Source: Bacteroidia bacterium
GTDB taxonomy: Bacteria; Bacteroidota; Bacteroidia; Flavobacteriales; Flavobacteriaceae
Assembly: GCA_030432635.1 (NCBI GenBank)
Contig: JAUIMB010000006.1
Location: 1 to 64,000, forward strand
Length of the DNA stretch: 64,000 nucleotides
Direction: 5' to 3'
Position 1 is the first letter of the stretch. Each line of letters begins with the position of its first letter. The notes beneath the pieces are model-generated. The model did no database searches, was not told where the DNA came from, and saw only the letters and a list, made by a program, of their open reading frames with translations. The translations under genes and the position numbers were made by a program. Below, one piece after another: positions 1 to 64,000 of this stretch.

Positions 1-331
<331 letters not shown>

Positions 332-415
332 GTGCGCCTGTTCTTTTCAGGGTAACGAAACAAATGTAACTTTTTCAATATGTCAACACATACGGCCAGA
401 GCGGCCGAAACAGCT

Positions 416-523
416 TAAGGTGGTTATAGCGATGGGGCTCACCTCTTACCATTCCGAACAGAGAAGTTAAGCCCATTTGCGCCGATGGTACTGCAATCCG
501 TGGGAGAGTAGGTCGCCGCCTTT
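416..523 (+). rRNA. 5S ribosomal RNA
   Basis: About 108 nt typical of flavobacterial 5S rRNA: the AAGGTGGTTATAGCGA 5' strand, the conserved CCGAACAGAGAAGTTAAGCCC core and the GTGGGAGAGTAGGTCG 3' region, with pairing ends GGTGG / CCGCC. It follows 23S by about 85 nt in the usual 23S-5S order and precedes a terminator, so this is the end of an rrn operon. Confidence 0.95.
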
Positions 524-532
524 TTTGAATAT

Positions 533-565
533 CCCCTGCACCGTAATATGTGTAGGGGTTTTTTG
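533..565 (+). terminator. Rho-independent terminator of the rrn operon
   Basis: An 8-bp stem CCCCTGCA / TGTAGGGG (one G-T pair) with a 10-nt loop is followed by a run of six T. It lies 10 nt after the 5S gene. Confidence 0.85.
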
Positions 566-600
566 TTTGTAATATATATTATTATATATAATTGTCTAAT

Positions 601-647
601 ATAGAAAGGCCTGATATTTATTAAGATTAAATATCAGGCCTTTCTAT
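601..647 (-). terminator. Perfect 20-bp hairpin terminator downstream of the acyl-CoA dehydrogenase gene
   Basis: ATAGAAAGGCCTGATATTTA at 601-620 is an exact inverted copy of 628-647, with a 7-nt loop. It lies 31 nt beyond the stop codon of the minus-strand acyl-CoA dehydrogenase gene. Both arms end in A/T-rich stretches, so it can also back up the rrn terminator in the opposite direction. Confidence 0.75.
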
Positions 648-678
648 TTATAATTCCTATATAAGAGAAGAAGAGGCT

Positions 679-1821
679 TTATTTTCTAATTACTCCTCTG
701 GAAATCACAATTTTTTGAATCTCAGTAGTTCCTTCATATATCTGAGTGATTTTTGCATCACGCATCAACCGTTCGACATGATATTCTTTTACAAAACCAT
801 TTCCGCCATGTATTTGAACAGCTTCAACTGTTTGTTCCATAGCTACTTTACTTGCATATAGCTTAGCCATTGCACTAGACATATCGTAATTATTTCCTTG
901 ATCTTTATCCCAAGCAGCTTTCATTACTAACATTCTAGCGGCTTCTATCTCGGTATACATGTCAGCTAGTTTAAATGCAATAGCTTGATGATTACAAATT
1001 TCGGTCCCAAAGGCTTTTCGCTCTTTAGAGTATTTGAGTGCCAGTTCATAAGCACCTGATGCGATTCCTAATGCCTGAGCTGCAATTCCGATACGTCCAC
1101 CAGATAGAGTCTTCATCGCAAATTTAAATCCAAATCCGTCATCACCAATTCTATTTTCTTTTGGTACTTTCACATCATTAAATTGCAATGTGTGAGTATC
1201 ACTACCTCGAATACCTAATTTGTCTTCTTTGGGTCCAATATCAAATCCTTCCATTCCTTTTTCAACAATGAAAGCGTTGATTCCTCTATGCCCTTTTTCT
1301 CTGTCGGTTTGTGCTATTACTAAATAAACCTCTGCACGTCCACCGTTGGTAATCCAGTTTTTTGTTCCATTAATAACATAGTGATTTCCTTTATCTATAG
1401 CAGTTGTTGCTTGTGAGGTGGCATCGCTACCGGCTTCAGGCTCACTTAAGCAAAATGCTCCAATACATTCTCCAGTTGCAAGTTTAGTTAGATATTTTTG
1501 TTTCTGCTCTTCATTCCCATAAGCTTCTAGGCCATAACAAACCAATGAATTGTTTACGGAAACCATAACCGAAGCAGAAGCATCAATTTTGGACAACTCC
1601 TCCATAACTAACACATAAGAAGTTGCATCCATACCACTACCACCATATTTTGGATCTACCATAATACCCATGAACCCGAGTTCCCCCATTTTTTTTACCA
1701 ATTCCTGTGGAAATTGTTGTTTGTCATCACGTTCTATCACACCTGGTAGTAATTCGGTTTGCGCAAAATCACGAGCTGCGTCGCGAATCAGTATATGTTC
1801 TTCGGTAAGGCTAAAATCCAT
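679..1821 (-). CDS. Acyl-CoA dehydrogenase (short/medium-chain, FAD-dependent)
   Basis: 380 aa, the usual length for the soluble acyl-CoA dehydrogenase family, which oxidises acyl-CoA to trans-2-enoyl-CoA and passes electrons to ETF. Visible family signatures are CLSEPEAGSDA near residue 123 (FAD/substrate region), WITNGG, the GIRGSDTH segment, ERKAFG, and the C-terminal QIHGGNGFVKEYHVERLMRD and QIYEGTTEIQ. The final signature contains the YEGT glutamate that acts as catalytic base in the short-chain (butyryl/isobutyryl/2-methylbutyryl) group, so a short- or branched-chain substrate is likely. It starts at ATG, is monocistronic, and has its own hairpin terminator. The precise substrate cannot be read from sequence. 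Confidence 0.93.
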   Translation of the reverse strand: MDFSLTEEHILIRDAARDFAQTELLPGVIERDDKQQFPQELVKKMGELGFMGIMVDPKYGGSGMDATSYVLVMEELSKIDASASVMVSVNNSLVCYGLEAYGNEEQKQKYLTKLATGECIGAFCLSEPEAGSDATSQATTAIDKGNHYVINGTKNWITNGGRAEVYLVIAQTDREKGHRGINAFIVEKGMEGFDIGPKEDKLGIRGSDTHTLQFNDVKVPKENRIGDDGFGFKFAMKTLSGGRIGIAAQALGIASGAYELALKYSKERKAFGTEICNHQAIAFKLADMYTEIEAARMLVMKAAWDKDQGNNYDMSSAMAKLYASKVAMEQTVEAVQIHGGNGFVKEYHVERLMRDAKITQIYEGTTEIQKIVISRGVIRK

Positions 1822-1913
1822 GTTTTTGTAAAATTATTGAATTGTTAAAGAATGATGTCAAAGATAAGTGTTTAATAGTATATTTTCAATAAGGATTACT
1901 ATTTTTACTCAAT

Positions 1914-2972
1914 ATGGCAAAAGCAACATACAATGTAATCGGAGTAATGTCTGGGACATCTTTAGATGGAGTGGATTTAGCGTTTATCACCTTTGTTTAT
2001 GACGAAAAGTGGAGCTTCTGTATACATTATTCTGAAACCGTAAAATATCCAGATATTTGGACCCGGAAACTTGATGATTTAACCAATCATGAAATTGATG
2101 TGTTAAAAGTAATCGATGAAGAATATACCGTTTATCTTTCAAAATTGATAAATGACTTTATAGATAAATATGAACTCAAAAGTCTAACAGCCATATCTTC
2201 ACATGGTCATACTGCTTTGCACCAACCTGATAAGAAACTAACATATCAAATTGGTAACTTACCATCAATTGCAAAACTTACCAATAACCAAGTCATATGT
2301 GATTTCAGGACTATGGATGTAGCATTGAATGGCCAAGGCGCACCTTTGGTGCCTATCGGTGATCATTTGTTGTTTTCAGAGTATGATTATTGCATCAATT
2401 TAGGAGGCTTTGCAAATATCTCATCTGAAATAAATAAACGTCGTATCGCATTTGATATTTGCCCTGTTAATATTGTAATGAATGCTTATGCCAAGCGCTT
2501 AGGATTTGATTACGACATAAATGGAACTGTTGCAAAATCCGGATCCATTCATCAAGAAACATTAGAAAAGCTCAATAAGCTATCATTTTATAAAGAAGAT
2601 GCTCCTAAGTCATTAGGACTAGAGTGGGTCAACAATAATATTGTTCCAATTTTGGAAGCATCGGATTGTTCTGAAAGCGATATATTAAGAACCTATGTAG
2701 AGCACGTTGCAATGCAAATAGTTGATCAGATAAATGTGAATTCTAAAGCTTTATTTACAGGAGGTGGTGTCTTTAATGACTTCCTTATCAGCCGTATAAA
2801 AAGCTTAAAGAGTTTTGAGTTGATCAGACCTGATGAAAATCTTATAAACTTTAAAGAAGCCTTAATTTTTGGATTATTGGGAGTGCTAAGATTGCGTAAT
2901 GAAGTCAATTGTTTGTCAAGCGTTACGGGAGCTGATTACGATCACTGTTCTGGGGTAATATATAATCCTTAA
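1914..2972 (+). CDS. anmK: Anhydro-N-acetylmuramic acid kinase
   Basis: 352 aa. AnmK phosphorylates and opens 1,6-anhydro-MurNAc released by cell-wall turnover, giving MurNAc-6-phosphate for peptidoglycan recycling. The N-terminal ASKHA-fold phosphate loop GVMSGTSLDGVDLA (residues 10-23) is diagnostic. It is followed by DFRTMDVALNGQGAPLVP (about 126-143), where the family's catalytic Asp lies, NLGGFANIS, and the C-terminal FTGGGVFNDFL nucleotide-binding segment. The gene is divergent from the acyl-CoA dehydrogenase, with 92 nt between the start codons. Length and motifs are intact. Confidence 0.95.
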   Translation: MAKATYNVIGVMSGTSLDGVDLAFITFVYDEKWSFCIHYSETVKYPDIWTRKLDDLTNHEIDVLKVIDEEYTVYLSKLINDFIDKYELKSLTAISSHGHTALHQPDKKLTYQIGNLPSIAKLTNNQVICDFRTMDVALNGQGAPLVPIGDHLLFSEYDYCINLGGFANISSEINKRRIAFDICPVNIVMNAYAKRLGFDYDINGTVAKSGSIHQETLEKLNKLSFYKEDAPKSLGLEWVNNNIVPILEASDCSESDILRTYVEHVAMQIVDQINVNSKALFTGGGVFNDFLISRIKSLKSFELIRPDENLINFKEALIFGLLGVLRLRNEVNCLSSVTGADYDHCSGVIYNP

Positions 2973-3011
2973 AATTATTTAAAAATACTGAACTGTAGCT
3001 GTATAGTTTTT

Positions 3012-3019
3012 TATATTTG
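3012..3019 (+). promoter_or_regulatory. Putative flavobacterial -7 promoter element (TATATTTG)
   Basis: TATATTTG matches the Bacteroidota -7 consensus TAnnTTTG and lies 83 nt upstream of the dehydrogenase start codon. No clear TTG -33 element is visible at the normal spacing, so this is tentative. Confidence 0.4.
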
Positions 3020-3102
3020 TTAACCAAATATCTGACAAATGCCATTCTATTCAAATGCACTGTTTCTGATTAGATAAAGAACCCTAATTCATGAATTCGT
3101 AA

Positions 3103-4329
3103 ATGAAAGAACTACTCCAAAAGTACGAGAATAAAGCCCCAGAAATTGTTTTTAATTGGAAAGATCCCGAAACTGATGCCGAAGGTTGGACAGTTATTAA
3201 CTCCTTAAGAGGAGGTGCTGCAGGAGGTGGAACACGAATGCGAAAAGGACTCGATATGAATGAAGTGTTATCATTGGCAAAGACAATGGAAGTCAAATTT
3301 ACAGTTTCTGGTCCAGCTATTGGAGGGGCAAAATCAGGTATAAATTTTGATCCACATGACCCTAGAAAAAAGGGTGTGTTAGAACGATGGTATAGAGCTG
3401 TATCACCATTGTTGAAAAGCTATTATGGAACAGGTGGAGATCTCAATGTTGATGAAATTCATGAAGTCATCCCAATTACTGAAGAAAGTGGTGTGTGGCA
3501 CCCTCAAGAGGGCGTTTTTGAAGGGCATTTTAAGCCAACACAAGCAGATAAGATTAATCGAATAGGGCAACTAAGACATGGTGTTATTAAGGTTATTGAA
3601 AATCCAAAGTACTCTCCAAACGTTACCAGGAAATATACAGTTGCCGATATGATTACTGGCTATGGTGTCGCTGAGGCAGTACGTCATTTTTATGATATCC
3701 ATAATGATTCGGTGAAAGGAAAACGTGCTATCGTTCAAGGGTTTGGTAATGTAGGTGCCGCTGCTGCATTTTATTTGGCGCAAATGGGAGCAAAGGTGGT
3801 TGGAATCATTGACAAAGCAGGAGGATTGATTAAAGAAGAAGGTTTTACTTTTGATGAAATCACTCAGTTGTACTCTAATAAAGTAGGTAATACCTTAATA
3901 AGTGATCATTTACTTCCTTTCAATGAAATGAACGAGAAAATATGGTCGCTTAAAACTGAAATTTTTGCACCTTGTGCGGCTTCAAGACTAATTACGAAAG
4001 CACAAATTGATACCATGATCAATACTGGTCTAGAGGTCATTTCTTGTGGAGCTAATGTTCCTTTTGCGGATAAGGAAATCTTTTTTGGACCAATTATGGA
4101 ATATACCGATAACAAAGTCAGTCTTATCCCAGATTTTATATCTAACTGTGGAATGGCGAGAGTCTTTGCCTATTTCATGGAACGTAAGGTAAAAATGACT
4201 GATGACGCTATTTTTAATGATACTTCGGAAACCATCCGAAAGGCCATAAAAAAGGTTTACAATAAAAATAAAACGAAAACAGGCATAAGCGAAACCGCCT
4301 TCGAGATTGCCCTAACCCAACTTATCTAA
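3103..4329 (+). CDS. Glu/Leu/Phe/Val dehydrogenase family protein
   Basis: 408 aa NAD(P)-dependent amino-acid dehydrogenase catalysing reversible oxidative deamination to a 2-oxo acid and ammonia. The N-terminal ELFV-dimer domain carries GGAAGGGTRMRKG and the lysine-containing GPAIGGAKSGI (about residues 67-77), then GTGGDLNVDE. The C-terminal Rossmann domain has the dinucleotide loop VQGFGNVGAAAA (about 208-219) and the conserved PCAASRLI and ISCGANVPF segments. It is shorter than hexameric GdhA (about 445 aa) and nearer in length to leucine/valine/phenylalanine dehydrogenases, so the substrate is uncertain. nhaD follows 10 nt downstream, so the two are probably cotranscribed. Confidence 0.9.
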   Translation: MKELLQKYENKAPEIVFNWKDPETDAEGWTVINSLRGGAAGGGTRMRKGLDMNEVLSLAKTMEVKFTVSGPAIGGAKSGINFDPHDPRKKGVLERWYRAVSPLLKSYYGTGGDLNVDEIHEVIPITEESGVWHPQEGVFEGHFKPTQADKINRIGQLRHGVIKVIENPKYSPNVTRKYTVADMITGYGVAEAVRHFYDIHNDSVKGKRAIVQGFGNVGAAAAFYLAQMGAKVVGIIDKAGGLIKEEGFTFDEITQLYSNKVGNTLISDHLLPFNEMNEKIWSLKTEIFAPCAASRLITKAQIDTMINTGLEVISCGANVPFADKEIFFGPIMEYTDNKVSLIPDFISNCGMARVFAYFMERKVKMTDDAIFNDTSETIRKAIKKVYNKNKTKTGISETAFEIALTQLI

Positions 4330-4339
4330 TCCCATAACT

Positions 4340-5737
4340 ATGGAAACCATTATCGTTATAGTATTTGTTCTAGGCTACCTTGCCATAACTGTTGAGCACA
4401 GCATTAAAATTGATAAACTCATTCCAGCTCTGGTAATGATGGCCATAAGCTGGGCCTTGATCTCACTAGGTATAGATTCCTTTTCTCAATGGTTTGATTC
4501 GGGAAGTCATGGCTTAGTCGATGGATTTGATAGTTTAGGCCATGAAGATAAGATGCATTGGATGGAAGAGACCTTGTTGCATCATCTAGGTAAAACGGCT
4601 GAAATCCTCGTATTTTTATTGGGAGCAATGACCATTGTAGAAATCATAGATTACTTTGACGGGTTTTCTACCATTAAAGGGTTTATTAAGACAAAGAGTA
4701 AAAAACGAATTCTGTGGATCTTCGGATTCTTAGCATTCTTTCTTTCTGCCATTATTGATAACTTAACGGCAACCATAGTATTGATCTCAATTCTTCAAAA
4801 ACTGATTTCAGATCGAAGCGTACGTATTTGGTATGCAGGATTAATTATTATAGCAGCTAATGCAGGTGGTGCTTGGTCTCCAATTGGAGATGTAACGACC
4901 ACAATGTTATGGATAGGTAAAAAAGTGTCGACTGGATATTTATTCTTGTATCTATTTGTGCCTTCGCTTTTATGTATGCTTGTTCCTTTTTTGGTGGCTT
5001 CCTTTATGAAACCTTTCCAAGGAGACTTAATAGAGGATATAGAAGAAGACAAAGATAGACCAAAAAGCAGATTTAGTTCAACTATGTTGTATCTAGGTTT
5101 GGGAGGAATCGTTTCTGTACCGATTTTTAAAACCGTAACCCACCTACCTCCTTATGTAGGTATGATGTTGGCACTTGGTGTTGTCGCTATTTTTGCGGAA
5201 ATTTATAGTAATTCCAAATTTAGTATATCTGGAACAGATACTGAGGAAAGTGATGAACATGCACACCACAGTCCTGTACATCATTCGCTTTCAAAAATTG
5301 AATTGCCGAGTATTTTGTTTTTCCTCGGAATTTTAATGGCTGTTGCTGCCTTAGAATCCTTAGGTATTCTATTCGGGTTTGCTGCAACATTACAGGAAAC
5401 CATGCCTATGCTTGGCACTGAGTTGCATGGTGAAGGTGTTTCAGATTTAGTTGTATTGCTCCTGGGTGTTGGTTCTGCGGTTATAGACAATGTACCTTTG
5501 GTTGCAGCAAGTTTGGGAATGTTTTCCGAGCCAATTGATAACGAATTGTGGCATTTTATAGCTTATTCGGCAGGAACTGGAGGAAGTATGCTTATCATCG
5601 GTTCTGCAGCAGGTGTTGTGGCTATGGGCATGGAAAAAATCGATTTTTTCTGGTACCTCAAAAAGATATCATGGCTAGCCTTTATTGGGTTCATAGTTGG
5701 TGCAATCGCATTTATGTTCACCAGAACATTATTCTAG
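4340..5737 (+). CDS. nhaD: NhaD-type Na+/H+ antiporter
   Basis: 465-aa polytopic inner-membrane protein of the ArsB/NhaD ion transporter superfamily, which expels Na+ in exchange for protons; such antiporters are common in marine bacteria. About 10-12 hydrophobic segments are visible. Family-type motifs are AIIDNLTATIVLISIL (about 137-152), AANAGGAWSPIGDVTTTMLW (about 172-191) and SAVIDNVPLVAAS (about 379-391), where the Asp-Asn pairs sit in broken helices. The central cytosolic loop is histidine-rich (DEHAHHSPVHHS), which could serve in pH sensing; that is inference. It lies 10 nt after the amino-acid dehydrogenase gene. Confidence 0.92.
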   Translation: METIIVIVFVLGYLAITVEHSIKIDKLIPALVMMAISWALISLGIDSFSQWFDSGSHGLVDGFDSLGHEDKMHWMEETLLHHLGKTAEILVFLLGAMTIVEIIDYFDGFSTIKGFIKTKSKKRILWIFGFLAFFLSAIIDNLTATIVLISILQKLISDRSVRIWYAGLIIIAANAGGAWSPIGDVTTTMLWIGKKVSTGYLFLYLFVPSLLCMLVPFLVASFMKPFQGDLIEDIEEDKDRPKSRFSSTMLYLGLGGIVSVPIFKTVTHLPPYVGMMLALGVVAIFAEIYSNSKFSISGTDTEESDEHAHHSPVHHSLSKIELPSILFFLGILMAVAALESLGILFGFAATLQETMPMLGTELHGEGVSDLVVLLLGVGSAVIDNVPLVAASLGMFSEPIDNELWHFIAYSAGTGGSMLIIGSAAGVVAMGMEKIDFFWYLKKISWLAFIGFIVGAIAFMFTRTLF

Positions 5738-5803
5738 GACTTATACTTTTGAATTAAAAACCACGTTATTACAACAATAAACGTATTCCAATCTTAAATA
5801 TAT

Positions 5804-6499
5804 ATGATGTTACAAAGTAATATTCAAGACGCATCAGAAGTACTGACTGAGGCCGAATCAACCGAAAAAACACTATCAATTATCGAACTTATTGGGAGTG
5901 GAGGAACGGCAGGCCAAATTATCATTGCATTGTTATTTGTGATGTTGATCTTTGCCATCTACATCTATTTTGAACGCTTATTCGCAATAAAGGCAGCTTC
6001 AAAAGTAGATTCTAATTTTATGAATCAAATCAAGGATCATGTTAGCAATGGTAAAATTGATTCGGCGCAGATGCTTTGTGCGCAGGATAATTCTCCCGTG
6101 TCAAGATTGATCAATAAAGGTATCACTCGTATTGGTAAGCCTTTGGAAGATATTAATACCGCTATTGAAAATGCTGGACGACTAGAAATATACAGTCTCG
6201 AAAAGAATGTCAGTATCTTGGCGACAATCTCAGGTGTTGCTCCTATGATTGGGTTTTTAGGAACCGTTATTGGAATGATTCTGTCTATTTTCGAAATTGC
6301 AAATTCAGGTGGGCAAATCGATATTAAACAACTTTCTGATGGATTATATACAGCAATGACAACAACTGTTGCAGGTCTTATTGTTGGTATTGTTGCCTAT
6401 ATGGCCTATAACCATTTGGTAGTTAAAACCGATAAGGTTGTATATCAAATGGAAGCGAATTCATTAGAGTTTTTGGATCACTTAAACGAGCCTATTTAA
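5804..6499 (+). CDS. MotA/TolQ/ExbB proton channel family protein
   Basis: 231 aa. ExbB/TolQ-type proteins form the pentameric proton channel that powers TonB or TolA. The layout is standard: an N-terminal helix around residues 37-57 (IIIALLFVMLIFAIYIY), a cytoplasmic segment, and two C-terminal helices with the conserved stretches SGVAPMIGFLGTVIGM (about 143-158) and LYTAMTTTVAGLIVGI (about 186-201). The start is a double ATG (5804/5807). Its stop codon overlaps the start of the ExbD gene (TAATG), implying translational coupling. Family assignment is firm; ExbB versus TolQ is not decided by sequence. Confidence 0.93.
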   Translation: MMLQSNIQDASEVLTEAESTEKTLSIIELIGSGGTAGQIIIALLFVMLIFAIYIYFERLFAIKAASKVDSNFMNQIKDHVSNGKIDSAQMLCAQDNSPVSRLINKGITRIGKPLEDINTAIENAGRLEIYSLEKNVSILATISGVAPMIGFLGTVIGMILSIFEIANSGGQIDIKQLSDGLYTAMTTTVAGLIVGIVAYMAYNHLVVKTDKVVYQMEANSLEFLDHLNEPI

Positions 6500-6894
6500 T
6501 GAATTTACGTGGAAGAAATAAAGTAACACCGGAATTCAATATGTCGTCCATGACAGATATTGTATTCTTGTTATTAATCTTTTTTATGCTGGCCTCTACC
6601 TTGGTAACAACAAACGCCATTGACATTTTGTTGCCAAAAGCCAGTGGAAAAACCGAAAACAAAAAATCGGTAGCTGTAAGTATCAAGAAGGACTTGACTT
6701 ATTATATTGATCAAAAGAGGGTTGGTGAAAGTGTTCTAGAAAATGAACTGATTGCGATGCTATCTTCCCAAGAACAACCAACCATTGTGTTGCGTGCTGA
6801 AAAATCGGTGCCTGTTGAAAATGTTGTCAAGGTCATGGATATTGCCAATCGTAACAAATTCAAGGTGATTTTAGCTGTAAAGCCAAATAATTAG
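6499..6894 (+). CDS. ExbD/TolR family biopolymer transport protein
   Basis: 131-aa single-pass protein: a short cytoplasmic N-terminus, one transmembrane helix with the essential protonatable aspartate in SSMTDIVFLLLIFFML (about residues 15-30), and a periplasmic domain ending in VMDIANRNKFKVILAV, as in ExbD/TolR. It works with the preceding ExbB-like channel to couple proton flow to TonB. Its ATG shares one base with the upstream TAA stop. Confidence 0.93.
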   Translation: MNLRGRNKVTPEFNMSSMTDIVFLLLIFFMLASTLVTTNAIDILLPKASGKTENKKSVAVSIKKDLTYYIDQKRVGESVLENELIAMLSSQEQPTIVLRAEKSVPVENVVKVMDIANRNKFKVILAVKPNN

Positions 6895-6963
6895 AGTTCA
6901 TGTTAAATTTGGAATAACTGTTGCTATACTAGATTTAATCATATTAGGCAAAAGATAAAGTAG

Positions 6964-7821
6964 ATGAAGTATTTGGAGACCAAACACGAACGAAATTCAG
7001 CAAAGATTACCACACTGATCGTGGCGATTTTATTATTGCTGCTGTTTGTGGTTGGACCACCTTATATCGATCCTCCTATCGAGTATGGTGTTGCGGTTAA
7101 CTTCGGAAACTCGCCTGTTGGAAGTGGAAATGTGCAACCAACCCAACCGATTAAATCCAGACAAAATGAATCTCCTGTGAAGGAAGATACTCAAACTGAA
7201 ACGTCAAAGCCTCAAGAAACTTCAGAAACCACCCCTAAAGCGGAAGAAGTCATGACTAATGAAGATGCCGAAGCTATTGCCATTAAAAAAGCAAAAGAAG
7301 CTGAAGCAAAAGCAAAAGCTGAGGCTGAACGATTGGAACGACTCAAAAGGGAAGAAGAAGAGCGAAAGGCCAAAGAGGAACAAGACAAAAAGGATCGCAT
7401 TGATAAAATGCTTGGTGGGATTAAAAATTCTGAAGGACCAACTTCAAATGGCGAAGGGCCAGGTGATGGACGAGGTGATAAAGGTCAGTTAGATGGCAAT
7501 CCTTCTTATGCTCCATATCGAGGAACACCAGGCTCTGGAAAAGGAGGTATGGGCTATGGGCTTAATGGAAGAGGAACACCTACACATAAGATGTATGATG
7601 GTTGTGAAAACGAATATGGTCTCATCGTTGTTGATATCGTTGTTGATCGTAGTGGAAGCGTTATTGAAGCAACACCTGGAGTTCGAGGAAGTAATAATGC
7701 CACGGCTTGTCTAAAAGCACAGGCAAAAAAAATTGCCTTGTCCTATAAATGGCCAGCAGATTCTAAGGCTCCTGCACGTCAATATGGTAAAGTGACCATC
7801 AACTTTACACCTACCAATTAA
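6964..7821 (+). CDS. TonB-family energy transducer
   Basis: 285 aa. One N-terminal transmembrane helix (about residues 16-33, ITTLIVAILLLLLFVVG) anchors a periplasm-spanning segment. This is a highly charged Lys/Glu/Ala coiled coil (about 90-145), then a Gly/Pro-rich stretch (about 165-205), ending in a TonB-like C-terminal domain (about 210-285, with YGLIVVDIVVDRSGSVIEA and KVTINFTP). It would carry energy from the ExbB/ExbD pair to outer-membrane receptors, or act TolA-like. It sits 69 nt after exbD and overlaps folC by one base. The +1 and +2 frame ORFs inside it are shadows of the KAKAEA-type repeats. Confidence 0.88.
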   Translation: MKYLETKHERNSAKITTLIVAILLLLLFVVGPPYIDPPIEYGVAVNFGNSPVGSGNVQPTQPIKSRQNESPVKEDTQTETSKPQETSETTPKAEEVMTNEDAEAIAIKKAKEAEAKAKAEAERLERLKREEEERKAKEEQDKKDRIDKMLGGIKNSEGPTSNGEGPGDGRGDKGQLDGNPSYAPYRGTPGSGKGGMGYGLNGRGTPTHKMYDGCENEYGLIVVDIVVDRSGSVIEATPGVRGSNNATACLKAQAKKIALSYKWPADSKAPARQYGKVTINFTPTN

Positions 7822-9041
7822 TGACATACAATGAGACTGTCAATTGGATGTTTAAACAATTACCCATGTACCAACGACAGGGTAAAACCGCTTTTAAGAA
7901 GGACCTTTCCAATACCATTAATTTAGCACAACACTTAAACCATCCTGAACGTCAATTTAAAAGTATTCATGTCGCTGGAACCAACGGAAAAGGATCCACA
8001 AGTCATATGTTGGCTTCAATTCTACAAGAAGCTGGTTATAAGGTAGGATTGTATACTTCACCTCATTTAAAGGATTTCAGGGAACGCATAAAAATCAACG
8101 GACACTGTGTAAGTAAGCAGTTTGTTATCGGCTTTATAAAACGGAATAAACCTTTTCTAGAATCTCACAAACTTTCTTTTTTTGAAATGACCGTAGGTAT
8201 GGCTTTCGATTATTTTGCAAAGCAGAAGGTTGACATTGCTGTTGTCGAAGTTGGTTTGGGTGGACGTTTGGATTCCACCAATATCATATCTCCAGAAGTT
8301 TCAGTCATCACTAATATCGGATTTGATCATACGCAATTTTTAGGTGACACATATGAAGCTATTGCATCAGAAAAGGCTGGCATTATCAAGACAAATGTCC
8401 CTGTAGTGATTGGAGAAACCCAAAGCGCAACACAACCTGTTTTTCGTGATATGGCCAATGCTAGGCAAGCCGATATTTATTTTGCTGACACTTTGGTCAA
8501 AGCTAATTATTCAAGTGATTTGAAAGGAAATTATCAAATCCACAATATAAAAACTGTGGTACAAACCATTGATGTACTTAACAAAACAACCTCGTTTAAC
8601 ATTTCCGAAGTAAATCTTAAAATGGGATTGCTAAGGGTTATACCGAACACAGGATTAAAAGGACGTTGGCAGGTTGTGTCAGAACAACCGAGAATTATAT
8701 GTGATACGGCACATAATAAAGAAGGACTTTCGCTCGTCGTCGAACAGTTGAACTCTGAAGTCCATAACCAGCTTCATGTCGTTTTTGGTGTTGTTAATGA
8801 TAAAAATATTGATACCATATTACCATTATTGCCTAAAGTAGCAATATACTACTGTTGTAAGCCCAATGTACCTCGTGGGTTGGATGCTAAAGTGTTGTAT
8901 TCTTCCCTGGAGACTTATGGATTAAATGCAGCGGTATTCAGTAGTGTTGTTAATGCTTTGAAGGCTGCAAAACTGAACGCCCAACCAAACGATTTAATAT
9001 TTGTTGGTGGAAGTACTTTTGTTGTGGCCGAAATCGTCTAA
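7821..9041 (+). CDS. folC: Bifunctional folylpolyglutamate synthase / dihydrofolate synthase
   Basis: 406 aa Mur-ligase-fold enzyme adding glutamate to dihydropteroate and folates. Visible signatures are the P-loop VAGTNGKGSTSHMLASIL (about residues 51-68), VEVGLGGRLDSTNI (about 142-155), the Asp/His-containing ITNIGFDHTQFLG, and the C-terminal DTAHNKEGL. Length is typical. The start codon overlaps the TonB gene stop (TAATG). Linkage of TonB/Tol genes to folC is, from memory, common in Flavobacteriia. The GrpE-like gene begins 44 nt downstream. Confidence 0.95.
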   Translation: MTYNETVNWMFKQLPMYQRQGKTAFKKDLSNTINLAQHLNHPERQFKSIHVAGTNGKGSTSHMLASILQEAGYKVGLYTSPHLKDFRERIKINGHCVSKQFVIGFIKRNKPFLESHKLSFFEMTVGMAFDYFAKQKVDIAVVEVGLGGRLDSTNIISPEVSVITNIGFDHTQFLGDTYEAIASEKAGIIKTNVPVVIGETQSATQPVFRDMANARQADIYFADTLVKANYSSDLKGNYQIHNIKTVVQTIDVLNKTTSFNISEVNLKMGLLRVIPNTGLKGRWQVVSEQPRIICDTAHNKEGLSLVVEQLNSEVHNQLHVVFGVVNDKNIDTILPLLPKVAIYYCCKPNVPRGLDAKVLYSSLETYGLNAAVFSSVVNALKAAKLNAQPNDLIFVGGSTFVVAEIV

Positions 9042-9085
9042 CTATTAAAAAGTTGTATCTTTCATGTTTCAATATGCTGTAATAC

Positions 9086-9379
9086 ATGACTGAAATAATC
9101 AACCAAATTTTCGCCCTTGATCTTAAATTAAAAAAAGATAATTATGACGGTTCCAATCGCTACTTGGATCGCATTTACCATGAGTTTGAAATCATGGGCT
9201 ATAAAATAGTCAATCCAATAGGTCAAAAGTATCGTAATGAAATGACAGATGTGGAAGCAAATATTCTGGGTGATTTGACCAAAAGCTCAATCATTACCAA
9301 AGTGTTGAAGCCTACCATTTATCATACCGAAAACCATCAAACCAAACTCCTTCAAAAGGGAATTGTAATCGTAGAATAG
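9086..9379 (+). CDS. Small GrpE-like putative nucleotide exchange factor
   Basis: 97 aa, about half the length of an ordinary GrpE (about 180-200 aa). The C-terminal half resembles the GrpE beta-domain in layout: a short helix (YLDRIYHEFEIMGYKIV), an acidic VEANILGDL segment, then a beta-wing-like pattern ITKVLKPTIYHT...KLLQKGIVIVE. The long N-terminal coiled coil of true GrpE is missing. The start of the divergent Hsp70 gene lies only 6 nt beyond its stop, so the two are almost certainly cotranslated; that is the main support for a dedicated exchange-factor role. The family call comes from reading patterns by eye and a profile search could overturn it. Confidence 0.6.
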   Translation: MTEIINQIFALDLKLKKDNYDGSNRYLDRIYHEFEIMGYKIVNPIGQKYRNEMTDVEANILGDLTKSSIITKVLKPTIYHTENHQTKLLQKGIVIVE

Positions 9380-9385
9380 ACTTAG

Positions 9386-11881
9386 ATGAAAACCATTGAT
9401 TTAGCCATAGATTTAGGAACTACCAATAGTCTTATTGCAAAATATGACAACGGAAATGTAAAGATCTACAATAACCCGTTGGGTTTAAAACAAACATTGC
9501 CTTCTTGTATCGCTTTCCGTGGAAATCGAACGGTCATTGGAGATAAAGCTCTTGATTATCTTGAAAAAGACGCTGAAAATATCTGCATGCTGTTCAAGCG
9601 GAAAATGGGTACACAAGATACCTTTCATATTCCTGCAATCGATAAGGAACGCTCTCCAATAGAATTGTCATCCTACATTTTAAAGGAACTGAAAAACTTT
9701 GTCAACGATCAGGAAGTCATGAATGCTGTGGTCATTACCATTCCAGCATCCTTTGATACCATACAATCCAATGCGACCAAAAAGGCTGGATATATGGCAG
9801 GTTTTAAGGAAGTTGTATTGCTTCAGGAACCTATTGCAGCCTGTTTGGCATTTGCGAATACGTCAAATATTGATATTTCTGAAAAACAAAACTGGATCGT
9901 ATACGATTTTGGAGGTGGTACATTTGACGTGGCCTTGGTTGAAGTCAATGATCGTGAATTGAAAGTCAAGGATAATTTAGGTGACAATTATCTAGGAGGA
10001 GCCGATTTTGACAATCTCATTGTTGAGAAATTGATAGTTCCGTTTATTGAAGAGAAATTAGGGTTACGCAATCTTTGGAAGGATTTAAAGTCTAAATCAT
10101 CAAGTTTCAAGGGACTTTATTTTGAACTTTTGAAAATTGCTGAAGAAGCAAAAAAAGAACTTTCTCACTATGAAGAGACCGAAATAGAGTTAGATATCGA
10201 TATCAATGGAGCGAACTTTTATGAGCAATTGCCTGTAAAACGTGAACATTTTGAAAGCCTGATTCAGCCAAAGGTCGAAGAGACCATCAACTTCATTCAA
10301 GATGTTATTAAGAATAATCAATTACTCAATTCGCAAATCACACGTGTGGTGCTCATTGGTGGCAGTACTTATGTGCCATTGATTAGACAACGCATATCTG
10401 AAGCCATAGGTGTTGAAGTTAATTCAAGCATAGATCCAACTTCGGCAGTGGTTTTAGGCGCAGCGTATTATGCTGGCTCTAAACCCATGACTGTTTCCGA
10501 AGAGGTTAAGACAGAAACATCAGATGATGCTGATAAAACGATTGGATGTAAATTTTTTTATGAGCAAAACACAAGGGATACGGAAGAGTTGATTACGGCT
10601 AAGGTCAATTCTGAAGTAGCGCATAGTTTCAGGATTATGAGGATGGATGGTGGTTATGATTCGGGAGTAAAACAAATCACTGATCATTCATTTTCAGAGT
10701 TTGTGCCCTTGCTCGAAGGACGATTGAACCAGTTTAAAATCCAGATCTTGAATTCAGATTTGGATGTGCTCAAGAGCATAGATTCTGTAGCCATCAACCA
10801 AGGAAGCTATAACGTTCAAGGGCAACCGCTTCCTAATGATATTTGTATGGAAGTCGATGATTTGGACGCATCTACAACACGACTGGAAAAAGTGTTTTCC
10901 AAAGGAAGTATACTTCCGCTTAAAAAGAAAATTTACAAAACGGCTTCGAAAACCATTTTGAAACAGTCCAATTCCAACTTGATTATCAATATTATCGAAG
11001 GGAAATCCAAAGGCTTGCCGAGTTCTGGATTAAGTATAGGGTATATTGAAATTTCGGGTAAGGATTTGGAGGAGGATCTAATAAAAGGAACAGACATAGA
11101 AATTGAAATTGAAATCAGTGAGTCAAGGGACTTAAAGATCAATATCTTTTTACAAAGTTGTGACCAAGAATTTGAGAACGTTTTTAGTGAATCTGAGCGA
11201 TCTATCAGTATCAATAAGATTAATATGGAGATCAATACTGTTTTGGGTGACGTTGAAAGTTTGATTAGGGAAACCAATGATGAAGAAAACTTTGAATATT
11301 CGCATCAATTGGAAACCATTCGAGTAGGACTCATTGAAACACAAATTGCGGCATCACTCATTAACGAGGATGATATCTCTGATGCCAAGTTTCAGTTGGA
11401 TGATAAAAAGCGAAAGTTGATTCAGGATTTTGATGACCTCACTCGAAACAAGTTGATTGCCCAGGAAATCGAGACATATAATGATACCAAGACATCTTTG
11501 GAGTATCGTTTAAACCAAGATGAAAATGAACGATTTCGGGACAAATATGCGAGAATCATCAAGAATGAACGTGAAGTTATCAATTCTGGAAATAAATATT
11601 TGATTCGGTCAAAAATTAAGGAACTTGATGAGCTGTACGATGCTATCATTCAATCAAGCGATGAAAACTTTATCAGTTATTTTTTGCATTTAAAATTTGT
11701 GACCAATTTTTCCAACCAACGCAAAGCCGACAAGTTGTTTAAACAAGGTGACGAAGCCATTGATAAAAAAGACTATAAATCGTTGCGCTATATTGTCTAC
11801 GGATTGTCTGCGCTACTTCCAGATTATGAAAAGGAACGGCAGAAAAAATTCAAGGACGATAGCAGAACAGGTCTCGGCTAG
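9386..11881 (+). CDS. Divergent long Hsp70-family chaperone
   Basis: 831 aa, against about 640 for DnaK. The ATPase domain (about residues 1-365) has all three Hsp70 signatures: IDLGTTNS at 8-15, IVYDFGGGTFDVAL near 171-184 and VVLIGGSTYVPLIRQRI near 320-336. DnaK's conserved DVTPLSLG linker is absent; an extra segment of about 100 residues follows (about 370-490). A recognisable beta-type substrate domain comes next (KGSILPLKKK, then IIEGKS and KGTDIEIEIEISESRDL, about 500-615), then a long charged helical tail (about 640-831). There is no EEVD or other terminal tag. This is not the housekeeping DnaK; a partner role with the adjacent GrpE-like protein is inferred. Its stop codon interlocks with that of the convergent membrane protein gene. 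Confidence 0.88.
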   Translation: MKTIDLAIDLGTTNSLIAKYDNGNVKIYNNPLGLKQTLPSCIAFRGNRTVIGDKALDYLEKDAENICMLFKRKMGTQDTFHIPAIDKERSPIELSSYILKELKNFVNDQEVMNAVVITIPASFDTIQSNATKKAGYMAGFKEVVLLQEPIAACLAFANTSNIDISEKQNWIVYDFGGGTFDVALVEVNDRELKVKDNLGDNYLGGADFDNLIVEKLIVPFIEEKLGLRNLWKDLKSKSSSFKGLYFELLKIAEEAKKELSHYEETEIELDIDINGANFYEQLPVKREHFESLIQPKVEETINFIQDVIKNNQLLNSQITRVVLIGGSTYVPLIRQRISEAIGVEVNSSIDPTSAVVLGAAYYAGSKPMTVSEEVKTETSDDADKTIGCKFFYEQNTRDTEELITAKVNSEVAHSFRIMRMDGGYDSGVKQITDHSFSEFVPLLEGRLNQFKIQILNSDLDVLKSIDSVAINQGSYNVQGQPLPNDICMEVDDLDASTTRLEKVFSKGSILPLKKKIYKTASKTILKQSNSNLIINIIEGKSKGLPSSGLSIGYIEISGKDLEEDLIKGTDIEIEIEISESRDLKINIFLQSCDQEFENVFSESERSISINKINMEINTVLGDVESLIRETNDEENFEYSHQLETIRVGLIETQIAASLINEDDISDAKFQLDDKKRKLIQDFDDLTRNKLIAQEIETYNDTKTSLEYRLNQDENERFRDKYARIIKNEREVINSGNKYLIRSKIKELDELYDAIIQSSDENFISYFLHLKFVTNFSNQRKADKLFKQGDEAIDKKDYKSLRYIVYGLSALLPDYEKERQKKFKDDSRTGLG

Positions 11882-13518
11882 TTGCGAAATTTTCTGTTGT
11901 AATAGTCAGTGTATAAATCGTTAATCTTGATGGTGTAAAGTTCAAGGTTTTTAGAGGTTAGTTTTTCCTTTCTTTTCTTATTGACAATCACCTTGTCGGA
12001 AGAACTACTGTTGACTTTAATGATCTCATCACTAAATGGATGAATGGTGATTGCTTTGGGTACTGAGGTGTCAAAGCATTTAATTTGGAACATGTTCGTA
12101 AGATCAGTATTGCGCTTAAAATGCGAAAACTTACTTGTTACAAAATCCTTACCTGTATAAAATACCAAGGAATCATTAGCTATAACCTTAATTAAGGCTG
12201 TTTCGTTTTTGGGAATGTACAAGGACTCATCAATGCCTTTCTTGAACCTAAAAACAATAAGATCTTGCTGACTTTCATTTTCGAGTTTTAGAAATGTATT
12301 GTCAGACATGTCTTTGGTTGTAGGGATCTCATTAAAGGTTTTTGGGTAAGGGTTCGAAAACGGAATGAGCTTTGTTGCGGACACTTCATTTGAAGTCTTG
12401 CGTTCAACTTTGCGCTTAAGCGTATAGATAAATCTTATATGATTAGCCGATTTAAACCGATTGTCGTTTTCTGTTGGTTCGGTATCTTCACTTTCATTAT
12501 CAGTAGACTCGATGACAGTTTCCTCAATGTCGGGAAAGTTATTTTGCTCACTTTCCGTTTTTAAACTATCGATGATACGCTGCATTTGCTCACTGTATTG
12601 AAATGTTGTATCACCAGCTCGAATGTATTCGTAGTCAGAGCTACTAGAGCTCTTACTTATCCAAAATATAACCCTAATCACGATCATGATAATAATGAAA
12701 ACACTCCAGCCACTATAACCAGAACCTGTTTTTCTGGTTGAACTTGAAGTATATGTATACTCTCTTGCTATACTGGCATTAGACTCAAACAACTGTTCCA
12801 AAAAAACATTGGACGTGTCGAGATTTGAAAAAGCGACCATAGCCTTAGCCATAAACCTAAAGGCATAATTGTTGACGTTTTTTCGTTTGGCATTATAAAT
12901 ATCGATGACTTCAGAATTAAGTTCCTGAATCTCTTCGTTAAAACAGTCTGGATATTCATTCAGGCAGTTTATAAACACCTTGTTAGTAATAAAACCCACA
13001 GAAGATAATTGCTCCTTGTATCGACCTTCCCTTAGGTACACGGTAGCATAATTTAATCGTGCCTTAAAGAAATTTATAACCAATTGATTGATTTCTTCCG
13101 TAAATAAATAATTGTGAATCAAGACCTTTAACAATAGTACATATTTGCCTTTTTTCAACGTCTCAGACAAAAACACTTTTAGGTTTTCCTTTAAGTATGG
13201 TGAAAGAAAATATTTCAGATCCTCAAGGTTCTCAGGTTCTAATTTTTCGACATCTATTTCACCTTGTTGTATCAAATCATACCCACCAGAAATAAGCTGT
13301 TTTAACCATTTATGGTGCTCAATAAAAATATGACATTGTCTAGTACTATCATCTTGTAGTTGTTCTATGATATGTGTAATTTCACCAAGATTAGTGGCAT
13401 CACCCAACATTGCTTTTGCCTTGAGTTGCTTCTGTAGTTTGATGATGCCTTTAGAATCGATGTTGGATAGTTGATCAATATCCAATCCTAATTGATCTAT
13501 AAATGAGATGTACTTCAA
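11878..13518 (-). CDS. Single-pass membrane protein of unknown function, convergent with Hsp70
   Basis: 546 aa; not recognised. The N-terminal half (about 1-255) is helical and charged, beginning with IDQLGLDIDQLSNIDSKG and a basic helix QKQLKAKA. One transmembrane helix follows at about 272-289 (SVFIIIMIVIRVIFWI), flanked by Ser-rich linkers (SSSTRKTGSG, SKSSSSSDY). An acidic low-complexity linker (ESTDNESEDTEPTEND) leads to a C-terminal beta-like domain (about 395-546) with an ESLYIPKNETALIKV segment. The frame opens with TTG at 13516-13518; the first in-frame ATG is residue 37, but the intervening residues look structured, so I kept TTG. With no signal peptide, topology is probably N-in/C-out. 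Location suggests, but does not prove, a link to the Hsp70. Confidence 0.75.
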   Translation of the reverse strand: MKYISFIDQLGLDIDQLSNIDSKGIIKLQKQLKAKAMLGDATNLGEITHIIEQLQDDSTRQCHIFIEHHKWLKQLISGGYDLIQQGEIDVEKLEPENLEDLKYFLSPYLKENLKVFLSETLKKGKYVLLLKVLIHNYLFTEEINQLVINFFKARLNYATVYLREGRYKEQLSSVGFITNKVFINCLNEYPDCFNEEIQELNSEVIDIYNAKRKNVNNYAFRFMAKAMVAFSNLDTSNVFLEQLFESNASIAREYTYTSSSTRKTGSGYSGWSVFIIIMIVIRVIFWISKSSSSSDYEYIRAGDTTFQYSEQMQRIIDSLKTESEQNNFPDIEETVIESTDNESEDTEPTENDNRFKSANHIRFIYTLKRKVERKTSNEVSATKLIPFSNPYPKTFNEIPTTKDMSDNTFLKLENESQQDLIVFRFKKGIDESLYIPKNETALIKVIANDSLVFYTGKDFVTSKFSHFKRNTDLTNMFQIKCFDTSVPKAITIHPFSDEIIKVNSSSSDKVIVNKKRKEKLTSKNLELYTIKINDLYTDYYNRKFRN

Positions 13519-13636
13519 TGTAATATTTTATAGGTTTCTAAAATTATCAAAATTATAATTGAACACTACTATTTAATGTGTTTTTTTGTGAGGATATAGA
13601 GACAGGAATAAATTTTATTTTTTTATTAAAAAGTTT

Positions 13637-13665
13637 TTGGGAATTAAAAAACTAGCCTATATTTG
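13637..13665 (+). promoter_or_regulatory. Promoter of tRNA-Val(TAC), TTG-N18-TATATTTG
   Basis: A full match to the flavobacterial sigma-A promoter: TTG at 13637-13639, 18-nt spacer, TATATTTG at 13658-13665, ending 14 nt before the first tRNA base. Confidence 0.75.
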
Positions 13666-13679
13666 CAATCCAATATTCA

Positions 13680-13754
13680 GGGCGCGTAGCTCAGTTGGTT
13701 CAGAGCACTTGGTTTACACCCAAGGGGTCAGGGGTTCGAATCCCTTCGCGCCCA
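13680..13754 (+). tRNA. tRNA-Val (anticodon TAC)
   Basis: Cloverleaf is readable: acceptor GGGCGCG / CGCGCCC, D-arm with AGCTCAGTTGG, anticodon stem CTTGG / CCAAG around loop TTTACAC (anticodon TAC, decoding GUA/GUG), T-arm GGGTTCGAATCCC region and discriminator A. The CCA end is not encoded. Confidence 0.95.
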
Positions 13755-13765
13755 CAAGTAAATTG

Positions 13766-13798
13766 AAAAGCAAGCACAGTCATATAGCTTGCTTTTTT
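13766..13798 (+). terminator. Rho-independent terminator of tRNA-Val(TAC)
   Basis: A 10-bp stem AAAAGCAAGC / GCTTGCTTTT with an 11-nt loop and T-run, 12 nt after the tRNA gene. Confidence 0.8.
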
Positions 13799-13892
13799 GA
13801 TTTTATGAAGTTCAATTTTCAATGCTGAAGAACGAACGGGTTAGAGATAAGACTATTTCATTCTTGTTTTGGGTTTTGAAAATTAGAAATTG

Positions 13893-13900
13893 TATTTTTG
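13893..13900 (+). promoter_or_regulatory. Putative -7 element (TATTTTTG) of tRNA-Val(GAC)
   Basis: TATTTTTG fits TAnnTTTG and ends 7 nt before the tRNA. The nearest TTG elements are at 14- or 26-nt spacing, so the -33 element is unclear. Confidence 0.5.
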
Positions 13901-13907
13901 GAACATT

Positions 13908-13982
13908 GGGTCATTAACTCAGTTGGTTTAGAGTGTTACCTTGACAGGGTAGAAGTCACTGGTTCGAATCCAGTATGACCCA
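13908..13982 (+). tRNA. tRNA-Val (anticodon GAC)
   Basis: Acceptor GGGTCAT / ATGACCC, D-arm AACTCAGTTGG, anticodon stem TTACC / GGTAG enclosing TTGACAG (anticodon GAC, reading GUC/GUU), T-arm CTGGTTCGAATCCAG, discriminator A, no encoded CCA. Together with the neighbouring TAC isoacceptor it covers all four valine codons. Confidence 0.93.
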
Positions 13983-13991
13983 CATCATCAC

Positions 13992-14025
13992 AATCCTGAT
14001 TTACATTAGTAAATCAGGATTTTTT
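13992..14025 (+). terminator. Rho-independent terminator of tRNA-Val(GAC)
   Basis: Perfect 13-bp stem AATCCTGATTTAC / GTAAATCAGGATT with an ATTA loop and a T-run, 10 nt after the tRNA. Confidence 0.85.
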
Positions 14026-14069
14026 GTTTTAGGATCCAAATTTTTTATATGGAGGGAAGGCTTGACGTA

Positions 14070-15347
14070 TTATAACAAATCTAGAACACGCTCTAGAGCC
14101 ATTCCTCGAGACCCTTTGATAAGAAACATGTTGTTTTCGAACTGGAAAGTGTTGAAGTTCTCCTTGAAGTCCTTAAAAGACCTAAAACATAATGTTGAAT
14201 CTGGTACTTGAGTGTTGTAAAAGTGCTCTCCAATTAAAATCACTTGTTCTAATTTGAGAGTGTTAGCGAAATCAGCGATAGATTGGTGTTCATTTACAGC
14301 TTCTTTTCCAAGTTCAAACATATCACCTAAGATGACAACCTTGTTAGATTGTTTTAATTGGTTAAAATTTGACAGGGCAGCTACCATACTTGTGGGATTG
14401 GCATTATAGGCATCTAAAACAATCTGATGTCCATTTTTTTCTATGATTTGCGAACGGTTGTTATTTGGTATATAAGACTCAATGGCTGAAGCTATTAGGT
14501 CATCACTAATTCCAAAATGTTGCCCAATTGCAATTGCCGTGCATATATTATTAAAATTGTAGGCTCCAGTGAGATGAGAATTTATTTGATGTTGGTTGAC
14601 TTTAAGTGATACATAAGGCTGCGAATCTAACAACTCCATGCTAGCACCATAGGTTATAGCATTGTCGTAATTTCCCACCTGTTTTAGTTGTTGTGGATCA
14701 TTCTCGTTAACAAATATTGATTTACCATGTGTTTTAAGATGGGTATACATTTCAGATTTGCCTTTAATCACACCTTCAATTCCACCAAAACCTTCAAGAT
14801 GGGCCTTACCAAAATTGGTGACCAAACCATAGTCAGGAAAAGCAATATTTGTTAGAAACTCAATTTCCTTTTGGTGATTAGCTCCCATTTCCACGATTCC
14901 GAATTCAGTGTCTGTATCCATTTTTAAAAGCGTAAGTGGAACACCAATATGGTTATTAAGATTTCCAAAAGTCGCCGAAGTTTTAAATGTTTTGGAAAGT
15001 ACACAATTGATTAGCTCCTTTGTGGTTGTTTTTCCATTACTTCCAGTAAGTGCCAAAATAGGCATATTGAGACGCTTTCTATGGAATGTTGCTAATTGCT
15101 GTAAGGCATGAAGTACATTGTCCACTAGGAGGTATTGTTCGTTTTTTTTGTACTTAACTTCATCAATGACAACAAATGAAGCACCGAGTTCAAGAGCGTT
15201 GTCGGCAAATGTGTTTCCGTTGAAATTTTCACCCTTTAAGGCAAAAAAAAGCGCATTTTTCTCAATTTTTCTAGTGTCAGTACTTACTGAAGAACATTTC
15301 AAGAAATAGTCATAAAGTTGGTTTATGGTCATGGAAATATAGGTCAT
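14070..15347 (-). CDS. murF: UDP-N-acetylmuramoyl-tripeptide--D-alanyl-D-alanine ligase
   Basis: 425 aa. MurF adds D-Ala-D-Ala to UDP-MurNAc-tripeptide, the last cytoplasmic step of peptidoglycan precursor synthesis. Motifs are STDTRKI (UDP-binding N-domain, about residue 20), FALKGENFNGNTF, the ATP loop LALTGSNGKTTTKEL (about 97-111), VEMGANHQKEI and DAYNANPTSM (about 314-323). The ORF opens at ATG 15347, but a second ATG five codons on (15332, MTINQLYDYF) is more like MurF N-termini. The first ATG directly abuts the T-tract of the gldJ terminator, which also favours the downstream start. Confidence 0.95.
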   Translation of the reverse strand: MTYISMTINQLYDYFLKCSSVSTDTRKIEKNALFFALKGENFNGNTFADNALELGASFVVIDEVKYKKNEQYLLVDNVLHALQQLATFHRKRLNMPILALTGSNGKTTTKELINCVLSKTFKTSATFGNLNNHIGVPLTLLKMDTDTEFGIVEMGANHQKEIEFLTNIAFPDYGLVTNFGKAHLEGFGGIEGVIKGKSEMYTHLKTHGKSIFVNENDPQQLKQVGNYDNAITYGASMELLDSQPYVSLKVNQHQINSHLTGAYNFNNICTAIAIGQHFGISDDLIASAIESYIPNNNRSQIIEKNGHQIVLDAYNANPTSMVAALSNFNQLKQSNKVVILGDMFELGKEAVNEHQSIADFANTLKLEQVILIGEHFYNTQVPDSTLCFRSFKDFKENFNTFQFENNMFLIKGSRGMALERVLDLL

Positions 15348-15384
15348 AAAAAAGTCCTAATCATAAAGTTAATGACTAGGACTT
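15348..15384 (-). terminator. gldJ terminator abutting murF
   Basis: Read on the minus strand: AAGTCCTAGTCAT, 7-nt loop, ATGATTAGGACTT, then T-run; a 13-bp stem with one mismatch. The T-tract ends at the base before the murF ORF's first ATG. Confidence 0.7.
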
Positions 15385-15408
15385 AAAAGTTCTTCTTTTT
15401 TATAGAAA

Positions 15409-17109
15409 TTAGTTTCTTTTCTTTCCTCCACCTTGAGACTTAGATCCAACTCTTGACATTGCACATCTAAATCCGATATAATCCGTTGCCATATCTTGTG
15501 GGAAGTATCTACGTTGTGCAGGGTCTAACCAATAGGCTCTATCTTTCCAAGATCCACCTTTGTAAACTCTTACATTATCATTGATAAGGGAAGTTCTGTC
15601 ATTGGATTGATCATATTCCTTTATCAAGTTACCCAATGAATCTCTATCAACATTGTGTCTTGGTGCGTTGTACATTTTTCGAGTATTGCTTTCATCATCA
15701 GTTTCCTCTTCATCAAAGCTGTCGGCATATTGACGGGAAGATCTCACGTCACCATCTCTAAAGTTTCTGTTGTCACTTTTGTCGAAGTTGGTTCTCAAAT
15801 AGGTTTCATTTTCGTCAACACCTACTTGTAAGATCTCACCTGGTAGATTTCTCGCAACGATTTGACCATTACTTAATGTGTCATATACAATTTCATCTGA
15901 GGTAACAACCTTTACGGTTCCATCTTCGTTGATGGCGTTTTTGGTATATACATTACCTCTGTAATAGTTAAAATCATTGAATTCATCATCAACAATAGGT
16001 CTGTATACATCAGCTACCCATTCAGCAACATTTCCAGACATATCATAAAGACCATAGTCATTAGGTTCGTAGGACATAACTTCTGCTGTAATATCAGCAC
16101 CATCATCAGACCAACCAGCTATTCCACCATAATCACCTTTACCTTGTTTAAAGTTTGCTAATTGATCACCTCTGGTCTTACGTTTTCCAGAACGTGTGTA
16201 TTGACCATCCCATGGATATTTTTTACGTCCTCTGTAAACGTTAAAGCTTCTCAACTCACTTAAGCCAAGCGCAGCATATTCCCATTCTGCTTCAGTTGGT
16301 AGCCTGTAATCAGGAGTAATGATACCAGATTCACGTCTAGCGTATTTATTAATGGTATCTCCAGCAGCTGTGGTTTGTACTCGACGTCTTGACCTTTCAG
16401 GATTGATAATAGAATCATTACCACCATAGGTCAAGGTAGGCGCATTAATATAAGTGTCAACATTAAAGTTACTATCAGCAGATGACATGAGGTGCGTGTC
16501 TCTTTCTAGGTAACCAGCGTTTTGCAAGTCCATTTCAGCAACTCTATCCGTTCTCCAATTTGCAAACTCTACTGCCTGAATCCAGCTTACTCCAACAACT
16601 GGGTATTCACCGTAGCCTGGATGACGCAAATAGTTTTCGGTCATCATTTCGGCATAACCCAAACGGTTTCTCCAAACTAAAGTGTCTGGAAGTGCACCTT
16701 CATAAATTAATCTGAAGTTTTCTTCTTCTGGCGGATACGTTCTTTTAATCCAATCCAGGTATTCTGTATACATTTTATTGGTGACTTCAGTTTCATCCAT
16801 GTAAAATGACTGAACATGTTGTTGATTTGGCGAATTGTTCCAATCATGCATCACATCGTCCTGTACTTTTCCCATGGTAAATGTACCACCTTCAATAAAA
16901 ACCAATCCAGGACCAGTTTTCTGTTCTTGAAATTTGTCATTGTATTGAAAACCACCATTTTTATCGTTGATTTTCCATCCTGTAGCTCGAGAAGTATTCT
17001 TCGACGAAGAATTTTTGTTACAGCTAACAATTGTTAAAGATACTACTAGGGCTAATAGAATCTTCAGATTTAAGACGTTTTTCATATCCATACTTTTAAG
17101 TAAGCTCAT
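15409..17109 (-). CDS. gldJ: Gliding motility lipoprotein GldJ
   Basis: 566 aa. GldJ is an outer-membrane-associated lipoprotein needed for flavobacterial gliding and T9SS function. After the lipoprotein signal (LLALVVSLTIVSC, lipid-attached Cys about residue 30 of the ORF) comes a formylglycine-generating-enzyme-like fold. Its landmarks are FIEGGTFTMG (about 70-79), DETEVTNKMY, VVGVSWIQAVEFANWR (about 172-187), YRLPTEAEWEYAA (about 271-283), GLYDMSGNVAEWVADVY (about 352-368) and the terminal KGGSWKDRAYWL ... YIGFRCAM. The ORF opens with MSLLKSMDMKNV; the third Met (17085) gives a compact signal peptide and may be the real start. It is divergent from porU. The synteny gldJ-porU-porV supports the call. 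Confidence 0.93.
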   Translation of the reverse strand: MSLLKSMDMKNVLNLKILLALVVSLTIVSCNKNSSSKNTSRATGWKINDKNGGFQYNDKFQEQKTGPGLVFIEGGTFTMGKVQDDVMHDWNNSPNQQHVQSFYMDETEVTNKMYTEYLDWIKRTYPPEEENFRLIYEGALPDTLVWRNRLGYAEMMTENYLRHPGYGEYPVVGVSWIQAVEFANWRTDRVAEMDLQNAGYLERDTHLMSSADSNFNVDTYINAPTLTYGGNDSIINPERSRRRVQTTAAGDTINKYARRESGIITPDYRLPTEAEWEYAALGLSELRSFNVYRGRKKYPWDGQYTRSGKRKTRGDQLANFKQGKGDYGGIAGWSDDGADITAEVMSYEPNDYGLYDMSGNVAEWVADVYRPIVDDEFNDFNYYRGNVYTKNAINEDGTVKVVTSDEIVYDTLSNGQIVARNLPGEILQVGVDENETYLRTNFDKSDNRNFRDGDVRSSRQYADSFDEEETDDESNTRKMYNAPRHNVDRDSLGNLIKEYDQSNDRTSLINDNVRVYKGGSWKDRAYWLDPAQRRYFPQDMATDYIGFRCAMSRVGSKSQGGGKKRN

Positions 17110-17259
17110 TTAATTTTAGACACGCAATATAATAATTAAAGGTAAACTGACAATATTTTTTGCCGATTTCATGCAAAAAAAGTTGCATTTCATCCTCTTT
17201 TTTATACACAACAACGGATTTTTAGTCACTTTATCGGTATATTTTGACTTTAATAACGA

Positions 17260-17289
17260 TTGATAAAATGAATTATTGTTGTAATTTTG
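17260..17289 (+). promoter_or_regulatory. porU promoter, TTG-N19-TAATTTTG
   Basis: In the 325-bp divergent gldJ/porU spacer, TTG (17260-17262) and TAATTTTG (17282-17289) are separated by 19 nt, the ideal flavobacterial spacing. The 5' leader of porU would be about 140 nt. I see no strong element for gldJ in the rest of the spacer. Confidence 0.65.
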
Positions 17290-17434
17290 AATAAAAAATT
17301 GAGACTCTATAATATCACGGATTTGTATGCGTTAAATGATTGTGAAAATTCATTTAAAGGCATTGGTATGCTCAAGCCGATTAATATATGAGTAATAGTG
17401 TGATTTTTATCAAGGCTTTTGAAATTTTTGTTTA

Positions 17435-20400
17435 ATGAAGAAATATCTACAGTTATCATTTTTACTATTGTCGTTTTTAGGGTATGCCCAACAAAAGCAA
17501 TACACTATTTCCTGGGAAGGCTCGGTTGTCTTAGCGACAGCCACTTCAAGTATTGAAGTTCCAAGTTTCGATAAAAAACATTTTGGGTTCTCTAGGGAAG
17601 AGGGTTTGGTGTTTAGGGCAAACTGGGAAGAAGCCTCTTCTGTTAATAAAAATTCAGCCACTATCAGTCAGGTAACCTATGAGAACATTAGTGAAACTGA
17701 ACTTAAAGAGTTGCCGAGAAATACAATTCCGTCAACACCAAAGTTTAAAATGCGCAACCTTATTGCCAGAGGTGATGTTTCTGCGTATTTTGAAATTTCT
17801 CCAATTATAAAGGATAGAGGCGTATATAAAAAAATCACCAGTTTTACGATTAATTATCAATATGGAGGCTTGTCAAATAGGTCAACCCAAAGTGTTCAGG
17901 AATTGTCGAATTCTGTCTTGAGTTCGGGTACTTGGCATAAATTCTTTGTCGATAAATCGGGAGTCTTCATCCTAACCAAAGGGTTTTTAAGTTCATTGGG
18001 AGTTAATACCAATGTCGACCCTCGATCAATAAAAATATTTGGAAATGGAGGCGCTATGCTTCCTCTTGCCAATAATGAACCTTACCCATTCGATCTTACC
18101 GAAAATGCGATTCGTTTTATAGGCGAGGAAGATGGTGTGTTCAATGACAATGACTACATCTTGTTTTATGCTGAAGGCCCAAAAGAATATAGTGAGGATA
18201 GTGATACCAATATTAATCTCTTTACGGATAGATCGTATTATTTTGTAACTACAGATGGTGGCTCAGGAAAGCGAATTCAAGATATGGAACAGCCTATCGG
18301 AAATCCTTCGATACAAGTGAATACATTCCATGATTATCAATTCCATGAGGTTGATGAAACCAATTTGGCAAAAATTGGTCGTCGTTGGTTTGGAGAACGG
18401 TTTGATGTTGAAAATGAAAGAAGGTTCAGCTTCAATTTTCCAAACTTGGTGTCATCTGAGCCTGCCAATGTTAGAATCTTGGTTGGAGGTGTAAGTGAAG
18501 TGTCTGGTACTAATATGCAAGTGCTTTTAAATGGAAGCCTATTACAGACCCTATCATTTGGAGCATATAGTGATCCCATTTTAGCAACTGGCAATGTTTT
18601 TGATAATGAGGTCACCTTAAATGCTCCTGAGGTTAACTTCGATCTCATATTCAACAACGCTGGAAACCCATCCTCTCTTGGGTATTTGGATTATATTTCG
18701 GTAGAGGCAACACGAGAATTAATATTTGAGGGATCACAGTTTGTTTTTAAAAATAATGATGTCGCTCTCGAACCTGGAATTGCTGAGTTCACAGTGTCCA
18801 ATGCTAATAATGTTCAGGAGATTTGGGATATTACCGATAAATATAACGTACAGAGTATACGCAATACAGAGCAATCCCAAACCCTTAGTTTTAAGGATGT
18901 AGCTGGTTTGGCAAAAAAATACATTACGGTCTCCAGTCAAAATTATTATGAACCTCTACGTGATGCCAATACTAGTGTAGCTAATCAGAACATCAAAGGG
19001 ACGATCTTTTTAAATGAACAAGGTCAGTTTGAGGACATTGACTATATTATTGTTGCTCGAAATAATTATGTGTCCCAAGCAGAAAGGTTGGCCCAAATCA
19101 ATAGGGATAAATACAATCTCAATGTTAAAGTGGTACGATTGGATTTAATATACAATGAATTCAGTTCAGGAAATCCTGATATTGCTGCGATCAGAAATAT
19201 GATGCGCTACGTGTATTTTAATGCAAGTGCACCTTCAGAACGAATTAAATACTTATGTCTGTTTGGTGATGCCTCTTACGATTATAAGGACAGAATATCA
19301 AATAATACCAATATTATTCCGACATGGAACTCTTTACAAAGTTTTAGTTTGATACAGTCTTTTATCTCCGACGATTTCTACGTCGTGCTAGATGACAATG
19401 AAGGCGTATTTATGGATGAGGACCTTTTGGATGTTGCCGTCGGACGTATTTTGGCAGATTCTCCACAACGTGCTAAGGAATTGGTTGATAAAATTGAAGG
19501 GTATTATGCCGAAGAAGCTTTTGGAAGCTGGAGAAACAATATTATCACTGTTTCTGACGATATCGATGAAGCATGGGAACGCCAACTCCAAGAAGTAACA
19601 AATGAATTGGGTGATGAGGTTACCAATACAAAACCGTTTATTAACAACGTAAAAATCCATTGTGATGCCTTTCAACAAGAGTCTGCATCTGGAGGTGAAC
19701 GTTACCCAGAAGTGAATAAGGCCTTGAAGGATGCTATGGAAGTTGGTGCTTTAGTGGTCAATTATTTGGGACATGGCGGAGAAGATGGACTAAGTTCTGA
19801 GCGTATCTTTACACGAGTAGATGCACAAGATATCAGGAATGTGTGTAAATTTAATTTGTTTGTGACCATTACTTGCGAATTTACCAAATTTGACAATCCG
19901 CAACGCTTGACGTCTGGTGAGTTTACATATTGGAACAAGGATGGTGGCGCAATTGGGTTAATAACTACAACTCGTCAAATACAAGTAGATACTGGAGTAG
20001 AATTCAATGAAGTCCTTCAGGGTAATTTATTTGCATATGGGTCAAGTCAATACCCTACTATCTCTGAAAGCTTGAGATTGACTAAGAATGATCCTGAATT
20101 GGTTGGTGAAAATCAAAGGCCATTGGTGTTTTTTATAGGCGATCCTGCCATGAAGTTAGCTTTCGCTAGGCCTGAAGTGCGATTGACAGCAATTAATGAT
20201 ATTCCATTGGCCGAGCAAAATGAACCATTGAAAGCTTTGGATCGTGTAAAGATGTCAGGTGAGGTATATGATACCGCTGGAAATTTTCTATCTAATTATA
20301 ATGGTGTGTTGACCGCTACTGTATTCGACAAGGAAATTGAGCGTCAAACCTTAGGTAATGATGGCGTTCAAGATGCCAATGGGACAATTATATTGGATTT

Positions 20401-21280
20401 TAAGACACTTGGAGAAACTATTTTTAAAGGTCAAGCCACAGTATCCGAAGGAAAATTCGACTTTGAATTTGTTGTGCCAAGGGATATTGGAGTGCCAGTA
20501 GGCCAAGGCAAAGTGAGTTTTTATTCAAAACAGAATAATATCCTAGATGACAAATCAGGACATAGTTTCGACTTTGAGGTTGGAGGTATTAACGAAAATG
20601 CAGCCGATGATAATACAGGTCCAGTCATTAACCTATTCATGAATGATGAGAATTTTGTTTCAGGAGGCATTACCAATGAACAACCAACGCTTTTAGTAAA
20701 ACTCTTTGATGAGAATGGAATCAATACAGCAAGTGGAATAGGTCATGATATTACAGCTATTATCGATGGTGATGAAACCAATCCGTTTGTGCTCAATGAT
20801 TATTACCAAGCCAATGTAGATGATTTCCAAAATGGAAAACTCAACTATCCGTTTAGGGATTTGGAAACAGGTTTGCATACACTAACTTTAAAGGCTTGGG
20901 ATGTTTACAATAATTCATCAACTGCCGAAATCGAGTTTTTAGTGAGAGACAAAGATGAAGAATTGGTCATTTCCAATGTACTTAATTACCCAAATCCGTT
21001 TATTGATTACACCGAATTTTGGTTCAATCACAATAGTTCTGATGTTTTAGACGTTTCAGTACAGATATTCACCGTTTCGGGTAAATTGGTTAGAACATTA
21101 AATGGCCAGACCTCTAGCGGAAGTAAAGTGACTAGCTCGCTTTCAAAGGATATTGTTTGGGATGGACGTGATGACTTTGGTGATAAAATCGGTAAAGGTG
21201 TCTACGTCTACAAACTGAAAGTCCGTTCGAACCGTTTGAATAAACAGGTCGAAAAAATTGAAAAACTTGTTATACTATAA
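17435..21280 (+). CDS. porU: Type IX secretion system sortase PorU (peptidase C25 family)
   Basis: 1281 aa. PorU is the outer-surface cysteine protease that removes C-terminal signals of T9SS cargo and joins them to lipopolysaccharide-type anchors. A signal peptide (MKKYLQLSFLLLSFLGYAQ) is followed by beta-rich N-terminal domains. The gingipain-like catalytic domain carries the His in VNYLGHGGEDG (about residue 780) and the Cys in FVTITCEFTKF (about residue 814). A FlgD-like Ig domain ends the protein (NYPNPFIDYTEFWF ... GKGVYVYKL). Length matches family members. porV follows 65 nt downstream. Confidence 0.95.
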   Translation: MKKYLQLSFLLLSFLGYAQQKQYTISWEGSVVLATATSSIEVPSFDKKHFGFSREEGLVFRANWEEASSVNKNSATISQVTYENISETELKELPRNTIPSTPKFKMRNLIARGDVSAYFEISPIIKDRGVYKKITSFTINYQYGGLSNRSTQSVQELSNSVLSSGTWHKFFVDKSGVFILTKGFLSSLGVNTNVDPRSIKIFGNGGAMLPLANNEPYPFDLTENAIRFIGEEDGVFNDNDYILFYAEGPKEYSEDSDTNINLFTDRSYYFVTTDGGSGKRIQDMEQPIGNPSIQVNTFHDYQFHEVDETNLAKIGRRWFGERFDVENERRFSFNFPNLVSSEPANVRILVGGVSEVSGTNMQVLLNGSLLQTLSFGAYSDPILATGNVFDNEVTLNAPEVNFDLIFNNAGNPSSLGYLDYISVEATRELIFEGSQFVFKNNDVALEPGIAEFTVSNANNVQEIWDITDKYNVQSIRNTEQSQTLSFKDVAGLAKKYITVSSQNYYEPLRDANTSVANQNIKGTIFLNEQGQFEDIDYIIVARNNYVSQAERLAQINRDKYNLNVKVVRLDLIYNEFSSGNPDIAAIRNMMRYVYFNASAPSERIKYLCLFGDASYDYKDRISNNTNIIPTWNSLQSFSLIQSFISDDFYVVLDDNEGVFMDEDLLDVAVGRILADSPQRAKELVDKIEGYYAEEAFGSWRNNIITVSDDIDEAWERQLQEVTNELGDEVTNTKPFINNVKIHCDAFQQESASGGERYPEVNKALKDAMEVGALVVNYLGHGGEDGLSSERIFTRVDAQDIRNVCKFNLFVTITCEFTKFDNPQRLTSGEFTYWNKDGGAIGLITTTRQIQVDTGVEFNEVLQGNLFAYGSSQYPTISESLRLTKNDPELVGENQRPLVFFIGDPAMKLAFARPEVRLTAINDIPLAEQNEPLKALDRVKMSGEVYDTAGNFLSNYNGVLTATVFDKEIERQTLGNDGVQDANGTIILDFKTLGETIFKGQATVSEGKFDFEFVVPRDIGVPVGQGKVSFYSKQNNILDDKSGHSFDFEVGGINENAADDNTGPVINLFMNDENFVSGGITNEQPTLLVKLFDENGINTASGIGHDITAIIDGDETNPFVLNDYYQANVDDFQNGKLNYPFRDLETGLHTLTLKAWDVYNNSSTAEIEFLVRDKDEELVISNVLNYPNPFIDYTEFWFNHNSSDVLDVSVQIFTVSGKLVRTLNGQTSSGSKVTSSLSKDIVWDGRDDFGDKIGKGVYVYKLKVRSNRLNKQVEKIEKLVIL

Positions 21281-21345
21281 TAAAGATTTATATTTGCCTA
21301 ATATTATCAAGGATTGAAGCCCTTGTTATGAACTGAAAAATTCTT

Positions 21346-22578
21346 ATGAAAAAATACATTTTAGCCCTTGCCATATTATTGGTGTTTAATGTCTCAAATG
21401 CTCAAGAAGAAACCATAACCTTTCCTAATCAATCAACGGTCATCACCACAGGTGTGCCGTTTATGTTAATTGCGCCAGATGCGCGATCAGCAGGTATGGG
21501 AGATATGGGTGTAGCGACATCTGTGGATGCTTATTCACAGCAATGGAACGCGGCCAAATATACCTTCTCTGAAGCAAAATCTGGGATTGCCGTAAGTTAT
21601 ACACCTTATTTGAGTAAACTAGTCAATGATATTGCTGTGGCTTACTTGACCTATTTTAATCGATTGGACGACCGAAGTTCTTTTGGTTTTAGCTTTAAGT
21701 ATTTTGGATTGGGTGAAATTGAAATTCGCCCTGATGAATTTTCTGAACCTTTAATTGAGAAACCAAATGAGTTTACTGTAGATGCGTCGTATGCCTTAAG
21801 GTTGGCGGATCAATTCTCGATGGCTGTTGCTTTACGTTATTTACGATCAGATTTACGTATCCAATCGGTTGATGCCAATGCTAGTGCAGCAGGATCATTT
21901 GGTGTTGATATCTCAGGTTTTTATCAAAGTGAGGAGGAAGCCTATAATAGTTTTAATGGTCGAACTCGTTTCGGTTTTGCTCTTCAAAATTTAGGGCCAA
22001 AAATTAAATACGATGATGGTGGACGAGAGAATTTCTTGCCTACTAACTTGAGATTGGGAGGAGGTTTTGACTTTATCTTTGATGAATACAATAAATTAGG
22101 TGTTACTGCTGAGGTGACAAAGCTTTTAGTGCCAACACCTCCTTTATTAGGATTCGTTGATGCCAATGGCGACGGTGTTCAAAATGATGATGATCCAACA
22201 ACACCAGATATTAACGAAGGAGAAGAAACCATTATTACGGAAGGAAAGGACAATAATGTCGGTTTTCTTTCAGGAATGTTCCAATCCTTTGGTGATGCAC
22301 CAGGCGGATTTAGTGAAGAATTGAAAGAATGGACTTGGGCCATTGGTGCAGAGTATTTATACCAAGAGTCATTTGCATTTAGAGCAGGTTATTTCAATGA
22401 AAGTGATGAGAAAGGAGCACGAAAGTTCTTTGCGCTAGGCGCAGGATTTAAATACACAACGATTAATCTGGATTTGTCATACTTGTTTTCAGCGTCAAAA
22501 ATCCAAAGCCCTCTGGAGAACACCTTACGTTTTTCATTGACCTTTAGTTTTGGCGATGGTGCTTATGATGAATATTAG
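21346..22578 (+). CDS. porV: Type IX secretion outer-membrane protein PorV
   Basis: 410 aa. PorV (LptO) is a FadL-like 14-strand outer-membrane barrel that shuttles cargo from the translocon to PorU. It has a signal peptide (MKKYILALAILLVFNVSNAQ), then the family segment PDARSAGMGDMGVATS (about 45-60) and QWNAAKYTF, alternating beta-strand patterns, and a C-terminal aromatic strand LRFSLTFSFG. An acidic loop (DANGDGVQNDDDPTTPD) looks like a calcium-binding or surface loop. It lies directly after porU with a terminator behind. Confidence 0.95.
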   Translation: MKKYILALAILLVFNVSNAQEETITFPNQSTVITTGVPFMLIAPDARSAGMGDMGVATSVDAYSQQWNAAKYTFSEAKSGIAVSYTPYLSKLVNDIAVAYLTYFNRLDDRSSFGFSFKYFGLGEIEIRPDEFSEPLIEKPNEFTVDASYALRLADQFSMAVALRYLRSDLRIQSVDANASAAGSFGVDISGFYQSEEEAYNSFNGRTRFGFALQNLGPKIKYDDGGRENFLPTNLRLGGGFDFIFDEYNKLGVTAEVTKLLVPTPPLLGFVDANGDGVQNDDDPTTPDINEGEETIITEGKDNNVGFLSGMFQSFGDAPGGFSEELKEWTWAIGAEYLYQESFAFRAGYFNESDEKGARKFFALGAGFKYTTINLDLSYLFSASKIQSPLENTLRFSLTFSFGDGAYDEY

Positions 22579-22600
22579 ACACGAGTCACCCATCAAAACA

Positions 22601-22638
22601 AAAAACTATTGTTTCCTCTTAAAAACAATAGTTTTTTT
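22601..22638 (+). terminator. Rho-independent terminator after porV
   Basis: 14-bp perfect stem AAAAACTATTGTTT / AAACAATAGTTTTT with an 8-nt loop and T-run. It ends a few bases before the first ATG of the cdd ORF. Confidence 0.8.
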
Positions 22639-22655
22639 GTCTAATGCCGTTATCT

Positions 22656-23138
22656 ATGAAGGATGTAAAAATTGAATCGACGTTTACAGTGTTTGAAAGT
22701 TCTAAGGAGCTTCCTAAAGAAGTGGCTTCGTTGATGAAAAGCGCCTCTGAAGCAAGACTTAAAGCCTATGCACCCTATTCTAAGTTCTTGGTTGGTGCTG
22801 CCATATTACTGGATAATGGAGAAGTTGTCACAGGAAACAATCAAGAAAATGCCTCATATCCTTCTGGGCTTTGTGCCGAACGTACTGCAATATATTACGC
22901 TGGTTCGCAATATCCCAATGCCAAGATTAAGGTCATGGCCTTAACTGCAGGCTCGCAGAAACAACCAACAAAGACACCAATTCCACCTTGTGGAGCATGT
23001 AGACAAGCCATTGCTGAGTATGAGGTGAAACAAGATTTTCCTATTGAAATTTATTTTATGGGAGAAAGTGGAAAAGTGGTTAAATCCGATTCATTGGCAA
23101 ATCTTCTTCCCTTAGGTTTTGATCGTAGTTTCCTATAA
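22656..23138 (+). CDS. cdd: Cytidine deaminase
   Basis: 160 aa, converting cytidine/deoxycytidine to uridine/deoxyuridine. Motifs are the zinc site CAERTAIYYA (His replaced by Cys, as in tetrameric CDAs) and PPCGACRQAIAEY, giving the three-cysteine ligand set, plus YAPYSKFLVGAAIL. The ORF extends to an ATG at 22644 but that lies 6 nt from the porV terminator; the second ATG (22656, MKDVKIESTF) is the more likely start. It sits between the T9SS pair and the pyruvate dehydrogenase genes. Confidence 0.93.
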   Translation: MKDVKIESTFTVFESSKELPKEVASLMKSASEARLKAYAPYSKFLVGAAILLDNGEVVTGNNQENASYPSGLCAERTAIYYAGSQYPNAKIKVMALTAGSQKQPTKTPIPPCGACRQAIAEYEVKQDFPIEIYFMGESGKVVKSDSLANLLPLGFDRSFL

Positions 23139-23192
23139 CGTTTTCGTTCAAATTTTACGTTTTTCGGTTTTTTCGTTACTGTTATAAGTGTT

Positions 23193-23200
23193 ATTTTTGT
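23193..23200 (+). promoter_or_regulatory. Putative pdhA promoter -7 element (TATTTTTG)
   Basis: TATTTTTG fits TAnnTTTG, 85 nt before pdhA, in a 146-bp spacer. The -33 element is not clear. Confidence 0.4.
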
Positions 23201-23284
23201 TATTCGTTGATTTCGACAAAACCATGGTTTGTTTAAATCTTAAGCGACCATTAAGTTGTAATTTATTTTTAAGTAACGAACTAG

Positions 23285-24283
23285 ATGCAAAAAATCACTA
23301 AAGAGGTCTACCTTAAATGGTATGAAGACATGTTGTTCTGGCGAAAGTTTGAAGACAAACTTGCGGCAGTTTACATTCAACAGAAAGTAAGAGGCTTTCT
23401 TCATTTATATAATGGTCAGGAAGCAGTATTGGCAGGAGCCTTACATGCTATGGATCTGACTAAGGATAAAATGATTACGGCTTACCGAAATCATGTACAG
23501 CCTATAGGAATGGGAGTTGATCCAAAACGGGTCATGGCCGAATTGTATGGTAAGGCTACAGGTACATCCCAAGGTCTAGGTGGTTCAATGCATATTTTCT
23601 CGAAAGAACACCGTTTTTATGGTGGTCATGGGATTGTTGGTGGACAAATTCCTTTAGGTGCTGGTATCGCCTTTGGTGATAAGTATCATGGAAGTGATGC
23701 CGTGACTTTATGTTGTTTTGGTGATGGTGCAGCGCGTCAAGGGTCACTACATGAAAGTTTTAATTTAGCCATGCTATGGAAATTACCTGTGATTTTTGTT
23801 TGTGAAAATAACGGTTATGCCATGGGAACATCGGTTGAACGATCTGCGAACCATACCGATATATGGAAATTGGGTCTTGGCTACGAAATGCCTTGTGGTC
23901 CAGTGGATGGTATGAACCCAGTAAAGGTTGCAGAAGCTTTTGATGAAGCAATCCAGAGAGCTAGACGTGGTGAAGGACCAACGTTTTTAGAACTGAAAAC
24001 GTACCGTTACAGAGGACACTCAATGTCTGATGCCCAGCATTATAGAACAAAGGATGAAGTAGAAGAGTACAAGAAAATCGATCCTATAACTCAAGTAAAG
24101 GATGTCATTTTAGATAAGAAATATGCCACAGAGGATGATATTGCTGAAATCGACAAACGCGTGAAAGCTTTGGTTAAGGAATGTGAGAAATTTGCAGAGG
24201 AATCCCCTTATCCAGAGAAAAATGTGATGTACGATGCCGTATATGAACAAGAAGATTATCCATTTATACAACACAAATTATAA
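23285..24283 (+). CDS. pdhA: Pyruvate dehydrogenase E1 component subunit alpha
   Basis: 332 aa, the alpha chain of a heterotetrameric E1 that decarboxylates pyruvate with thiamine diphosphate. The ThDP motif GDGAARQGSLHESFN ... VIFVCENNGYAMGT (about residues 147-182) is intact, as are YRNHVQPIGMG, the GSMHIF segment, and the phosphorylation-loop-like YRGHSMSDAQHYRTK (about 240-254). The E2 gene follows after 3 nt. The E1-beta gene is not in this window. Confidence 0.95.
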   Translation: MQKITKEVYLKWYEDMLFWRKFEDKLAAVYIQQKVRGFLHLYNGQEAVLAGALHAMDLTKDKMITAYRNHVQPIGMGVDPKRVMAELYGKATGTSQGLGGSMHIFSKEHRFYGGHGIVGGQIPLGAGIAFGDKYHGSDAVTLCCFGDGAARQGSLHESFNLAMLWKLPVIFVCENNGYAMGTSVERSANHTDIWKLGLGYEMPCGPVDGMNPVKVAEAFDEAIQRARRGEGPTFLELKTYRYRGHSMSDAQHYRTKDEVEEYKKIDPITQVKDVILDKKYATEDDIAEIDKRVKALVKECEKFAEESPYPEKNVMYDAVYEQEDYPFIQHKL

Positions 24284-24286
24284 GCT

Positions 24287-25981
24287 ATGGCTGAAGTGAT
24301 AAATATGCCTCGTTTGAGCGATACAATGGAAGAAGGAACTGTAGCCACTTGGTTAAAAAAAGTTGGTGACAAGGTTGAAGAAGGTGACATTCTAGCTGAA
24401 ATCGAGACAGATAAAGCGACTATGGAATTTGAATCCTTTAATGAAGGAACGCTACTTCATATTGGAATTGAGGAAGGCGAATCGGCAAAGGTCGACACTT
24501 TATTGGCGATTATTGGAGAAGAAGGAGAAGATATATCTGGTATTTTGAAAAATTCGGAAGGAGCAGCAAGTAGTACCAAAGAAGAGGCTGCCAATCAAAA
24601 TAAAAGTGAAGTATCTCAAGACCATAGCAGTGAAAATGCTAGTTCGGAAGATGATTCAGGGAATGAAGATATGGATATTCCAGAAGGTGTTATCGTCGTA
24701 ACGATGCCTCGCTTGAGTGATACAATGGAAGAAGGAACTGTAGCATCTTGGTTAAAGAATGTTGGTGATGACGTAGACGAAGGCGATATTCTTGCAGAGA
24801 TTGAAACGGATAAAGCAACAATGGAATTCGAGTCCTTTCAATCGGGAACGTTATTGCACATTGGTTTAAATGAAGGTGAATCGGCAAAAGTCGATGCCCT
24901 TTTAGCGATTATTGGTCCAGCAGGAACAGATGTTTCTGAGGTTGCCAAGAACTTTAAGATGGGTGAATCAGGTTCTAAACCAGAGCCAAAAGATGAAACT
25001 AAAGTAGCTCCTAAACAGGAAAAAGCAAAGTCACAATCTACTGTCGCTTCGAGCCTGCCTGACGGCAAGGCAGATACAATCGAGAAGCCAAGTTCAACTT
25101 CGAATTCGGTTACATCCTCAACGTCAAACGGAAGAATCTTTGCATCTCCATTGGCCAAGAAAATGGCAGAAGAGAAAGGTATCAACCTATCGCAAGTTAA
25201 TGGCTCTGGTGAGAACGGAAGGGTTGTTAAACGCGACATAGAAAACTATACACCAGCAACACAATCTGCTGCGCTAGGGAAGTTTGTGCCAACAGGACAG
25301 GAGGATTTTGATGAAGTCGCCAACTCAAACATGAGAAAGGCCATTGCTAAGAATTTGGCTAAATCTAAGTTCACTGCGCCTCATTATTATTTGAATGTGG
25401 AGTTCGATATGGAGAATGCCATAGCGTTTAGAGCACAATACAATTCACTTCCTGATACAAAAATATCCTACAATGATATGATCATAAAGGCTTGTGCTTT
25501 AGCATTGAAGCAGCATCCGCAGGTAAATTCTCAATGGTTTGATGATAAGATGCGACTAAACAACCATGTTCATATTGGTGTAGCTGTTGCAGTTCCCGAT
25601 GGTTTAGTCGTGCCTGTAGTTCGTTTTGCCAATGAGCAAAGCTTGACCCAAATTGGAGCGGCTGTTAAGGATTATGCAGGAAAGGCCAGAAATAAAAAAC
25701 TAACATTAGATGAAATGGAAGGAAGTACCTTTACCATTTCTAACTTGGGAATGTTTGGCATAGAAAGCTTTACATCGATTATTAATCAGCCAAACTCGGC
25801 TATCCTTTCAGTAGGAACTATAGTTGAGAAACCTGTTGTCAAAAACGGAAAAGTAGTTCCAGGTCATACCATGAAACTAACTATGGCTTGCGATCATAGA
25901 ACGGTCGATGGAGCTACAGGAGCACAATTCCTTCAGACGCTAAAAGGCTATATTGAAAATCCAGTGACGATGTTGATATAA
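24287..25981 (+). CDS. pdhC: Pyruvate dehydrogenase E2, dihydrolipoamide acetyltransferase (two lipoyl domains)
   Basis: 564 aa. Two near-identical lipoyl domains (about 1-78 and 136-213) each carry the lipoylated Lys in ETDKATMEFESF. A linker leads to the peripheral-subunit-binding domain (about 280-315, ASPLAKKMAEEKGINLSQV), then the catalytic acyltransferase domain (about 335-564) with the canonical HxxxDG motif in CDHRTVDGATG. It transfers acetyl groups from E1 to CoA. Starting 3 nt after pdhA, it is cotranslated. The second linker contains a short GC-rich palindrome (listed separately). Confidence 0.95.
   Translation: MAEVINMPRLSDTMEEGTVATWLKKVGDKVEEGDILAEIETDKATMEFESFNEGTLLHIGIEEGESAKVDTLLAIIGEEGEDISGILKNSEGAASSTKEEAANQNKSEVSQDHSSENASSEDDSGNEDMDIPEGVIVVTMPRLSDTMEEGTVASWLKNVGDDVDEGDILAEIETDKATMEFESFQSGTLLHIGLNEGESAKVDALLAIIGPAGTDVSEVAKNFKMGESGSKPEPKDETKVAPKQEKAKSQSTVASSLPDGKADTIEKPSSTSNSVTSSTSNGRIFASPLAKKMAEEKGINLSQVNGSGENGRVVKRDIENYTPATQSAALGKFVPTGQEDFDEVANSNMRKAIAKNLAKSKFTAPHYYLNVEFDMENAIAFRAQYNSLPDTKISYNDMIIKACALALKQHPQVNSQWFDDKMRLNNHVHIGVAVAVPDGLVVPVVRFANEQSLTQIGAAVKDYAGKARNKKLTLDEMEGSTFTISNLGMFGIESFTSIINQPNSAILSVGTIVEKPVVKNGKVVPGHTMKLTMACDHRTVDGATGAQFLQTLKGYIENPVTMLI
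25055..25073 (+). repeat. GC-rich palindrome inside the pdhC linker (REP-like)
   Basis: CTGCCT-GACGGCA-AGGCAG forms a 6-bp stem with a 7-nt loop within an otherwise AT-rich gene. It encodes part of SSLPDGKAD in the flexible linker. Its composition differs from its surroundings, suggesting an inserted REP-like unit. Only one copy was noticed in the window. Confidence 0.4.
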
Positions 25982-26033
25982 CGATAACATCGACATATTT
26001 CTGCAACTGTAGAAAAACACCACTATAAATTTT

Positions 26034-26066
26034 CCCGATTTGGTTTTTACAAGTCGGGTTTTCTTT
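26034..26066 (+). terminator. Rho-independent terminator after pdhC
   Basis: 9-bp stem CCCGATTTG / CAAGTCGGG (one G-T pair), 7-nt loop and T-rich tail, between pdhC and the M28 peptidase gene. Confidence 0.7.
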
Positions 26067-26098
26067 ATCTTTAAACACGACTTAAACAGCTAATTAAA

Positions 26099-27079
26099 AT
26101 GAAAAAGACACTCCTTATTCTCAGTATGGCAATAGTTGTCATGGCCTGTGCAACTAAAATGAAAGGTCAAGATGGGAAACCAGGAACAAATGGAAAGAGT
26201 TCCAATGTTACGATTACCGAAAAGGATATTAAGATGAGTATGGACTACTTGGCTTCTGATGAATTAAAGGGTAGGGCAACTGGGACAAAAGGTGCTGAAA
26301 AAGCTGCCCTTTTTATCGAGAATTACTTTAAGGCCAATGCTATTAAACCTTACTTCGAAAGTTATAGGGATATGTTTAATATTGGCGAATTAATTGGATA
26401 TAATATTGTCGGTATGATTGAAGGTAATGATCCTGAATTGAAGAATGAGTTTATCATTCTTGGAGGTCACTATGATCATATTGGTAAAGGGAAGATTGTT
26501 GAAGGCGATAGTATTGCCAATGGTGCCAATGACGATGCCTCAGGAACCATTGCTGCCATGGAATTTGGTAGATATTTTTCACATTCAAAATCGAATAAGC
26601 GTAGCATACTGATTACCTTATATGATGCTGAGGAAATGGGACTTAAGGGTTCTGCACATTTGGCCAAACGTTTAAAGGACGAAGGTGTCAATGTTTATAC
26701 CATGCTCAATTTTGAAATGATAGGTGTTGCTAGAGATGAAGGTAAACCTATGGCATATATGAGTGGTTATAACCGTTCTAATTTTGCGCCAACGTTAAAT
26801 AAGTATGCAGGAGAGGAAGTGCTTGGATTTTTTCCGAAGGCTAAGGAGTTTCAGTTATTTTATAGATCGGATAATTTTCCGTTTTTTAAGGAGTTTAATA
26901 TACCAGCGCATGCAATCTCTACGTTCGATTTTACGAATTTTGACTACTATCACCATGTAGATGATGAAGCTGATAAAATGGATTATGAACATATGGCAAG
27001 TTTTATCAATAAAATGATTCCAGCGTTAGAAGGTATGATGAATGCGCCAACAAAAGAAGTGGTATTGAATGAAGAGTAA
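26099..27079 (+). CDS. M28-family zinc peptidase lipoprotein
   Basis: 326 aa. A lipoprotein signal (LSMAIVVMAC, Cys about residue 17) is followed by an aminopeptidase-type di-zinc domain. The M28 ligands are visible as GGHYDHIG (about 121-128), GANDDASGT (about 141-149), DAEEMGLKGS (about 175-184) and a C-terminal DYYHHVDDEADKMDY. The YLASDELKGRATGTKG segment near residue 50 is typical of Bacteroidota M28 proteins. Probably a periplasmic or surface aminopeptidase. Its 3' end overlaps the SDR gene by 11 nt, so the two are translationally coupled. Confidence 0.9.
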   Translation: MKKTLLILSMAIVVMACATKMKGQDGKPGTNGKSSNVTITEKDIKMSMDYLASDELKGRATGTKGAEKAALFIENYFKANAIKPYFESYRDMFNIGELIGYNIVGMIEGNDPELKNEFIILGGHYDHIGKGKIVEGDSIANGANDDASGTIAAMEFGRYFSHSKSNKRSILITLYDAEEMGLKGSAHLAKRLKDEGVNVYTMLNFEMIGVARDEGKPMAYMSGYNRSNFAPTLNKYAGEEVLGFFPKAKEFQLFYRSDNFPFFKEFNIPAHAISTFDFTNFDYYHHVDDEADKMDYEHMASFINKMIPALEGMMNAPTKEVVLNEE

Positions 27080-27755
27080 GAATATCATTATTACAGGCAC
27101 CAGTAGAGGTATCGGATTCGAGTTGGTACATCTCTTTGCAAATCAAGGACACAATGTTTTGGCGTTATCTCGAAATGCACAACCCGTGAACAATCTCCAT
27201 TTTGATAATATTTCCTCTTTTGCCTTTGATTTATGTAAAGCAGAAGATTACCTAAATGTTCAAGCCTTTATAGAAAGTGAATTCAAACATGTGGATATCC
27301 TCATTAATAATGCAGGTACACTATTAAACAAACCCTTTGCAGAAACAAGTTTTTTGGATTTTCAACAAGTATATCAAACCAATGTTTTTGGTGTCGCAGA
27401 AATGACAAGAATCGTGTTGCCATTCATGAAGCACGATGGGCATGTTGTAACTATAAGTTCGATGGGTGGTATTCAAGGGAGTATGAAATTTCCAGGGCTT
27501 TCAGCATATAGTTCGAGCAAGGGAGCGGTTATTACCTTAACTGAACTGTTGGCAGAAGAGTATAAAACCACTGGGCCACAATTTAATGTGCTGGCTTTAG
27601 GTGCTGTTCAAACAGAGATGCTCAAGGAAGCTTTTCCAGACTATGATGCGCCAACCACAGCTATGGAAATGGCAAAATATATTTTCGATTTTTCGCTTAA
27701 CGGAAACAAATATTACAACGGGAAAGTGCTTCAGGTTTCCAATTCGACGCCATAG
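27069..27755 (+). CDS. Short-chain dehydrogenase/reductase (SDR)
   Basis: 228 aa classical SDR. The NAD(P) loop TGTSRGIGFELV (about residues 9-20), the NNAG motif (about 80-83), the catalytic Ser in ISSMGG and the YSSSK Tyr-Lys pair (about 148-152) are all present. The substrate is not predictable. The start overlaps the M28 peptidase gene by 11 nt. It converges on the DUF1963 gene with a 3-nt gap and no visible terminator. Confidence 0.9.
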   Translation: MKSKNIIITGTSRGIGFELVHLFANQGHNVLALSRNAQPVNNLHFDNISSFAFDLCKAEDYLNVQAFIESEFKHVDILINNAGTLLNKPFAETSFLDFQQVYQTNVFGVAEMTRIVLPFMKHDGHVVTISSMGGIQGSMKFPGLSAYSSSKGAVITLTELLAEEYKTTGPQFNVLALGAVQTEMLKEAFPDYDAPTTAMEMAKYIFDFSLNGNKYYNGKVLQVSNSTP

Positions 27756-27758
27756 CGA

Positions 27759-28697
27759 TCATGTACCTTGCATTATAAATACAGTTTTGTCAAAGTCTTT
27801 ATTCTTTAAATCGGTTTTTGTGATTCCGAAATAGCAATTTGAATGACCAATGACTTCAAATTTATCATACATTGGAAAAGAGAATAAATTGATGAATTCT
27901 GATCTTAACGATTCTATTTTTGCCTTTTGAGTGGGATCCTTGATATTGGTAATATCTAAATATGAATATGCCCAATCCCAATCTACACCATATTGAATAG
28001 GACAAGGTGTTCCTAGAATTATCTGTTCTTTACATTCAAAATTGTCATAATCACTGATTATCGAATCAAAGGTTCCAGTATCTTCAGCATTCAATTTAGC
28101 AGCATCAAAAACAGAACATTCAGTTGTTGGTGGAATTTGAAAGATTAATTCAAAATCCATGGTTGTTGGCTTAAAGTGATATGCTTCAATTAAATCTACA
28201 GGAAAGTCACTTTTCTGTAGGTCATTTTCAGTAACATCCAAATACAGTACTTTATATTGCGCTTTATCCATTATAAATTCATATTCGGTTCCAAATTCAC
28301 TTTCTGGAGCGACAAAATAACTGAAAAAATAAAGCATGCCCGTTTTCGGAAGTAAGTTCTCATAATCCAAAGATGCAATGTTTGCTAAGTTGAGTTGACC
28401 ATAGAACATCATTGATTTGCCATCATACTTTGGCCAAGAAACTGCTTTCGGTAAATCGGGAGTTCCTCCAAATTTTGAAGCACCCAATGTCAATAGTTTC
28501 CCTTGAGAAATAATAATAGCAGGTTCAATTAACAATTTGACTTTATCTGGCTCATTCCATTCGTATTTTAAAATGGATTTAGTAAAGTTCATTTTATTTT
28601 GTTCTATATTTTCAAGAGTAGTGCTTTGGGCCGAACCCAGAAATACAATACCCATAAGGCATAAGAATATTAGGGATTGAAATGTTTTGATCTTCAT
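27759..28697 (-). CDS. Secreted DUF1963 (YwqG-like) protein
   Basis: 312 aa with an N-terminal signal peptide (IFLCLMGIVFLGSAQ). The DUF1963/YwqG signature is recognisable: SKFGGTPDLPKAVSWP (about 73-88) followed by MMFYGQLNLANI and a MLYFFSYF segment, then a C-terminal QIILGTPCPIQ motif. The biochemical function of the family is unknown. Third gene of a minus-strand unit with the lipoprotein and the HTH-membrane protein upstream (31-nt gap). Confidence 0.75.
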   Translation of the reverse strand: MKIKTFQSLIFLCLMGIVFLGSAQSTTLENIEQNKMNFTKSILKYEWNEPDKVKLLIEPAIIISQGKLLTLGASKFGGTPDLPKAVSWPKYDGKSMMFYGQLNLANIASLDYENLLPKTGMLYFFSYFVAPESEFGTEYEFIMDKAQYKVLYLDVTENDLQKSDFPVDLIEAYHFKPTTMDFELIFQIPPTTECSVFDAAKLNAEDTGTFDSIISDYDNFECKEQIILGTPCPIQYGVDWDWAYSYLDITNIKDPTQKAKIESLRSEFINLFSFPMYDKFEVIGHSNCYFGITKTDLKNKDFDKTVFIMQGT

Positions 28698-28728
28698 ATT
28701 TCATGTATTATTAATAAACCAAATTCGA

Positions 28729-29220
28729 TTATTCTTTCGAAAATGGTAAAAATTTAATTGTTTTGATTGATACGGCTTCAAGATCCTGTAAGTAATCTTG
28801 TCTAGTGGTAATGCTTACTTTAACTGAGTCTTTGAACGTTTGATTATTGGATGTAACCGAAAAACTAAGGATGGAAATTTCAGTAGAATCATTGACGCTA
28901 TGAACATGATCAGTCTTTTTAATGTCTGAAATACTAAAGCCTTTCGGATAATTAAATATAGGAAGACTGTCTTTAGTATAGTTTAATAATTGTTCGTTGA
29001 TGTCTGATTGAAATTCTGGATGCAATTGTTTTAGCTTTACTAAATCAATAAGTTCCATGAATTTTTCTGTACTAATACCTTCCGTAGGAATAGCTATATC
29101 ATCAAACTCACTTTCATAATCTGTAGAGACTTCAAGAGGCATGCTTTCAGACTTCCAAGCGTCATTATTCTTGCAAGCTATGCAGCATAATACCAGTATT
29201 ATAAAAGCCATTTTTTTCAT
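28729..29220 (-). CDS. Small lipoprotein of unknown function
   Basis: 163 aa. Signal MKKMAFIILVLCCIAC gives a lipidated Cys at about 16. The mature N-terminus CKNNDAWKSESMPLEV resembles that of the divergent DUF4349 lipoprotein (CHSNADYKESLPLE). The rest is an alpha/beta domain with no motif I know. Its ATG overlaps the stop of the upstream HTH-membrane gene by 4 nt, so the two are coupled. Confidence 0.65.
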   Translation of the reverse strand: MKKMAFIILVLCCIACKNNDAWKSESMPLEVSTDYESEFDDIAIPTEGISTEKFMELIDLVKLKQLHPEFQSDINEQLLNYTKDSLPIFNYPKGFSISDIKKTDHVHSVNDSTEISILSFSVTSNNQTFKDSVKVSITTRQDYLQDLEAVSIKTIKFLPFSKE

Positions 29221-30104
29221 TTTACTGTAAATTTTAAGGATTTGATTTTATGCTGTTCATAGTGCTTGTCTAAAATCTTGATTTGCTTTAACGTTTTTGT
29301 TGGGATAGTAAGTAGTCTTATGAAGTCCTCTTTAGAATATTTTTCGATACCTATTTGATTGTCATATAACCTATAAATTTTAACATCGTCATGAAATAAC
29401 TGTTCAAGGTTTTTTTTGTGCTTGGTCCAATCCGTTACATTTCCATTGGTATAATATTTAAGCATTAACGCATAATTGTCACTGTCGAGTTTGACGACCG
29501 TATTTTTATTGGCATCTATCGAACGAACAATAGTATCTGTTTTATGGTATGGTGAGGTTACCACAAATTTAATGTGGTCTTCCTTAATACTATAGTTGAA
29601 GCAACCTAAACTGTCTGTTTTTAAGTATATAGGTGATTGGTCGTTGAAAAGTATTTTAATATCTATAGGAATGCTTGTAATACCATTTTCGTTGAGGTCG
29701 TCAATGAAGCAAAATTGAAACTCGTTTTTTGAATTAATTTGAGTAAAAAACACAACAAACAATGGAAGTGCAGCGGCAAACCAAGCTATTTTTTTATTTC
29801 TTCGAGGTGTCTTTATTTTGGGATGGTCGTTCCTAAAGGCATGCCAATTCTCTTGTCCGACATATCGACTTAATAAATTGAGCATATCAATTCGAGGTAA
29901 TTTCGAATGGTCTTTTTTGAAGTACGTGTAAAACCACTTTTCACTCACTCTCGCCTTTACTTTAGTAAATAAGTCTTCCTGAAACCTTAGAATATCATCA
30001 CCATTCCAATTTTTAACATCTGATGGTACGCTATGATGCTCCAAAAATTTGGCTACGACTGCATTCTTTAACAGGTTGAATTGATGTTGCTCTTTGGTGC
30101 TCAT
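29217..30104 (-). CDS. Putative HTH-transmembrane one-component regulator
   Basis: 295 aa. The N-terminal ~95 residues match a pattern common in Bacteroidota: VSEKWFYTYFKK ... LPRIDMLNLLSRYVGQENWHAFR, which reads as a helix-turn-helix-like module ('recognise, then StLn-LS-YlG--W--F'). A transmembrane helix follows (about 108-124, IAWFAAALPLFVVFFTQ), then a periplasmic domain of about 170 residues. This ToxR-like layout suggests a membrane-bound regulator; the function is inferred. Its promoter region carries a phased array of TTGTAA/TTACAA sites. First gene of a three-gene operon. Confidence 0.55.
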   Translation of the reverse strand: MSTKEQHQFNLLKNAVVAKFLEHHSVPSDVKNWNGDDILRFQEDLFTKVKARVSEKWFYTYFKKDHSKLPRIDMLNLLSRYVGQENWHAFRNDHPKIKTPRRNKKIAWFAAALPLFVVFFTQINSKNEFQFCFIDDLNENGITSIPIDIKILFNDQSPIYLKTDSLGCFNYSIKEDHIKFVVTSPYHKTDTIVRSIDANKNTVVKLDSDNYALMLKYYTNGNVTDWTKHKKNLEQLFHDDVKIYRLYDNQIGIEKYSKEDFIRLLTIPTKTLKQIKILDKHYEQHKIKSLKFTVK

Positions 30105-30114
30105 TGATTTTTAA

Positions 30115-30179
30115 GCGTTGTAAATCAGATGGTTGTGCGTTGTAAATCGTTTTACAATGGCTTTACAAGACTATTACAA
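30115..30179. promoter_or_regulatory. Phased TTGTAA/TTACAA repeat cluster (putative operators)
   Basis: GCGTTGTAAATC occurs twice, at 30115-30126 and 30137-30148 (22-bp period). TTACAA occurs at 30152, 30163 and 30174 (11-bp period). All five half-sites share the hexamer or its complement and lie on one DNA face, between the divergent HTH-membrane gene and the DUF4349 gene. Confidence 0.55.
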
Positions 30180-30235
30180 CCCAAAATGAGAATTTCAATT
30201 TAGGTTTGATCCATAATCATTAAAAATATAAAATT

Positions 30236-31108
30236 ATGAATGCAATGTCAGTTAAATCAAAAATTAAATATTTATGTGTTTTAATACTCATATTGGTTTT
30301 AGAAGCTTGTCACTCGAATGCAGATTATAAGGAAAGCCTTCCTTTAGAAACAGCAGATGTTGGTATGGATTATGAAGCATTAAGGTCAGAAGATGACATC
30401 ACGCTAAGTTCTGAAGTTTCTATAAATACCATTCCGAAGGATTTAAAAATCATTAAGTCTGCAAACGCTAAATACAAAGTCGATAATGTGAAATTGGCAA
30501 CCAGAAGCATAAAGCGTATTGCACAGCGTTACCATGCCTATATTTCCGATTTAAGATATACAAATGATTTGTATCGTAAGGAAAATCGATTTACTATTAA
30601 AATTCCACAGCAGTATTTTGATACCATGATGGATTCTATAGGTTTGGTAGTTGACTTTGTTGAATATGAAAATATTACAACCAAGGATGTCACTGAAGAA
30701 TATATTGATATTGAAACACGGTTAAAGACCAAGTTGGAAGTAAAGTCACGTTACGAAGGGATATTGCGAAAAAACGCGAAAACAGTAGAGGATATCCTTA
30801 AGACTGAAGAAAAATTGCGTATCATTCAAGAGGAAATTGAATCGGCTCAAGGCCGTTTGAAATACCTCACTAATAAGGTGTCTTATAGTACTATTCAAAT
30901 TGATTTGTACGAGACGGTTGAATATACTGAAGAACCCGAAAGTTATTCCAAAACCTTTTTTGCAAAGGGTAAAGAAGGGTTTGCCAATGGTTGGAGTATT
31001 GTTGAAGGTTTTGTGTTAGGGTTACTTTACATTTGGCCTTTGGTACTTTTGGGAACAATTTTATTTGTAGCTCTAAGAGCTAGAGTGATGAAATCTAAGG
31101 GCAAATAG
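30236..31108 (+). CDS. DUF4349 lipoprotein
   Basis: 290 aa. Lipoprotein signal (CVLILILVLEAC, Cys about 24), then a periplasmic DUF4349 domain: IKSANAKYKVDNVKLATRSI, TIKIPQQYFDTMMDSIG, the helical EEYIDIETRLKTKLEVKSRYEGIL stretch (long coiled coil about 145-205) and LTNKVSYSTIQIDLYE. A C-terminal transmembrane helix (about 260-280) and basic tail follow. Function of the family is unknown; an envelope role is likely. Divergent from the putative HTH-membrane regulator and sharing its repeat cluster. Confidence 0.8.
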   Translation: MNAMSVKSKIKYLCVLILILVLEACHSNADYKESLPLETADVGMDYEALRSEDDITLSSEVSINTIPKDLKIIKSANAKYKVDNVKLATRSIKRIAQRYHAYISDLRYTNDLYRKENRFTIKIPQQYFDTMMDSIGLVVDFVEYENITTKDVTEEYIDIETRLKTKLEVKSRYEGILRKNAKTVEDILKTEEKLRIIQEEIESAQGRLKYLTNKVSYSTIQIDLYETVEYTEEPESYSKTFFAKGKEGFANGWSIVEGFVLGLLYIWPLVLLGTILFVALRARVMKSKGK

Positions 31109-31118
31109 TAATTTTGTG

Positions 31119-32108
31119 TCATTCATCCTTATACACATTAAAACCGATACCAATGCCATAATTGTTGAGGTTGTTGCGCAATAAGCCTGATTCAATGCCA
31201 TTACCTTTTTTAAATTGAACCCAATTGTTACCATTGATAAATATGCGCTTGATGAATGTGTTGTGCGATGGAATTTCATCAGTAAAAGGGAGTAGAGGTC
31301 TAAAGTTGGTCGGAATTTTTACGATGCCATTTTTGGTCTTTATTTCCTTATACTTTTTGTTAGGCAAGAGTTTTCCATTTTGATCTGTGTATCCCAATAC
31401 TTGAAGTGAAACAAAAAAGCCATTTTCAGGAATCATCAAGTCATATGCACTGACATCGAGTTCAAAAGCATCACCATCTTTTTCAGTAGCTCTAAATACG
31501 ATATTCGCATAGGTCAGTGGTTTACTTGGATAGCCATTATCATTGCTGTAGAATTTTACCTTGAATAATGTGGAAAACTTCCGTTTATCTGCATTGGCAC
31601 GCTTGCGTTTTTTCCAATCGCGAGACTCTAAACTGATTGGAAATAGCACAGTAGTGATTTTTTTGAGTTTGTCATCTTCATTTGGAAAGAAAACGGCAAT
31701 TTCACTCTCTATGGTTGGTAGCCAACATTTATAATAATCATCATCGAGATACGGTTTAATGGTTTCCTTTTTGAATTTCCGATTGCGAATAACCGTAATT
31801 ACGACTTCATCAAGTTTATCGGCTTCTACGTACATTTCGATGGTATTGGGTAAATCACTTGTTGCCAAAGCGAGTTCTTTATAGCCTAAAGCCGAGATAT
31901 ATAGCGAATCAACATCAGGATATAGTTTTTTGGTAAAGGTAAATCTGCCTTCATCATCAGCAAACAACCCTTGTCCGTCACCAAATGAAATCGTGGCATA
32001 AGACACGGGATATTGGGTTTCATGATCAATGATCTTGTTTTGAGAATGTGATAAGAAACCACAGTTTAACACAAATACAAGGATTAAAGCAGTTGTTCTG
32101 TTTAGCAT
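31119..32108 (-). CDS. CarboxypepD_reg-like surface or periplasmic protein
   Basis: 329 aa with signal peptide (LILVFVLNCGFLSHSQ). Residues about 25-105 form the carboxypeptidase regulatory-like beta-sandwich common in Bacteroidota envelope proteins (YPVSYATISFGDGQGLFADDEGRFTF, ISALGYKELAL). The rest is an alpha/beta domain with VVITVIRNRKFKKE at the junction and no catalytic motif I recognise. Convergent with the DUF4349 gene, 10 nt apart. Confidence 0.7.
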   Translation of the reverse strand: MLNRTTALILVFVLNCGFLSHSQNKIIDHETQYPVSYATISFGDGQGLFADDEGRFTFTKKLYPDVDSLYISALGYKELALATSDLPNTIEMYVEADKLDEVVITVIRNRKFKKETIKPYLDDDYYKCWLPTIESEIAVFFPNEDDKLKKITTVLFPISLESRDWKKRKRANADKRKFSTLFKVKFYSNDNGYPSKPLTYANIVFRATEKDGDAFELDVSAYDLMIPENGFFVSLQVLGYTDQNGKLLPNKKYKEIKTKNGIVKIPTNFRPLLPFTDEIPSHNTFIKRIFINGNNWVQFKKGNGIESGLLRNNLNNYGIGIGFNVYKDE

Positions 32109-32155
32109 TTGATGATTTTTTCAATAGTTATAAATATACATAATAACTCGTTGGA

Positions 32156-32186
32156 ACAAAAAAACCACTGCGATTGACAGTGGTTT
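32156..32186 (-). terminator. Terminator of the DUF6249 gene
   Basis: On the minus strand AAACCACTG-(7 nt)-CAGTGGTTT plus a T-run; 9-bp perfect stem, just after the DUF6249 stop codon. Confidence 0.75.
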
Positions 32187-32209
32187 CAGGATTGATTGGT
32201 TAAATTGGT

Positions 32210-32557
32210 CTATTCCTTATCTAATTTTTTGGTTAGGGTAAATCCTGTAAACAAGCCAATACCAGCCATTAAGAAAATAGTTCCAGGAAATGCCACTTCT
32301 TCCTCAACACCAAGATTGTAATGTAAAATTGAGGCGATAAAAATCCCAACACCAATACCCATGAGAAGTAAGGCAATATTGAGGATGAGCACTTTCCATA
32401 TTGGAGCGGTGTGACTTTTGCCTTTTACAAAAATACTGGCATCTGCACCTTTTTCAATCAGTGCCAAACGCTCTTTATTACGTGTTGAAAAATACAAGTA
32501 AAATACACCAAATATTGCTCCTACAATAACAGGCATGATTATTAGTTCTGATCCCAT
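32210..32557 (-). CDS. DUF6249-type small membrane protein
   Basis: 115 aa with three hydrophobic helices (about 5-23, 53-73 and 87-107), a basic cytoplasmic segment RNKERLALIEKGADASIF between the first two, and a KKLDKE tail. This layout matches the small DUF6249 proteins that, in Bacteroidota, often sit beside ECF sigma genes (recollection). Function unknown. It has its own terminator and is divergent from the ECF sigma gene with a matching ECF-type promoter. Confidence 0.75.
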   Translation of the reverse strand: MGSELIIMPVIVGAIFGVFYLYFSTRNKERLALIEKGADASIFVKGKSHTAPIWKVLILNIALLLMGIGVGIFIASILHYNLGVEEEVAFPGTIFLMAGIGLFTGFTLTKKLDKE

Positions 32558-32602
32558 AGTGTTTCGTTTTTAATTGATTAATTTTATGTGTTCATGGTTT
32601 AT

Positions 32603-32629
32603 GACGACAACTTTTGGGTTATGGTTACA
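32603..32629 (-). promoter_or_regulatory. ECF-type promoter of the DUF6249 gene (TGTAACC-N16-CGTC)
   Basis: Minus strand: TGTAACC (complement of 32623-32629), 16-nt spacer, CGTC followed by ATA (complement of 32603-32606 and beyond). It is 46 nt before the DUF6249 ATG. The elements and spacing are identical to the divergent sigma-gene promoter. Confidence 0.65.
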
Positions 32630-32658
32630 GATACATTCAATTATTTTTGTTCGCCACT

Positions 32659-32685
32659 TGTAACCTTTAGGTTAAAAATATCGTC
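32659..32685 (+). promoter_or_regulatory. ECF-type promoter of the sigma factor gene (TGTAACC-N16-CGTC)
   Basis: TGTAACC at 32659-32665, 16-nt spacer, CGTC at 32682-32685 followed by ATAT. AAC/CGTC elements at this spacing are typical of ECF sigma promoters. The -10 ends only 10 nt before the ATG, so the mRNA would have almost no leader. Confidence 0.65.
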
Positions 32686-32695
32686 ATATGCTAAA

Positions 32696-33286
32696 ATGAC
32701 CACTAACGACGACCAAATAATCATCAATCGAATTCTGGAAGGCGATACGCAGGCTTTTGCAGTATTGGTCGACCGTTATAAAAGTTTGGTCTTTACAGTG
32801 ACGATGCGAATGCTTAAACATAAGGAAGAAGCCGAAGAGGTTGCCCAAGATACCTTTATAAAGGTGTTTGGGTCTCTTAAAAATTTTAAAGGCGACTCCA
32901 AGTTGTCTACTTGGTTGTATCGAATTGCATATAACTCCAGTTTAGATCGCATAAAGAAAAACAAGAAGCATTTGAATGATGTGGAAATCAACCAGTTTAC
33001 CACACATCAAATCAAAACCTTGGATAATGCCTTGGATAAGCTTCAACAAGATGAGCAATCTAAAGCAATACAGCGTTGCATTGGGCAATTGCCTAGTGAG
33101 GATAGTATCTTGTTGACCTTTTATTACTTTGAAGAGTTGACCTTAAAGGATATTTCAGAGGTGATGGGCATTACCACAAATTCAGTTAAGGTAAAGTTGT
33201 TTCGAAGCCGAAAAAGATTGGCGACGATTTTGAAAGCACAGTTAGAACCAGAAATTATTGATTATTATGAACGAGAACGTAGATAA
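32696..33286 (+). CDS. ECF-type RNA polymerase sigma factor
   Basis: 196 aa. Sigma region 2 is clear (AFAVLVDRYKSLVFTVTMRM ... EEVAQDTFIKVFGSL ... KLSTWLYRIAYNSSLDRIKK, about residues 20-90), as is region 4 (LPSEDSILLTFYYFEELTLKDISEVMGITTNSVKVKLFRSRKRL, about 140-185). The ORF track begins at 32588, but the first 36 codons cross the promoter; ATG 32696 (MTTNDDQ) is the proper start. Overlap of 20 nt with the next gene indicates a sigma/anti-sigma pair. Autoregulation is inferred from the promoter. Confidence 0.93.
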   Translation: MTTNDDQIIINRILEGDTQAFAVLVDRYKSLVFTVTMRMLKHKEEAEEVAQDTFIKVFGSLKNFKGDSKLSTWLYRIAYNSSLDRIKKNKKHLNDVEINQFTTHQIKTLDNALDKLQQDEQSKAIQRCIGQLPSEDSILLTFYYFEELTLKDISEVMGITTNSVKVKLFRSRKRLATILKAQLEPEIIDYYERERR

Positions 33287-33680
33287 ACAACTTGATGAAC
33301 TCTCAAAAAAAGTGTTGCTAAAAACCAGAGTTGAGCAACCAAGCTTTGATTTTACGAACAACGTCATGTCAAAAATCGAGAGTTTTAGCGCTTCAAGTAT
33401 TACGACTTACGAGCCCTTAATTTCAAAGCGGTCTTGGATTCTTATGGGAATTGCCCTTATGTCAATTTGTGGCTTTGCCTTTTTTGGAACTTTTAATGCC
33501 AAGGACAGTTGGTTAGACGCTTTAGGACTTGATAGGTTTTTGGAATTTAGTATTCCAAATCCATTGTCCAACCTAGAATTTTCCAATACTGTGTTTTATG
33601 CCTTATTGTTATTTTCAATAATGCTTTGTATACAAATACCAATACTAAAAACATATTACGATAAGCGAATTCAACTTTAA
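33267..33680 (+). CDS. Probable membrane anti-sigma partner of the ECF factor
   Basis: 137 aa. A cytoplasmic N-terminal segment (MNENVDKQLDELSKKVLLKTRVEQPSFDFTNNVMSKI) precedes two transmembrane helices (about 53-71 and 108-126). Position right behind, and overlapping, the sigma gene is the standard place for an anti-sigma factor, but there is no zinc-binding HxxxCxxC motif and no FecR domain. The ORF track starts at TTG 33258; ATG 33267 is more likely. The stop interlocks with that of the convergent membrane gene (TTAA). Confidence 0.65.
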   Translation: MNENVDKQLDELSKKVLLKTRVEQPSFDFTNNVMSKIESFSASSITTYEPLISKRSWILMGIALMSICGFAFFGTFNAKDSWLDALGLDRFLEFSIPNPLSNLEFSNTVFYALLLFSIMLCIQIPILKTYYDKRIQL

Positions 33681-34996
33681 TCCTTGAAGTACCAAAATGG
33701 GATCTGCTCGATGGCCCAATACGTGGTGTCTTTTTTTCTGATTCGTTTTCTCACAATTTTAAGTAAATGTCTTCCTTTTTGTAAACTGTCAATGTTTACA
33801 TAGGTTTCAAAGCCCAATTCGTTCTTGAAATTTTGCGACAGTATGAAATCAGAGTCATATTTAGTCGAGTCTATTCGAATAGAATATATAAAATTGAAGG
33901 TTTTGAGATAGGCTTGCCTTAAGCTATCTTGTTTTGAGTGATCATTGAATTCAAAGCTGATCATATCATTCTGTAGGCCTCTAATGTCTTTTTTAGGTTT
34001 AAGTCCTGGGTTGAAACTAAAAATGCGATCTTCGATATCCTCTTGGTAGACCATAAAGACTTGTAAATACGATTCATTGATTACTTTGGAAGGAATTGTT
34101 ACATCTCCAGTAAACTGATTGTTTAGCATTAATTGATCTTCATAGTTTTTATTGTTCGCCACAATAGCACCTGATGACAAATTAGCATTGATGTAATTGG
34201 AATTTTGATGATAGAATGATGATAGCATTAAAATTAATATATAAAACGGAACCAAAATCATACTCAGTCGCCTTCCAAATTTATGATCCAGAAAGTTGTA
34301 AATCAATGGTCGATATAAAAACGATAGTGTGATAAAACTGAACAGCCAATAAACGGGAAAATAGATTTTAGAAAGCCACTTTTTCTTTTTTAAAAACCCA
34401 AGGGTCATAAAATCTATGAATGTAAAGAGCATTCCTAAGCAAATAAATAGCATCAAAGGAATGCCTATGCCTTTAGAAACCCAACCAGGTAACCAATCAC
34501 TGTCAATGATATAATTTCCGATAAGTGCAATGGTAACAATGGTAAATGTTAGGGCAAGGACGTAAAAAATCAGCAAAAATGAAATTGCAAATATGATACT
34601 GCAATAGTTTTCCAAAGTGGCAATGTACCTGTCGAATGAGCCGACTTTCTTTTTCAGATATCTGGTGAACTTCTGACTGTATTTAAGTTCGTCATAATCA
34701 ATATCTCCTGAAACATATCTCAAGCCTAAAGCACCAATCCACAATCCTCTTAACAAAACATGTAGCAGTAAATTGAAAATAAGGATAGCACAGGAAATTT
34801 GTGCAATTAGAGAGATGAAGAATTTATAGATTTGTTCTGTGTTCTTGGCCTCGTCCATACTATTGCTAATGGGTTCATAGGCTGTAAATAGTCCAAAAAT
34901 GGCAAACCCAGAGATGAGTAATTCGAGTTGCCAGCTTTCTTCTTGAAGTTTTTGAAGTAATTTTTTAAAGGCTGGATTGTTATAGTCTTGGCTCAT
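33677..34996 (-). CDS. Polytopic membrane protein of unknown function
   Basis: 439 aa; not recognised. About six hydrophobic helices occur in the first 260 residues: around 28-44, 65-85, 135-165, 178-200, 215-235 and 245-262. A soluble domain of about 170 residues follows with INESYLQVFMVYQEDIED and GRHLLKIVRKRIRKKDTTYWAIEQIPFWYF. The N-terminus FKKLLQKLQEESWQLELLISGFAIFG is conserved-looking. No catalytic motif is seen. It overlaps the anti-sigma gene's stop on the opposite strand. Confidence 0.65.
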   Translation of the reverse strand: MSQDYNNPAFKKLLQKLQEESWQLELLISGFAIFGLFTAYEPISNSMDEAKNTEQIYKFFISLIAQISCAILIFNLLLHVLLRGLWIGALGLRYVSGDIDYDELKYSQKFTRYLKKKVGSFDRYIATLENYCSIIFAISFLLIFYVLALTFTIVTIALIGNYIIDSDWLPGWVSKGIGIPLMLFICLGMLFTFIDFMTLGFLKKKKWLSKIYFPVYWLFSFITLSFLYRPLIYNFLDHKFGRRLSMILVPFYILILMLSSFYHQNSNYINANLSSGAIVANNKNYEDQLMLNNQFTGDVTIPSKVINESYLQVFMVYQEDIEDRIFSFNPGLKPKKDIRGLQNDMISFEFNDHSKQDSLRQAYLKTFNFIYSIRIDSTKYDSDFILSQNFKNELGFETYVNIDSLQKGRHLLKIVRKRIRKKDTTYWAIEQIPFWYFKD

Positions 34997-35143
34997 TTAG
35001 TTGGCTTTTGCGATTAAAGATAATCACTTTTACTTATAAAATTAAGGAACTCTCAATGGCAAGCTTCTATAAGTAAACCCTTATAATCAATAAAACATGG
35101 TAACATCAATGATTTTTTTATTCCATTTTAGGACAGGAATCGC

Positions 35144-36379
35144 TTAATACCAGCGCTTTTTCTTCTGTTTTGAACCTTTGCCTTTTCTTCCTTTTTTGTA
35201 TTTGCTGCCTTTCTTTTTATGAACGCTAGGTTTAGCTTTTGGATCTAAAGGAAACGGATGATCAACTTCTACAGGTATTTGAACATTAATCAATTGCTGA
35301 ATGGTTTTGATATAGCTTTTTTCATCGGCAGAACACAATGAGTATGCATTCCCAAACTCACCAGCGCGACCTGTTCTTCCTATACGATGCACATAGGTTT
35401 CTGGAACGTTTGGAAGGTCAAAATTGATAACAGCATCCAATTCGTTGATGTCAATTCCTCTAGCTGCAACGTCGGTTGCAATAAGAATGTTGACCTTTCC
35501 ACGCTTAAAATCGGCTAAAGCATTCTGGCGTTCATTTTGGGATCTGTTTCCATGCAGCCTTTCAGCCTTATAGCCATGATCGAGAAGTTTATTGTGAAGT
35601 TTGTCGACGCCAAATTTGGTTCTTCTAAATATTAGGATGCTGCCTTTAATAGTATGACGCAGAAGGTGAAGGCATAGCTCCATTTTCTTCCGCTTTGGGA
35701 CATAATACAAAACTTGACCTACATTTTTAGCAGCCGATGACGTAGGTGTTACTTCGATACGCTCAGGTTCGGTTAAGATTGATGTGGCTAACTGTTCGAC
35801 CTTGTAAGGCATTGTGGCCGAAAAAAGCAAGGTTTGTTTCTGTTCAGGACACAAGCGTTCGATTTTTTTAACATCATCTATAAATCCCATATCCAACATT
35901 AAATCTGCTTCGTCTAGTACCAAGATTTCAACATAGTCTAGATTAATTAAATCTTGCTTGTGTAAATCCAATAATCGACCTGGAGTTGCCACGAGTATAT
36001 CTAAGCCTTTAGCCAAAATATCCTTTTGTGGTTCTATAGAGGTGCCACCATATATCACAGCAGTCCTAAGATTGGTATAGCTTGCGTAGGTCTTGAAGTT
36101 TTTTGCGATTTGAATTGCTAGTTCTCGCGTCGGACTCACTACCATGGCTTTGATCGTTTTTTCTTTTTTTTTGGCATCTTGCCGATCAAACAGTAATTGT
36201 AAAATAGGTAAGGCAAAGGCAGCGGTCTTGCCAGTTCCGGTTTGTGCTGAGGTAATGATATCCTTGTGTTCTAAAACCTTTGGAATGGTGCGCTCCTGAA
36301 CTAATGTAGGTTGATCATAGCCTGCTTCGGCAACGGCTCTCAGGATAGGTTTGTTAAGTTTTAGATCCTTAAATGACAT
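35144..36379 (-). CDS. rhlE: DEAD-box ATP-dependent RNA helicase (RhlE-type)
   Basis: 411 aa. All core motifs are present: Q motif (LVQERTIP), AQTGTGKTAAFALP (Walker A, about 41-54), PTRELAIQI, GGTSIEPQ, ATPGRLLDL, LDEADLMLDMGF (DEAD, about 153), SATMP, LIFRRTKFG, ATDVAARGIDI and HRIGRTGRAG (about 330-339). A basic C-terminal tail (KKKGSKYKKGRKGKGSKQKKKRW) probably binds RNA, as in RhlE. It likely acts in ribosome assembly or mRNA turnover. The symbol is by family resemblance; several paralogues per genome are usual. Confidence 0.9.
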   Translation of the reverse strand: MSFKDLKLNKPILRAVAEAGYDQPTLVQERTIPKVLEHKDIITSAQTGTGKTAAFALPILQLLFDRQDAKKKEKTIKAMVVSPTRELAIQIAKNFKTYASYTNLRTAVIYGGTSIEPQKDILAKGLDILVATPGRLLDLHKQDLINLDYVEILVLDEADLMLDMGFIDDVKKIERLCPEQKQTLLFSATMPYKVEQLATSILTEPERIEVTPTSSAAKNVGQVLYYVPKRKKMELCLHLLRHTIKGSILIFRRTKFGVDKLHNKLLDHGYKAERLHGNRSQNERQNALADFKRGKVNILIATDVAARGIDINELDAVINFDLPNVPETYVHRIGRTGRAGEFGNAYSLCSADEKSYIKTIQQLINVQIPVEVDHPFPLDPKAKPSVHKKKGSKYKKGRKGKGSKQKKKRWY

Positions 36380-36455
36380 ATTGTGGGTTTTAAGGCAAAG
36401 GTAATTTTATTTCGTAAGACTATGACTTATGATTTCCACCTTATGGAATGGGTTG

Positions 36456-36983
36456 CTACTGCTTTATGAATGGCTTAAAATTAGCAATGTCATAGGCCTT
36501 TTCATAGTCATCTTCTCCTATTGTATTGGCTTCCGAAGAGTCATAATCCATGCTAATGAGCCATGTGCCATTATCCTTTTTCAGTATGACGTGAAACTGA
36601 CCATAATAGACTTGCTTGTCTGTTTTGTCTGTGTGTCTTGTAAGTTTATAAATTCCTCGTTCGCTTGCAATGGAGTCATTGCTTAAGCGTTCAAAAAAAC
36701 GCAATGAAATTTGGTTAGTGATGTTGTTGGTCTTCAATCGTTCAAATTGTGCTTTGTAGTTGTCAATATAAGTGTCATAATCCAAAATACGTTGGCCACC
36801 AGATATCCGAATGAGATCTTTAGAATGAATTTCGGCCATTGGTTTATAGTCAAGGGTTTCAAAGGCGAGATAGAATTTTTTCCAAACCGTATTAATAGCT
36901 TCTAGATTTTCGACGGATTGTGATTTGCTTTGATGAACTGAAGCTATCAAAATGAAAATTAAAATAGTGGTCTGCTTTAACAT
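36456..36983 (-). CDS. Secreted NTF2-like (DUF4440-type) protein
   Basis: 175 aa. Signal peptide MLKQTTILIFILIASVHQSKSQ, then a cystatin/NTF2-like fold: VWKKFYLAFETLDYKPMAEIHSKDLIRISGG, TYIDNYKAQFERL, and YYGQFHVILKKDNGTWLISMDYDSSE. Function unknown; such domains bind small ligands or act as isomerases. The ORF track extends to a GTG at 37025, but ATG 36983 is followed by a good signal peptide and lies 1 nt after the methyltransferase stop, so the genes form an operon. Confidence 0.75.
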   Translation of the reverse strand: MLKQTTILIFILIASVHQSKSQSVENLEAINTVWKKFYLAFETLDYKPMAEIHSKDLIRISGGQRILDYDTYIDNYKAQFERLKTNNITNQISLRFFERLSNDSIASERGIYKLTRHTDKTDKQVYYGQFHVILKKDNGTWLISMDYDSSEANTIGEDDYEKAYDIANFKPFIKQ

Positions 36984-36984
36984 G

Positions 36985-37761
36985 TTATTGTTTTTTTGGA
37001 GTTCCGAGGAGGTAAAGTACAACACCTGGACCCGATTTAACTTTATTGATTTTCCAATTATAATCTTCGTATTGGTCTAATTGACGTACTAGAACATTCA
37101 TTTCCTCAACCGAATAAGTTCTTAAGCATGACACAACACCATCCCATAAAACAAATAGTGGCACAATAGGGATGAGATACGTAAATACAATTCGTCCAAT
37201 GCTAAATGGTCGAATAAAAGGCGTACTCAAAAGTACACTAATAGGAGAGAAGAGCATAGCAAGAATACTTGGGATGCTACGTTCTTGGGCTTCAAAAACA
37301 GCAATTGAGGATTGACTGTCTATGACATTCTGTAATATTTTTTTGGCATCACTGGGCTTAAAATGGTGCAAGGCTAAAAATTGGGTGCGAAGTCCATTTA
37401 AGCTTTTGGGAACCTCTCTGGCATCAATTGGTGTTGTAATGAATTCAAAATTATCAGCCATTTTCTTGGTGCGTTCAAATGCTGGAATATTTGGATAGTA
37501 GTCGGTTAGAATAATCTTTAGCTCTGGAAGTCGCAACTTTAATTCAGAATTGAGCCAAAGCAATCCACCACCACCTCCAGAACCTAAATCCACAATAGTA
37601 TTGGTTTTGCTTATGCTGAGCCCTTTTTCCAAAATGGGAATGATAGGTTTGTATAGTTTTGCCTTATTGGATAAAAACTGTAGAAAATCGGTACCGTAAT
37701 TTCTGATAAATGACGGAAACCAATCTTGGTCTTCAAATTCAAATAGATGTATGCGTCCCAA
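36985..37761 (-). CDS. Class I SAM-dependent methyltransferase
   Basis: 258 aa. SAM-binding motif I is DLGSGGGGGLLWLN (about residues 58-71), followed by KIILTDYYPN (motif II/Asp) and FLALHHFKPSDAKKILQNV. Two hydrophobic stretches near 165-205 (ILAMLFSPISVLLSTPF, IVFTYLIPIVPLFVLW) suggest membrane association. The frame starts with TTG at 37759-37761; the N-terminal GRIHLFEFEDQDWFPSFIRN looks like a true family N-terminus and no early ATG exists. Substrate unknown. Confidence 0.8.
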   Translation of the reverse strand: MGRIHLFEFEDQDWFPSFIRNYGTDFLQFLSNKAKLYKPIIPILEKGLSISKTNTIVDLGSGGGGGLLWLNSELKLRLPELKIILTDYYPNIPAFERTKKMADNFEFITTPIDAREVPKSLNGLRTQFLALHHFKPSDAKKILQNVIDSQSSIAVFEAQERSIPSILAMLFSPISVLLSTPFIRPFSIGRIVFTYLIPIVPLFVLWDGVVSCLRTYSVEEMNVLVRQLDQYEDYNWKINKVKSGPGVVLYLLGTPKKQ

Positions 37762-38061
37762 ACTGTTAATTGTTGATAGCTAAGTATTTGTAGGTTTTTC
37801 TATATAAATATATCCATAGTTTTTAAAATAAACTGTTAATCACTCTTTTTGTTTGATAGTTATTTGGATTGAATATTATCTGAAGCTTGTAATCGCCTTG
37901 CATGAACATCATCTGATAAAATAATTCTTTCGACGAATATTAGACTTTAATCGATGGTCTTTGCTTTAGATTTTATAATTTTCTTTATACATGTATGCTT
38001 TTATAAAGCAACGTCACTAATCTTTTTTGTGAATGACCAGTCATCATCACATTAAATCAAA
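37762..38061. other. 300-bp divergent intergenic region
   Basis: Separates the methyltransferase (-) from the haloperoxidase (+). AT-rich with no ORF. The only structure I see is the dyad ATGAC-CA-GTCAT at 38033-38044, 17 nt before the haloperoxidase ATG, a possible operator or roadblock site. Confidence 0.4.
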
Positions 38062-39444
38062 ATGATAATTATGAAAAATTTTAAACGCTTTCAGCGACTT
38101 ATATTGCTAGTGGCATTTGGTATCCTATCTTCCTGTAGCAACGATGATGACACCATACAGTCACCAAGCGGAATGACTGATCAAACCACACAGTTAGTTC
38201 TAGATTGGAATGATTTATGGCTGGATGTTGATCGATATGCTTACGGAATGCGACCTACAGCATCGGCAAGAGCGCTTGCTTATATTCACATGGCAGCATA
38301 CGAAACTTCAGTTCATGACATGTTTGATTATACGTCAAATGCAAATTGGTTGGATGGTTTGAATATTGATGGTGAGCAACGAGCACAAACTATTGATTTG
38401 AAAATAGCCTTGAATAGTTGTTACGCAAAAGTCATGAGTCATTTTATGTACAACATTTCCAGTACGAGCGGAATATCGATTGAAAATTTCGAGCAAGAGA
38501 AGGAAATTGAATTGTCTCAAGGATTATCTAATCAATTGCTTCAGGATTCACGCGATTGGGGAAATTATGTTGCAGAACAGGTAATTGCTTATAGCTTAAC
38601 CGATACGGAAGCCGAACAACAAATTACAGAGCCACAGCCGTTTTCATATGAGCCACCAATCGGAGATGGATATTGGACCTACAGTGCTAATGAAGAACGT
38701 GCATTATTCCCTTATTGGGCTTCAGTGAGAACTTTTGTGATCTCTACTGAAGAAACCACAACCAATCCGCCACCATACGCTTATAATGAGTCGGTAAATA
38801 GTGACTATTACAATGAGATGTATGAAGTTTATGATATGACAAATACAGCTAAATTAGAGGATAATGATGATATGTGGATTGCTGAATTTTGGTCAGATGA
38901 TGTTGAAGGATTGATGATGAGTCCACCTGGAAGACAATTTTCAATTGCTGGTCAGTTGGTTACTCAATTTGATGAGGATTATGACACAACATTAGCGCTG
39001 TTTTTACGATTGGGATTTTCGCTCAATGATGCTGCAGTATCTTGTTGGGCAGATAAGTATGAGTATATGGTTATGCGACCAAATGTATATATTCAGGAGT
39101 TTATAGATCCTGAATTTCAAACCAACTTATATCCATTCATCTATTGGCCAAATCCATCTTTTCCAAGTTATCCATCAGGTCATTCTACCTTTTCATCTGC
39201 TGCTTCGGGTATTCTTATCCAACATTTTGGTGATAATATTGATTTTACGGATAGGACGCATGAAGGGCGAACAGACTTTAGAGGTATGCCAAGACATTAT
39301 AGTTCGATAAGTGAAATGGCAGAGGAGAGTGCCTTTTCAAGAGTTCCTCTAGGTGTGCATATGAGAATGGATTGTACAGAAGGCTATCGATTAGGTCACG
39401 AAATTTCGGATGCAGTAAATGGTTTAAACCTTTATTCCAATTAG
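38062..39444 (+). CDS. Vanadium-dependent haloperoxidase family lipoprotein
   Basis: 460 aa. Lipoprotein signal (LLVAFGILSSC, Cys about 25), then an all-helical PAP2/vanadium haloperoxidase domain. The three vanadate-binding motifs are complete: K-x6-RP in KYEYMVMRP (about 331-339), PSGHS (about 371-375) and SR-x5-H-x3-D in SRVPLGVHMRMD (about 426-437). These enzymes oxidise iodide or bromide with peroxide; marine flavobacterial members include iodoperoxidases. A phosphatase activity cannot be excluded. Surface anchoring is predicted. It has its own terminator. Confidence 0.88.
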   Translation: MIIMKNFKRFQRLILLVAFGILSSCSNDDDTIQSPSGMTDQTTQLVLDWNDLWLDVDRYAYGMRPTASARALAYIHMAAYETSVHDMFDYTSNANWLDGLNIDGEQRAQTIDLKIALNSCYAKVMSHFMYNISSTSGISIENFEQEKEIELSQGLSNQLLQDSRDWGNYVAEQVIAYSLTDTEAEQQITEPQPFSYEPPIGDGYWTYSANEERALFPYWASVRTFVISTEETTTNPPPYAYNESVNSDYYNEMYEVYDMTNTAKLEDNDDMWIAEFWSDDVEGLMMSPPGRQFSIAGQLVTQFDEDYDTTLALFLRLGFSLNDAAVSCWADKYEYMVMRPNVYIQEFIDPEFQTNLYPFIYWPNPSFPSYPSGHSTFSSAASGILIQHFGDNIDFTDRTHEGRTDFRGMPRHYSSISEMAEESAFSRVPLGVHMRMDCTEGYRLGHEISDAVNGLNLYSN

Positions 39445-39472
39445 GGTTATGTTCCTAAGTCTATGAAAAAAC

Positions 39473-39506
39473 AAAGCGCAAGTAGGGTTTACTTGCGCTT
39501 TAATTA
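39473..39506 (+). terminator. Terminator of the haloperoxidase gene
   Basis: 12-bp perfect stem AAAGCGCAAGTA / TACTTGCGCTTT with a 5-nt loop, followed by a weak T/A tail; 28 nt after the stop. Confidence 0.7.
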
Positions 39507-39531
39507 GCTATTAATCATCAGGGATTTACTA

Positions 39532-39545
39532 TTATGCGTGCATAA
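39532..39545. promoter_or_regulatory. Palindrome TTATGC-GT-GCATAA (site 1)
   Basis: A perfect 6-bp dyad with a 2-bp centre. A second near-identical site occurs at 48653. Here it lies between convergent genes, so its role at this location is unclear. Confidence 0.4.
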
Positions 39546-39601
39546 CATTGCAAACATAGTGCTATTATGTTATAGAAAAATTGATGTATGTTAATAAATG
39601 T

Positions 39602-40186
39602 TCAAGAACAGGAAAGCTCTTTTCGAATGCGACTCAAACTTTCTGTAGTGATTCCTAAGTAGGAAGCGATATGATAGTTTTTAATGTGCTTTTCAATATC
39701 AGGATAAGTATCAATAAAATTGATATATCGTTCCGTGGCAGATTGCGACAAATTTGACAGGATACGCTTTTGAAAAGCGGCAAAGGCTCGTTCAAGTTTC
39801 TTACGGAAAAAGGATTCAATTCTCGGAATCTGTTCGTACAGAAATTCCTTTTCGTCTTTACCCATTTTGTAGAGGACAGCATCCTGAAGTACTTCAATGT
39901 TCATAATGGATTTAGACGATGTGAAAAAAGCCGTGTAGTCACTGATCCACCAATCCTTGATGCCAAACTGGACGGTATGTTCCTTGCCCTGTTTGTCGAT
40001 ATAATATGAACGCAAGCAACCCGAATAGATATAGTATTGTTTATCTACAACTTCTCCAGCTCGCATTATGATAGCTCCTTTGCTGTGATTTTCCTTGTGA
40101 AAAACAGATTCAATGATCTTTATGTCCTTGTTGGAAAAGGACAAATCCTTAAATATCTCCTTTATTTTGGAGTTGTCACTTCGCAT
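39602..40186 (-). CDS. Crp/Fnr-family transcriptional regulator
   Basis: 194 aa. A cyclic-nucleotide-binding-like beta-barrel (about residues 25-120: KGAIIMRAGEVVDKQYYIYSG, IKDWWISDYTAFF) and a C-terminal winged-helix with ERYINFIDTYPDIEKHIKNYHIASYLGITTESLSRIRKEL (about 150-192), the flavobacterial Crp-like pattern. No Fnr-type cysteine cluster. Effector and targets unknown. The ORF track starts at 40300, but that extension overlaps an upstream terminator; ATG 40186 (MRSDNSKI) is the likely start. Confidence 0.88.
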   Translation of the reverse strand: MRSDNSKIKEIFKDLSFSNKDIKIIESVFHKENHSKGAIIMRAGEVVDKQYYIYSGCLRSYYIDKQGKEHTVQFGIKDWWISDYTAFFTSSKSIMNIEVLQDAVLYKMGKDEKEFLYEQIPRIESFFRKKLERAFAAFQKRILSNLSQSATERYINFIDTYPDIEKHIKNYHIASYLGITTESLSRIRKELSCS

Positions 40187-40289
40187 TGGCGATTTTGGTT
40201 GATACTCCTTTAAGGTAATTAAAAAGATTTTTAAAAACGAGTTAGCTCGATGTTCTAAGGGAAAATTAGATAATCTGCTACTAGGTACA

Positions 40290-40320
40290 AGAAAAACCAC
40301 TTTGAACGTGCAAAGTGGTT
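40290..40320 (-). terminator. Terminator of the serine hydrolase gene
   Basis: On the minus strand AACCACTTTG-(6 nt)-CAAAGTGGTT followed by TTTTTC; perfect 10-bp stem between the serine hydrolase stop and the Crp/Fnr start. Confidence 0.75.
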
Positions 40321-40383
40321 CGGAAATTAGTATGTGAGATTTATATTATTAAAAGATGTTTTTGACCATGATATTATATAGCA

Positions 40384-42030
40384 TTATTCAATTTTTTTTG
40401 CAATTGTTTCTTCTCCGCCTTGATATAAGGTAAAGCTTTCTACTTCTCCTGTCTCATTTTTATTGAAGACGACTTTAAGTGCAGCCACTTTGGCGAAAAA
40501 TGTGGTTTCATTTTCAGCAAATACCTCAAACTTTCCTTGACCTGTAGCTTGGCCGAAGATTTGTTGACCATCTACAGTGACTTCAACAATAAAATTAGGT
40601 GCAAGTTCATATTTACCAACATACTGTTTTAAGATGGCATTAGATAAAGTGATTTCTTTTTTAGCTTCAGGCATAGCCTTATCAATCTCGTGGCCTTTAC
40701 TTTCATTGCCAGTGATAAACAGCACTTGTCGTTTTCCTTCTTTCGACACGGAAAACTTGTATTCGATGTCACCATCCTCAAACATGAAATGATCTTCTGC
40801 TAAAGGAAAAATATCAAAAACCGTGTTTGTTTCAGACTCACGCATACTTTTGAGTTTGCCATCTTTCATGAAAATATGTCTAACAGCTTCATCCTCGAAC
40901 TGATAGGCACCAACCCATTTTTTCAATTGCGTTTCAGTTAACTCAACCACATCTTTCATGGTAGGAAAGGGTTTTCCTATTGCGGCTGCAGCTAGCCTAT
41001 TTGTAACAGTCCCAATATCATTACAGCTGCAATTACTGAGTCCAATGACATAAACATCTTCATCAATCAAATAAATGCCATTTGTAGAAGTTCCGAAAAT
41101 TCCACCACTATGCGTATACCCTTTTGCGCCTTTTAAGCTCATTTCACCTAGGCCATAACCATAGTTAATGTGCTCACCATTATTGAGCTCTGAACCATTT
41201 ATGGCTTTGTCCAAGGTAGTCGCTTTAATCAAGGTGTTGTTTGTGAGGGCATTTTGCCATTTCAGCATATCGTCAATGGTTGAAGCTAGGGCACCAGCAG
41301 CATGAGGCAAGGTCATGCTGATATAATGTGCATTTACATAACCGCTAGCATCCTGCTCGTAGCCTTCAACTCGATTTGGAACAAGTTCCCTGTTATTGCC
41401 GTAACTCGAACTGTTCATGCCTAAGGGCTCGAAGATCTGCTTTTCAATGAAGTTTTCATAGGTGTCTTCGGAAAGTACTTCTATAATCTTACCAAGTAGC
41501 ACATAACCTGAATTGTTATACCTGAATTCTTCTCCAGGCTCAAAATCCATGGGTTCGTTCTTGAAATAATCGATGAGTTCGTCCAAGGTTTTATCTCTAC
41601 GAGCAGCTTCGACGAAATTACCGATACCTGTATAACTTTTTATGCCTGAGGTGTGGTTAAGTAAATGGTGAACGGTAATGGTTTTGCCTTGTGTAGGATA
41701 ATCAGGAATAAATTTAGTGATTGGGTCATCCAAGCTTAGTTTTCCTTGTTCTTCAAGCATTAAAATGGCGACAGCTGTAAATTGCTTAGAAATGGACGCC
41801 AACATAAAAACATTTTCGGGCACCATATCGACATCTAATTCGAGACTTGCCTTTCCAACGGCTTTTCGATAGATGGCTTTGCCATTTTTGGCTACCAGAA
41901 TGGTGGCTCCAGGCATATCGTTGTTGTAATTTTGGGAAATGATCTCATCAAACTGCTGATTAAGATCTTGAGTTTGTGCGATTAAAAGAAAGCCTAATGT
42001 AAATGTTAAAAAAGAAAATACCGTTTTCAT
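40384..42030 (-). CDS. Serine hydrolase, class C beta-lactamase/DD-peptidase fold
   Basis: 548 aa. Signal peptide (MKTVFSFLTFTLGFLLIAQTQ), then the beta-lactamase-like domain with catalytic SxxK in ASISKQFTA (about residue 80), HHLLNHTSGI, the YxN-type FRYNNSGYVLLG and the third box HSGGIFGT (about 294-300). A C-terminal region (about 380-548) of lipocalin-like beta repeats (LKKWVGAYQFEDEAVRHIF, LKQYVGKYELAPNFIVEV) is common in Bacteroidota esterase/peptidase homologues. Substrate unknown. The ORF track's start (42108) adds 26 codons before a good signal peptide; ATG 42030 is preferred. Confidence 0.88.
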   Translation of the reverse strand: MKTVFSFLTFTLGFLLIAQTQDLNQQFDEIISQNYNNDMPGATILVAKNGKAIYRKAVGKASLELDVDMVPENVFMLASISKQFTAVAILMLEEQGKLSLDDPITKFIPDYPTQGKTITVHHLLNHTSGIKSYTGIGNFVEAARRDKTLDELIDYFKNEPMDFEPGEEFRYNNSGYVLLGKIIEVLSEDTYENFIEKQIFEPLGMNSSSYGNNRELVPNRVEGYEQDASGYVNAHYISMTLPHAAGALASTIDDMLKWQNALTNNTLIKATTLDKAINGSELNNGEHINYGYGLGEMSLKGAKGYTHSGGIFGTSTNGIYLIDEDVYVIGLSNCSCNDIGTVTNRLAAAAIGKPFPTMKDVVELTETQLKKWVGAYQFEDEAVRHIFMKDGKLKSMRESETNTVFDIFPLAEDHFMFEDGDIEYKFSVSKEGKRQVLFITGNESKGHEIDKAMPEAKKEITLSNAILKQYVGKYELAPNFIVEVTVDGQQIFGQATGQGKFEVFAENETTFFAKVAALKVVFNKNETGEVESFTLYQGGEETIAKKIE

Positions 42031-42157
42031 ATGTATAGAGGTTGGTTGTTTAAAGTGAGACGACATGAAAAAAATAAAGTTACAAAAAAACCAAGGGGGA
42101 ATAATCAAATGGGTTCAATTTTCCAGAATATCAATAACGGGATTTTAAATGAGAGGG

Positions 42158-43177
42158 TCAAGGTTTTATAACCCTGAAATTGTAGGAGGCAACTATGTCG
42201 TCTTTGATTTTTAAATGCACATCATAATTTCCGCAATGATCAAATCTGTATTTGAAGGAAATCCCGTTGTTGTTTCTGTTTATGTCGTAAATTTTAAAGA
42301 CTCTATCACCTTTTCCTAATTTTTGAATAAGTGATATGTCTTCAATAACAGTCATTCCTATTGACTTGAATTTAAAATTGACCTCCTGGTTTTTCACTAT
42401 TATAGAATTCAGTTGGTTTGGAGCAATAGGAACAATATTATGTTTGAATGTGCTGTCGTAAACCATTGGACCAGCGATGAACTTTTGCGTTTTTAGACTA
42501 TCATTCAAGAGCCATTTTTTGTTTTGAGGATAATGGTTTTTGGCAAATAGAATTGGTTCGGTTAAAAAATAACCTTCGTTAAAGTCTTTTACAAAGGTTA
42601 TGTCGTTAATCATATAACCACTAGACCATGTCGCATCACAAAGGTACCATGTGTTGTTGAGTTTTACCGCATTCCATGAATGATTTAAGGACTCCAATGC
42701 TGTTACATTAGAGGTAATAGTTCTGGCATAGCCATCAACGATTTTACACTCGATATTTGCAATAAAGCACATTTCCTTAATGAGATAGGCATAGCCAGTA
42801 CACATCGTTTTTTGATGCTTAAGGAGCTTTTTAAAAGCTACTTTTTTGAAATGGTTGTTCCATATGATAAAACCAAGACTGTCATTTTTGAATTTCTCTT
42901 GTTGTTTTTCAACAATTCTATTTTGGTTAGGGTCAGCACGAATATTCATGCAGACCCATAAGTAGATAGCCCTAAATTTTTCTACATCGGTTTGCAGCCT
43001 ATCTGTGAGCAAAAATGTGAGTAAGGGTAAATTGTCTAAGCTTTTCCCTTCATGAAGTCCAGCTCTATTGTCGGCTTGAGTAAAATCAATATGTTTAAAG
43101 TCTGAAACTTGGGCCGCCAAAACACATGTCGAGAAACTAATTGCATAAATTAATATGTTTTTGATTATACCCTTCAT
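42158..43177 (-). CDS. Secreted transglutaminase-like cysteine protease-fold protein
   Basis: 339 aa with a signal peptide (IYAISFSTCVLAA). The transglutaminase-like triad is readable: Cys in KTMCTGYAYLIKEM (about 140), His in LNHSWNAVKLNNTWYLCD (about 182) and Asp in CDATWSSG (about 197). A C-terminal Ig-like domain follows (about 245-339). It may act as a protease or amidase on envelope material. The upstream CarboxypepD_reg gene ends 1 nt before, so they form an operon. Confidence 0.82.
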   Translation of the reverse strand: MKGIIKNILIYAISFSTCVLAAQVSDFKHIDFTQADNRAGLHEGKSLDNLPLLTFLLTDRLQTDVEKFRAIYLWVCMNIRADPNQNRIVEKQQEKFKNDSLGFIIWNNHFKKVAFKKLLKHQKTMCTGYAYLIKEMCFIANIECKIVDGYARTITSNVTALESLNHSWNAVKLNNTWYLCDATWSSGYMINDITFVKDFNEGYFLTEPILFAKNHYPQNKKWLLNDSLKTQKFIAGPMVYDSTFKHNIVPIAPNQLNSIIVKNQEVNFKFKSIGMTVIEDISLIQKLGKGDRVFKIYDINRNNNGISFKYRFDHCGNYDVHLKIKDDIVASYNFRVIKP

Positions 43178-43861
43178 TTAGTTGTCATTCGATTTGAAAA
43201 TTTGTTTGACAGCTACCTTTCCCATGATAATGCAATGTGCTTCACTCATGTCTAGGTTCAATTCAATTTGTGATGCTGAATTCTTGTTTTCTATAATGAC
43301 TTTCTGTGACTCTAGACCAATGTAGCTAAAGATTAAAACATCACCTTTTTTTAGTTTTTCAGGAAATTCAAAATAACCGTCAAAATTAGTTTGGACTCCA
43401 ATTTGTGTGCCCTGTAAAACAATATTAACACCAGGTAGAGGCAATCCATCTTGCTCTGTAATAACCGTTCCTTTTATCGTAATATTATTTTGTTGTAAAA
43501 CAGATTGAATACCATCATCCTTAGTAGAAGTCTTTGGTTTCTTATTGGGTTCTTGAGCGTTTGATGTCCATATGGTAAGAAAGGACATAATAGTTAACCC
43601 TATGCCAGTAAGAAAGCCTAGGCCTGTTTTTCTTTTCGGTTCGTTTACTACTGCTTTTAGTTGATGCTTATTGAATCGACCACATGTGTTAATATTAGTG
43701 TTGCACGAAAAATAGGCTATGATGTCCTTTTTTGGTGTGTTGGTAAAATCAATAACTTCTTTATGGCACGAATCGCAGAAACCTCCTTTGTTTGTTGGCT
43801 TAAATTGCTTGAAGTTTTCATGACACGGACTTTCAATTTCTAGTTTATAAGGTGTTTGCAT
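43178..43861 (-). CDS. Membrane protein with Cys-rich N-terminus and CarboxypepD_reg-like domain
   Basis: 227 aa. The N-terminus carries a Bacteroidota-specific cysteine pattern (ESPCHENF ... GGFCDSCHKEVIDFTN ... YFSC) that looks like a small metal-binding module. One transmembrane helix follows (about 81-98) and then a periplasmic CarboxypepD_reg-like domain (about 128-205, ITIKGTVITEQDGLPLPGVNIVLQGT, LIFSYIGLESQKV). Topology would place cysteines in the cytoplasm. Function unknown; likely cotranscribed with the transglutaminase-like gene. Confidence 0.72.
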   Translation of the reverse strand: MQTPYKLEIESPCHENFKQFKPTNKGGFCDSCHKEVIDFTNTPKKDIIAYFSCNTNINTCGRFNKHQLKAVVNEPKRKTGLGFLTGIGLTIMSFLTIWTSNAQEPNKKPKTSTKDDGIQSVLQQNNITIKGTVITEQDGLPLPGVNIVLQGTQIGVQTNFDGYFEFPEKLKKGDVLIFSYIGLESQKVIIENKNSASQIELNLDMSEAHCIIMGKVAVKQIFKSNDN

Positions 43862-43975
43862 GATATTAGGAATTTGATGTTAGTATAAGTCAAACCTAAG
43901 CATTGTAAGCACTATTAGAAATATCAATTGAGCAAATGACAAACCTTAATGAGTGAAAACGATCTTGTAGTGAGT

Positions 43976-44009
43976 AAAAAAACCACTTAGAATTTCTAAG
44001 TGGTTTTTT
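43976..44009 (-). terminator. Bidirectional hairpin after htpG
   Basis: AACCACTTAGAA / TTCTAAGTGGTT, 11-12 bp with a very short loop, flanked by A-run on the left and T-run on the right, so it works in both directions; 38 nt past the htpG stop. Confidence 0.75.
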
Positions 44010-44046
44010 AATACTATTCGTGGACCGCTGAAAACCAGCAAGTCAA

Positions 44047-45957
44047 TTATTTAATCATATCGTAGCTACGTTTGATAAAGTTGGTCAATTCTTCACCCTT
44101 GAGTAAGCCTTGGGATAAGCGCGCCAAATCTAAACTTTGATTGATGAGACGCTCTTGCTTTTTCTTGGTTTTGGTGTTCAGAATATCACTAACCAATTCT
44201 GAGTTGGTATTGACGATGAGGTTGTACATCTCAGGCATGTTGCCCATTCCAAACATGCCACCACCACCTGTTTGCTGCATCTCTTTCATACGACGCATAA
44301 ACTCAGGCTGTGTGATGATAAACGGACTTGCTTCGCTATCCATAGCTTCCAACTGTACCATGAATTTTTCTGAAGGAATGACCTCTTTCAATAATTCATC
44401 CAATGTGGTCTTCTCTTCTTCAGATAATTTGGAAATGGTCGTATCGTCTTTCTTTATCAAGTTGTCAATATGGTCACCATCAACGCGCGCAAAAGAAACG
44501 TTTTCCTTAGTGGTTTCCAATTTCTGGATCAAGTGTGAAACGATCGGAGAATCCAATAACAAGACTTCATATCCTTTTACTTTTGCAGCTTCAATATAGG
44601 AGTGTTGTGCATCCTTATCTGCAGCATACAGGATAACGAGCTTATCATCCTTGTCAGTTTGCTTGGCCTTTATTTTGTTGTAAAGTTCATCGTACGTATA
44701 AAAATCACCATCAACAGTTGGATACAACGCGAAAGTTTCAGCTTTTTCAAAGAATTTTTCTTCAGAAAGCATCCCGTATTCAATTACGATTTTAATATCG
44801 TCCCATTTTTTTTCAAAATCCTCTCGATTATTATTGAACAAGGATTTCAGTTTATCAGCTACTTTTCGTGTGATATATGATGAAATTTTCTTGACTGCAC
44901 CATCAGCCTGTAAATAGGATCGGGATACATTAAGTGGAATATCTGGCGAGTCGATCACACCTCGAAGCATGGTTAAGAATTCGGGAACGATGCCTTCAAC
45001 ATTATCGGTTACGAAAACTTGGTTTTGATACAATTGAATTTTATCCTTCTGGATATTCAAATCGTTGGTCATTTTCGGGAAGTAGAGTATTCCTGTAAGA
45101 TTGAAGGGATAATCGACATTCAAATGAATGTTGAACAATGGCTCCTCGAATTGCATTGGGTACAGTTCTCGGTAAAAGTTCTTGTAATCTTCATCTTTCA
45201 AATCTGTTGGTTGTTTTGTCCAAGCAGGATTTGGGTTGTTGATGATATTATCTACGGTTATTTTTTTGTGCGGCTCAGAGGTTTCCTTCCCATCTTCATC
45301 CTTTATTGTTTTAGGCGTAAAGTCTGGGTCATTAATTTCCTTGGTTCCGAATTTTATCGGAATAGGCATAAACTTGTTGTACTTGGTTAACAGTTCACGA
45401 ATTCGCGCGTCTTCCAAAAATTCTTCCTCGCCTTCAGAAATATGTAAAATAATTTCAGTGCCACGATCCTTTTTATCAGCTTCTACCAAGGTGAATTCTG
45501 GTGAGCCATCACAGGTCCAATGCGCAGCAGGTTCGTCTTTAAAGGATTTCGTGATGATTTCCACTTTATCTGCAACCATAAACGCAGAGTAGAAACCTAA
45601 ACCGAAATGCCCTATGATTCCAGTGTCTTTAGCCGAATCCTTGTATTTGTCTAAAAATTCCTCAGCACCAGAAAAAGCAACCTCGTTGATGTATTTTTGA
45701 ACTTCTTCGGCTGTCATTCCCAAGCCTTGGTCAATGATATGAAGTTTTTTATTGTCCTTGTCAATTTTGACTTCGATTTGCGGATTACCATATTCGACTT
45801 TAGCCTCACCAACATGGCTTAGGTGTTTAAGTTTTAAAGTAGCATCAGTTGCATTACTGATCAGTTCACGCAAAAATATTTCGTGATCACTGTATAAGAA
45901 TTTCTTGATTAAAGGGAAGATGTTTTCTACTGAAACATTAATATTTCCTGTTGTCAT
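44047..45957 (-). CDS. htpG: Molecular chaperone HtpG (Hsp90)
   Basis: 636 aa, normal length. The GHKL ATPase domain has ELISNATDA (about 28-36), DQGLGMT (about 76-82) and GHFGLGFYSAFMV (about 117-129); the middle domain contains the catalytic-loop RGVIDSPDIPLNVSRSYLQ; a C-terminal dimerisation domain ends the protein. HtpG assists late folding under heat and other stress. A sigma-54-like sequence and paired TTATGACAA repeats lie about 75-105 nt upstream. Confidence 0.97.
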   Translation of the reverse strand: MTTGNINVSVENIFPLIKKFLYSDHEIFLRELISNATDATLKLKHLSHVGEAKVEYGNPQIEVKIDKDNKKLHIIDQGLGMTAEEVQKYINEVAFSGAEEFLDKYKDSAKDTGIIGHFGLGFYSAFMVADKVEIITKSFKDEPAAHWTCDGSPEFTLVEADKKDRGTEIILHISEGEEEFLEDARIRELLTKYNKFMPIPIKFGTKEINDPDFTPKTIKDEDGKETSEPHKKITVDNIINNPNPAWTKQPTDLKDEDYKNFYRELYPMQFEEPLFNIHLNVDYPFNLTGILYFPKMTNDLNIQKDKIQLYQNQVFVTDNVEGIVPEFLTMLRGVIDSPDIPLNVSRSYLQADGAVKKISSYITRKVADKLKSLFNNNREDFEKKWDDIKIVIEYGMLSEEKFFEKAETFALYPTVDGDFYTYDELYNKIKAKQTDKDDKLVILYAADKDAQHSYIEAAKVKGYEVLLLDSPIVSHLIQKLETTKENVSFARVDGDHIDNLIKKDDTTISKLSEEEKTTLDELLKEVIPSEKFMVQLEAMDSEASPFIITQPEFMRRMKEMQQTGGGGMFGMGNMPEMYNLIVNTNSELVSDILNTKTKKKQERLINQSLDLARLSQGLLKGEELTNFIKRSYDMIK

Positions 45958-46030
45958 GATAAATAATTTTATGTTTTGTCTCCATTGAGAATGGAACCCA
46001 TTTATGTTATTTTAATCTGTAGCTATTTAT

Positions 46031-46047
46031 GACAACAAAAATGCCAA
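46031..46047 (-). promoter_or_regulatory. Near-consensus sigma-54-like promoter upstream of htpG
   Basis: Minus strand TTGGCATTTTTGTTGTC: the -24 GG and the TTG of the -12 box are correctly spaced, but the invariant -12 GC reads GT. Two TTATGACAA direct repeats (46027-46035 and 46056-46064 on the plus strand) flank it. Tentative. Confidence 0.35.
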
Positions 46048-46072
46048 TTGAATAATTATGACAAGATGACAT

Positions 46073-46106
46073 AAAAAAAAGCGCTTCAATTTTGAAGCGC
46101 TTTTTT
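46073..46106 (-). terminator. Hairpin after the S9 peptidase gene
   Basis: A-run, GCGCTTCAA, 2-nt centre, TTGAAGCGC, T-run: a long inverted repeat (about 15 bp including A/T ends), 16 nt past the S9 stop. Works in both directions. Confidence 0.8.
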
Positions 46107-46121
46107 GTTTTTTAAACAGGC

Positions 46122-48563
46122 TTAGTCCTTAATGGTTTCATTGTTTTCAATCTTTTCGCTTTTCTCTTTTCTGTTTTTTACATGTTTGTCTAGCCATTGG
46201 TCTTGTTCCCAAAGCATGTGCATGATAGATTCTTTAGCTCTATAACCATGGCTTTCCTTTGGTAACATTACTAATCTTACAGGTGCTCCAAGCCCTTTCA
46301 AGGCATTGAAATAGCGCTCGCTTTGCAGCGGATAGGTTCCTGAATTATTGTCGGCAACACCATGAATTAGAAGCAATGGCGTTTTCATTTTGTCGGCATG
46401 CATAAACGGTGACATATTATAATAGATTTCAGGAGCTTCCCAATAACTGCGCTCCTCACTTTGAAAACCAAAAGGTGTCAATGTTCGGTTGTATGCACCA
46501 CTTCTTGCAATTCCTGCCGCAAATAAATTGGAATGTGATAGTAGGTTGGCTGTCATGAAAGCACCATAACTATGTCCACCAACAGCGACCCTGTTTCTAT
46601 CGATATAACCAAGATTATCTACAGCGTCAATAGCGGCTTTTCCATTGGCAACCAACTGCGTTCTGAATGAGTCATTAGGCTCTTCATCGCCTTCTCCAAC
46701 GATAGGGAACGCAGCATCATCTAAAACAACATAGCCTTTAGTGACCCAATAAATTGGTGAGCCCCAATACGGATACACAAATTCATTTGGATTAGCAGTA
46801 CTTTGGGAAGCACTTGCCTTATCTTTAAACTCACGAGGGTAAGCCCACAAAATCATTGGGTACTTTTCGCCCTCTTTATAATCTAACGGCAAATACAGTG
46901 TGCCTTCCAAATCTAAACCATCTTCACGTTTATAACTAATAACACGTTTATTGACTTCTTCTAAACTTTTAAATGGATTTTCAAATGCTGTTATTGGTCT
47001 TAAATTATTCGTTCTGATATTTCTGATATAGTAATTAGGGTATTCCTTTTTAGATTCAATTCGCACTAGAATTTCTCCTTTTTCTATGTTTATGGCGCTA
47101 TTGAGACTTTCAAGTTTGTCAGTATACTGCGATTGGTATAAACGATTGGTTTTTCCAGAGGTAATATCATATTCATCAATAAACGGAAACTGACCCTCTT
47201 TAGAATAACCATCTCCCATTAAATAAAGTTTGTTGTCGTTCATGTTTAATGTGTAACGACCATATTTATTTCTTGAAGTAACATAATTACCAGGATCACT
47301 ATAACGGTCTTGATAATTCCTATCTGAAATAATTTCAGATTTCCCATTAGAAGGATTAAATAAGTAAGTTTTTAGATTTCTCGTGTTCCACCAATAATCA
47401 TAAGCGATTGCAGTATTGTCATTTCCCCATTCAACACCAGCAAAACGTTGTTTTGTCTTTAAAATTTCCTTTGGTGTTCCGTTGAAAGGTGCATTTAGTT
47501 CATACACAATATCTCTATAATCTACTTCGACAGCAGGATCACCATTATCAAGAGCCTCAGACCATACCAAGGTTGCAGGTTCATCTCCTCGCCATTGCAT
47601 GTTGCGTTTGCCCATTCGAGTTGCCATGAATCCTTTTGGACGTACTTCATCCAATGGAACTTCGTTAACTGTTTTTATACGTTTACCATTTACATCGTAA
47701 ACGATACTTTCGCTTGGGAATCTAGTGTACGTCACAATATAAGAGAAAGGACGCTTGGTTTTTGTGACCATGATATATTGTCCATCTGGTGAAAAACTAA
47801 TACCTCGATACATGTCGGCTTTTAGGAAACCTTGAATGGTTCCATCAATTGATACTTTTTTAATTTCTGAACGCGCAAGTTGCTCAAAATTGAATTCGTC
47901 ATTTGGTGTTTTCAATAAGTCTTGATAGGTTCTATTTTGCGCTTTGGCACCATCACTCACTGAAACAGTAGGTCCAGTAGGAACAGCGGTAGCCGTATTA
48001 ATCAATTCTTTACGGTCATTTGGAAGCATTTTTACCAAAAGGTTTTTATTATCCTTAAACCAGTTAACCGTACTGCCCATATTGGCGTTTACATTGGCAT
48101 CGGTGATTTTATGAACAGTTGCCTTTGCGATGTTTAATACCCAAACTTCAACACCTTTGCTAGTTGTGTTTAAGCATGCAATCATGCTTTCATCAGGCGA
48201 CCATCTAAATCCTGATAACCTTGCATTATCAGGTAATCCGGATACTTGTTTAGCCTCTTTGTCTTTAGTTTTTTTAACCTTAATATTCGTATAGTAATTG
48301 GTTCTGCTCCCAATATTAGTCACTGGGTTAATTCTTAATCCTGCGAGTCTTAACTCAGTTTCAGATAGTTCTTCAATCGATTTGTACTGATTTCTATAGA
48401 GAAGAACCATGTGCTCTCCTTTGCTGTCAATTTGAACACCAGGTGCTAATTCTACATCTGCCAATTCTAATATTTCTTCTGATGGTTGTTGATAACTAAG
48501 GCTTTGTTGACCGTAATTATAAATACACAATAAAAGTGTTATTACTGTAATAAATCGTTTCAT
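46122..48563 (-). CDS. S9-family prolyl oligopeptidase-like peptidase
   Basis: 813 aa, secreted (signal MKRFITVITLLLCIYNYGQ). An N-terminal seven-bladed beta-propeller (about 40-560, repeated FSPDGQYIMVTK-type blades) precedes an alpha/beta-hydrolase domain with nucleophile GGHSYGAF (about 670), the acid in GVADNNSGT (about 741) and His in LPKESHGYR (about 775). A Lys/Glu tail ends the chain. Probably a periplasmic di/oligopeptidyl peptidase. Its spacer with fabH holds the second TATGC-AC-GCATA palindrome. Confidence 0.9.
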   Translation of the reverse strand: MKRFITVITLLLCIYNYGQQSLSYQQPSEEILELADVELAPGVQIDSKGEHMVLLYRNQYKSIEELSETELRLAGLRINPVTNIGSRTNYYTNIKVKKTKDKEAKQVSGLPDNARLSGFRWSPDESMIACLNTTSKGVEVWVLNIAKATVHKITDANVNANMGSTVNWFKDNKNLLVKMLPNDRKELINTATAVPTGPTVSVSDGAKAQNRTYQDLLKTPNDEFNFEQLARSEIKKVSIDGTIQGFLKADMYRGISFSPDGQYIMVTKTKRPFSYIVTYTRFPSESIVYDVNGKRIKTVNEVPLDEVRPKGFMATRMGKRNMQWRGDEPATLVWSEALDNGDPAVEVDYRDIVYELNAPFNGTPKEILKTKQRFAGVEWGNDNTAIAYDYWWNTRNLKTYLFNPSNGKSEIISDRNYQDRYSDPGNYVTSRNKYGRYTLNMNDNKLYLMGDGYSKEGQFPFIDEYDITSGKTNRLYQSQYTDKLESLNSAINIEKGEILVRIESKKEYPNYYIRNIRTNNLRPITAFENPFKSLEEVNKRVISYKREDGLDLEGTLYLPLDYKEGEKYPMILWAYPREFKDKASASQSTANPNEFVYPYWGSPIYWVTKGYVVLDDAAFPIVGEGDEEPNDSFRTQLVANGKAAIDAVDNLGYIDRNRVAVGGHSYGAFMTANLLSHSNLFAAGIARSGAYNRTLTPFGFQSEERSYWEAPEIYYNMSPFMHADKMKTPLLLIHGVADNNSGTYPLQSERYFNALKGLGAPVRLVMLPKESHGYRAKESIMHMLWEQDQWLDKHVKNRKEKSEKIENNETIKD

Positions 48564-48652
48564 GATTTTCTCTAATTGGTTAATGGGTATAAATTAATTA
48601 AAATAGATTCTTAACTTAAGAAAGCTTTGTTAAAAATGCGTTAATCTATTTG

Positions 48653-48666
48653 CTATGCACGCATAA
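48653..48666. promoter_or_regulatory. Palindrome CTATGC-AC-GCATAA (site 2)
   Basis: A near-perfect dyad, the reverse complement of the site at 39532 except at an outer base. It lies in the divergent S9 peptidase/fabH spacer, 90 nt from the S9 start and 98 nt from the fabH start, a plausible operator position. Confidence 0.45.
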
Positions 48667-48763
48667 CGAATAAGCTTTGGTTTACTTGTAAATAGGTTAA
48701 ATTTGTTCTGTTATAGTAAATAAAAGTTTCCGCAATCGTAGGAAACGAAGCAAGAATTTTCCA

Positions 48764-49774
48764 ATGTACAATTCAAGAATAATAGGCTTAGGTAAATATG
48801 TTCCAGAGAATGTTGTTACCAATAACGATCTAAAACAATGGATGGACACCAGTGATGAATGGATTCAAGAGCGAACTGGTATCAAGGAGCGACGATGGAT
48901 AGATCCTGAGACAAGTGACGATACAACGTCGTCTATGGGTGTGAAGGCAGCTAAGATTGCCATAGAGCGCGCAGGTGTGACCAAGGACGACATAGACTTT
49001 GTCATATTTGCCACTCTTAGTCCAGATATGTATTTCCCTGGAGGAGGCGTTCGTGTTCAAGATATGTTGGATATGCCAACTATTGGTGCCTTGGATATTC
49101 GCAATCAATGTTCTGGATTTATCTATGCTTTATCTGTTGCCGATCAGTTTATAAAAACAGGGATGTATAAAAACATATTGGTCATAGGTAGTGAAAACCA
49201 TTCAGGAGGATTGGAACGTTCCACTCGAGGTCGAGGTGTTACCGTTATTTTTGGTGATGGTGCAGGAGCTGCTGTATTAGCTCGGGAAGAAGATTCAACC
49301 AAAGGTATCTTATCATCGCATTTGCATAGTGAAGGTGCCCATGCCAAGGAGCTTGCACTTGAGGGTCCTAGCACAGGACGTTGGGTCGATACCATTATGG
49401 AAGAAAACGATCCTGACGATACGTCATATTATCCTCATATGAATGGCCAGTTTGTGTTTAAGCATGCCGTTGTTCGGTTTAGTGAGGCAATAATTGAAGG
49501 ACTTTCGGCCAATAATCTAAAAAAGGAAGATATCGATATGCTCATTCCGCATCAAGCCAATTTGCGAATTTCACAGTTTATTCAGAAGAAATTTAATTTG
49601 AGGGATGACCAAGTGTACAACAATATAATGCGCTACGGAAATACAACTGCAGCTTCAATACCTATTGCCTTAACTGAGGCTTGGGAGGAAGGTAAGGTCA
49701 ATGAAGGCGATACTGTAGTCTTGGCTGCTTTTGGAAGTGGTTTCACCTGGGGAAGTGTCGTGATGCGTTGGTAA
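48764..49774 (+). CDS. fabH: 3-oxoacyl-ACP synthase III family protein (FabH-like)
   Basis: 336 aa thiolase-fold condensing enzyme. The Cys-His-Asn triad is visible: Cys in DIRNQCSGFIYAL (about 113), His in IPHQANLRI (about 257) and Asn in RYGNTTAASIPIAL (about 289). The N-terminal TSDEWIQERTGIKERRW is typical FabH. It stands alone rather than in a plsX-fabH or accB cluster, so it may be a paralogue with a special primer. A 6-bp hairpin (GTTTCC / GGAAAC, 48726-48746) sits in its leader. Confidence 0.88.
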   Translation: MYNSRIIGLGKYVPENVVTNNDLKQWMDTSDEWIQERTGIKERRWIDPETSDDTTSSMGVKAAKIAIERAGVTKDDIDFVIFATLSPDMYFPGGGVRVQDMLDMPTIGALDIRNQCSGFIYALSVADQFIKTGMYKNILVIGSENHSGGLERSTRGRGVTVIFGDGAGAAVLAREEDSTKGILSSHLHSEGAHAKELALEGPSTGRWVDTIMEENDPDDTSYYPHMNGQFVFKHAVVRFSEAIIEGLSANNLKKEDIDMLIPHQANLRISQFIQKKFNLRDDQVYNNIMRYGNTTAASIPIALTEAWEEGKVNEGDTVVLAAFGSGFTWGSVVMRW

Positions 49775-49871
49775 CTAACTCCTTCGTAGGTAGAATCCTT
49801 TTTTTGATATTACATGCGTTATTTCCGAATCTAAAAAGTATATCTCTTTTGAAGGGTATTCAAACAAAACA

Positions 49872-49902
49872 AAAAATCCCAAAGTTTACCTTTGGGATTT
49901 TT
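49872..49902 (+). terminator. Terminator after fabH (element A)
   Basis: 13-bp perfect stem AAAAATCCCAAAG / CTTTGGGATTTTT, loop TTTAC. It lies 97 nt past fabH and is symmetrical enough to act in both directions. Confidence 0.7.
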
Positions 49903-50244
49903 CTGCTATTAACCAATCTAACTAAACACTAAAACTAATTCCATGTGAGTCTTTAAACTGATTAGCCTTAAAACTTATCACACATTGATTACGCTTAAGA
50001 CACTTTTTTATTTTATTCCTTAACATTTTTAACATCAATTAACAGCTGCCATAGTTTTGTTTAAATGACATGTCGAATCTTAATAGAAAAAAGAAGACCA
50101 AAGGTAAATGTACCAAAGGCCTTCATTACTATTAATCAATGTTGGATTTAAAACTTTACAGACTTTGTCGATAACATATTATACACATTACAAAGTCACA
50201 CCTAAATTTTGAAAAAAAACAAGAAAGATTTAGATGTTAAGGCA

Positions 50245-50274
50245 AAAACCCAAGACAGTAACGCCTTGGGTTTT
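50245..50274. terminator. Hairpin downstream of the TonB-receptor gene (element B)
   Basis: 10-bp perfect stem AAAACCCAAG / CTTGGGTTTT with a 10-nt loop. It lies 112 nt past the minus-strand receptor stop and could terminate in either direction. Confidence 0.6.
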
Positions 50275-50386
50275 CTTATTTAATAACCAAACATTAACAC
50301 TAACCATCAACTATTATATGCAGGCTATTAAATTTTTCATTTCTAACAATGTCGTCCAAAAGTTGAACATAGTTACATTGTTCATA

Positions 50387-52870
50387 TTATAAAAATCCAC
50401 CACTTCCGGATTTTTCGTTGTCATCACGTTGTTTACGTTGTAGAGCTCTGTATTTTCCACCACCAAAACGGTACGATAAAGCAATATTCCAGGTATTGCT
50501 TTCCCAGTTGAATTGGCCAACTTGAGGCGATGGTCTGTCACCTTCAAATTCAAATCGCATTGTATTAAAGATATCACTGTAGTTAAAACTGAAGGTGGCA
50601 CGTTGATCTTCCAGAAAACTATAACGCAAGCCAGTATTAACCATAAACATTGGTTTTCGAGTAAATTGCAGGCCTTTTTCTTCACCTCTATACATTGAAA
50701 ACAATGATAAGCTCAATTGCTTTGTGACTTTAAAATTGTTGAACAATCGGAAATTATAGACAATATTGTCGACCTCTAGCGTTGAACGTTCTATATCGTC
50801 TACGGTAGCAGTTTCTATTGGAGCGGTCAAGACTTCAGTAATTCCTTTTTGTTGTCTTGCAAACAAATCGAAACTACCATTTAAACTCCACCATTTTGTC
50901 GGTCTGTAGTTACTACTAATTTCAATTCCATAAGCAGTTGTGTTCTCAAAGTTGTCATAGGTTAGTATATTCTTGTTTAAGTCCAGTCGGTCAACGAATA
51001 CGGCTCTATTGATTTCATCTTCGACCAATCTAAAAAACACACCACCAGTAATTGATCCTTTTTCTAGCTTTCTGGTATAGTTGAATTCAATTGAATTAGT
51101 AAACTGTGGTTGTAGATTTGTGTTTCCGAAGGAAGAAACCAAAGGAGTACTCCATTCTCTAATTGGATTGACCTGTTGTAATCCTGGTCGATCCACACGA
51201 CGACTCACACTCATTTGATACGTGTTTTTATCGCTTGCCGTATAGGTGACGAATGCCGAAGGATACACTTGAAAATAATTGTTCTCAAAAGGTATGGTTT
51301 CACTATTGTTTTCCAACTGTCGAATGGCAGAAGCCTCTTCGTTTACACTTTCTGCTCTAGCTCCAACTTGGTAACTCCATTTTTCAAAGGTTTTGCCATA
51401 GGTGATATAAAGGGAATATATATCTCTTTTATAGGTGAAATCGGTAGCTGGTGTTGGAATGAACTCATCACCATTATTAGAAATGTCATCTTGGTTTTCG
51501 TTGACAGAAAGTCCCGTAGAACTGTAGTCAATATTGGTTTCAAACAGTCGTGCTTCTGCACCAATTTCAAGTTTGGCCTTTTCAGATAAAGGATTCGTGT
51601 AATCTAAATTAACAACAGTTTGGTCTCGATTGGTGTCAACAAAATCGGTGTAATCTGGTGGAAATGGAATATTTGTAAATCTGAAATTAGCCACTTCGTC
51701 TTGATTGAAAACACTATAGTCGACTTCTAAATCCAATTTTTCACCTTCCTTTTTGAACTTATGGTTGTAAACACCATTATATTGCTCGACTCTATTATCA
51801 GTGTCATTATTGAAGTTTTGACGTTGAAGCGGCTCACCTACAAACTGAATGCTTGTAATACCTGAGCCCTTTCCCTTGAACACGTTTTGATTTGTAAAGA
51901 AAGAGATGGTGTTATTGTCATTCATGTAGAAATCAACGCCTACTTTGTAAAGGTTCGATTTGTTGTTGTTATTGAATTTGAAGGCTTGTTCAGAGTTGTC
52001 ATCCAGCCTCAGGATATTCCCGAAGTTGTCGTATTTCCCTACGTTATTTCCATAGTTGCCATAGAAATTGAATTTTCCATTGCGATAATTCATGTCAATA
52101 GAACTATTGAATTTAGCGAAGATTTCCTTGGTTAAGCCAAAATTGACATTTCCATTGAAGCCGATGGTTGTGTTTTTGTGCAAAATAATGTTGATGATAC
52201 CACTCATACCTTCAGGATTATATTTAGCAGAAGGGTTTGTGATCAATTCAATTTGCTTGATAGATGTAGAAGGAATTTGTCTTAATAATTGTGCAATTGG
52301 TACATTTGACAATTTGCCGTCTACCATGACACGTACATTCTCGTTGCCACGCAAACTGATATTTCCGGTTTGCTGATCTACATTTACCGATGGAAGGTTA
52401 TTCATAATGTCACTAGCTGTGGCTCCTGCTGTTGTGAGGTCTTTACCGATATTGATGACCTTGCGATCCACCTTTTGTTGAATCGTGGTAACTTCAGCAA
52501 CTACAGTAACTTCATCCAGGCTTTCTAGGTCTTCTTCCAATTTGATTTCACCCAAATCAATGTTAAAATTGCCAGATCCGATGGTAACTGTCCGTGAAAT
52601 GGTCTTGTAACCTATATATTGTATCATTACTTTGACCTCACCTTCTGGTATCTTTTCAATTTTAAAGGTGCCGTCATCATTGGTAATTCCTCCAGTTATA
52701 GTTTGACCTTGAAGGTCAGTGACTAGTACATTCACATACGGTAAGGGCTGATTAAGTGAAGCATCAAGAACTTTTCCTGAAATAGAACCATCCCTAAGAT
52801 TGGAATTTGGAGAGTGTGCAAAGCCTATCATGGTGATTAAGACTACGCACAATTGCATAACTGTTTTCAT
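50387..52870 (-). CDS. TonB-dependent receptor-like outer-membrane protein (OMP_b-brl_3 type)
   Basis: 827 aa. Signal peptide, then a CarboxypepD_reg-like domain (about 28-110: GSISGKVLDASLNQPLPYVNVLV, VMIQYIGYKTISRTV), a plug domain (about 130-230: ATASDIMNNLPSVNVDQQTGNISLRGNENVRVMVDG, IELITNPSAKYNPEGMSGIINI) and a barrel of about 580 residues ending in WNIALSYRFGGG. It then has a basic, Gly-rich periplasmic tail. A role in uptake of an unknown ligand, or in envelope assembly, is likely. An ECF-like promoter sequence lies 49 nt upstream of the start. Confidence 0.9.
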   Translation of the reverse strand: MKTVMQLCVVLITMIGFAHSPNSNLRDGSISGKVLDASLNQPLPYVNVLVTDLQGQTITGGITNDDGTFKIEKIPEGEVKVMIQYIGYKTISRTVTIGSGNFNIDLGEIKLEEDLESLDEVTVVAEVTTIQQKVDRKVINIGKDLTTAGATASDIMNNLPSVNVDQQTGNISLRGNENVRVMVDGKLSNVPIAQLLRQIPSTSIKQIELITNPSAKYNPEGMSGIINIILHKNTTIGFNGNVNFGLTKEIFAKFNSSIDMNYRNGKFNFYGNYGNNVGKYDNFGNILRLDDNSEQAFKFNNNNKSNLYKVGVDFYMNDNNTISFFTNQNVFKGKGSGITSIQFVGEPLQRQNFNNDTDNRVEQYNGVYNHKFKKEGEKLDLEVDYSVFNQDEVANFRFTNIPFPPDYTDFVDTNRDQTVVNLDYTNPLSEKAKLEIGAEARLFETNIDYSSTGLSVNENQDDISNNGDEFIPTPATDFTYKRDIYSLYITYGKTFEKWSYQVGARAESVNEEASAIRQLENNSETIPFENNYFQVYPSAFVTYTASDKNTYQMSVSRRVDRPGLQQVNPIREWSTPLVSSFGNTNLQPQFTNSIEFNYTRKLEKGSITGGVFFRLVEDEINRAVFVDRLDLNKNILTYDNFENTTAYGIEISSNYRPTKWWSLNGSFDLFARQQKGITEVLTAPIETATVDDIERSTLEVDNIVYNFRLFNNFKVTKQLSLSLFSMYRGEEKGLQFTRKPMFMVNTGLRYSFLEDQRATFSFNYSDIFNTMRFEFEGDRPSPQVGQFNWESNTWNIALSYRFGGGKYRALQRKQRDDNEKSGSGGFL

Positions 52871-52918
52871 TATTTTTGATTGATTAGTATTTTAAGCATT
52901 TTTGGTTGTTGCAATAGA

Positions 52919-52943
52919 GACGACAATTAATTGCATGTGTTAC
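52919..52943 (-). promoter_or_regulatory. Weaker ECF-like promoter before the TonB-receptor gene
   Basis: Minus strand GTAAC (complement of 52939-52943), then CGTC (complement of 52919-52922), with 16 nt between TAAC and CGTC; the two strong sites have 17 by the same measure. The downstream bases are TCT rather than ATA. Possible member of the same regulon. Confidence 0.35.
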
Positions 52944-53003
52944 TTTTTTTAACAATAGTTAACACCCTTTTAACATTACGCATCAAGTCATGTTATTGAA
53001 TCT

Positions 53004-53011
53004 TATTTTTG
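53004..53011 (+). promoter_or_regulatory. Putative -7 element (TATTTTTG) of the CoA-binding protein gene
   Basis: TATTTTTG fits TAnnTTTG, 15 nt before the ATG. It overlaps the TTG from which the ORF track starts, which argues against that start. Confidence 0.5.
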
Positions 53012-53026
53012 TACAAAACGAATACA

Positions 53027-53389
53027 ATGTCTAAAAAAACTTTGGTGTTAGGTGCGTCCTTAAAGCCTCAGCGTTATTCTAATCTCGCCATTAGAAGATT
53101 AGTAGCTTATAATAATGAAGTTGTAGCCTATGGCTTAATTGAAGGTGAGGTTTCAGGAATCACTATCGATTCTCAATTGATATCATATCCTGATATTGAC
53201 ACAGTGACCTTGTATTTAAATCCAGAACGTCAAAAAGCGTATTATGATTATGTCCTATCATTGCGTCCAAGGCGTGTGATTTTTAATCCTGGAACTGAAA
53301 ACCCAGAGTTTCAACACCTATTGAGAAAAGAACAGGTGTATTATGAAGAGGCTTGTACTTTGGTTTTGTTATCTACAGATCAGTATTGA
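53027..53389 (+). CDS. CoA-binding (YccU-like) domain protein
   Basis: 120 aa. Single Rossmann-like CoA-binding domain: KKTLVLGASLKPQRYSNLAIRRL (about 3-25), then AYNNEVVAYGLIEGEV, VTLYLNPERQKAYYDYVLSL and the closing RVIFNPGTENPEF ... EEACTLVLLS. Function unknown. The track begins at TTG 53009; ATG 53027 (MSKKTLVLGAS) fits the fold. It overlaps the convergent symporter gene by 17 nt at the 3' end. Confidence 0.88.
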   Translation: MSKKTLVLGASLKPQRYSNLAIRRLVAYNNEVVAYGLIEGEVSGITIDSQLISYPDIDTVTLYLNPERQKAYYDYVLSLRPRRVIFNPGTENPEFQHLLRKEQVYYEEACTLVLLSTDQY

Positions 53390-54836
53390 TAGACGGTTTT
53401 TTTGTAATCAATAGGAGTCCGAAAAAGGTCAGGAGCCCATTAATGATCAAAATCTCAAATCCTATTTGGTATCCATTCAATAGTCTAACAGAATACAAGT
53501 TAATTAAGTAGGATACAATTGGAGCTATAATTGCAATAACCCAAACGTAACGGTCTTTGATGTGTTTAGCAGTTAAGATACCAAATGCAAACAAACCTAA
53601 AAGTGGTCCGTAGGTATATCCAGCAGCTTTAAATAGTTCCCATATTACTGAAACATCTTTAAAAAGTAGATCAAATAAAATAATTACAGCGATTAAAATA
53701 AAACTGAATAAGATGTGTATCTGTTTACGCACTCGTTTTTGGCTCGTTTTTGGTTTTTTGTCCAGTTCAATGATATCAATACAGAATGCAGTTGTTAATG
53801 ATGTTAAAGCACTATCTGCACTAGAATAGGCTGCGGCAATCAAACCTAATAAAAAGAATGCAGAAGTGACCATTCCAATTTCAGGAAGCATTGCAATAGT
53901 GGGAAATAAATCGTCCTTCTTAGCAGTGATACCGTGTGCTTCGGCGTACTGGGTTAGCAGTAATCCCAAAGCCAGGAACAATATATTTACAAATACGATG
54001 ATAACGCTAAAGCTAACCATGTTTTTTTGGGCATCCTTAAGGTTCTTACACGTGAGGTTTTTCTGCATCATATCTTGATCCAATCCAGTCATTGTTATGG
54101 TAATGAATATACCTGCTAGAAAGCTTTTCCAAAAATATTGGGCATCATTTCCATTTTCAAAGAAAAATATTTTACTGAGTTTATTGTCCTTCACATTTGT
54201 ATAGATTTCAGAAATCCCATTTAAATCTAAAGCAGAAGCCAAAAATGAAATGGTCACCACTACAGAGATGAGCATGAAAAGCGTTTGGAGTGTATCGGTA
54301 AAAATAATAGTCTTGATGCCTCCTTTAAACGTGTAGAGCCATATTAAGGCTATGGTGATAATAACGGTTACAGGAAAAGGAATGTTTAGGTTGTTGAAAA
54401 TCAACAACTGAAGTACCTTGGCCACCAAAAATAAACGAAATGCAGCACCAACCGTTCGTGATATCAAAAAAGCAATAGAGCCAGTTTTATAGCTGGTATT
54501 TCCAAAGCGTTCTTTTAGGTATGTGTAAATAGATGTGAGATTCATCTTGTAATACAGTGGCAATAGCACATAAGCAATGATGAGGTATCCGAAAAAGTAA
54601 CCTAGAACAACTTGAAAATAGCCAAATTGCTTGGCTTCAACTGCGCCTGGAACTGAAATAAAAGTGACACCAGAGAGAGAGGCACCAATCATTCCAAAGG
54701 CTACAAGGTACCATGGTGCAGATTTATTCGCCTTAAAAAACGCATCATTAGAATCTTCCTTTCCAGTAAAATAAGAGATTAAAATAAGTACACCAAAATA
54801 GGCTAAGATTAGAATTATGATAGCGTTTGTCGACAT
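53373..54836 (-). CDS. Sodium:solute symporter (SSS family)
   Basis: 487 aa with about 13 transmembrane helices. Family features are GMIGASLSGVTFISVPGAV (about 51-69), YLKERFGNTSYKTGSIAFL (about 105-123), KGGIKTIIFTDTLQTLFM (about 172-189), the GLDQDMMQKNLTCKNLKDAQ segment (about 253-272) and AAAYSSADSALTSL (about 336-349). The substrate (sugar, sialic acid, proline, pantothenate or other) cannot be read. The 3' end overlaps the CoA-binding gene. Confidence 0.9.
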   Translation of the reverse strand: MSTNAIIILILAYFGVLILISYFTGKEDSNDAFFKANKSAPWYLVAFGMIGASLSGVTFISVPGAVEAKQFGYFQVVLGYFFGYLIIAYVLLPLYYKMNLTSIYTYLKERFGNTSYKTGSIAFLISRTVGAAFRLFLVAKVLQLLIFNNLNIPFPVTVIITIALIWLYTFKGGIKTIIFTDTLQTLFMLISVVVTISFLASALDLNGISEIYTNVKDNKLSKIFFFENGNDAQYFWKSFLAGIFITITMTGLDQDMMQKNLTCKNLKDAQKNMVSFSVIIVFVNILFLALGLLLTQYAEAHGITAKKDDLFPTIAMLPEIGMVTSAFFLLGLIAAAYSSADSALTSLTTAFCIDIIELDKKPKTSQKRVRKQIHILFSFILIAVIILFDLLFKDVSVIWELFKAAGYTYGPLLGLFAFGILTAKHIKDRYVWVIAIIAPIVSYLINLYSVRLLNGYQIGFEILIINGLLTFFGLLLITKKPSINTDL

Positions 54837-54846
54837 GTTTAGGAGT

Positions 54847-54880
54847 TTGGCGGAATTTCAAGTCAAAAGTCTTACTTTTG
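54847..54880 (+). promoter_or_regulatory. Promoter of the BNR-repeat gene, TTG-N23-TACTTTTG
   Basis: TTG at 54847-54849 and TACTTTTG at 54873-54880 with 23-nt spacing, the upper end of the flavobacterial range; about 95 nt before the ATG. Confidence 0.55.
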
Positions 54881-54974
54881 CTAAAAAATTGCAAACAATA
54901 ATAAGTATTTAATAATTAGCGTATATACATGATTGCTGAAAATTTGCATGTATGAGGCCTCTATACCGATTAAA

Positions 54975-57473
54975 ATGAAAAATTACATCCTACTATTCAC
55001 ATTTTTATGTGCGTCCTTCTCGATTTTTTCGCAAGATTATAGACAAATGATTGCTCAAGGTACATACACAGTTGCCGAAATCCAAGCGGCTGCCGAAATC
55101 CACTTTGCAGAGGTTGGAACCGAACGTGGTAAAGGGTATAAGCCCTACAAACGATGGGAATATCAAGCCTTGCGAAATATGGATGAAAATGGCATGCTAA
55201 AAACACCACAGTTCTATTTCAATGAACTTGAAAATTATAATCAATATTTAAATGAAAACTTTTCTTCGGCAAGAACAACTGTTGGTTCATGGGAGCAAAT
55301 GGGACCTACTTCTTGGAATGCTACAAGTGGGTGGAACCCTGGAGTTGGTCGTATAACGGCTCTTGCTGTTGAAGAGACAAACCCAATGCATATCATTGCT
55401 GGTGCCAATACAGGTGGTGTTTGGAGATCTATTGATGGAGGTGCAACTTGGACGGTCCTTACAGATGAGTTGTCTAATCTTGTAGTCTATGCACTTGCCA
55501 TTGATCCAACGGACAGCACAACTTATTTTTGGGGCTCTAGTAGTGGTACAATATTTAAATCTACCGATAGTGGAGCTACATGGAATGTACTTGCTGATAC
55601 AGGTGGTGGAAACGTTAACAAGATATTGATTGATCCTTCCAATACAGATAAAATGTACTGTTCTGTAGAAAGTGGAGGAATTTTTAAATCTATTGATGGT
55701 GGACAGAATTGGGATAGAATACTCTCTTTTATAAGTAATGGTTATGATGTCGAATTTAAACCAGATGGCTTATATAGTACAATATATGCTTCAAGTGGAG
55801 GCGTGTTTATTTCAACAGATGCAGGTGATACGTTTTCCCAGATTCCTGGGTTTGGAGGTGGAGCAAAAATGATAGGTGTATCCGAAAATGATCCTTCGGT
55901 AGTCTATGTTGTTGAAGCTGCTGGTGGTGGCTTCGGAAATTTATATAAATCTACAAACTCTGGAGCAGATTTCACGACTTTAAATCACGCTGGAAAAAAT
56001 TATTTTGGATACAGTTCAGATCCTGAAGATCCTGATGATGCTGGTACTGGGCAAGCACCAAGAGATATGGATATCGCAGTCAATCCGAGCGATGTTAATG
56101 ACGTCCATATTGCTGGAATCAATACATGGCGATCTACTGATGGAGGCCTCAATTTCAATATCACGTCTCAGTGGGTTCCTGGTAGTGCCAATGCACAAAA
56201 TATAGGGTATTGTCATGCTGATGTTGATATACTTCAATATATCAATGATAAGCTGTATGTAGGAACCGATGGCGGAATCTTCGTTGCCGATACACCAACT
56301 ATAGTTAATGCTTCTTACTACAGGGATTTAACTTCAGGCATGGGAATTAGACAGTTCTACAAGATTGGTTTAAGTCAAACAGATCCTGTAATTGTCACAG
56401 GAGGATCCCAAGATAATGGGAGTTCTGTTTTGGGCGCAAATGGAAACTGGACAGATTGGCTTGGTGCTGATGGCATGGAAGGCTTTGTAGACAAGAACAA
56501 TCCTAATGTGATCTATGGAACATCGCAGTTCGGTAGTTTATATAAATCAACAAATGGAGGCGTTTCATTAGCTTCGATAAATACACCTTCATCAGGTAAT
56601 TGGGTAACGCCTTTCGAACAAGATCCTATTAATGCAAATACCCTGTATACAGGATATAATCAAGTGTATAAGTCAACCGATGGTGGCTTGAATTGGGAAA
56701 CAGTATCCCAGAGCTTCGGTGGAGATCTCGATCATCTAAAAATTGCCCAAACAAACGGTAATATCCAATATGCGGCTCGTGGTTCTCAACTCTACAAGAA
56801 TTCTTTTGTTGGAATCATCGATAATTGGACCCAATTAAATGGTTATGCTGGATCTATTAATTCTATAGCGATCCATCCTTCAGATCCCAATAAAGTTGCT
56901 ATTGCAACAACCAGTTCTCAAAAGGTATATGTATCTACCAATGGCGGAAGTTCTTGGGATTCTTACAAGTTAAACTTACCAAATTTTAGTGCACAAGCCT
57001 TAGTTTGGGATGATAATGGAGAAGATGGTTTGTATCTAGGAATGAATTACGGAGTCTATTATATTGATAATACTTTTACCGAATGGCAACCTTTCAGTAA
57101 TGGGCTTCCGAACGTTATTATTAGTGAACTGGAAATTAATACTGCTGATGGTAAAATCTATGCTGGTACTTATGGTCGTGGGTTATGGCGTTCAAATTTG
57201 TTTGATGATACATTGAGTCTTGAGGAGTTTGAGCTTAGTCGTCTTAACATGTACCCAAATCCTACAAACAAAGAAGTTACTTTGGCTTGGGATTTAAGTG
57301 ACGATGTATCTATAAGAATATACAATGCTTTAGGAAAGTTGATGTATTTTTCCAAAAGCGAAAATTTAACCCAACCAAAAACCATCGATGTCTCAAGTTA
57401 TGCTTCGGGACTATATTTCGTCAAAGTGAATAACCAAAGCGGAGTTGTAACCAAAAAGCTAACAATAAAGTAA
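54975..57473 (+). CDS. T9SS-exported BNR/sortilin-like beta-propeller protein
   Basis: 832 aa. Signal peptide (MKNYILLFTFLCASFSIFSQ), then multiple BNR/Asp-box repeats (SIDGGATWTVL, STDSGATWNVL, SIDGGQNWDRI, STDGGLNWETV, STNGGSSWDSY) forming one or two propellers (about 90-740). The C-terminal type A T9SS sorting domain is complete (LNMYPNPTNKEVTLAWDLS ... GLYFVKVNNQSGVVTKKLTIK, about 755-832). Glycosidase catalytic residues are not recognised, so binding or adhesion is as likely as hydrolysis. The ORF track start (TTG 54933) is upstream of the good signal peptide ATG at 54975. Confidence 0.88.
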   Translation: MKNYILLFTFLCASFSIFSQDYRQMIAQGTYTVAEIQAAAEIHFAEVGTERGKGYKPYKRWEYQALRNMDENGMLKTPQFYFNELENYNQYLNENFSSARTTVGSWEQMGPTSWNATSGWNPGVGRITALAVEETNPMHIIAGANTGGVWRSIDGGATWTVLTDELSNLVVYALAIDPTDSTTYFWGSSSGTIFKSTDSGATWNVLADTGGGNVNKILIDPSNTDKMYCSVESGGIFKSIDGGQNWDRILSFISNGYDVEFKPDGLYSTIYASSGGVFISTDAGDTFSQIPGFGGGAKMIGVSENDPSVVYVVEAAGGGFGNLYKSTNSGADFTTLNHAGKNYFGYSSDPEDPDDAGTGQAPRDMDIAVNPSDVNDVHIAGINTWRSTDGGLNFNITSQWVPGSANAQNIGYCHADVDILQYINDKLYVGTDGGIFVADTPTIVNASYYRDLTSGMGIRQFYKIGLSQTDPVIVTGGSQDNGSSVLGANGNWTDWLGADGMEGFVDKNNPNVIYGTSQFGSLYKSTNGGVSLASINTPSSGNWVTPFEQDPINANTLYTGYNQVYKSTDGGLNWETVSQSFGGDLDHLKIAQTNGNIQYAARGSQLYKNSFVGIIDNWTQLNGYAGSINSIAIHPSDPNKVAIATTSSQKVYVSTNGGSSWDSYKLNLPNFSAQALVWDDNGEDGLYLGMNYGVYYIDNTFTEWQPFSNGLPNVIISELEINTADGKIYAGTYGRGLWRSNLFDDTLSLEEFELSRLNMYPNPTNKEVTLAWDLSDDVSIRIYNALGKLMYFSKSENLTQPKTIDVSSYASGLYFVKVNNQSGVVTKKLTIK

Positions 57474-57570
57474 GTTTGTTTCCATAGATGGAAAAATCAC
57501 TCCTTCAAAAGATTAGTGGTTTTTGTATAACTTGAACTTAAATTGCATTTCAAATTGTAAATTCGCATTT

Positions 57571-58188
57571 ATGGAATTCTCTTCTAAACTATTGGAAAAT
57601 GCGGTGGACGAAATGTCGCAATTACCAGGAATAGGTAAGCGTACAGCACTTCGATTAGTGTTGCATCTACTGCGACAACCAAAAGAGCAAACACTCAATT
57701 TTTCAAAGGCTCTGAGTGCCATGCGTACTGAAATTAAATTCTGTAAAAACTGTCATAATATTAGTGATACAGATTGTTGTGAGATTTGCGCGAACCCTAA
57801 TAGAAGAGAGGATATCGTTTGTGTTGTCGAAGACATTCGGGATGTTATGGCTATAGAAAACACAAGCTCATTCAAAGGGTTATATCATGTGTTGGGAGGA
57901 AAAATTTCACCTATGGATGGTGTCGGTCCCAATGAACTAAATATTCAATCCTTGGTGGATAAGGTGAAGCAAGGAAAAATAAAAGAGCTTATTTTTGCTT
58001 TGGGTTCTACGATGGAAGGCGACACAACCAATTTTTATATTTATAAGCAGATACAGGGTTTCGAAATAGAAACATCAACCATCGCCAGAGGTATTTCAGT
58101 GGGAAATGAACTCGAATATACCGATGAGGTCACACTTGGTCGTAGCATAATCAATAGAATTCCTTTTGAGGCGTCCTTAAAATCCTAA
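57571..58188 (+). CDS. recR: Recombination mediator RecR
   Basis: 205 aa, normal length. Helix-hairpin-helix ([20 protein letters not shown], about 13-32), the C4 zinc finger [16 protein letters not shown] (about 58-73) and Toprim domain ([29 protein letters not shown]) are intact. With RecF/RecO it loads RecA at gapped DNA. The track starts at 57523; ATG 57571 ([12 protein letters not shown]) matches the family. GT2 begins 7 nt downstream. Confidence 0.95.
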
Positions 58189-58195
58189 TCTTTGG

Positions 58196-59296
58196 ATGCA
58201 ACTTTCAGTCGTCATATTAAACTATAATGTTCGCTATTTTTTAGAGCTTTGCCTGAAAAGTGTGCGTGCTGCATTGACCAATATCGATGCTGAGATTATC
58301 GTCGTTGATAACTGTTCTTCAGATGATAGTTGTGCTATGGTAAGGCAACATTTTCCGGAGGTGAAATTAATTGCCAATGACATGAATTTCGGGTTTTCAA
58401 AAGGGAATAATATTGGAGTTGCTGAAGCCAAAGGGCAATATATCTGTATTTTAAATCCCGATACGGTTGTAGCAGAAGATACGTTTCATAAGCTTCTTAA
58501 ATTGGCTGAATCTGAAGAAAACCTAGGCATTACCTCCTGTAGACTTATAGATGGCAAAGGAACATTCTTACCTGAAAGTAAGCGACAAATTCCAATTCCT
58601 AAAATTGCCATAAAGAAAATTTTGGGCATGTCGCAGTCCTATTATGTTTCAAGCCTAAACGAAACTGAGACAGGACCTGTTCCTATTTTTGTTGGCGCAT
58701 TTATGCTTATGAAACGATCGGTTTATACCAAAGTCAAGGGTTTTGATGAGGACTATTTTATGTATGGTGAGGATATCGATTTATCATACAAAGTTTTAAA
58801 GGCTGGATATAATAATTTATATCATGGTGCTGTTTCCGTGGTTCATTTTAAAGGAGAAAGTACGTTAAAAGATAAAACTTATGCCAAACGCTTTTATGGA
58901 GCAATGCAAATATTTTACGACAAGCATTTTAAATCCAATATCTTCTTTGATCTCATGGTGTGGTTAGGGACGCGATTAATGCCGTTGTTACAAAATAAAG
59001 GGCATCATAATGGCAACGTTTCCCCAAAACGATATGTTCTGATATCTGATAAGGACCAAATTGGAGTGTCTAAGGTTTTAAAAAGTGAGCTATCGGTTCA
59101 GTCAAGTTTAGATCAATATGATAATAATACACAATATGTTCTAGACAATAACTATCTCAGTTTTAAGTCAATCATAACCATCCTTTCCAATGCGCCTAAA
59201 AATTGTTCTACAACATTTAAAATTCTACCAAAAAAGTCTAACTTTATCATCGGAAGTGACAGCTCCAAAAGCCGTGGCGAAGTCCTTTTGTTCTAA
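58196..59296 (+). CDS. Family 2 glycosyltransferase
   Basis: 366 aa. GT-A fold with SVVILNYNVRYFLELCLKSV (about 3-22), the nucleotide-binding VVDNCSSDDS, the DxD-like LNPDTVV (about 92) and the EDIDLSYKVLKAGYNNLYHGAV segment (about 198-219), resembling rhamnosyltransferase-type enzymes. A C-terminal extension (about 270-366), ending TTFKILPKKSNFIIGSDSSKSRGE, is a degenerate Rossmann-like appendage seen in related flavobacterial GT2 proteins (recollection). Probably makes surface polysaccharide. Cotranscribed with recR. Confidence 0.87.
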   Translation: MQLSVVILNYNVRYFLELCLKSVRAALTNIDAEIIVVDNCSSDDSCAMVRQHFPEVKLIANDMNFGFSKGNNIGVAEAKGQYICILNPDTVVAEDTFHKLLKLAESEENLGITSCRLIDGKGTFLPESKRQIPIPKIAIKKILGMSQSYYVSSLNETETGPVPIFVGAFMLMKRSVYTKVKGFDEDYFMYGEDIDLSYKVLKAGYNNLYHGAVSVVHFKGESTLKDKTYAKRFYGAMQIFYDKHFKSNIFFDLMVWLGTRLMPLLQNKGHHNGNVSPKRYVLISDKDQIGVSKVLKSELSVQSSLDQYDNNTQYVLDNNYLSFKSIITILSNAPKNCSTTFKILPKKSNFIIGSDSSKSRGEVLLF

Positions 59297-59340
59297 ACTA
59301 ATTAATTGAAATAATCTCAGTGTTTGTTTTGATTTTTCAT

Positions 59341-59348
59341 TAATTTTG
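59341..59348 (+). promoter_or_regulatory. Putative -7 element (TAATTTTG) of the E2 gene
   Basis: TAATTTTG fits TAnnTTTG, 37 nt before the ATG. The nearest TTG is at 14-nt spacing, shorter than usual. Confidence 0.45.
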
Positions 59349-59385
59349 CAACCATTAAACAATTTTTCGACCTTAGATTACAGAT

Positions 59386-60726
59386 ATGGCAAAATTCGAA
59401 CTAAAGTTACCCAAAATGGGAGAAAGTGTTGCTGAGGCAACCATAACCTCTTGGTTAAAAGAAGTTGGCGACACTATTGAAGCAGATGAAGCAGTTTTGG
59501 AAATCGCAACCGATAAAGTGGATAGCGAAGTGCCAAGTGAAGTTGATGGTGTTTTGGTTGAAAAATTATTCGATGTGGACGATGTTGTTCAAGTCGGACA
59601 AACAATTGCGGTAATAGAGATTGAAGGTGAAGACAGTCCTGCTGTACAAACGCCTGAAGCAGAGCAGTCTGTACAGGAAACTGTTCAACAACCTATAGCT
59701 GTGGCTAGAGTAGAAGAGACCGTTTCTGTTGCTCAGGAAACGGTTGCACCTGTTGTTAGTTCTGGTGATCGCTTTTACTCACCTTTGGTCAGGAATATTG
59801 CAAAGCAGGAAGGTATTTCACAAGTTGAGCTTGATGGTCTTTCGGGTACTGGAAAGGACGGTCGTGTTACCAAAAATGACATTTTAGCATTTGTTGAGCG
59901 TAGGAGTTCGCATCCAGAACCTGTAAAAACAGAGCGTAAGGTTCAAGAAACTTCTAAAGCAGCTCCTGTTCAAAATAAGGAATCAGAGAAAAAAGCAACT
60001 CCTGTCATTGCAAGCGGAGATGATGAGATCATAGAAATGACCAGAATGGGCAAACTTATTGCGCATCACATGGTGGAGTCTGTACAAACTTCAGCTCATG
60101 TACAAAGTTTTATTGAAGCTGATGTTACCAACATATGGAATTGGCGTAAAAAAGTAAAAGATGAATTCTTCAAACGAGAAGGTGAAAACTTGACTTTTAC
60201 TCCAATATTTATGGAAGCTGTAGCTAAGGCTTTACGTGATTATCCAATGATGAATATTTCTGTTCAAGGTGATAGTATCATAAAGAAAAAGCATATTAAC
60301 TTAGGAATGGCTGCCGCATTGCCAGACGGGAATTTAATTGTTCCTGTCATCAAGGATGCAGACCAACTTAATTTGGTTGGTATGACTAAAAAAGTCAATG
60401 ATCTAGCGACTAGAGCCCGAAATAATGCCCTAAAACCTGATGATATTCAAGGAGGAACTTATACGGTAACTAATGTTGGTACCTTCGGAAGTATCATGGG
60501 TACTCCAATCATCAATCAGCCACAAGTGGGAATTTTGGCACTTGGTGCTATTAGAAAGGTACCTGCAGTTGTTGAAACGCCTCAAGGTGATTTTATTGGA
60601 ATTCGTTACAAAATGTTCATGTCGCACTCTTATGACCATCGTGTTGTAAATGGTGCACTTGGTGGGCAATTTGTTAAGGCTGTCAAGGATTATCTAGAAG
60701 CTTGGGATTCTAACAGGGAAATATGA
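59386..60726 (+). CDS. 2-oxo acid dehydrogenase E2 (branched-chain or 2-oxoglutarate type)
   Basis: 446 aa. One lipoyl domain (about 1-78, with the lipoylated Lys in ATDKVDSEVPSEVDG), a Pro/Glu-rich linker, a peripheral-subunit-binding domain (about 128-165, YSPLVRNIAKQEGISQVELDGL) and the acyltransferase domain (about 210-446). The MGESVAEATI lipoyl motif favours a branched-chain 2-oxo acid or 2-oxoglutarate complex. The usual HxxxDG catalytic motif reads DHRVVNGALGG, with Asn in place of Asp (around residue 423). No E1 or E3 gene is adjacent. Confidence 0.88.
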   Translation: MAKFELKLPKMGESVAEATITSWLKEVGDTIEADEAVLEIATDKVDSEVPSEVDGVLVEKLFDVDDVVQVGQTIAVIEIEGEDSPAVQTPEAEQSVQETVQQPIAVARVEETVSVAQETVAPVVSSGDRFYSPLVRNIAKQEGISQVELDGLSGTGKDGRVTKNDILAFVERRSSHPEPVKTERKVQETSKAAPVQNKESEKKATPVIASGDDEIIEMTRMGKLIAHHMVESVQTSAHVQSFIEADVTNIWNWRKKVKDEFFKREGENLTFTPIFMEAVAKALRDYPMMNISVQGDSIIKKKHINLGMAAALPDGNLIVPVIKDADQLNLVGMTKKVNDLATRARNNALKPDDIQGGTYTVTNVGTFGSIMGTPIINQPQVGILALGAIRKVPAVVETPQGDFIGIRYKMFMSHSYDHRVVNGALGGQFVKAVKDYLEAWDSNREI

Positions 60727-60784
60727 TATAGGTACAATTGACGGTTGTTCAGAAACCGTACTTTTATCATTTACTTGTGTCTTT

Positions 60785-61972
60785 TTATAGATAGCTTAGC
60801 CACCATTTGTCTTTATTATTTGATTTGTAAATCATGTACTTCTTACATAAAGGATATAAAATTGCGACGACCAATAGCCAAACGGCATAAGTTACCCACA
60901 AATTAAATCCCTTATCTGCTAAGAAACCTCCAGTAAACCGCTGAGGTGTCAAAATCAATTCTTTCCAGTGTTCACCTAAAACTATGATTCCAATTATACC
61001 AATACCATGTATGAGGTATAAATGGAGAATATAATAGAAAAACGGTACTCGTCCAATAACCACCAAAAAGCTTGTGAACCAGTTTTTAACCGATTCAATA
61101 ACGTACAGAAACAATATGGCTGGGCCTAACGTCATAAGTGAAAACAGTAAGGAAGGTGGATATTTGCTAGTATTTATAAAGGACATTAGTGTAAATAGTT
61201 CGTTTTTCTGCTTGCTCCAAAGCGTTAAATTTCCATAGGTATTAAAACATCGGATGATAATAAACAATCCCAATGCACCAAATCCGAGATATAGTAACCA
61301 CTTTTTCCGTGTTGTTGTATCAAATCCTTTTTGATAAAACTGCCCAAAGCAATAGCCTAGAACCATGAGCCCTAACCATGGCAGAAATGGATATGCAATA
61401 AACAACAAGCTATTCCCATCATCAAAAGCGGCAAACCCTTGTTGGTGGGTAAAATACCATAATAGAGATAAAGGATCGTTTCCTTGTCGTATTATGCCAT
61501 CTAAAAGATTGTGGCCAAAAACAATAATAAGTCCTATTGGTAATAGCAGTTTGTTTGGTAAATAAACCAAACCAGCCAAAATCATCATACAGACTCCTAT
61601 GGCCCAAATGACTTGGAATATATGCAATCCTAGACCGACATCAAAGGTCCAGGCAAAATTTACAACGGTCAATTCAATAAATACAAGCCAAAGCCCTCGC
61701 GTAAATAAAAATTTAGCCAATTTGTTCTTTGATGCTTGTTTAGATCCATGTAAGAAAGCAGAAGTTCCAGCCAGAAATACAAATACTGGAGCACAAAAAT
61801 GAGTAATCCATCTTGTAAAAAACAACATTGGTGTAGTGGTATCCAAGTTGGTCGGGTCATTATACAGATACCCAAAGTTGGTGTAGTCCCTTACATGGTC
61901 TAGAGCCATGATAACCATAACTAAGCCTCTAAGGATGTCAATAGATTCAATACGGTTGGTTTTGACAGTCAT
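60785..61972 (-). CDS. DUF1624/heparan-alpha-glucosaminide N-acetyltransferase-like membrane protein
   Basis: 395 aa with about 10-11 helices. The N-terminal RIESIDILRGLVMVIMALDHVRDY (about 7-30) carries the family's Asp-His pair, followed by ITHFCAPVFVFLAGTSAF. Later segments include PFFYYILHLYLIHG. Members transfer acyl groups across the membrane or onto glycans; the substrate here is unknown. Converges on the E2 gene. Confidence 0.83.
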   Translation of the reverse strand: MTVKTNRIESIDILRGLVMVIMALDHVRDYTNFGYLYNDPTNLDTTTPMLFFTRWITHFCAPVFVFLAGTSAFLHGSKQASKNKLAKFLFTRGLWLVFIELTVVNFAWTFDVGLGLHIFQVIWAIGVCMMILAGLVYLPNKLLLPIGLIIVFGHNLLDGIIRQGNDPLSLLWYFTHQQGFAAFDDGNSLLFIAYPFLPWLGLMVLGYCFGQFYQKGFDTTTRKKWLLYLGFGALGLFIIIRCFNTYGNLTLWSKQKNELFTLMSFINTSKYPPSLLFSLMTLGPAILFLYVIESVKNWFTSFLVVIGRVPFFYYILHLYLIHGIGIIGIIVLGEHWKELILTPQRFTGGFLADKGFNLWVTYAVWLLVVAILYPLCKKYMIYKSNNKDKWWLSYL

Positions 61973-62074
61973 AACAATTTTGATGAATTGGTCACTAAGT
62001 TGATATATTCTAACCTTAACGAAGTTCGACTATTTATTCTATAATCCAAAAACATGACTTCCACTTATTCTATT

Positions 62075-62082
62075 TATCTTTG
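62075..62082 (+). promoter_or_regulatory. Putative -7 element (TATCTTTG) of the exonuclease gene
   Basis: TATCTTTG fits TAnnTTTG, 16 nt before the chosen ATG; the short leader supports that start over the track's upstream one. Confidence 0.5.
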
Positions 62083-62098
62083 CAGAAAAATACACCTA

Positions 62099-62875
62099 AT
62101 GCAACTCAATCTAACAAAGCCCATCTGTTTTTTCGATCTTGAAACCACTGGAATTAATATTACCAACGATAGGATTGTAGAAATTTCCATTTTAAAAGTA
62201 TATCCAAATGGAAAAGAGGAAACCTATACCCAACGCGTCAATCCAACAATTCCCATTCCGCCACAAGTGACGCAAGTTCATGGAATTTCAGATGCTGACG
62301 TTGCAGATAAACCAACATTCAAGGAAATCGCCAAGGATGTCAATAATATGATAAAGGATTCCGATTTGGGAGGATTCAATTCCAACCGATTCGATATTCC
62401 TCTATTGGCTGAGGAGATGTTGCGTGCCGATGTTGATTTTGATATGAAAAACCGTCAGTCTATAGATGTACAGACCATATTCCATAAGATGGAACAACGT
62501 ACACTTAGTGCGGCTTACAAGTTTTATTGTGATAAAAATTTAGAAGATGCACACAGTGCTGAAGCTGATACCATGGCAACCTATGAAGTTTTGAAGGCAC
62601 AACTGGACCAATATAATGAATTGGAAAATGATGCCAAGTTTTTGGCAGAATTCAGTTCGCGACGAAAATATGCAGATTTTGCAGGGTTTATTGGTTATAC
62701 TAAAGATGGAGAAGAGTGTTTTTCCTTTGGAAAGCACAAAGGTAAGCTTGTGACTGAAGTTTTAGAACATGAGCCTGGTTACTTCGGATGGTTACTCAAC
62801 GCAGATTTTCCGCTGTACACCAAAAAAGTGCTCACCTCCATTAAATTGAGGTCGTTGAATAATAAATTGCTTTAA
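62099..62875 (+). CDS. DnaQ-like 3'-5' exonuclease
   Basis: 258 aa. DEDDh residues are visible: FDLETTG (about 12-18), GFNSNRFDIPLLAEE (about 99-113), and HSAEADTMATYEVL (about 152-165). The C-terminus has a DUF3820-like segment with FSFGKHKGKLVTEVLEHEPGYFGWLLNADF, common in this flavobacterial exonuclease group. Likely role in DNA or RNA processing or proofreading. The track begins at 62054; ATG 62099 (MQLNLTKPICFFD) is preferred. FAH-family gene follows after 6 nt. Confidence 0.9.
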   Translation: MQLNLTKPICFFDLETTGINITNDRIVEISILKVYPNGKEETYTQRVNPTIPIPPQVTQVHGISDADVADKPTFKEIAKDVNNMIKDSDLGGFNSNRFDIPLLAEEMLRADVDFDMKNRQSIDVQTIFHKMEQRTLSAAYKFYCDKNLEDAHSAEADTMATYEVLKAQLDQYNELENDAKFLAEFSSRRKYADFAGFIGYTKDGEECFSFGKHKGKLVTEVLEHEPGYFGWLLNADFPLYTKKVLTSIKLRSLNNKLL

Positions 62876-62881
62876 TTACCA

Positions 62882-63493
62882 ATGAAACTCATATGTATTG
62901 GTCGCAACTATACCGACCACATTAAGGAATTGGAAAATGATAGGCCAACGGAGCCTGTTGTATTTCTAAAACCTGACACTGCTATTTTACTTAAGAATCA
63001 ACCGTTTTTTATACCAGATTTTTCTGAAGATGTCCACCATGAAGTTGAACTCTTGGTAAAGATCAACAAAGTTGGAAAACATATCGCTAAAAAATTTGCG
63101 CATAAATATTATGACCAAATCGGATTGGGAATTGACTTTACAGCTAGAGATCTTCAGGCGCAACTGAAGGCCAAAGGTTTACCATGGGAAAAAGCAAAGG
63201 CTTTTGATGGTGCAGCTGTGATTGGTGATTGGTTGCCTAAATCTACATTTGAAAACATCGATGACATAAATTTCAGTTTGCAAAAAAATGACCAAGTCGT
63301 TCAGCAAGGAAATACAAGCCTGATGCTATGGAAAATCGATGAGATTATCGAATATGTCTCTAAATATTTTACTTTAAAGATTGGAGATATTATATTTACG
63401 GGAACACCATCAGGAGTTGGCAAGGTTGTTGCTAACGACAAACTAAAGGGATATATTGAAGACAAACAGATGTTTTCGATTATAGTTAAATAA
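62882..63493 (+). CDS. Fumarylacetoacetate hydrolase family protein
   Basis: 203 aa. The FAH fold is clear: ICIGRNYTDHIKEL (about 4-17), PVVFLKPDTAIL, the metal-binding VHHEVELLVKI (about 50-60), GIDFTARDLQAQLKAKGLPWEKAKAFDGAAVIG (about 84-115) and IIFTGTPSGVG (about 178-188). Could be a hydratase, decarboxylase or oxaloacetate tautomerase/decarboxylase-type enzyme. Closely spaced with the exonuclease and Hpt genes. Confidence 0.9.
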   Translation: MKLICIGRNYTDHIKELENDRPTEPVVFLKPDTAILLKNQPFFIPDFSEDVHHEVELLVKINKVGKHIAKKFAHKYYDQIGLGIDFTARDLQAQLKAKGLPWEKAKAFDGAAVIGDWLPKSTFENIDDINFSLQKNDQVVQQGNTSLMLWKIDEIIEYVSKYFTLKIGDIIFTGTPSGVGKVVANDKLKGYIEDKQMFSIIVK

Positions 63494-63498
63494 AAAGA

Positions 63499-63840
63499 AT
63501 GGAACAACACTACAAATTAGCAAGAGTCAAGGAACTGGCAGGAAACGATATGGATTTTGTAAAGTCCTTGGTCGAAGCATTTTTAGAAGAAGTGCCTGAA
63601 GATGCCCAACGACTAAAGAAAGCAGTGGCAGAAAAGGACTTTTTCAATACCTATCAAGCAGCACATAAAATGAAACCAACCGTCGACTTGTTCGAGTTGG
63701 GTGTATTGGAGTATTTGATCATAGTGCAGGATTGGGGAAAATTCGAAAAGGATGGCGAAGACTGTTCCCCAGAATTGGAAATCGTATTGACCGCAGTAGA
63801 GAAAGCATCCGAAGAACTCAAGGCTGACTTCAATTTATAA
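63499..63840 (+). CDS. Hpt-domain phosphotransfer protein
   Basis: 113 aa, a single Hpt four-helix domain. The phosphorylatable His lies in [14 protein letters not shown] (about residue 55). N-terminal [27 protein letters not shown] matches the first helices. It would relay phosphate between a hybrid kinase and a response regulator, none of which is adjacent. It starts 5 nt after the FAH gene. Confidence 0.85.
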
Positions 63841-63842
63841 TA

Positions 63843-64000
63843 ATGCAGGCAGAAATTATTACTATTGGCGATGAGATTCTCATTGGACAAATCGTAGATA
63901 CAAATTCTGCATTCATAGCAAAGCAACTTAACAAGATAGGTGTTTCGGTGTATCAAATTACGTCGGTTCAGGATGATCGCGACCATATTTTAAAAGCCTT
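63843..64000 (+). CDS. cinA: CinA family protein, 5' part (cut by window end)
   Basis: The first 52 codons: [20 protein letters not shown], then [19 protein letters not shown] and [12 protein letters not shown]. This is the MoaB/molybdopterin-binding-like N-terminus of CinA (competence/damage-inducible protein, NMN deamidase family). ATG is 2 nt after the Hpt stop, so it belongs to the same operon. The ORF runs off the window. Confidence 0.9.

Follow-up and report, generated by a model that had tools for sequence, protein, structure and literature searches.

Does a single ECF sigma factor read both sides of the spacer that separates its own gene from a divergent DUF6249 gene? The question is raised by the window, the whole stretch of 64,000 nucleotides of Flavobacteriaceae DNA analysed here. 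The preliminary description of this DNA had noted an identical promoter-like sequence on both strands between the two genes, and had proposed that the sigma factor drives its own operon together with the small membrane protein. Here we report the two sites, their conservation in relatives, their coordinated divergence across the phylum and the linkage of the genes that they precede. On comparative grounds, we estimate at about 90% the probability that one ECF sigma factor acts through the spacer in both directions, serving its own sigma/anti-sigma operon on one side and DUF6249 on the other.

Genes flanking the spacer

The sigma gene (32,696..33,286, + strand) encodes a protein of 196 amino acids that comprises sigma70 regions 2 and 4 only, with Pfam matches to Sigma70_r2 at residues 24-91 (3.6e-17) and to Sigma70_r4_2 at residues 123-175 (6.3e-15). 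This domain content is that of an ECF (group IV) sigma factor, as is the promoter with AAC at -35 and CGT at -10 (TGTAACC-N16-CGTC) that stands before its own gene. The hallmarks of ECF systems are a -35 AAC, a -10 CGT, a co-transcribed anti-sigma factor and autoregulation (PMC8103513; also PMC3817407). Relatives of the protein in the PDB are SigH, SigW and RpoE, and its scores fell short of the NCBIfam equivalog cut-offs for SigW (129.9 bits vs. 209), SigX (84.3 vs. 194) and SigM (104 vs. 190). The genome itself carries about 20 ECF genes. In a phylogenetic tree, 68 of 73 DUF6249-linked sigma factors grouped in one supported clade (98/86) that contained none of 13 paralogs from this genome. 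The DUF6249-linked sigma factors are thus largely one lineage, with the placement of the others unsure.

The next gene (33,267..33,680, + strand) overlaps the 3′ end of the sigma gene by 20 nt and encodes a putative membrane anti-sigma factor of 137 amino acids, with a short cytoplasmic N-terminus bearing a PSxDFTxxVM motif and two transmembrane segments. The protein lacks the zinc motif HxxxCxxC, and searches of Pfam and NCBIfam with it returned no match. Profile comparison related its family to the genes in the downstream position at distant loci (98%), whose products match relatives or anti-sigma factors with HxxxCxxC (99%); sampled members of these distant proteins gave matches to zf-HC2 or, weakly, to RseA_N. 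The Flavobacteriaceae form of the anti-sigma factor seems to have lost its zinc-finger helices.

On the other side of the spacer, the DUF6249 gene (32,210..32,557, − strand) encodes 115 amino acids, and its assignment to PF19762 (E = 1.1e-14, 54.7 bits) lies above the curated cut-off of 33. The AlphaFold model (mean pLDDT 79) displays three long helices, and a PDB fold search with this model found no match better than E 3. DUF6249 is thus far an uncharacterised protein, predicted to be a small three-helix membrane protein.

Twin sites in the divergent spacer

The sequence TGTAACC-N16-CGTCATA is present on both strands with equal spacing, at 32,659-32,688 (+) and 32,629-32,600 (−), as had been described. 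The ECF promoter predicted for the sigma operon (32,659..32,688, + strand) consists of a -35 box TGTAACC at 32,659-32,665, a 16-nt spacer and a -10 box CGTCATA at 32,682-32,688. The one predicted for the DUF6249 gene (32,600..32,629, − strand) has its -35 box TGTAACC at 32,629-32,623 and, again after 16 nt, its -10 box CGTCATA at 32,606-32,600. Each -10 box is oriented to its own gene, the sigma ATG lying at 32,696 and the DUF6249 ATG at 32,557. The -35 boxes face each other across 29 bp (32,630..32,658), which corresponds to 30 bp from first T to first T; in relatives this distance is mostly 28-36 bp, with a range of 23-97.

Within the window, TGTAAC-N(16-18)-CGTC has three matches, against 0.15 expected from shuffles; the match at 42,059-42,084 (TGTAAC...CGTC) has a spacer one base shorter. 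Across the 3.5-Mb genome, TGTAACC-N16-CGTC occurs in exactly two copies, both of them in the ECF sigma/DUF6249 spacer. A reversed control pattern likewise occurs twice, so the raw genome count is not probative. Chance is instead excluded by the outward-facing arrangement of the pair within 83 bp together with its conservation, and it is on these grounds that the earlier judgement of an improbable match is borne out.

Conservation in close relatives

The preliminary description had suggested comparing the same spacer in related genomes. We collected orthologous loci from genome collections (Psychroserpens, Winogradskyella, Subsaximicrobium and others), which yielded 55 distinct spacers. Both sites were present in 53 of the 55, and the gap from TGTAACC to CGTC was always 16 nt. 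Taken separately, the sigma-side site was kept in 54 spacers and the DUF6249-side site also in 54, and the distal CGTC boxes were no less invariant than the TGTAACC boxes. The exceptions are informative. At locus L033, the -10 box on the sigma side is AGTC. In Subsaximicrobium (G023, L105), the DUF6249 gene has been relocated to another contig and has carried its promoter along as TGTAACC-N16-CGTCATAAGCT, also keeping the downstream ATAAGCT that is typical of DUF6249 promoters. DUF6249 is also absent from nine genomes in which the sigma factor has no close ortholog. As a separate observation, one locus (L103, genome G030) has intact twin promoters and a sigma reading frame that is apparently broken after about 96 codons.

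Phylum-wide linkage and promoter geometry

We searched for DUF6249 in 248 genomes drawn evenly from the phylum, obtained a match in 76 and examined 70 loci. An ECF gene lay within 1.5 kb of DUF6249 in 67 of the 70 loci, in divergent orientation in 58 and collinear, with DUF6249 first, in nine. We then scanned the divergent spacers with a loose ECF promoter score, each site being scored independently of its partner. This score was devised after some spacers had been viewed and is hence not fully blind; with it, 57 of the 58 divergent spacers scored at least 14 on both strands, compared with 0.8% of dinucleotide shuffles. Fifty-three exceeded the best of 1160 shuffles, and one divergent locus (L249) scored no better than shuffles.

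At three loci of f17 genomes (L190, L199 and L202), the genes are 750-940 bp apart and a full promoter stands beside each. At five of the nine collinear loci, one promoter of this kind lies 5′ of DUF6249 with none between the genes; no clear promoter of the TGTAACC/CGTC type was found at the other four. The separated full promoters and the single promoter at collinear loci favour shared transcription over a dyad operator. At collinear loci L186, L187, L247 and L250, the frame that holds DUF6249 is longer (about 250 amino acids) and has no clear promoter upstream of the domain.

Coordinated change of the two promoters

Where boxes differ from TGTAACC or CGTC, they have usually changed on both sides of the same locus. 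This was the case for CATC (L198, L208 and G063/L134), AGTC (L190, L199, L241 and G045/L131), TGAAACC (L189, L205, L228 and others), GGAAACC (L207) and GCAACC (L203), as well as for a 15-nt spacer (L212, L243 and L253). Over six variable features, the agreement between the two promoters was 5.45 within loci vs. 4.12 between loci, and 0 of 10,000 permutations were as high. With one locus per family (15 families), the agreement was 5.27 within vs. 3.38 between, and no permutation reached the observed value. Matching change on both sides is what would be expected if one sigma factor must read both sites.

The base changes also track residues of the sigma factor, in correlations that are uncorrected for phylogeny and confounded by it, TGAAACC being found mostly within one clade. 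Position 3 of the -35 box tracks residue 166, in the region-4 recognition helix: V or I accompanies TGTAACC, and T, A, N or S accompanies TGAAACC or TGCAACC, with L216, L249 and L196 as exceptions. Residue 166 aligns with the serine of the RpoE recognition helix GTVRSRIFRA, which we take to be a -35 contact. Position 1 of the -10 box tracks residue 84, in region 2: D is found mainly alongside CGTC, N alongside TGTC (in three separate groups), and T or S alongside AGTC and GGTC, with L219 and L191-L194 among the exceptions.

Proposed mechanism and extent of the regulon

We infer that the neighbouring sigma factor reads both sites, that the downstream gene encodes its anti-sigma factor and that the conserved regulon consists essentially of two transcripts. 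The sigma factor (32,696-33,286) would be held at the membrane by the anti-sigma factor encoded directly downstream. Once released, it would form a holoenzyme that reads the two near-identical back-to-back promoters. The sigma-side promoter would then yield more sigma and anti-sigma factor, giving a positive autoregulation, predicted from the promoter, with built-in negative feedback, while the other would supply DUF6249, the conserved partner dedicated to this lineage of sigma factors. Five lines of comparative evidence argue for one sigma factor at both promoters and so support the original proposal: the conserved pair, the coordinated change of its two members, the promoter kept after relocation of DUF6249, the single promoter at most collinear loci and the absence of DUF6249 together with the sigma ortholog.

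The motif had also been expected to lead to a larger regulon, an expectation that our genome pattern and profile scans did not sustain, as they gave no further site of comparable strength. A search profile built from 65 related promoters retrieved the DUF6249 site (E = 3.8e-6) and the sigma-operon site (E = 1.9e-5) in the own genome, and its next match was at background level (E 0.37). A third exact genome match (C20:200575, TGTAACA...CGTC), 5′ of a carboxypeptidase-regulatory/TonB-receptor-like gene, is missing from the profile matches. Since the genome holds no further strong site, the conserved regulon looks like two transcripts.

It is accordingly unlikely, though the best placed of the alternatives, that the sites are promoters of this sigma factor and also mark a wider conserved regulon. 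Some relatives do carry additional sites. A full intergenic TGTAACC-N16-CGTC site lies 5′ of class C beta-lactamase-like serine hydrolase genes at three loci (L106 in G022, L108 in G001 and L113 in G023), where the G001 and G023 genes match PF00144 and the G022 gene is a close sequence homolog of that in G001, and at a fourth (L109 in G020) a full intergenic site precedes an alpha/beta-hydrolase-like gene without a Pfam match. These hydrolase-like genes are possible accessory regulon members in some species. However, the profile search of the own genome yielded no third site above background, and additional exact sites across the genus were not above the reversed-pattern control.

We regard it as improbable that the two ECF promoters are served chiefly by other sigma factors of the ECF type, or by several, with the neighbouring one among them. 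Another of the roughly 20 ECF factors of this genome could also read the sites, and the ECF motif SM6 of Flavobacterium psychrophilum could not be assigned to a single sigma factor (PMC9723704), but here site and sigma factor co-occur and co-vary phylum-wide, and something similar stands upstream of just one of the 19 other ECF genes of the genome, where the spacing does not fit. Least probable, and rejected here, is a dyad operator for a DNA-binding regulator in place of two promoters: GGTTACA and TGTAACC do face each other as an inverted repeat, yet each half is a -35 box with a fixed spacer and a -10 box, the distance between halves varies (23-97 bp, with full sites beside widely separated genes in f17 genomes), halves are found alone at relocated or collinear genes, and CGTC, the distal box, varies no more than TGTAACC does.

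Comparison with known systems and significance

The closest known systems are autoregulated operons of an ECF sigma factor and a class I anti-sigma factor, of the RpoE-RseA and SigW-RsiW type, with which this locus shares a sigma factor of regions 2 and 4 only, a two-gene operon with a putative membrane anti-sigma factor and a promoter (-35 AAC, -10 CGT) that the sigma factor is predicted to read itself. It differs from them in that a second, divergent promoter copy serves DUF6249 throughout the phylum, that the putative anti-sigma factor of Flavobacteriaceae has apparently lost the zinc-finger helices and that the conserved regulon is apparently two transcripts. The promoters of Bacillus SigW, SigX and SigM have -35 boxes of the TGAAAC or TGTAAC type and -10 boxes of the CGTA, CGAC or CGTC type, the same type of box and spacing as here, and the closest matches to our sigma factor include SigW models and chains; its NCBIfam scores are nevertheless far under the cut-offs, and both the phylum and the partner gene are different. 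Within the phylum, motif SM6 of F. psychrophilum is an ECF-sigma motif with a -10 CGT box, as in the sites described here, and one SM6 promoter serves an ECF/anti-sigma operon; unlike our sites, SM6 precedes T9SS and several other genes (PMC9723704).

Searching the literature on DUF6249, or on TGTAAC in connection with Bacteroidetes ECF factors, found nothing relevant, though published ECF classifications may list this group. The transcription mechanism (AAC and CGT boxes, anti-sigma factor, autoregulation) is textbook. What is new is the partnership with DUF6249 across the phylum, together with a promoter pair that evolves coordinately and a sigma mRNA that is probably near-leaderless. A domain of unknown function is thereby tied to one sigma lineage across a phylum, giving a testable hypothesis for both. 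Tentatively, at somewhat less than even odds, DUF6249 may be a functional component of a closed phylum-wide ECF signalling loop with no conserved outputs other than itself and DUF6249, the promoter pair being a natural two-sided record of ECF specificity change. In such a loop DUF6249 might act, for example, as a membrane effector or as a tuner of anti-sigma activity. Because the two promoter copies in each divergent genome must match the same sigma factor, the loci amount to a natural data set for -35 and -10 specificity and its joint shift with sigma residues 166 and 84, which complements published ECF specificity codes. The spacer is also a compact candidate pair of promoters for work in Bacteroidota, in which genetic tools developed for other phyla frequently do not function.

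Predicted leaders of the two transcripts

The sigma ATG lies 10-12 nt past CGTC in all 54 loci measured. At ECF promoters, transcription usually starts 6-9 nt after the -10 box, so the sigma leader would be at most a few nucleotides long and the mRNA is predicted to be, probably, near-leaderless. Only a minority of mRNAs in this group lack a leader (5.5% in F. psychrophilum; PMC9723704). The sequence TATTTTTG at 32,642-32,649 (+), which lies between the -35 boxes, matches the Bacteroidetes primary-sigma -7 consensus TAnnTTTG; it could be a source of basal sigma transcription, and it is not clearly conserved. The DUF6249 leader has a predicted length of about 40 nt and holds a conserved element, TTAATCAATTAAAAA (32,567..32,581, − strand), about 10 nt before the ATG. 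This element has a single exact occurrence in the 3.5-Mb genome, its TAATCAATTAAA core is present in 48 of 54 leaders, and it is possibly an RNA-level or translation-initiation element.
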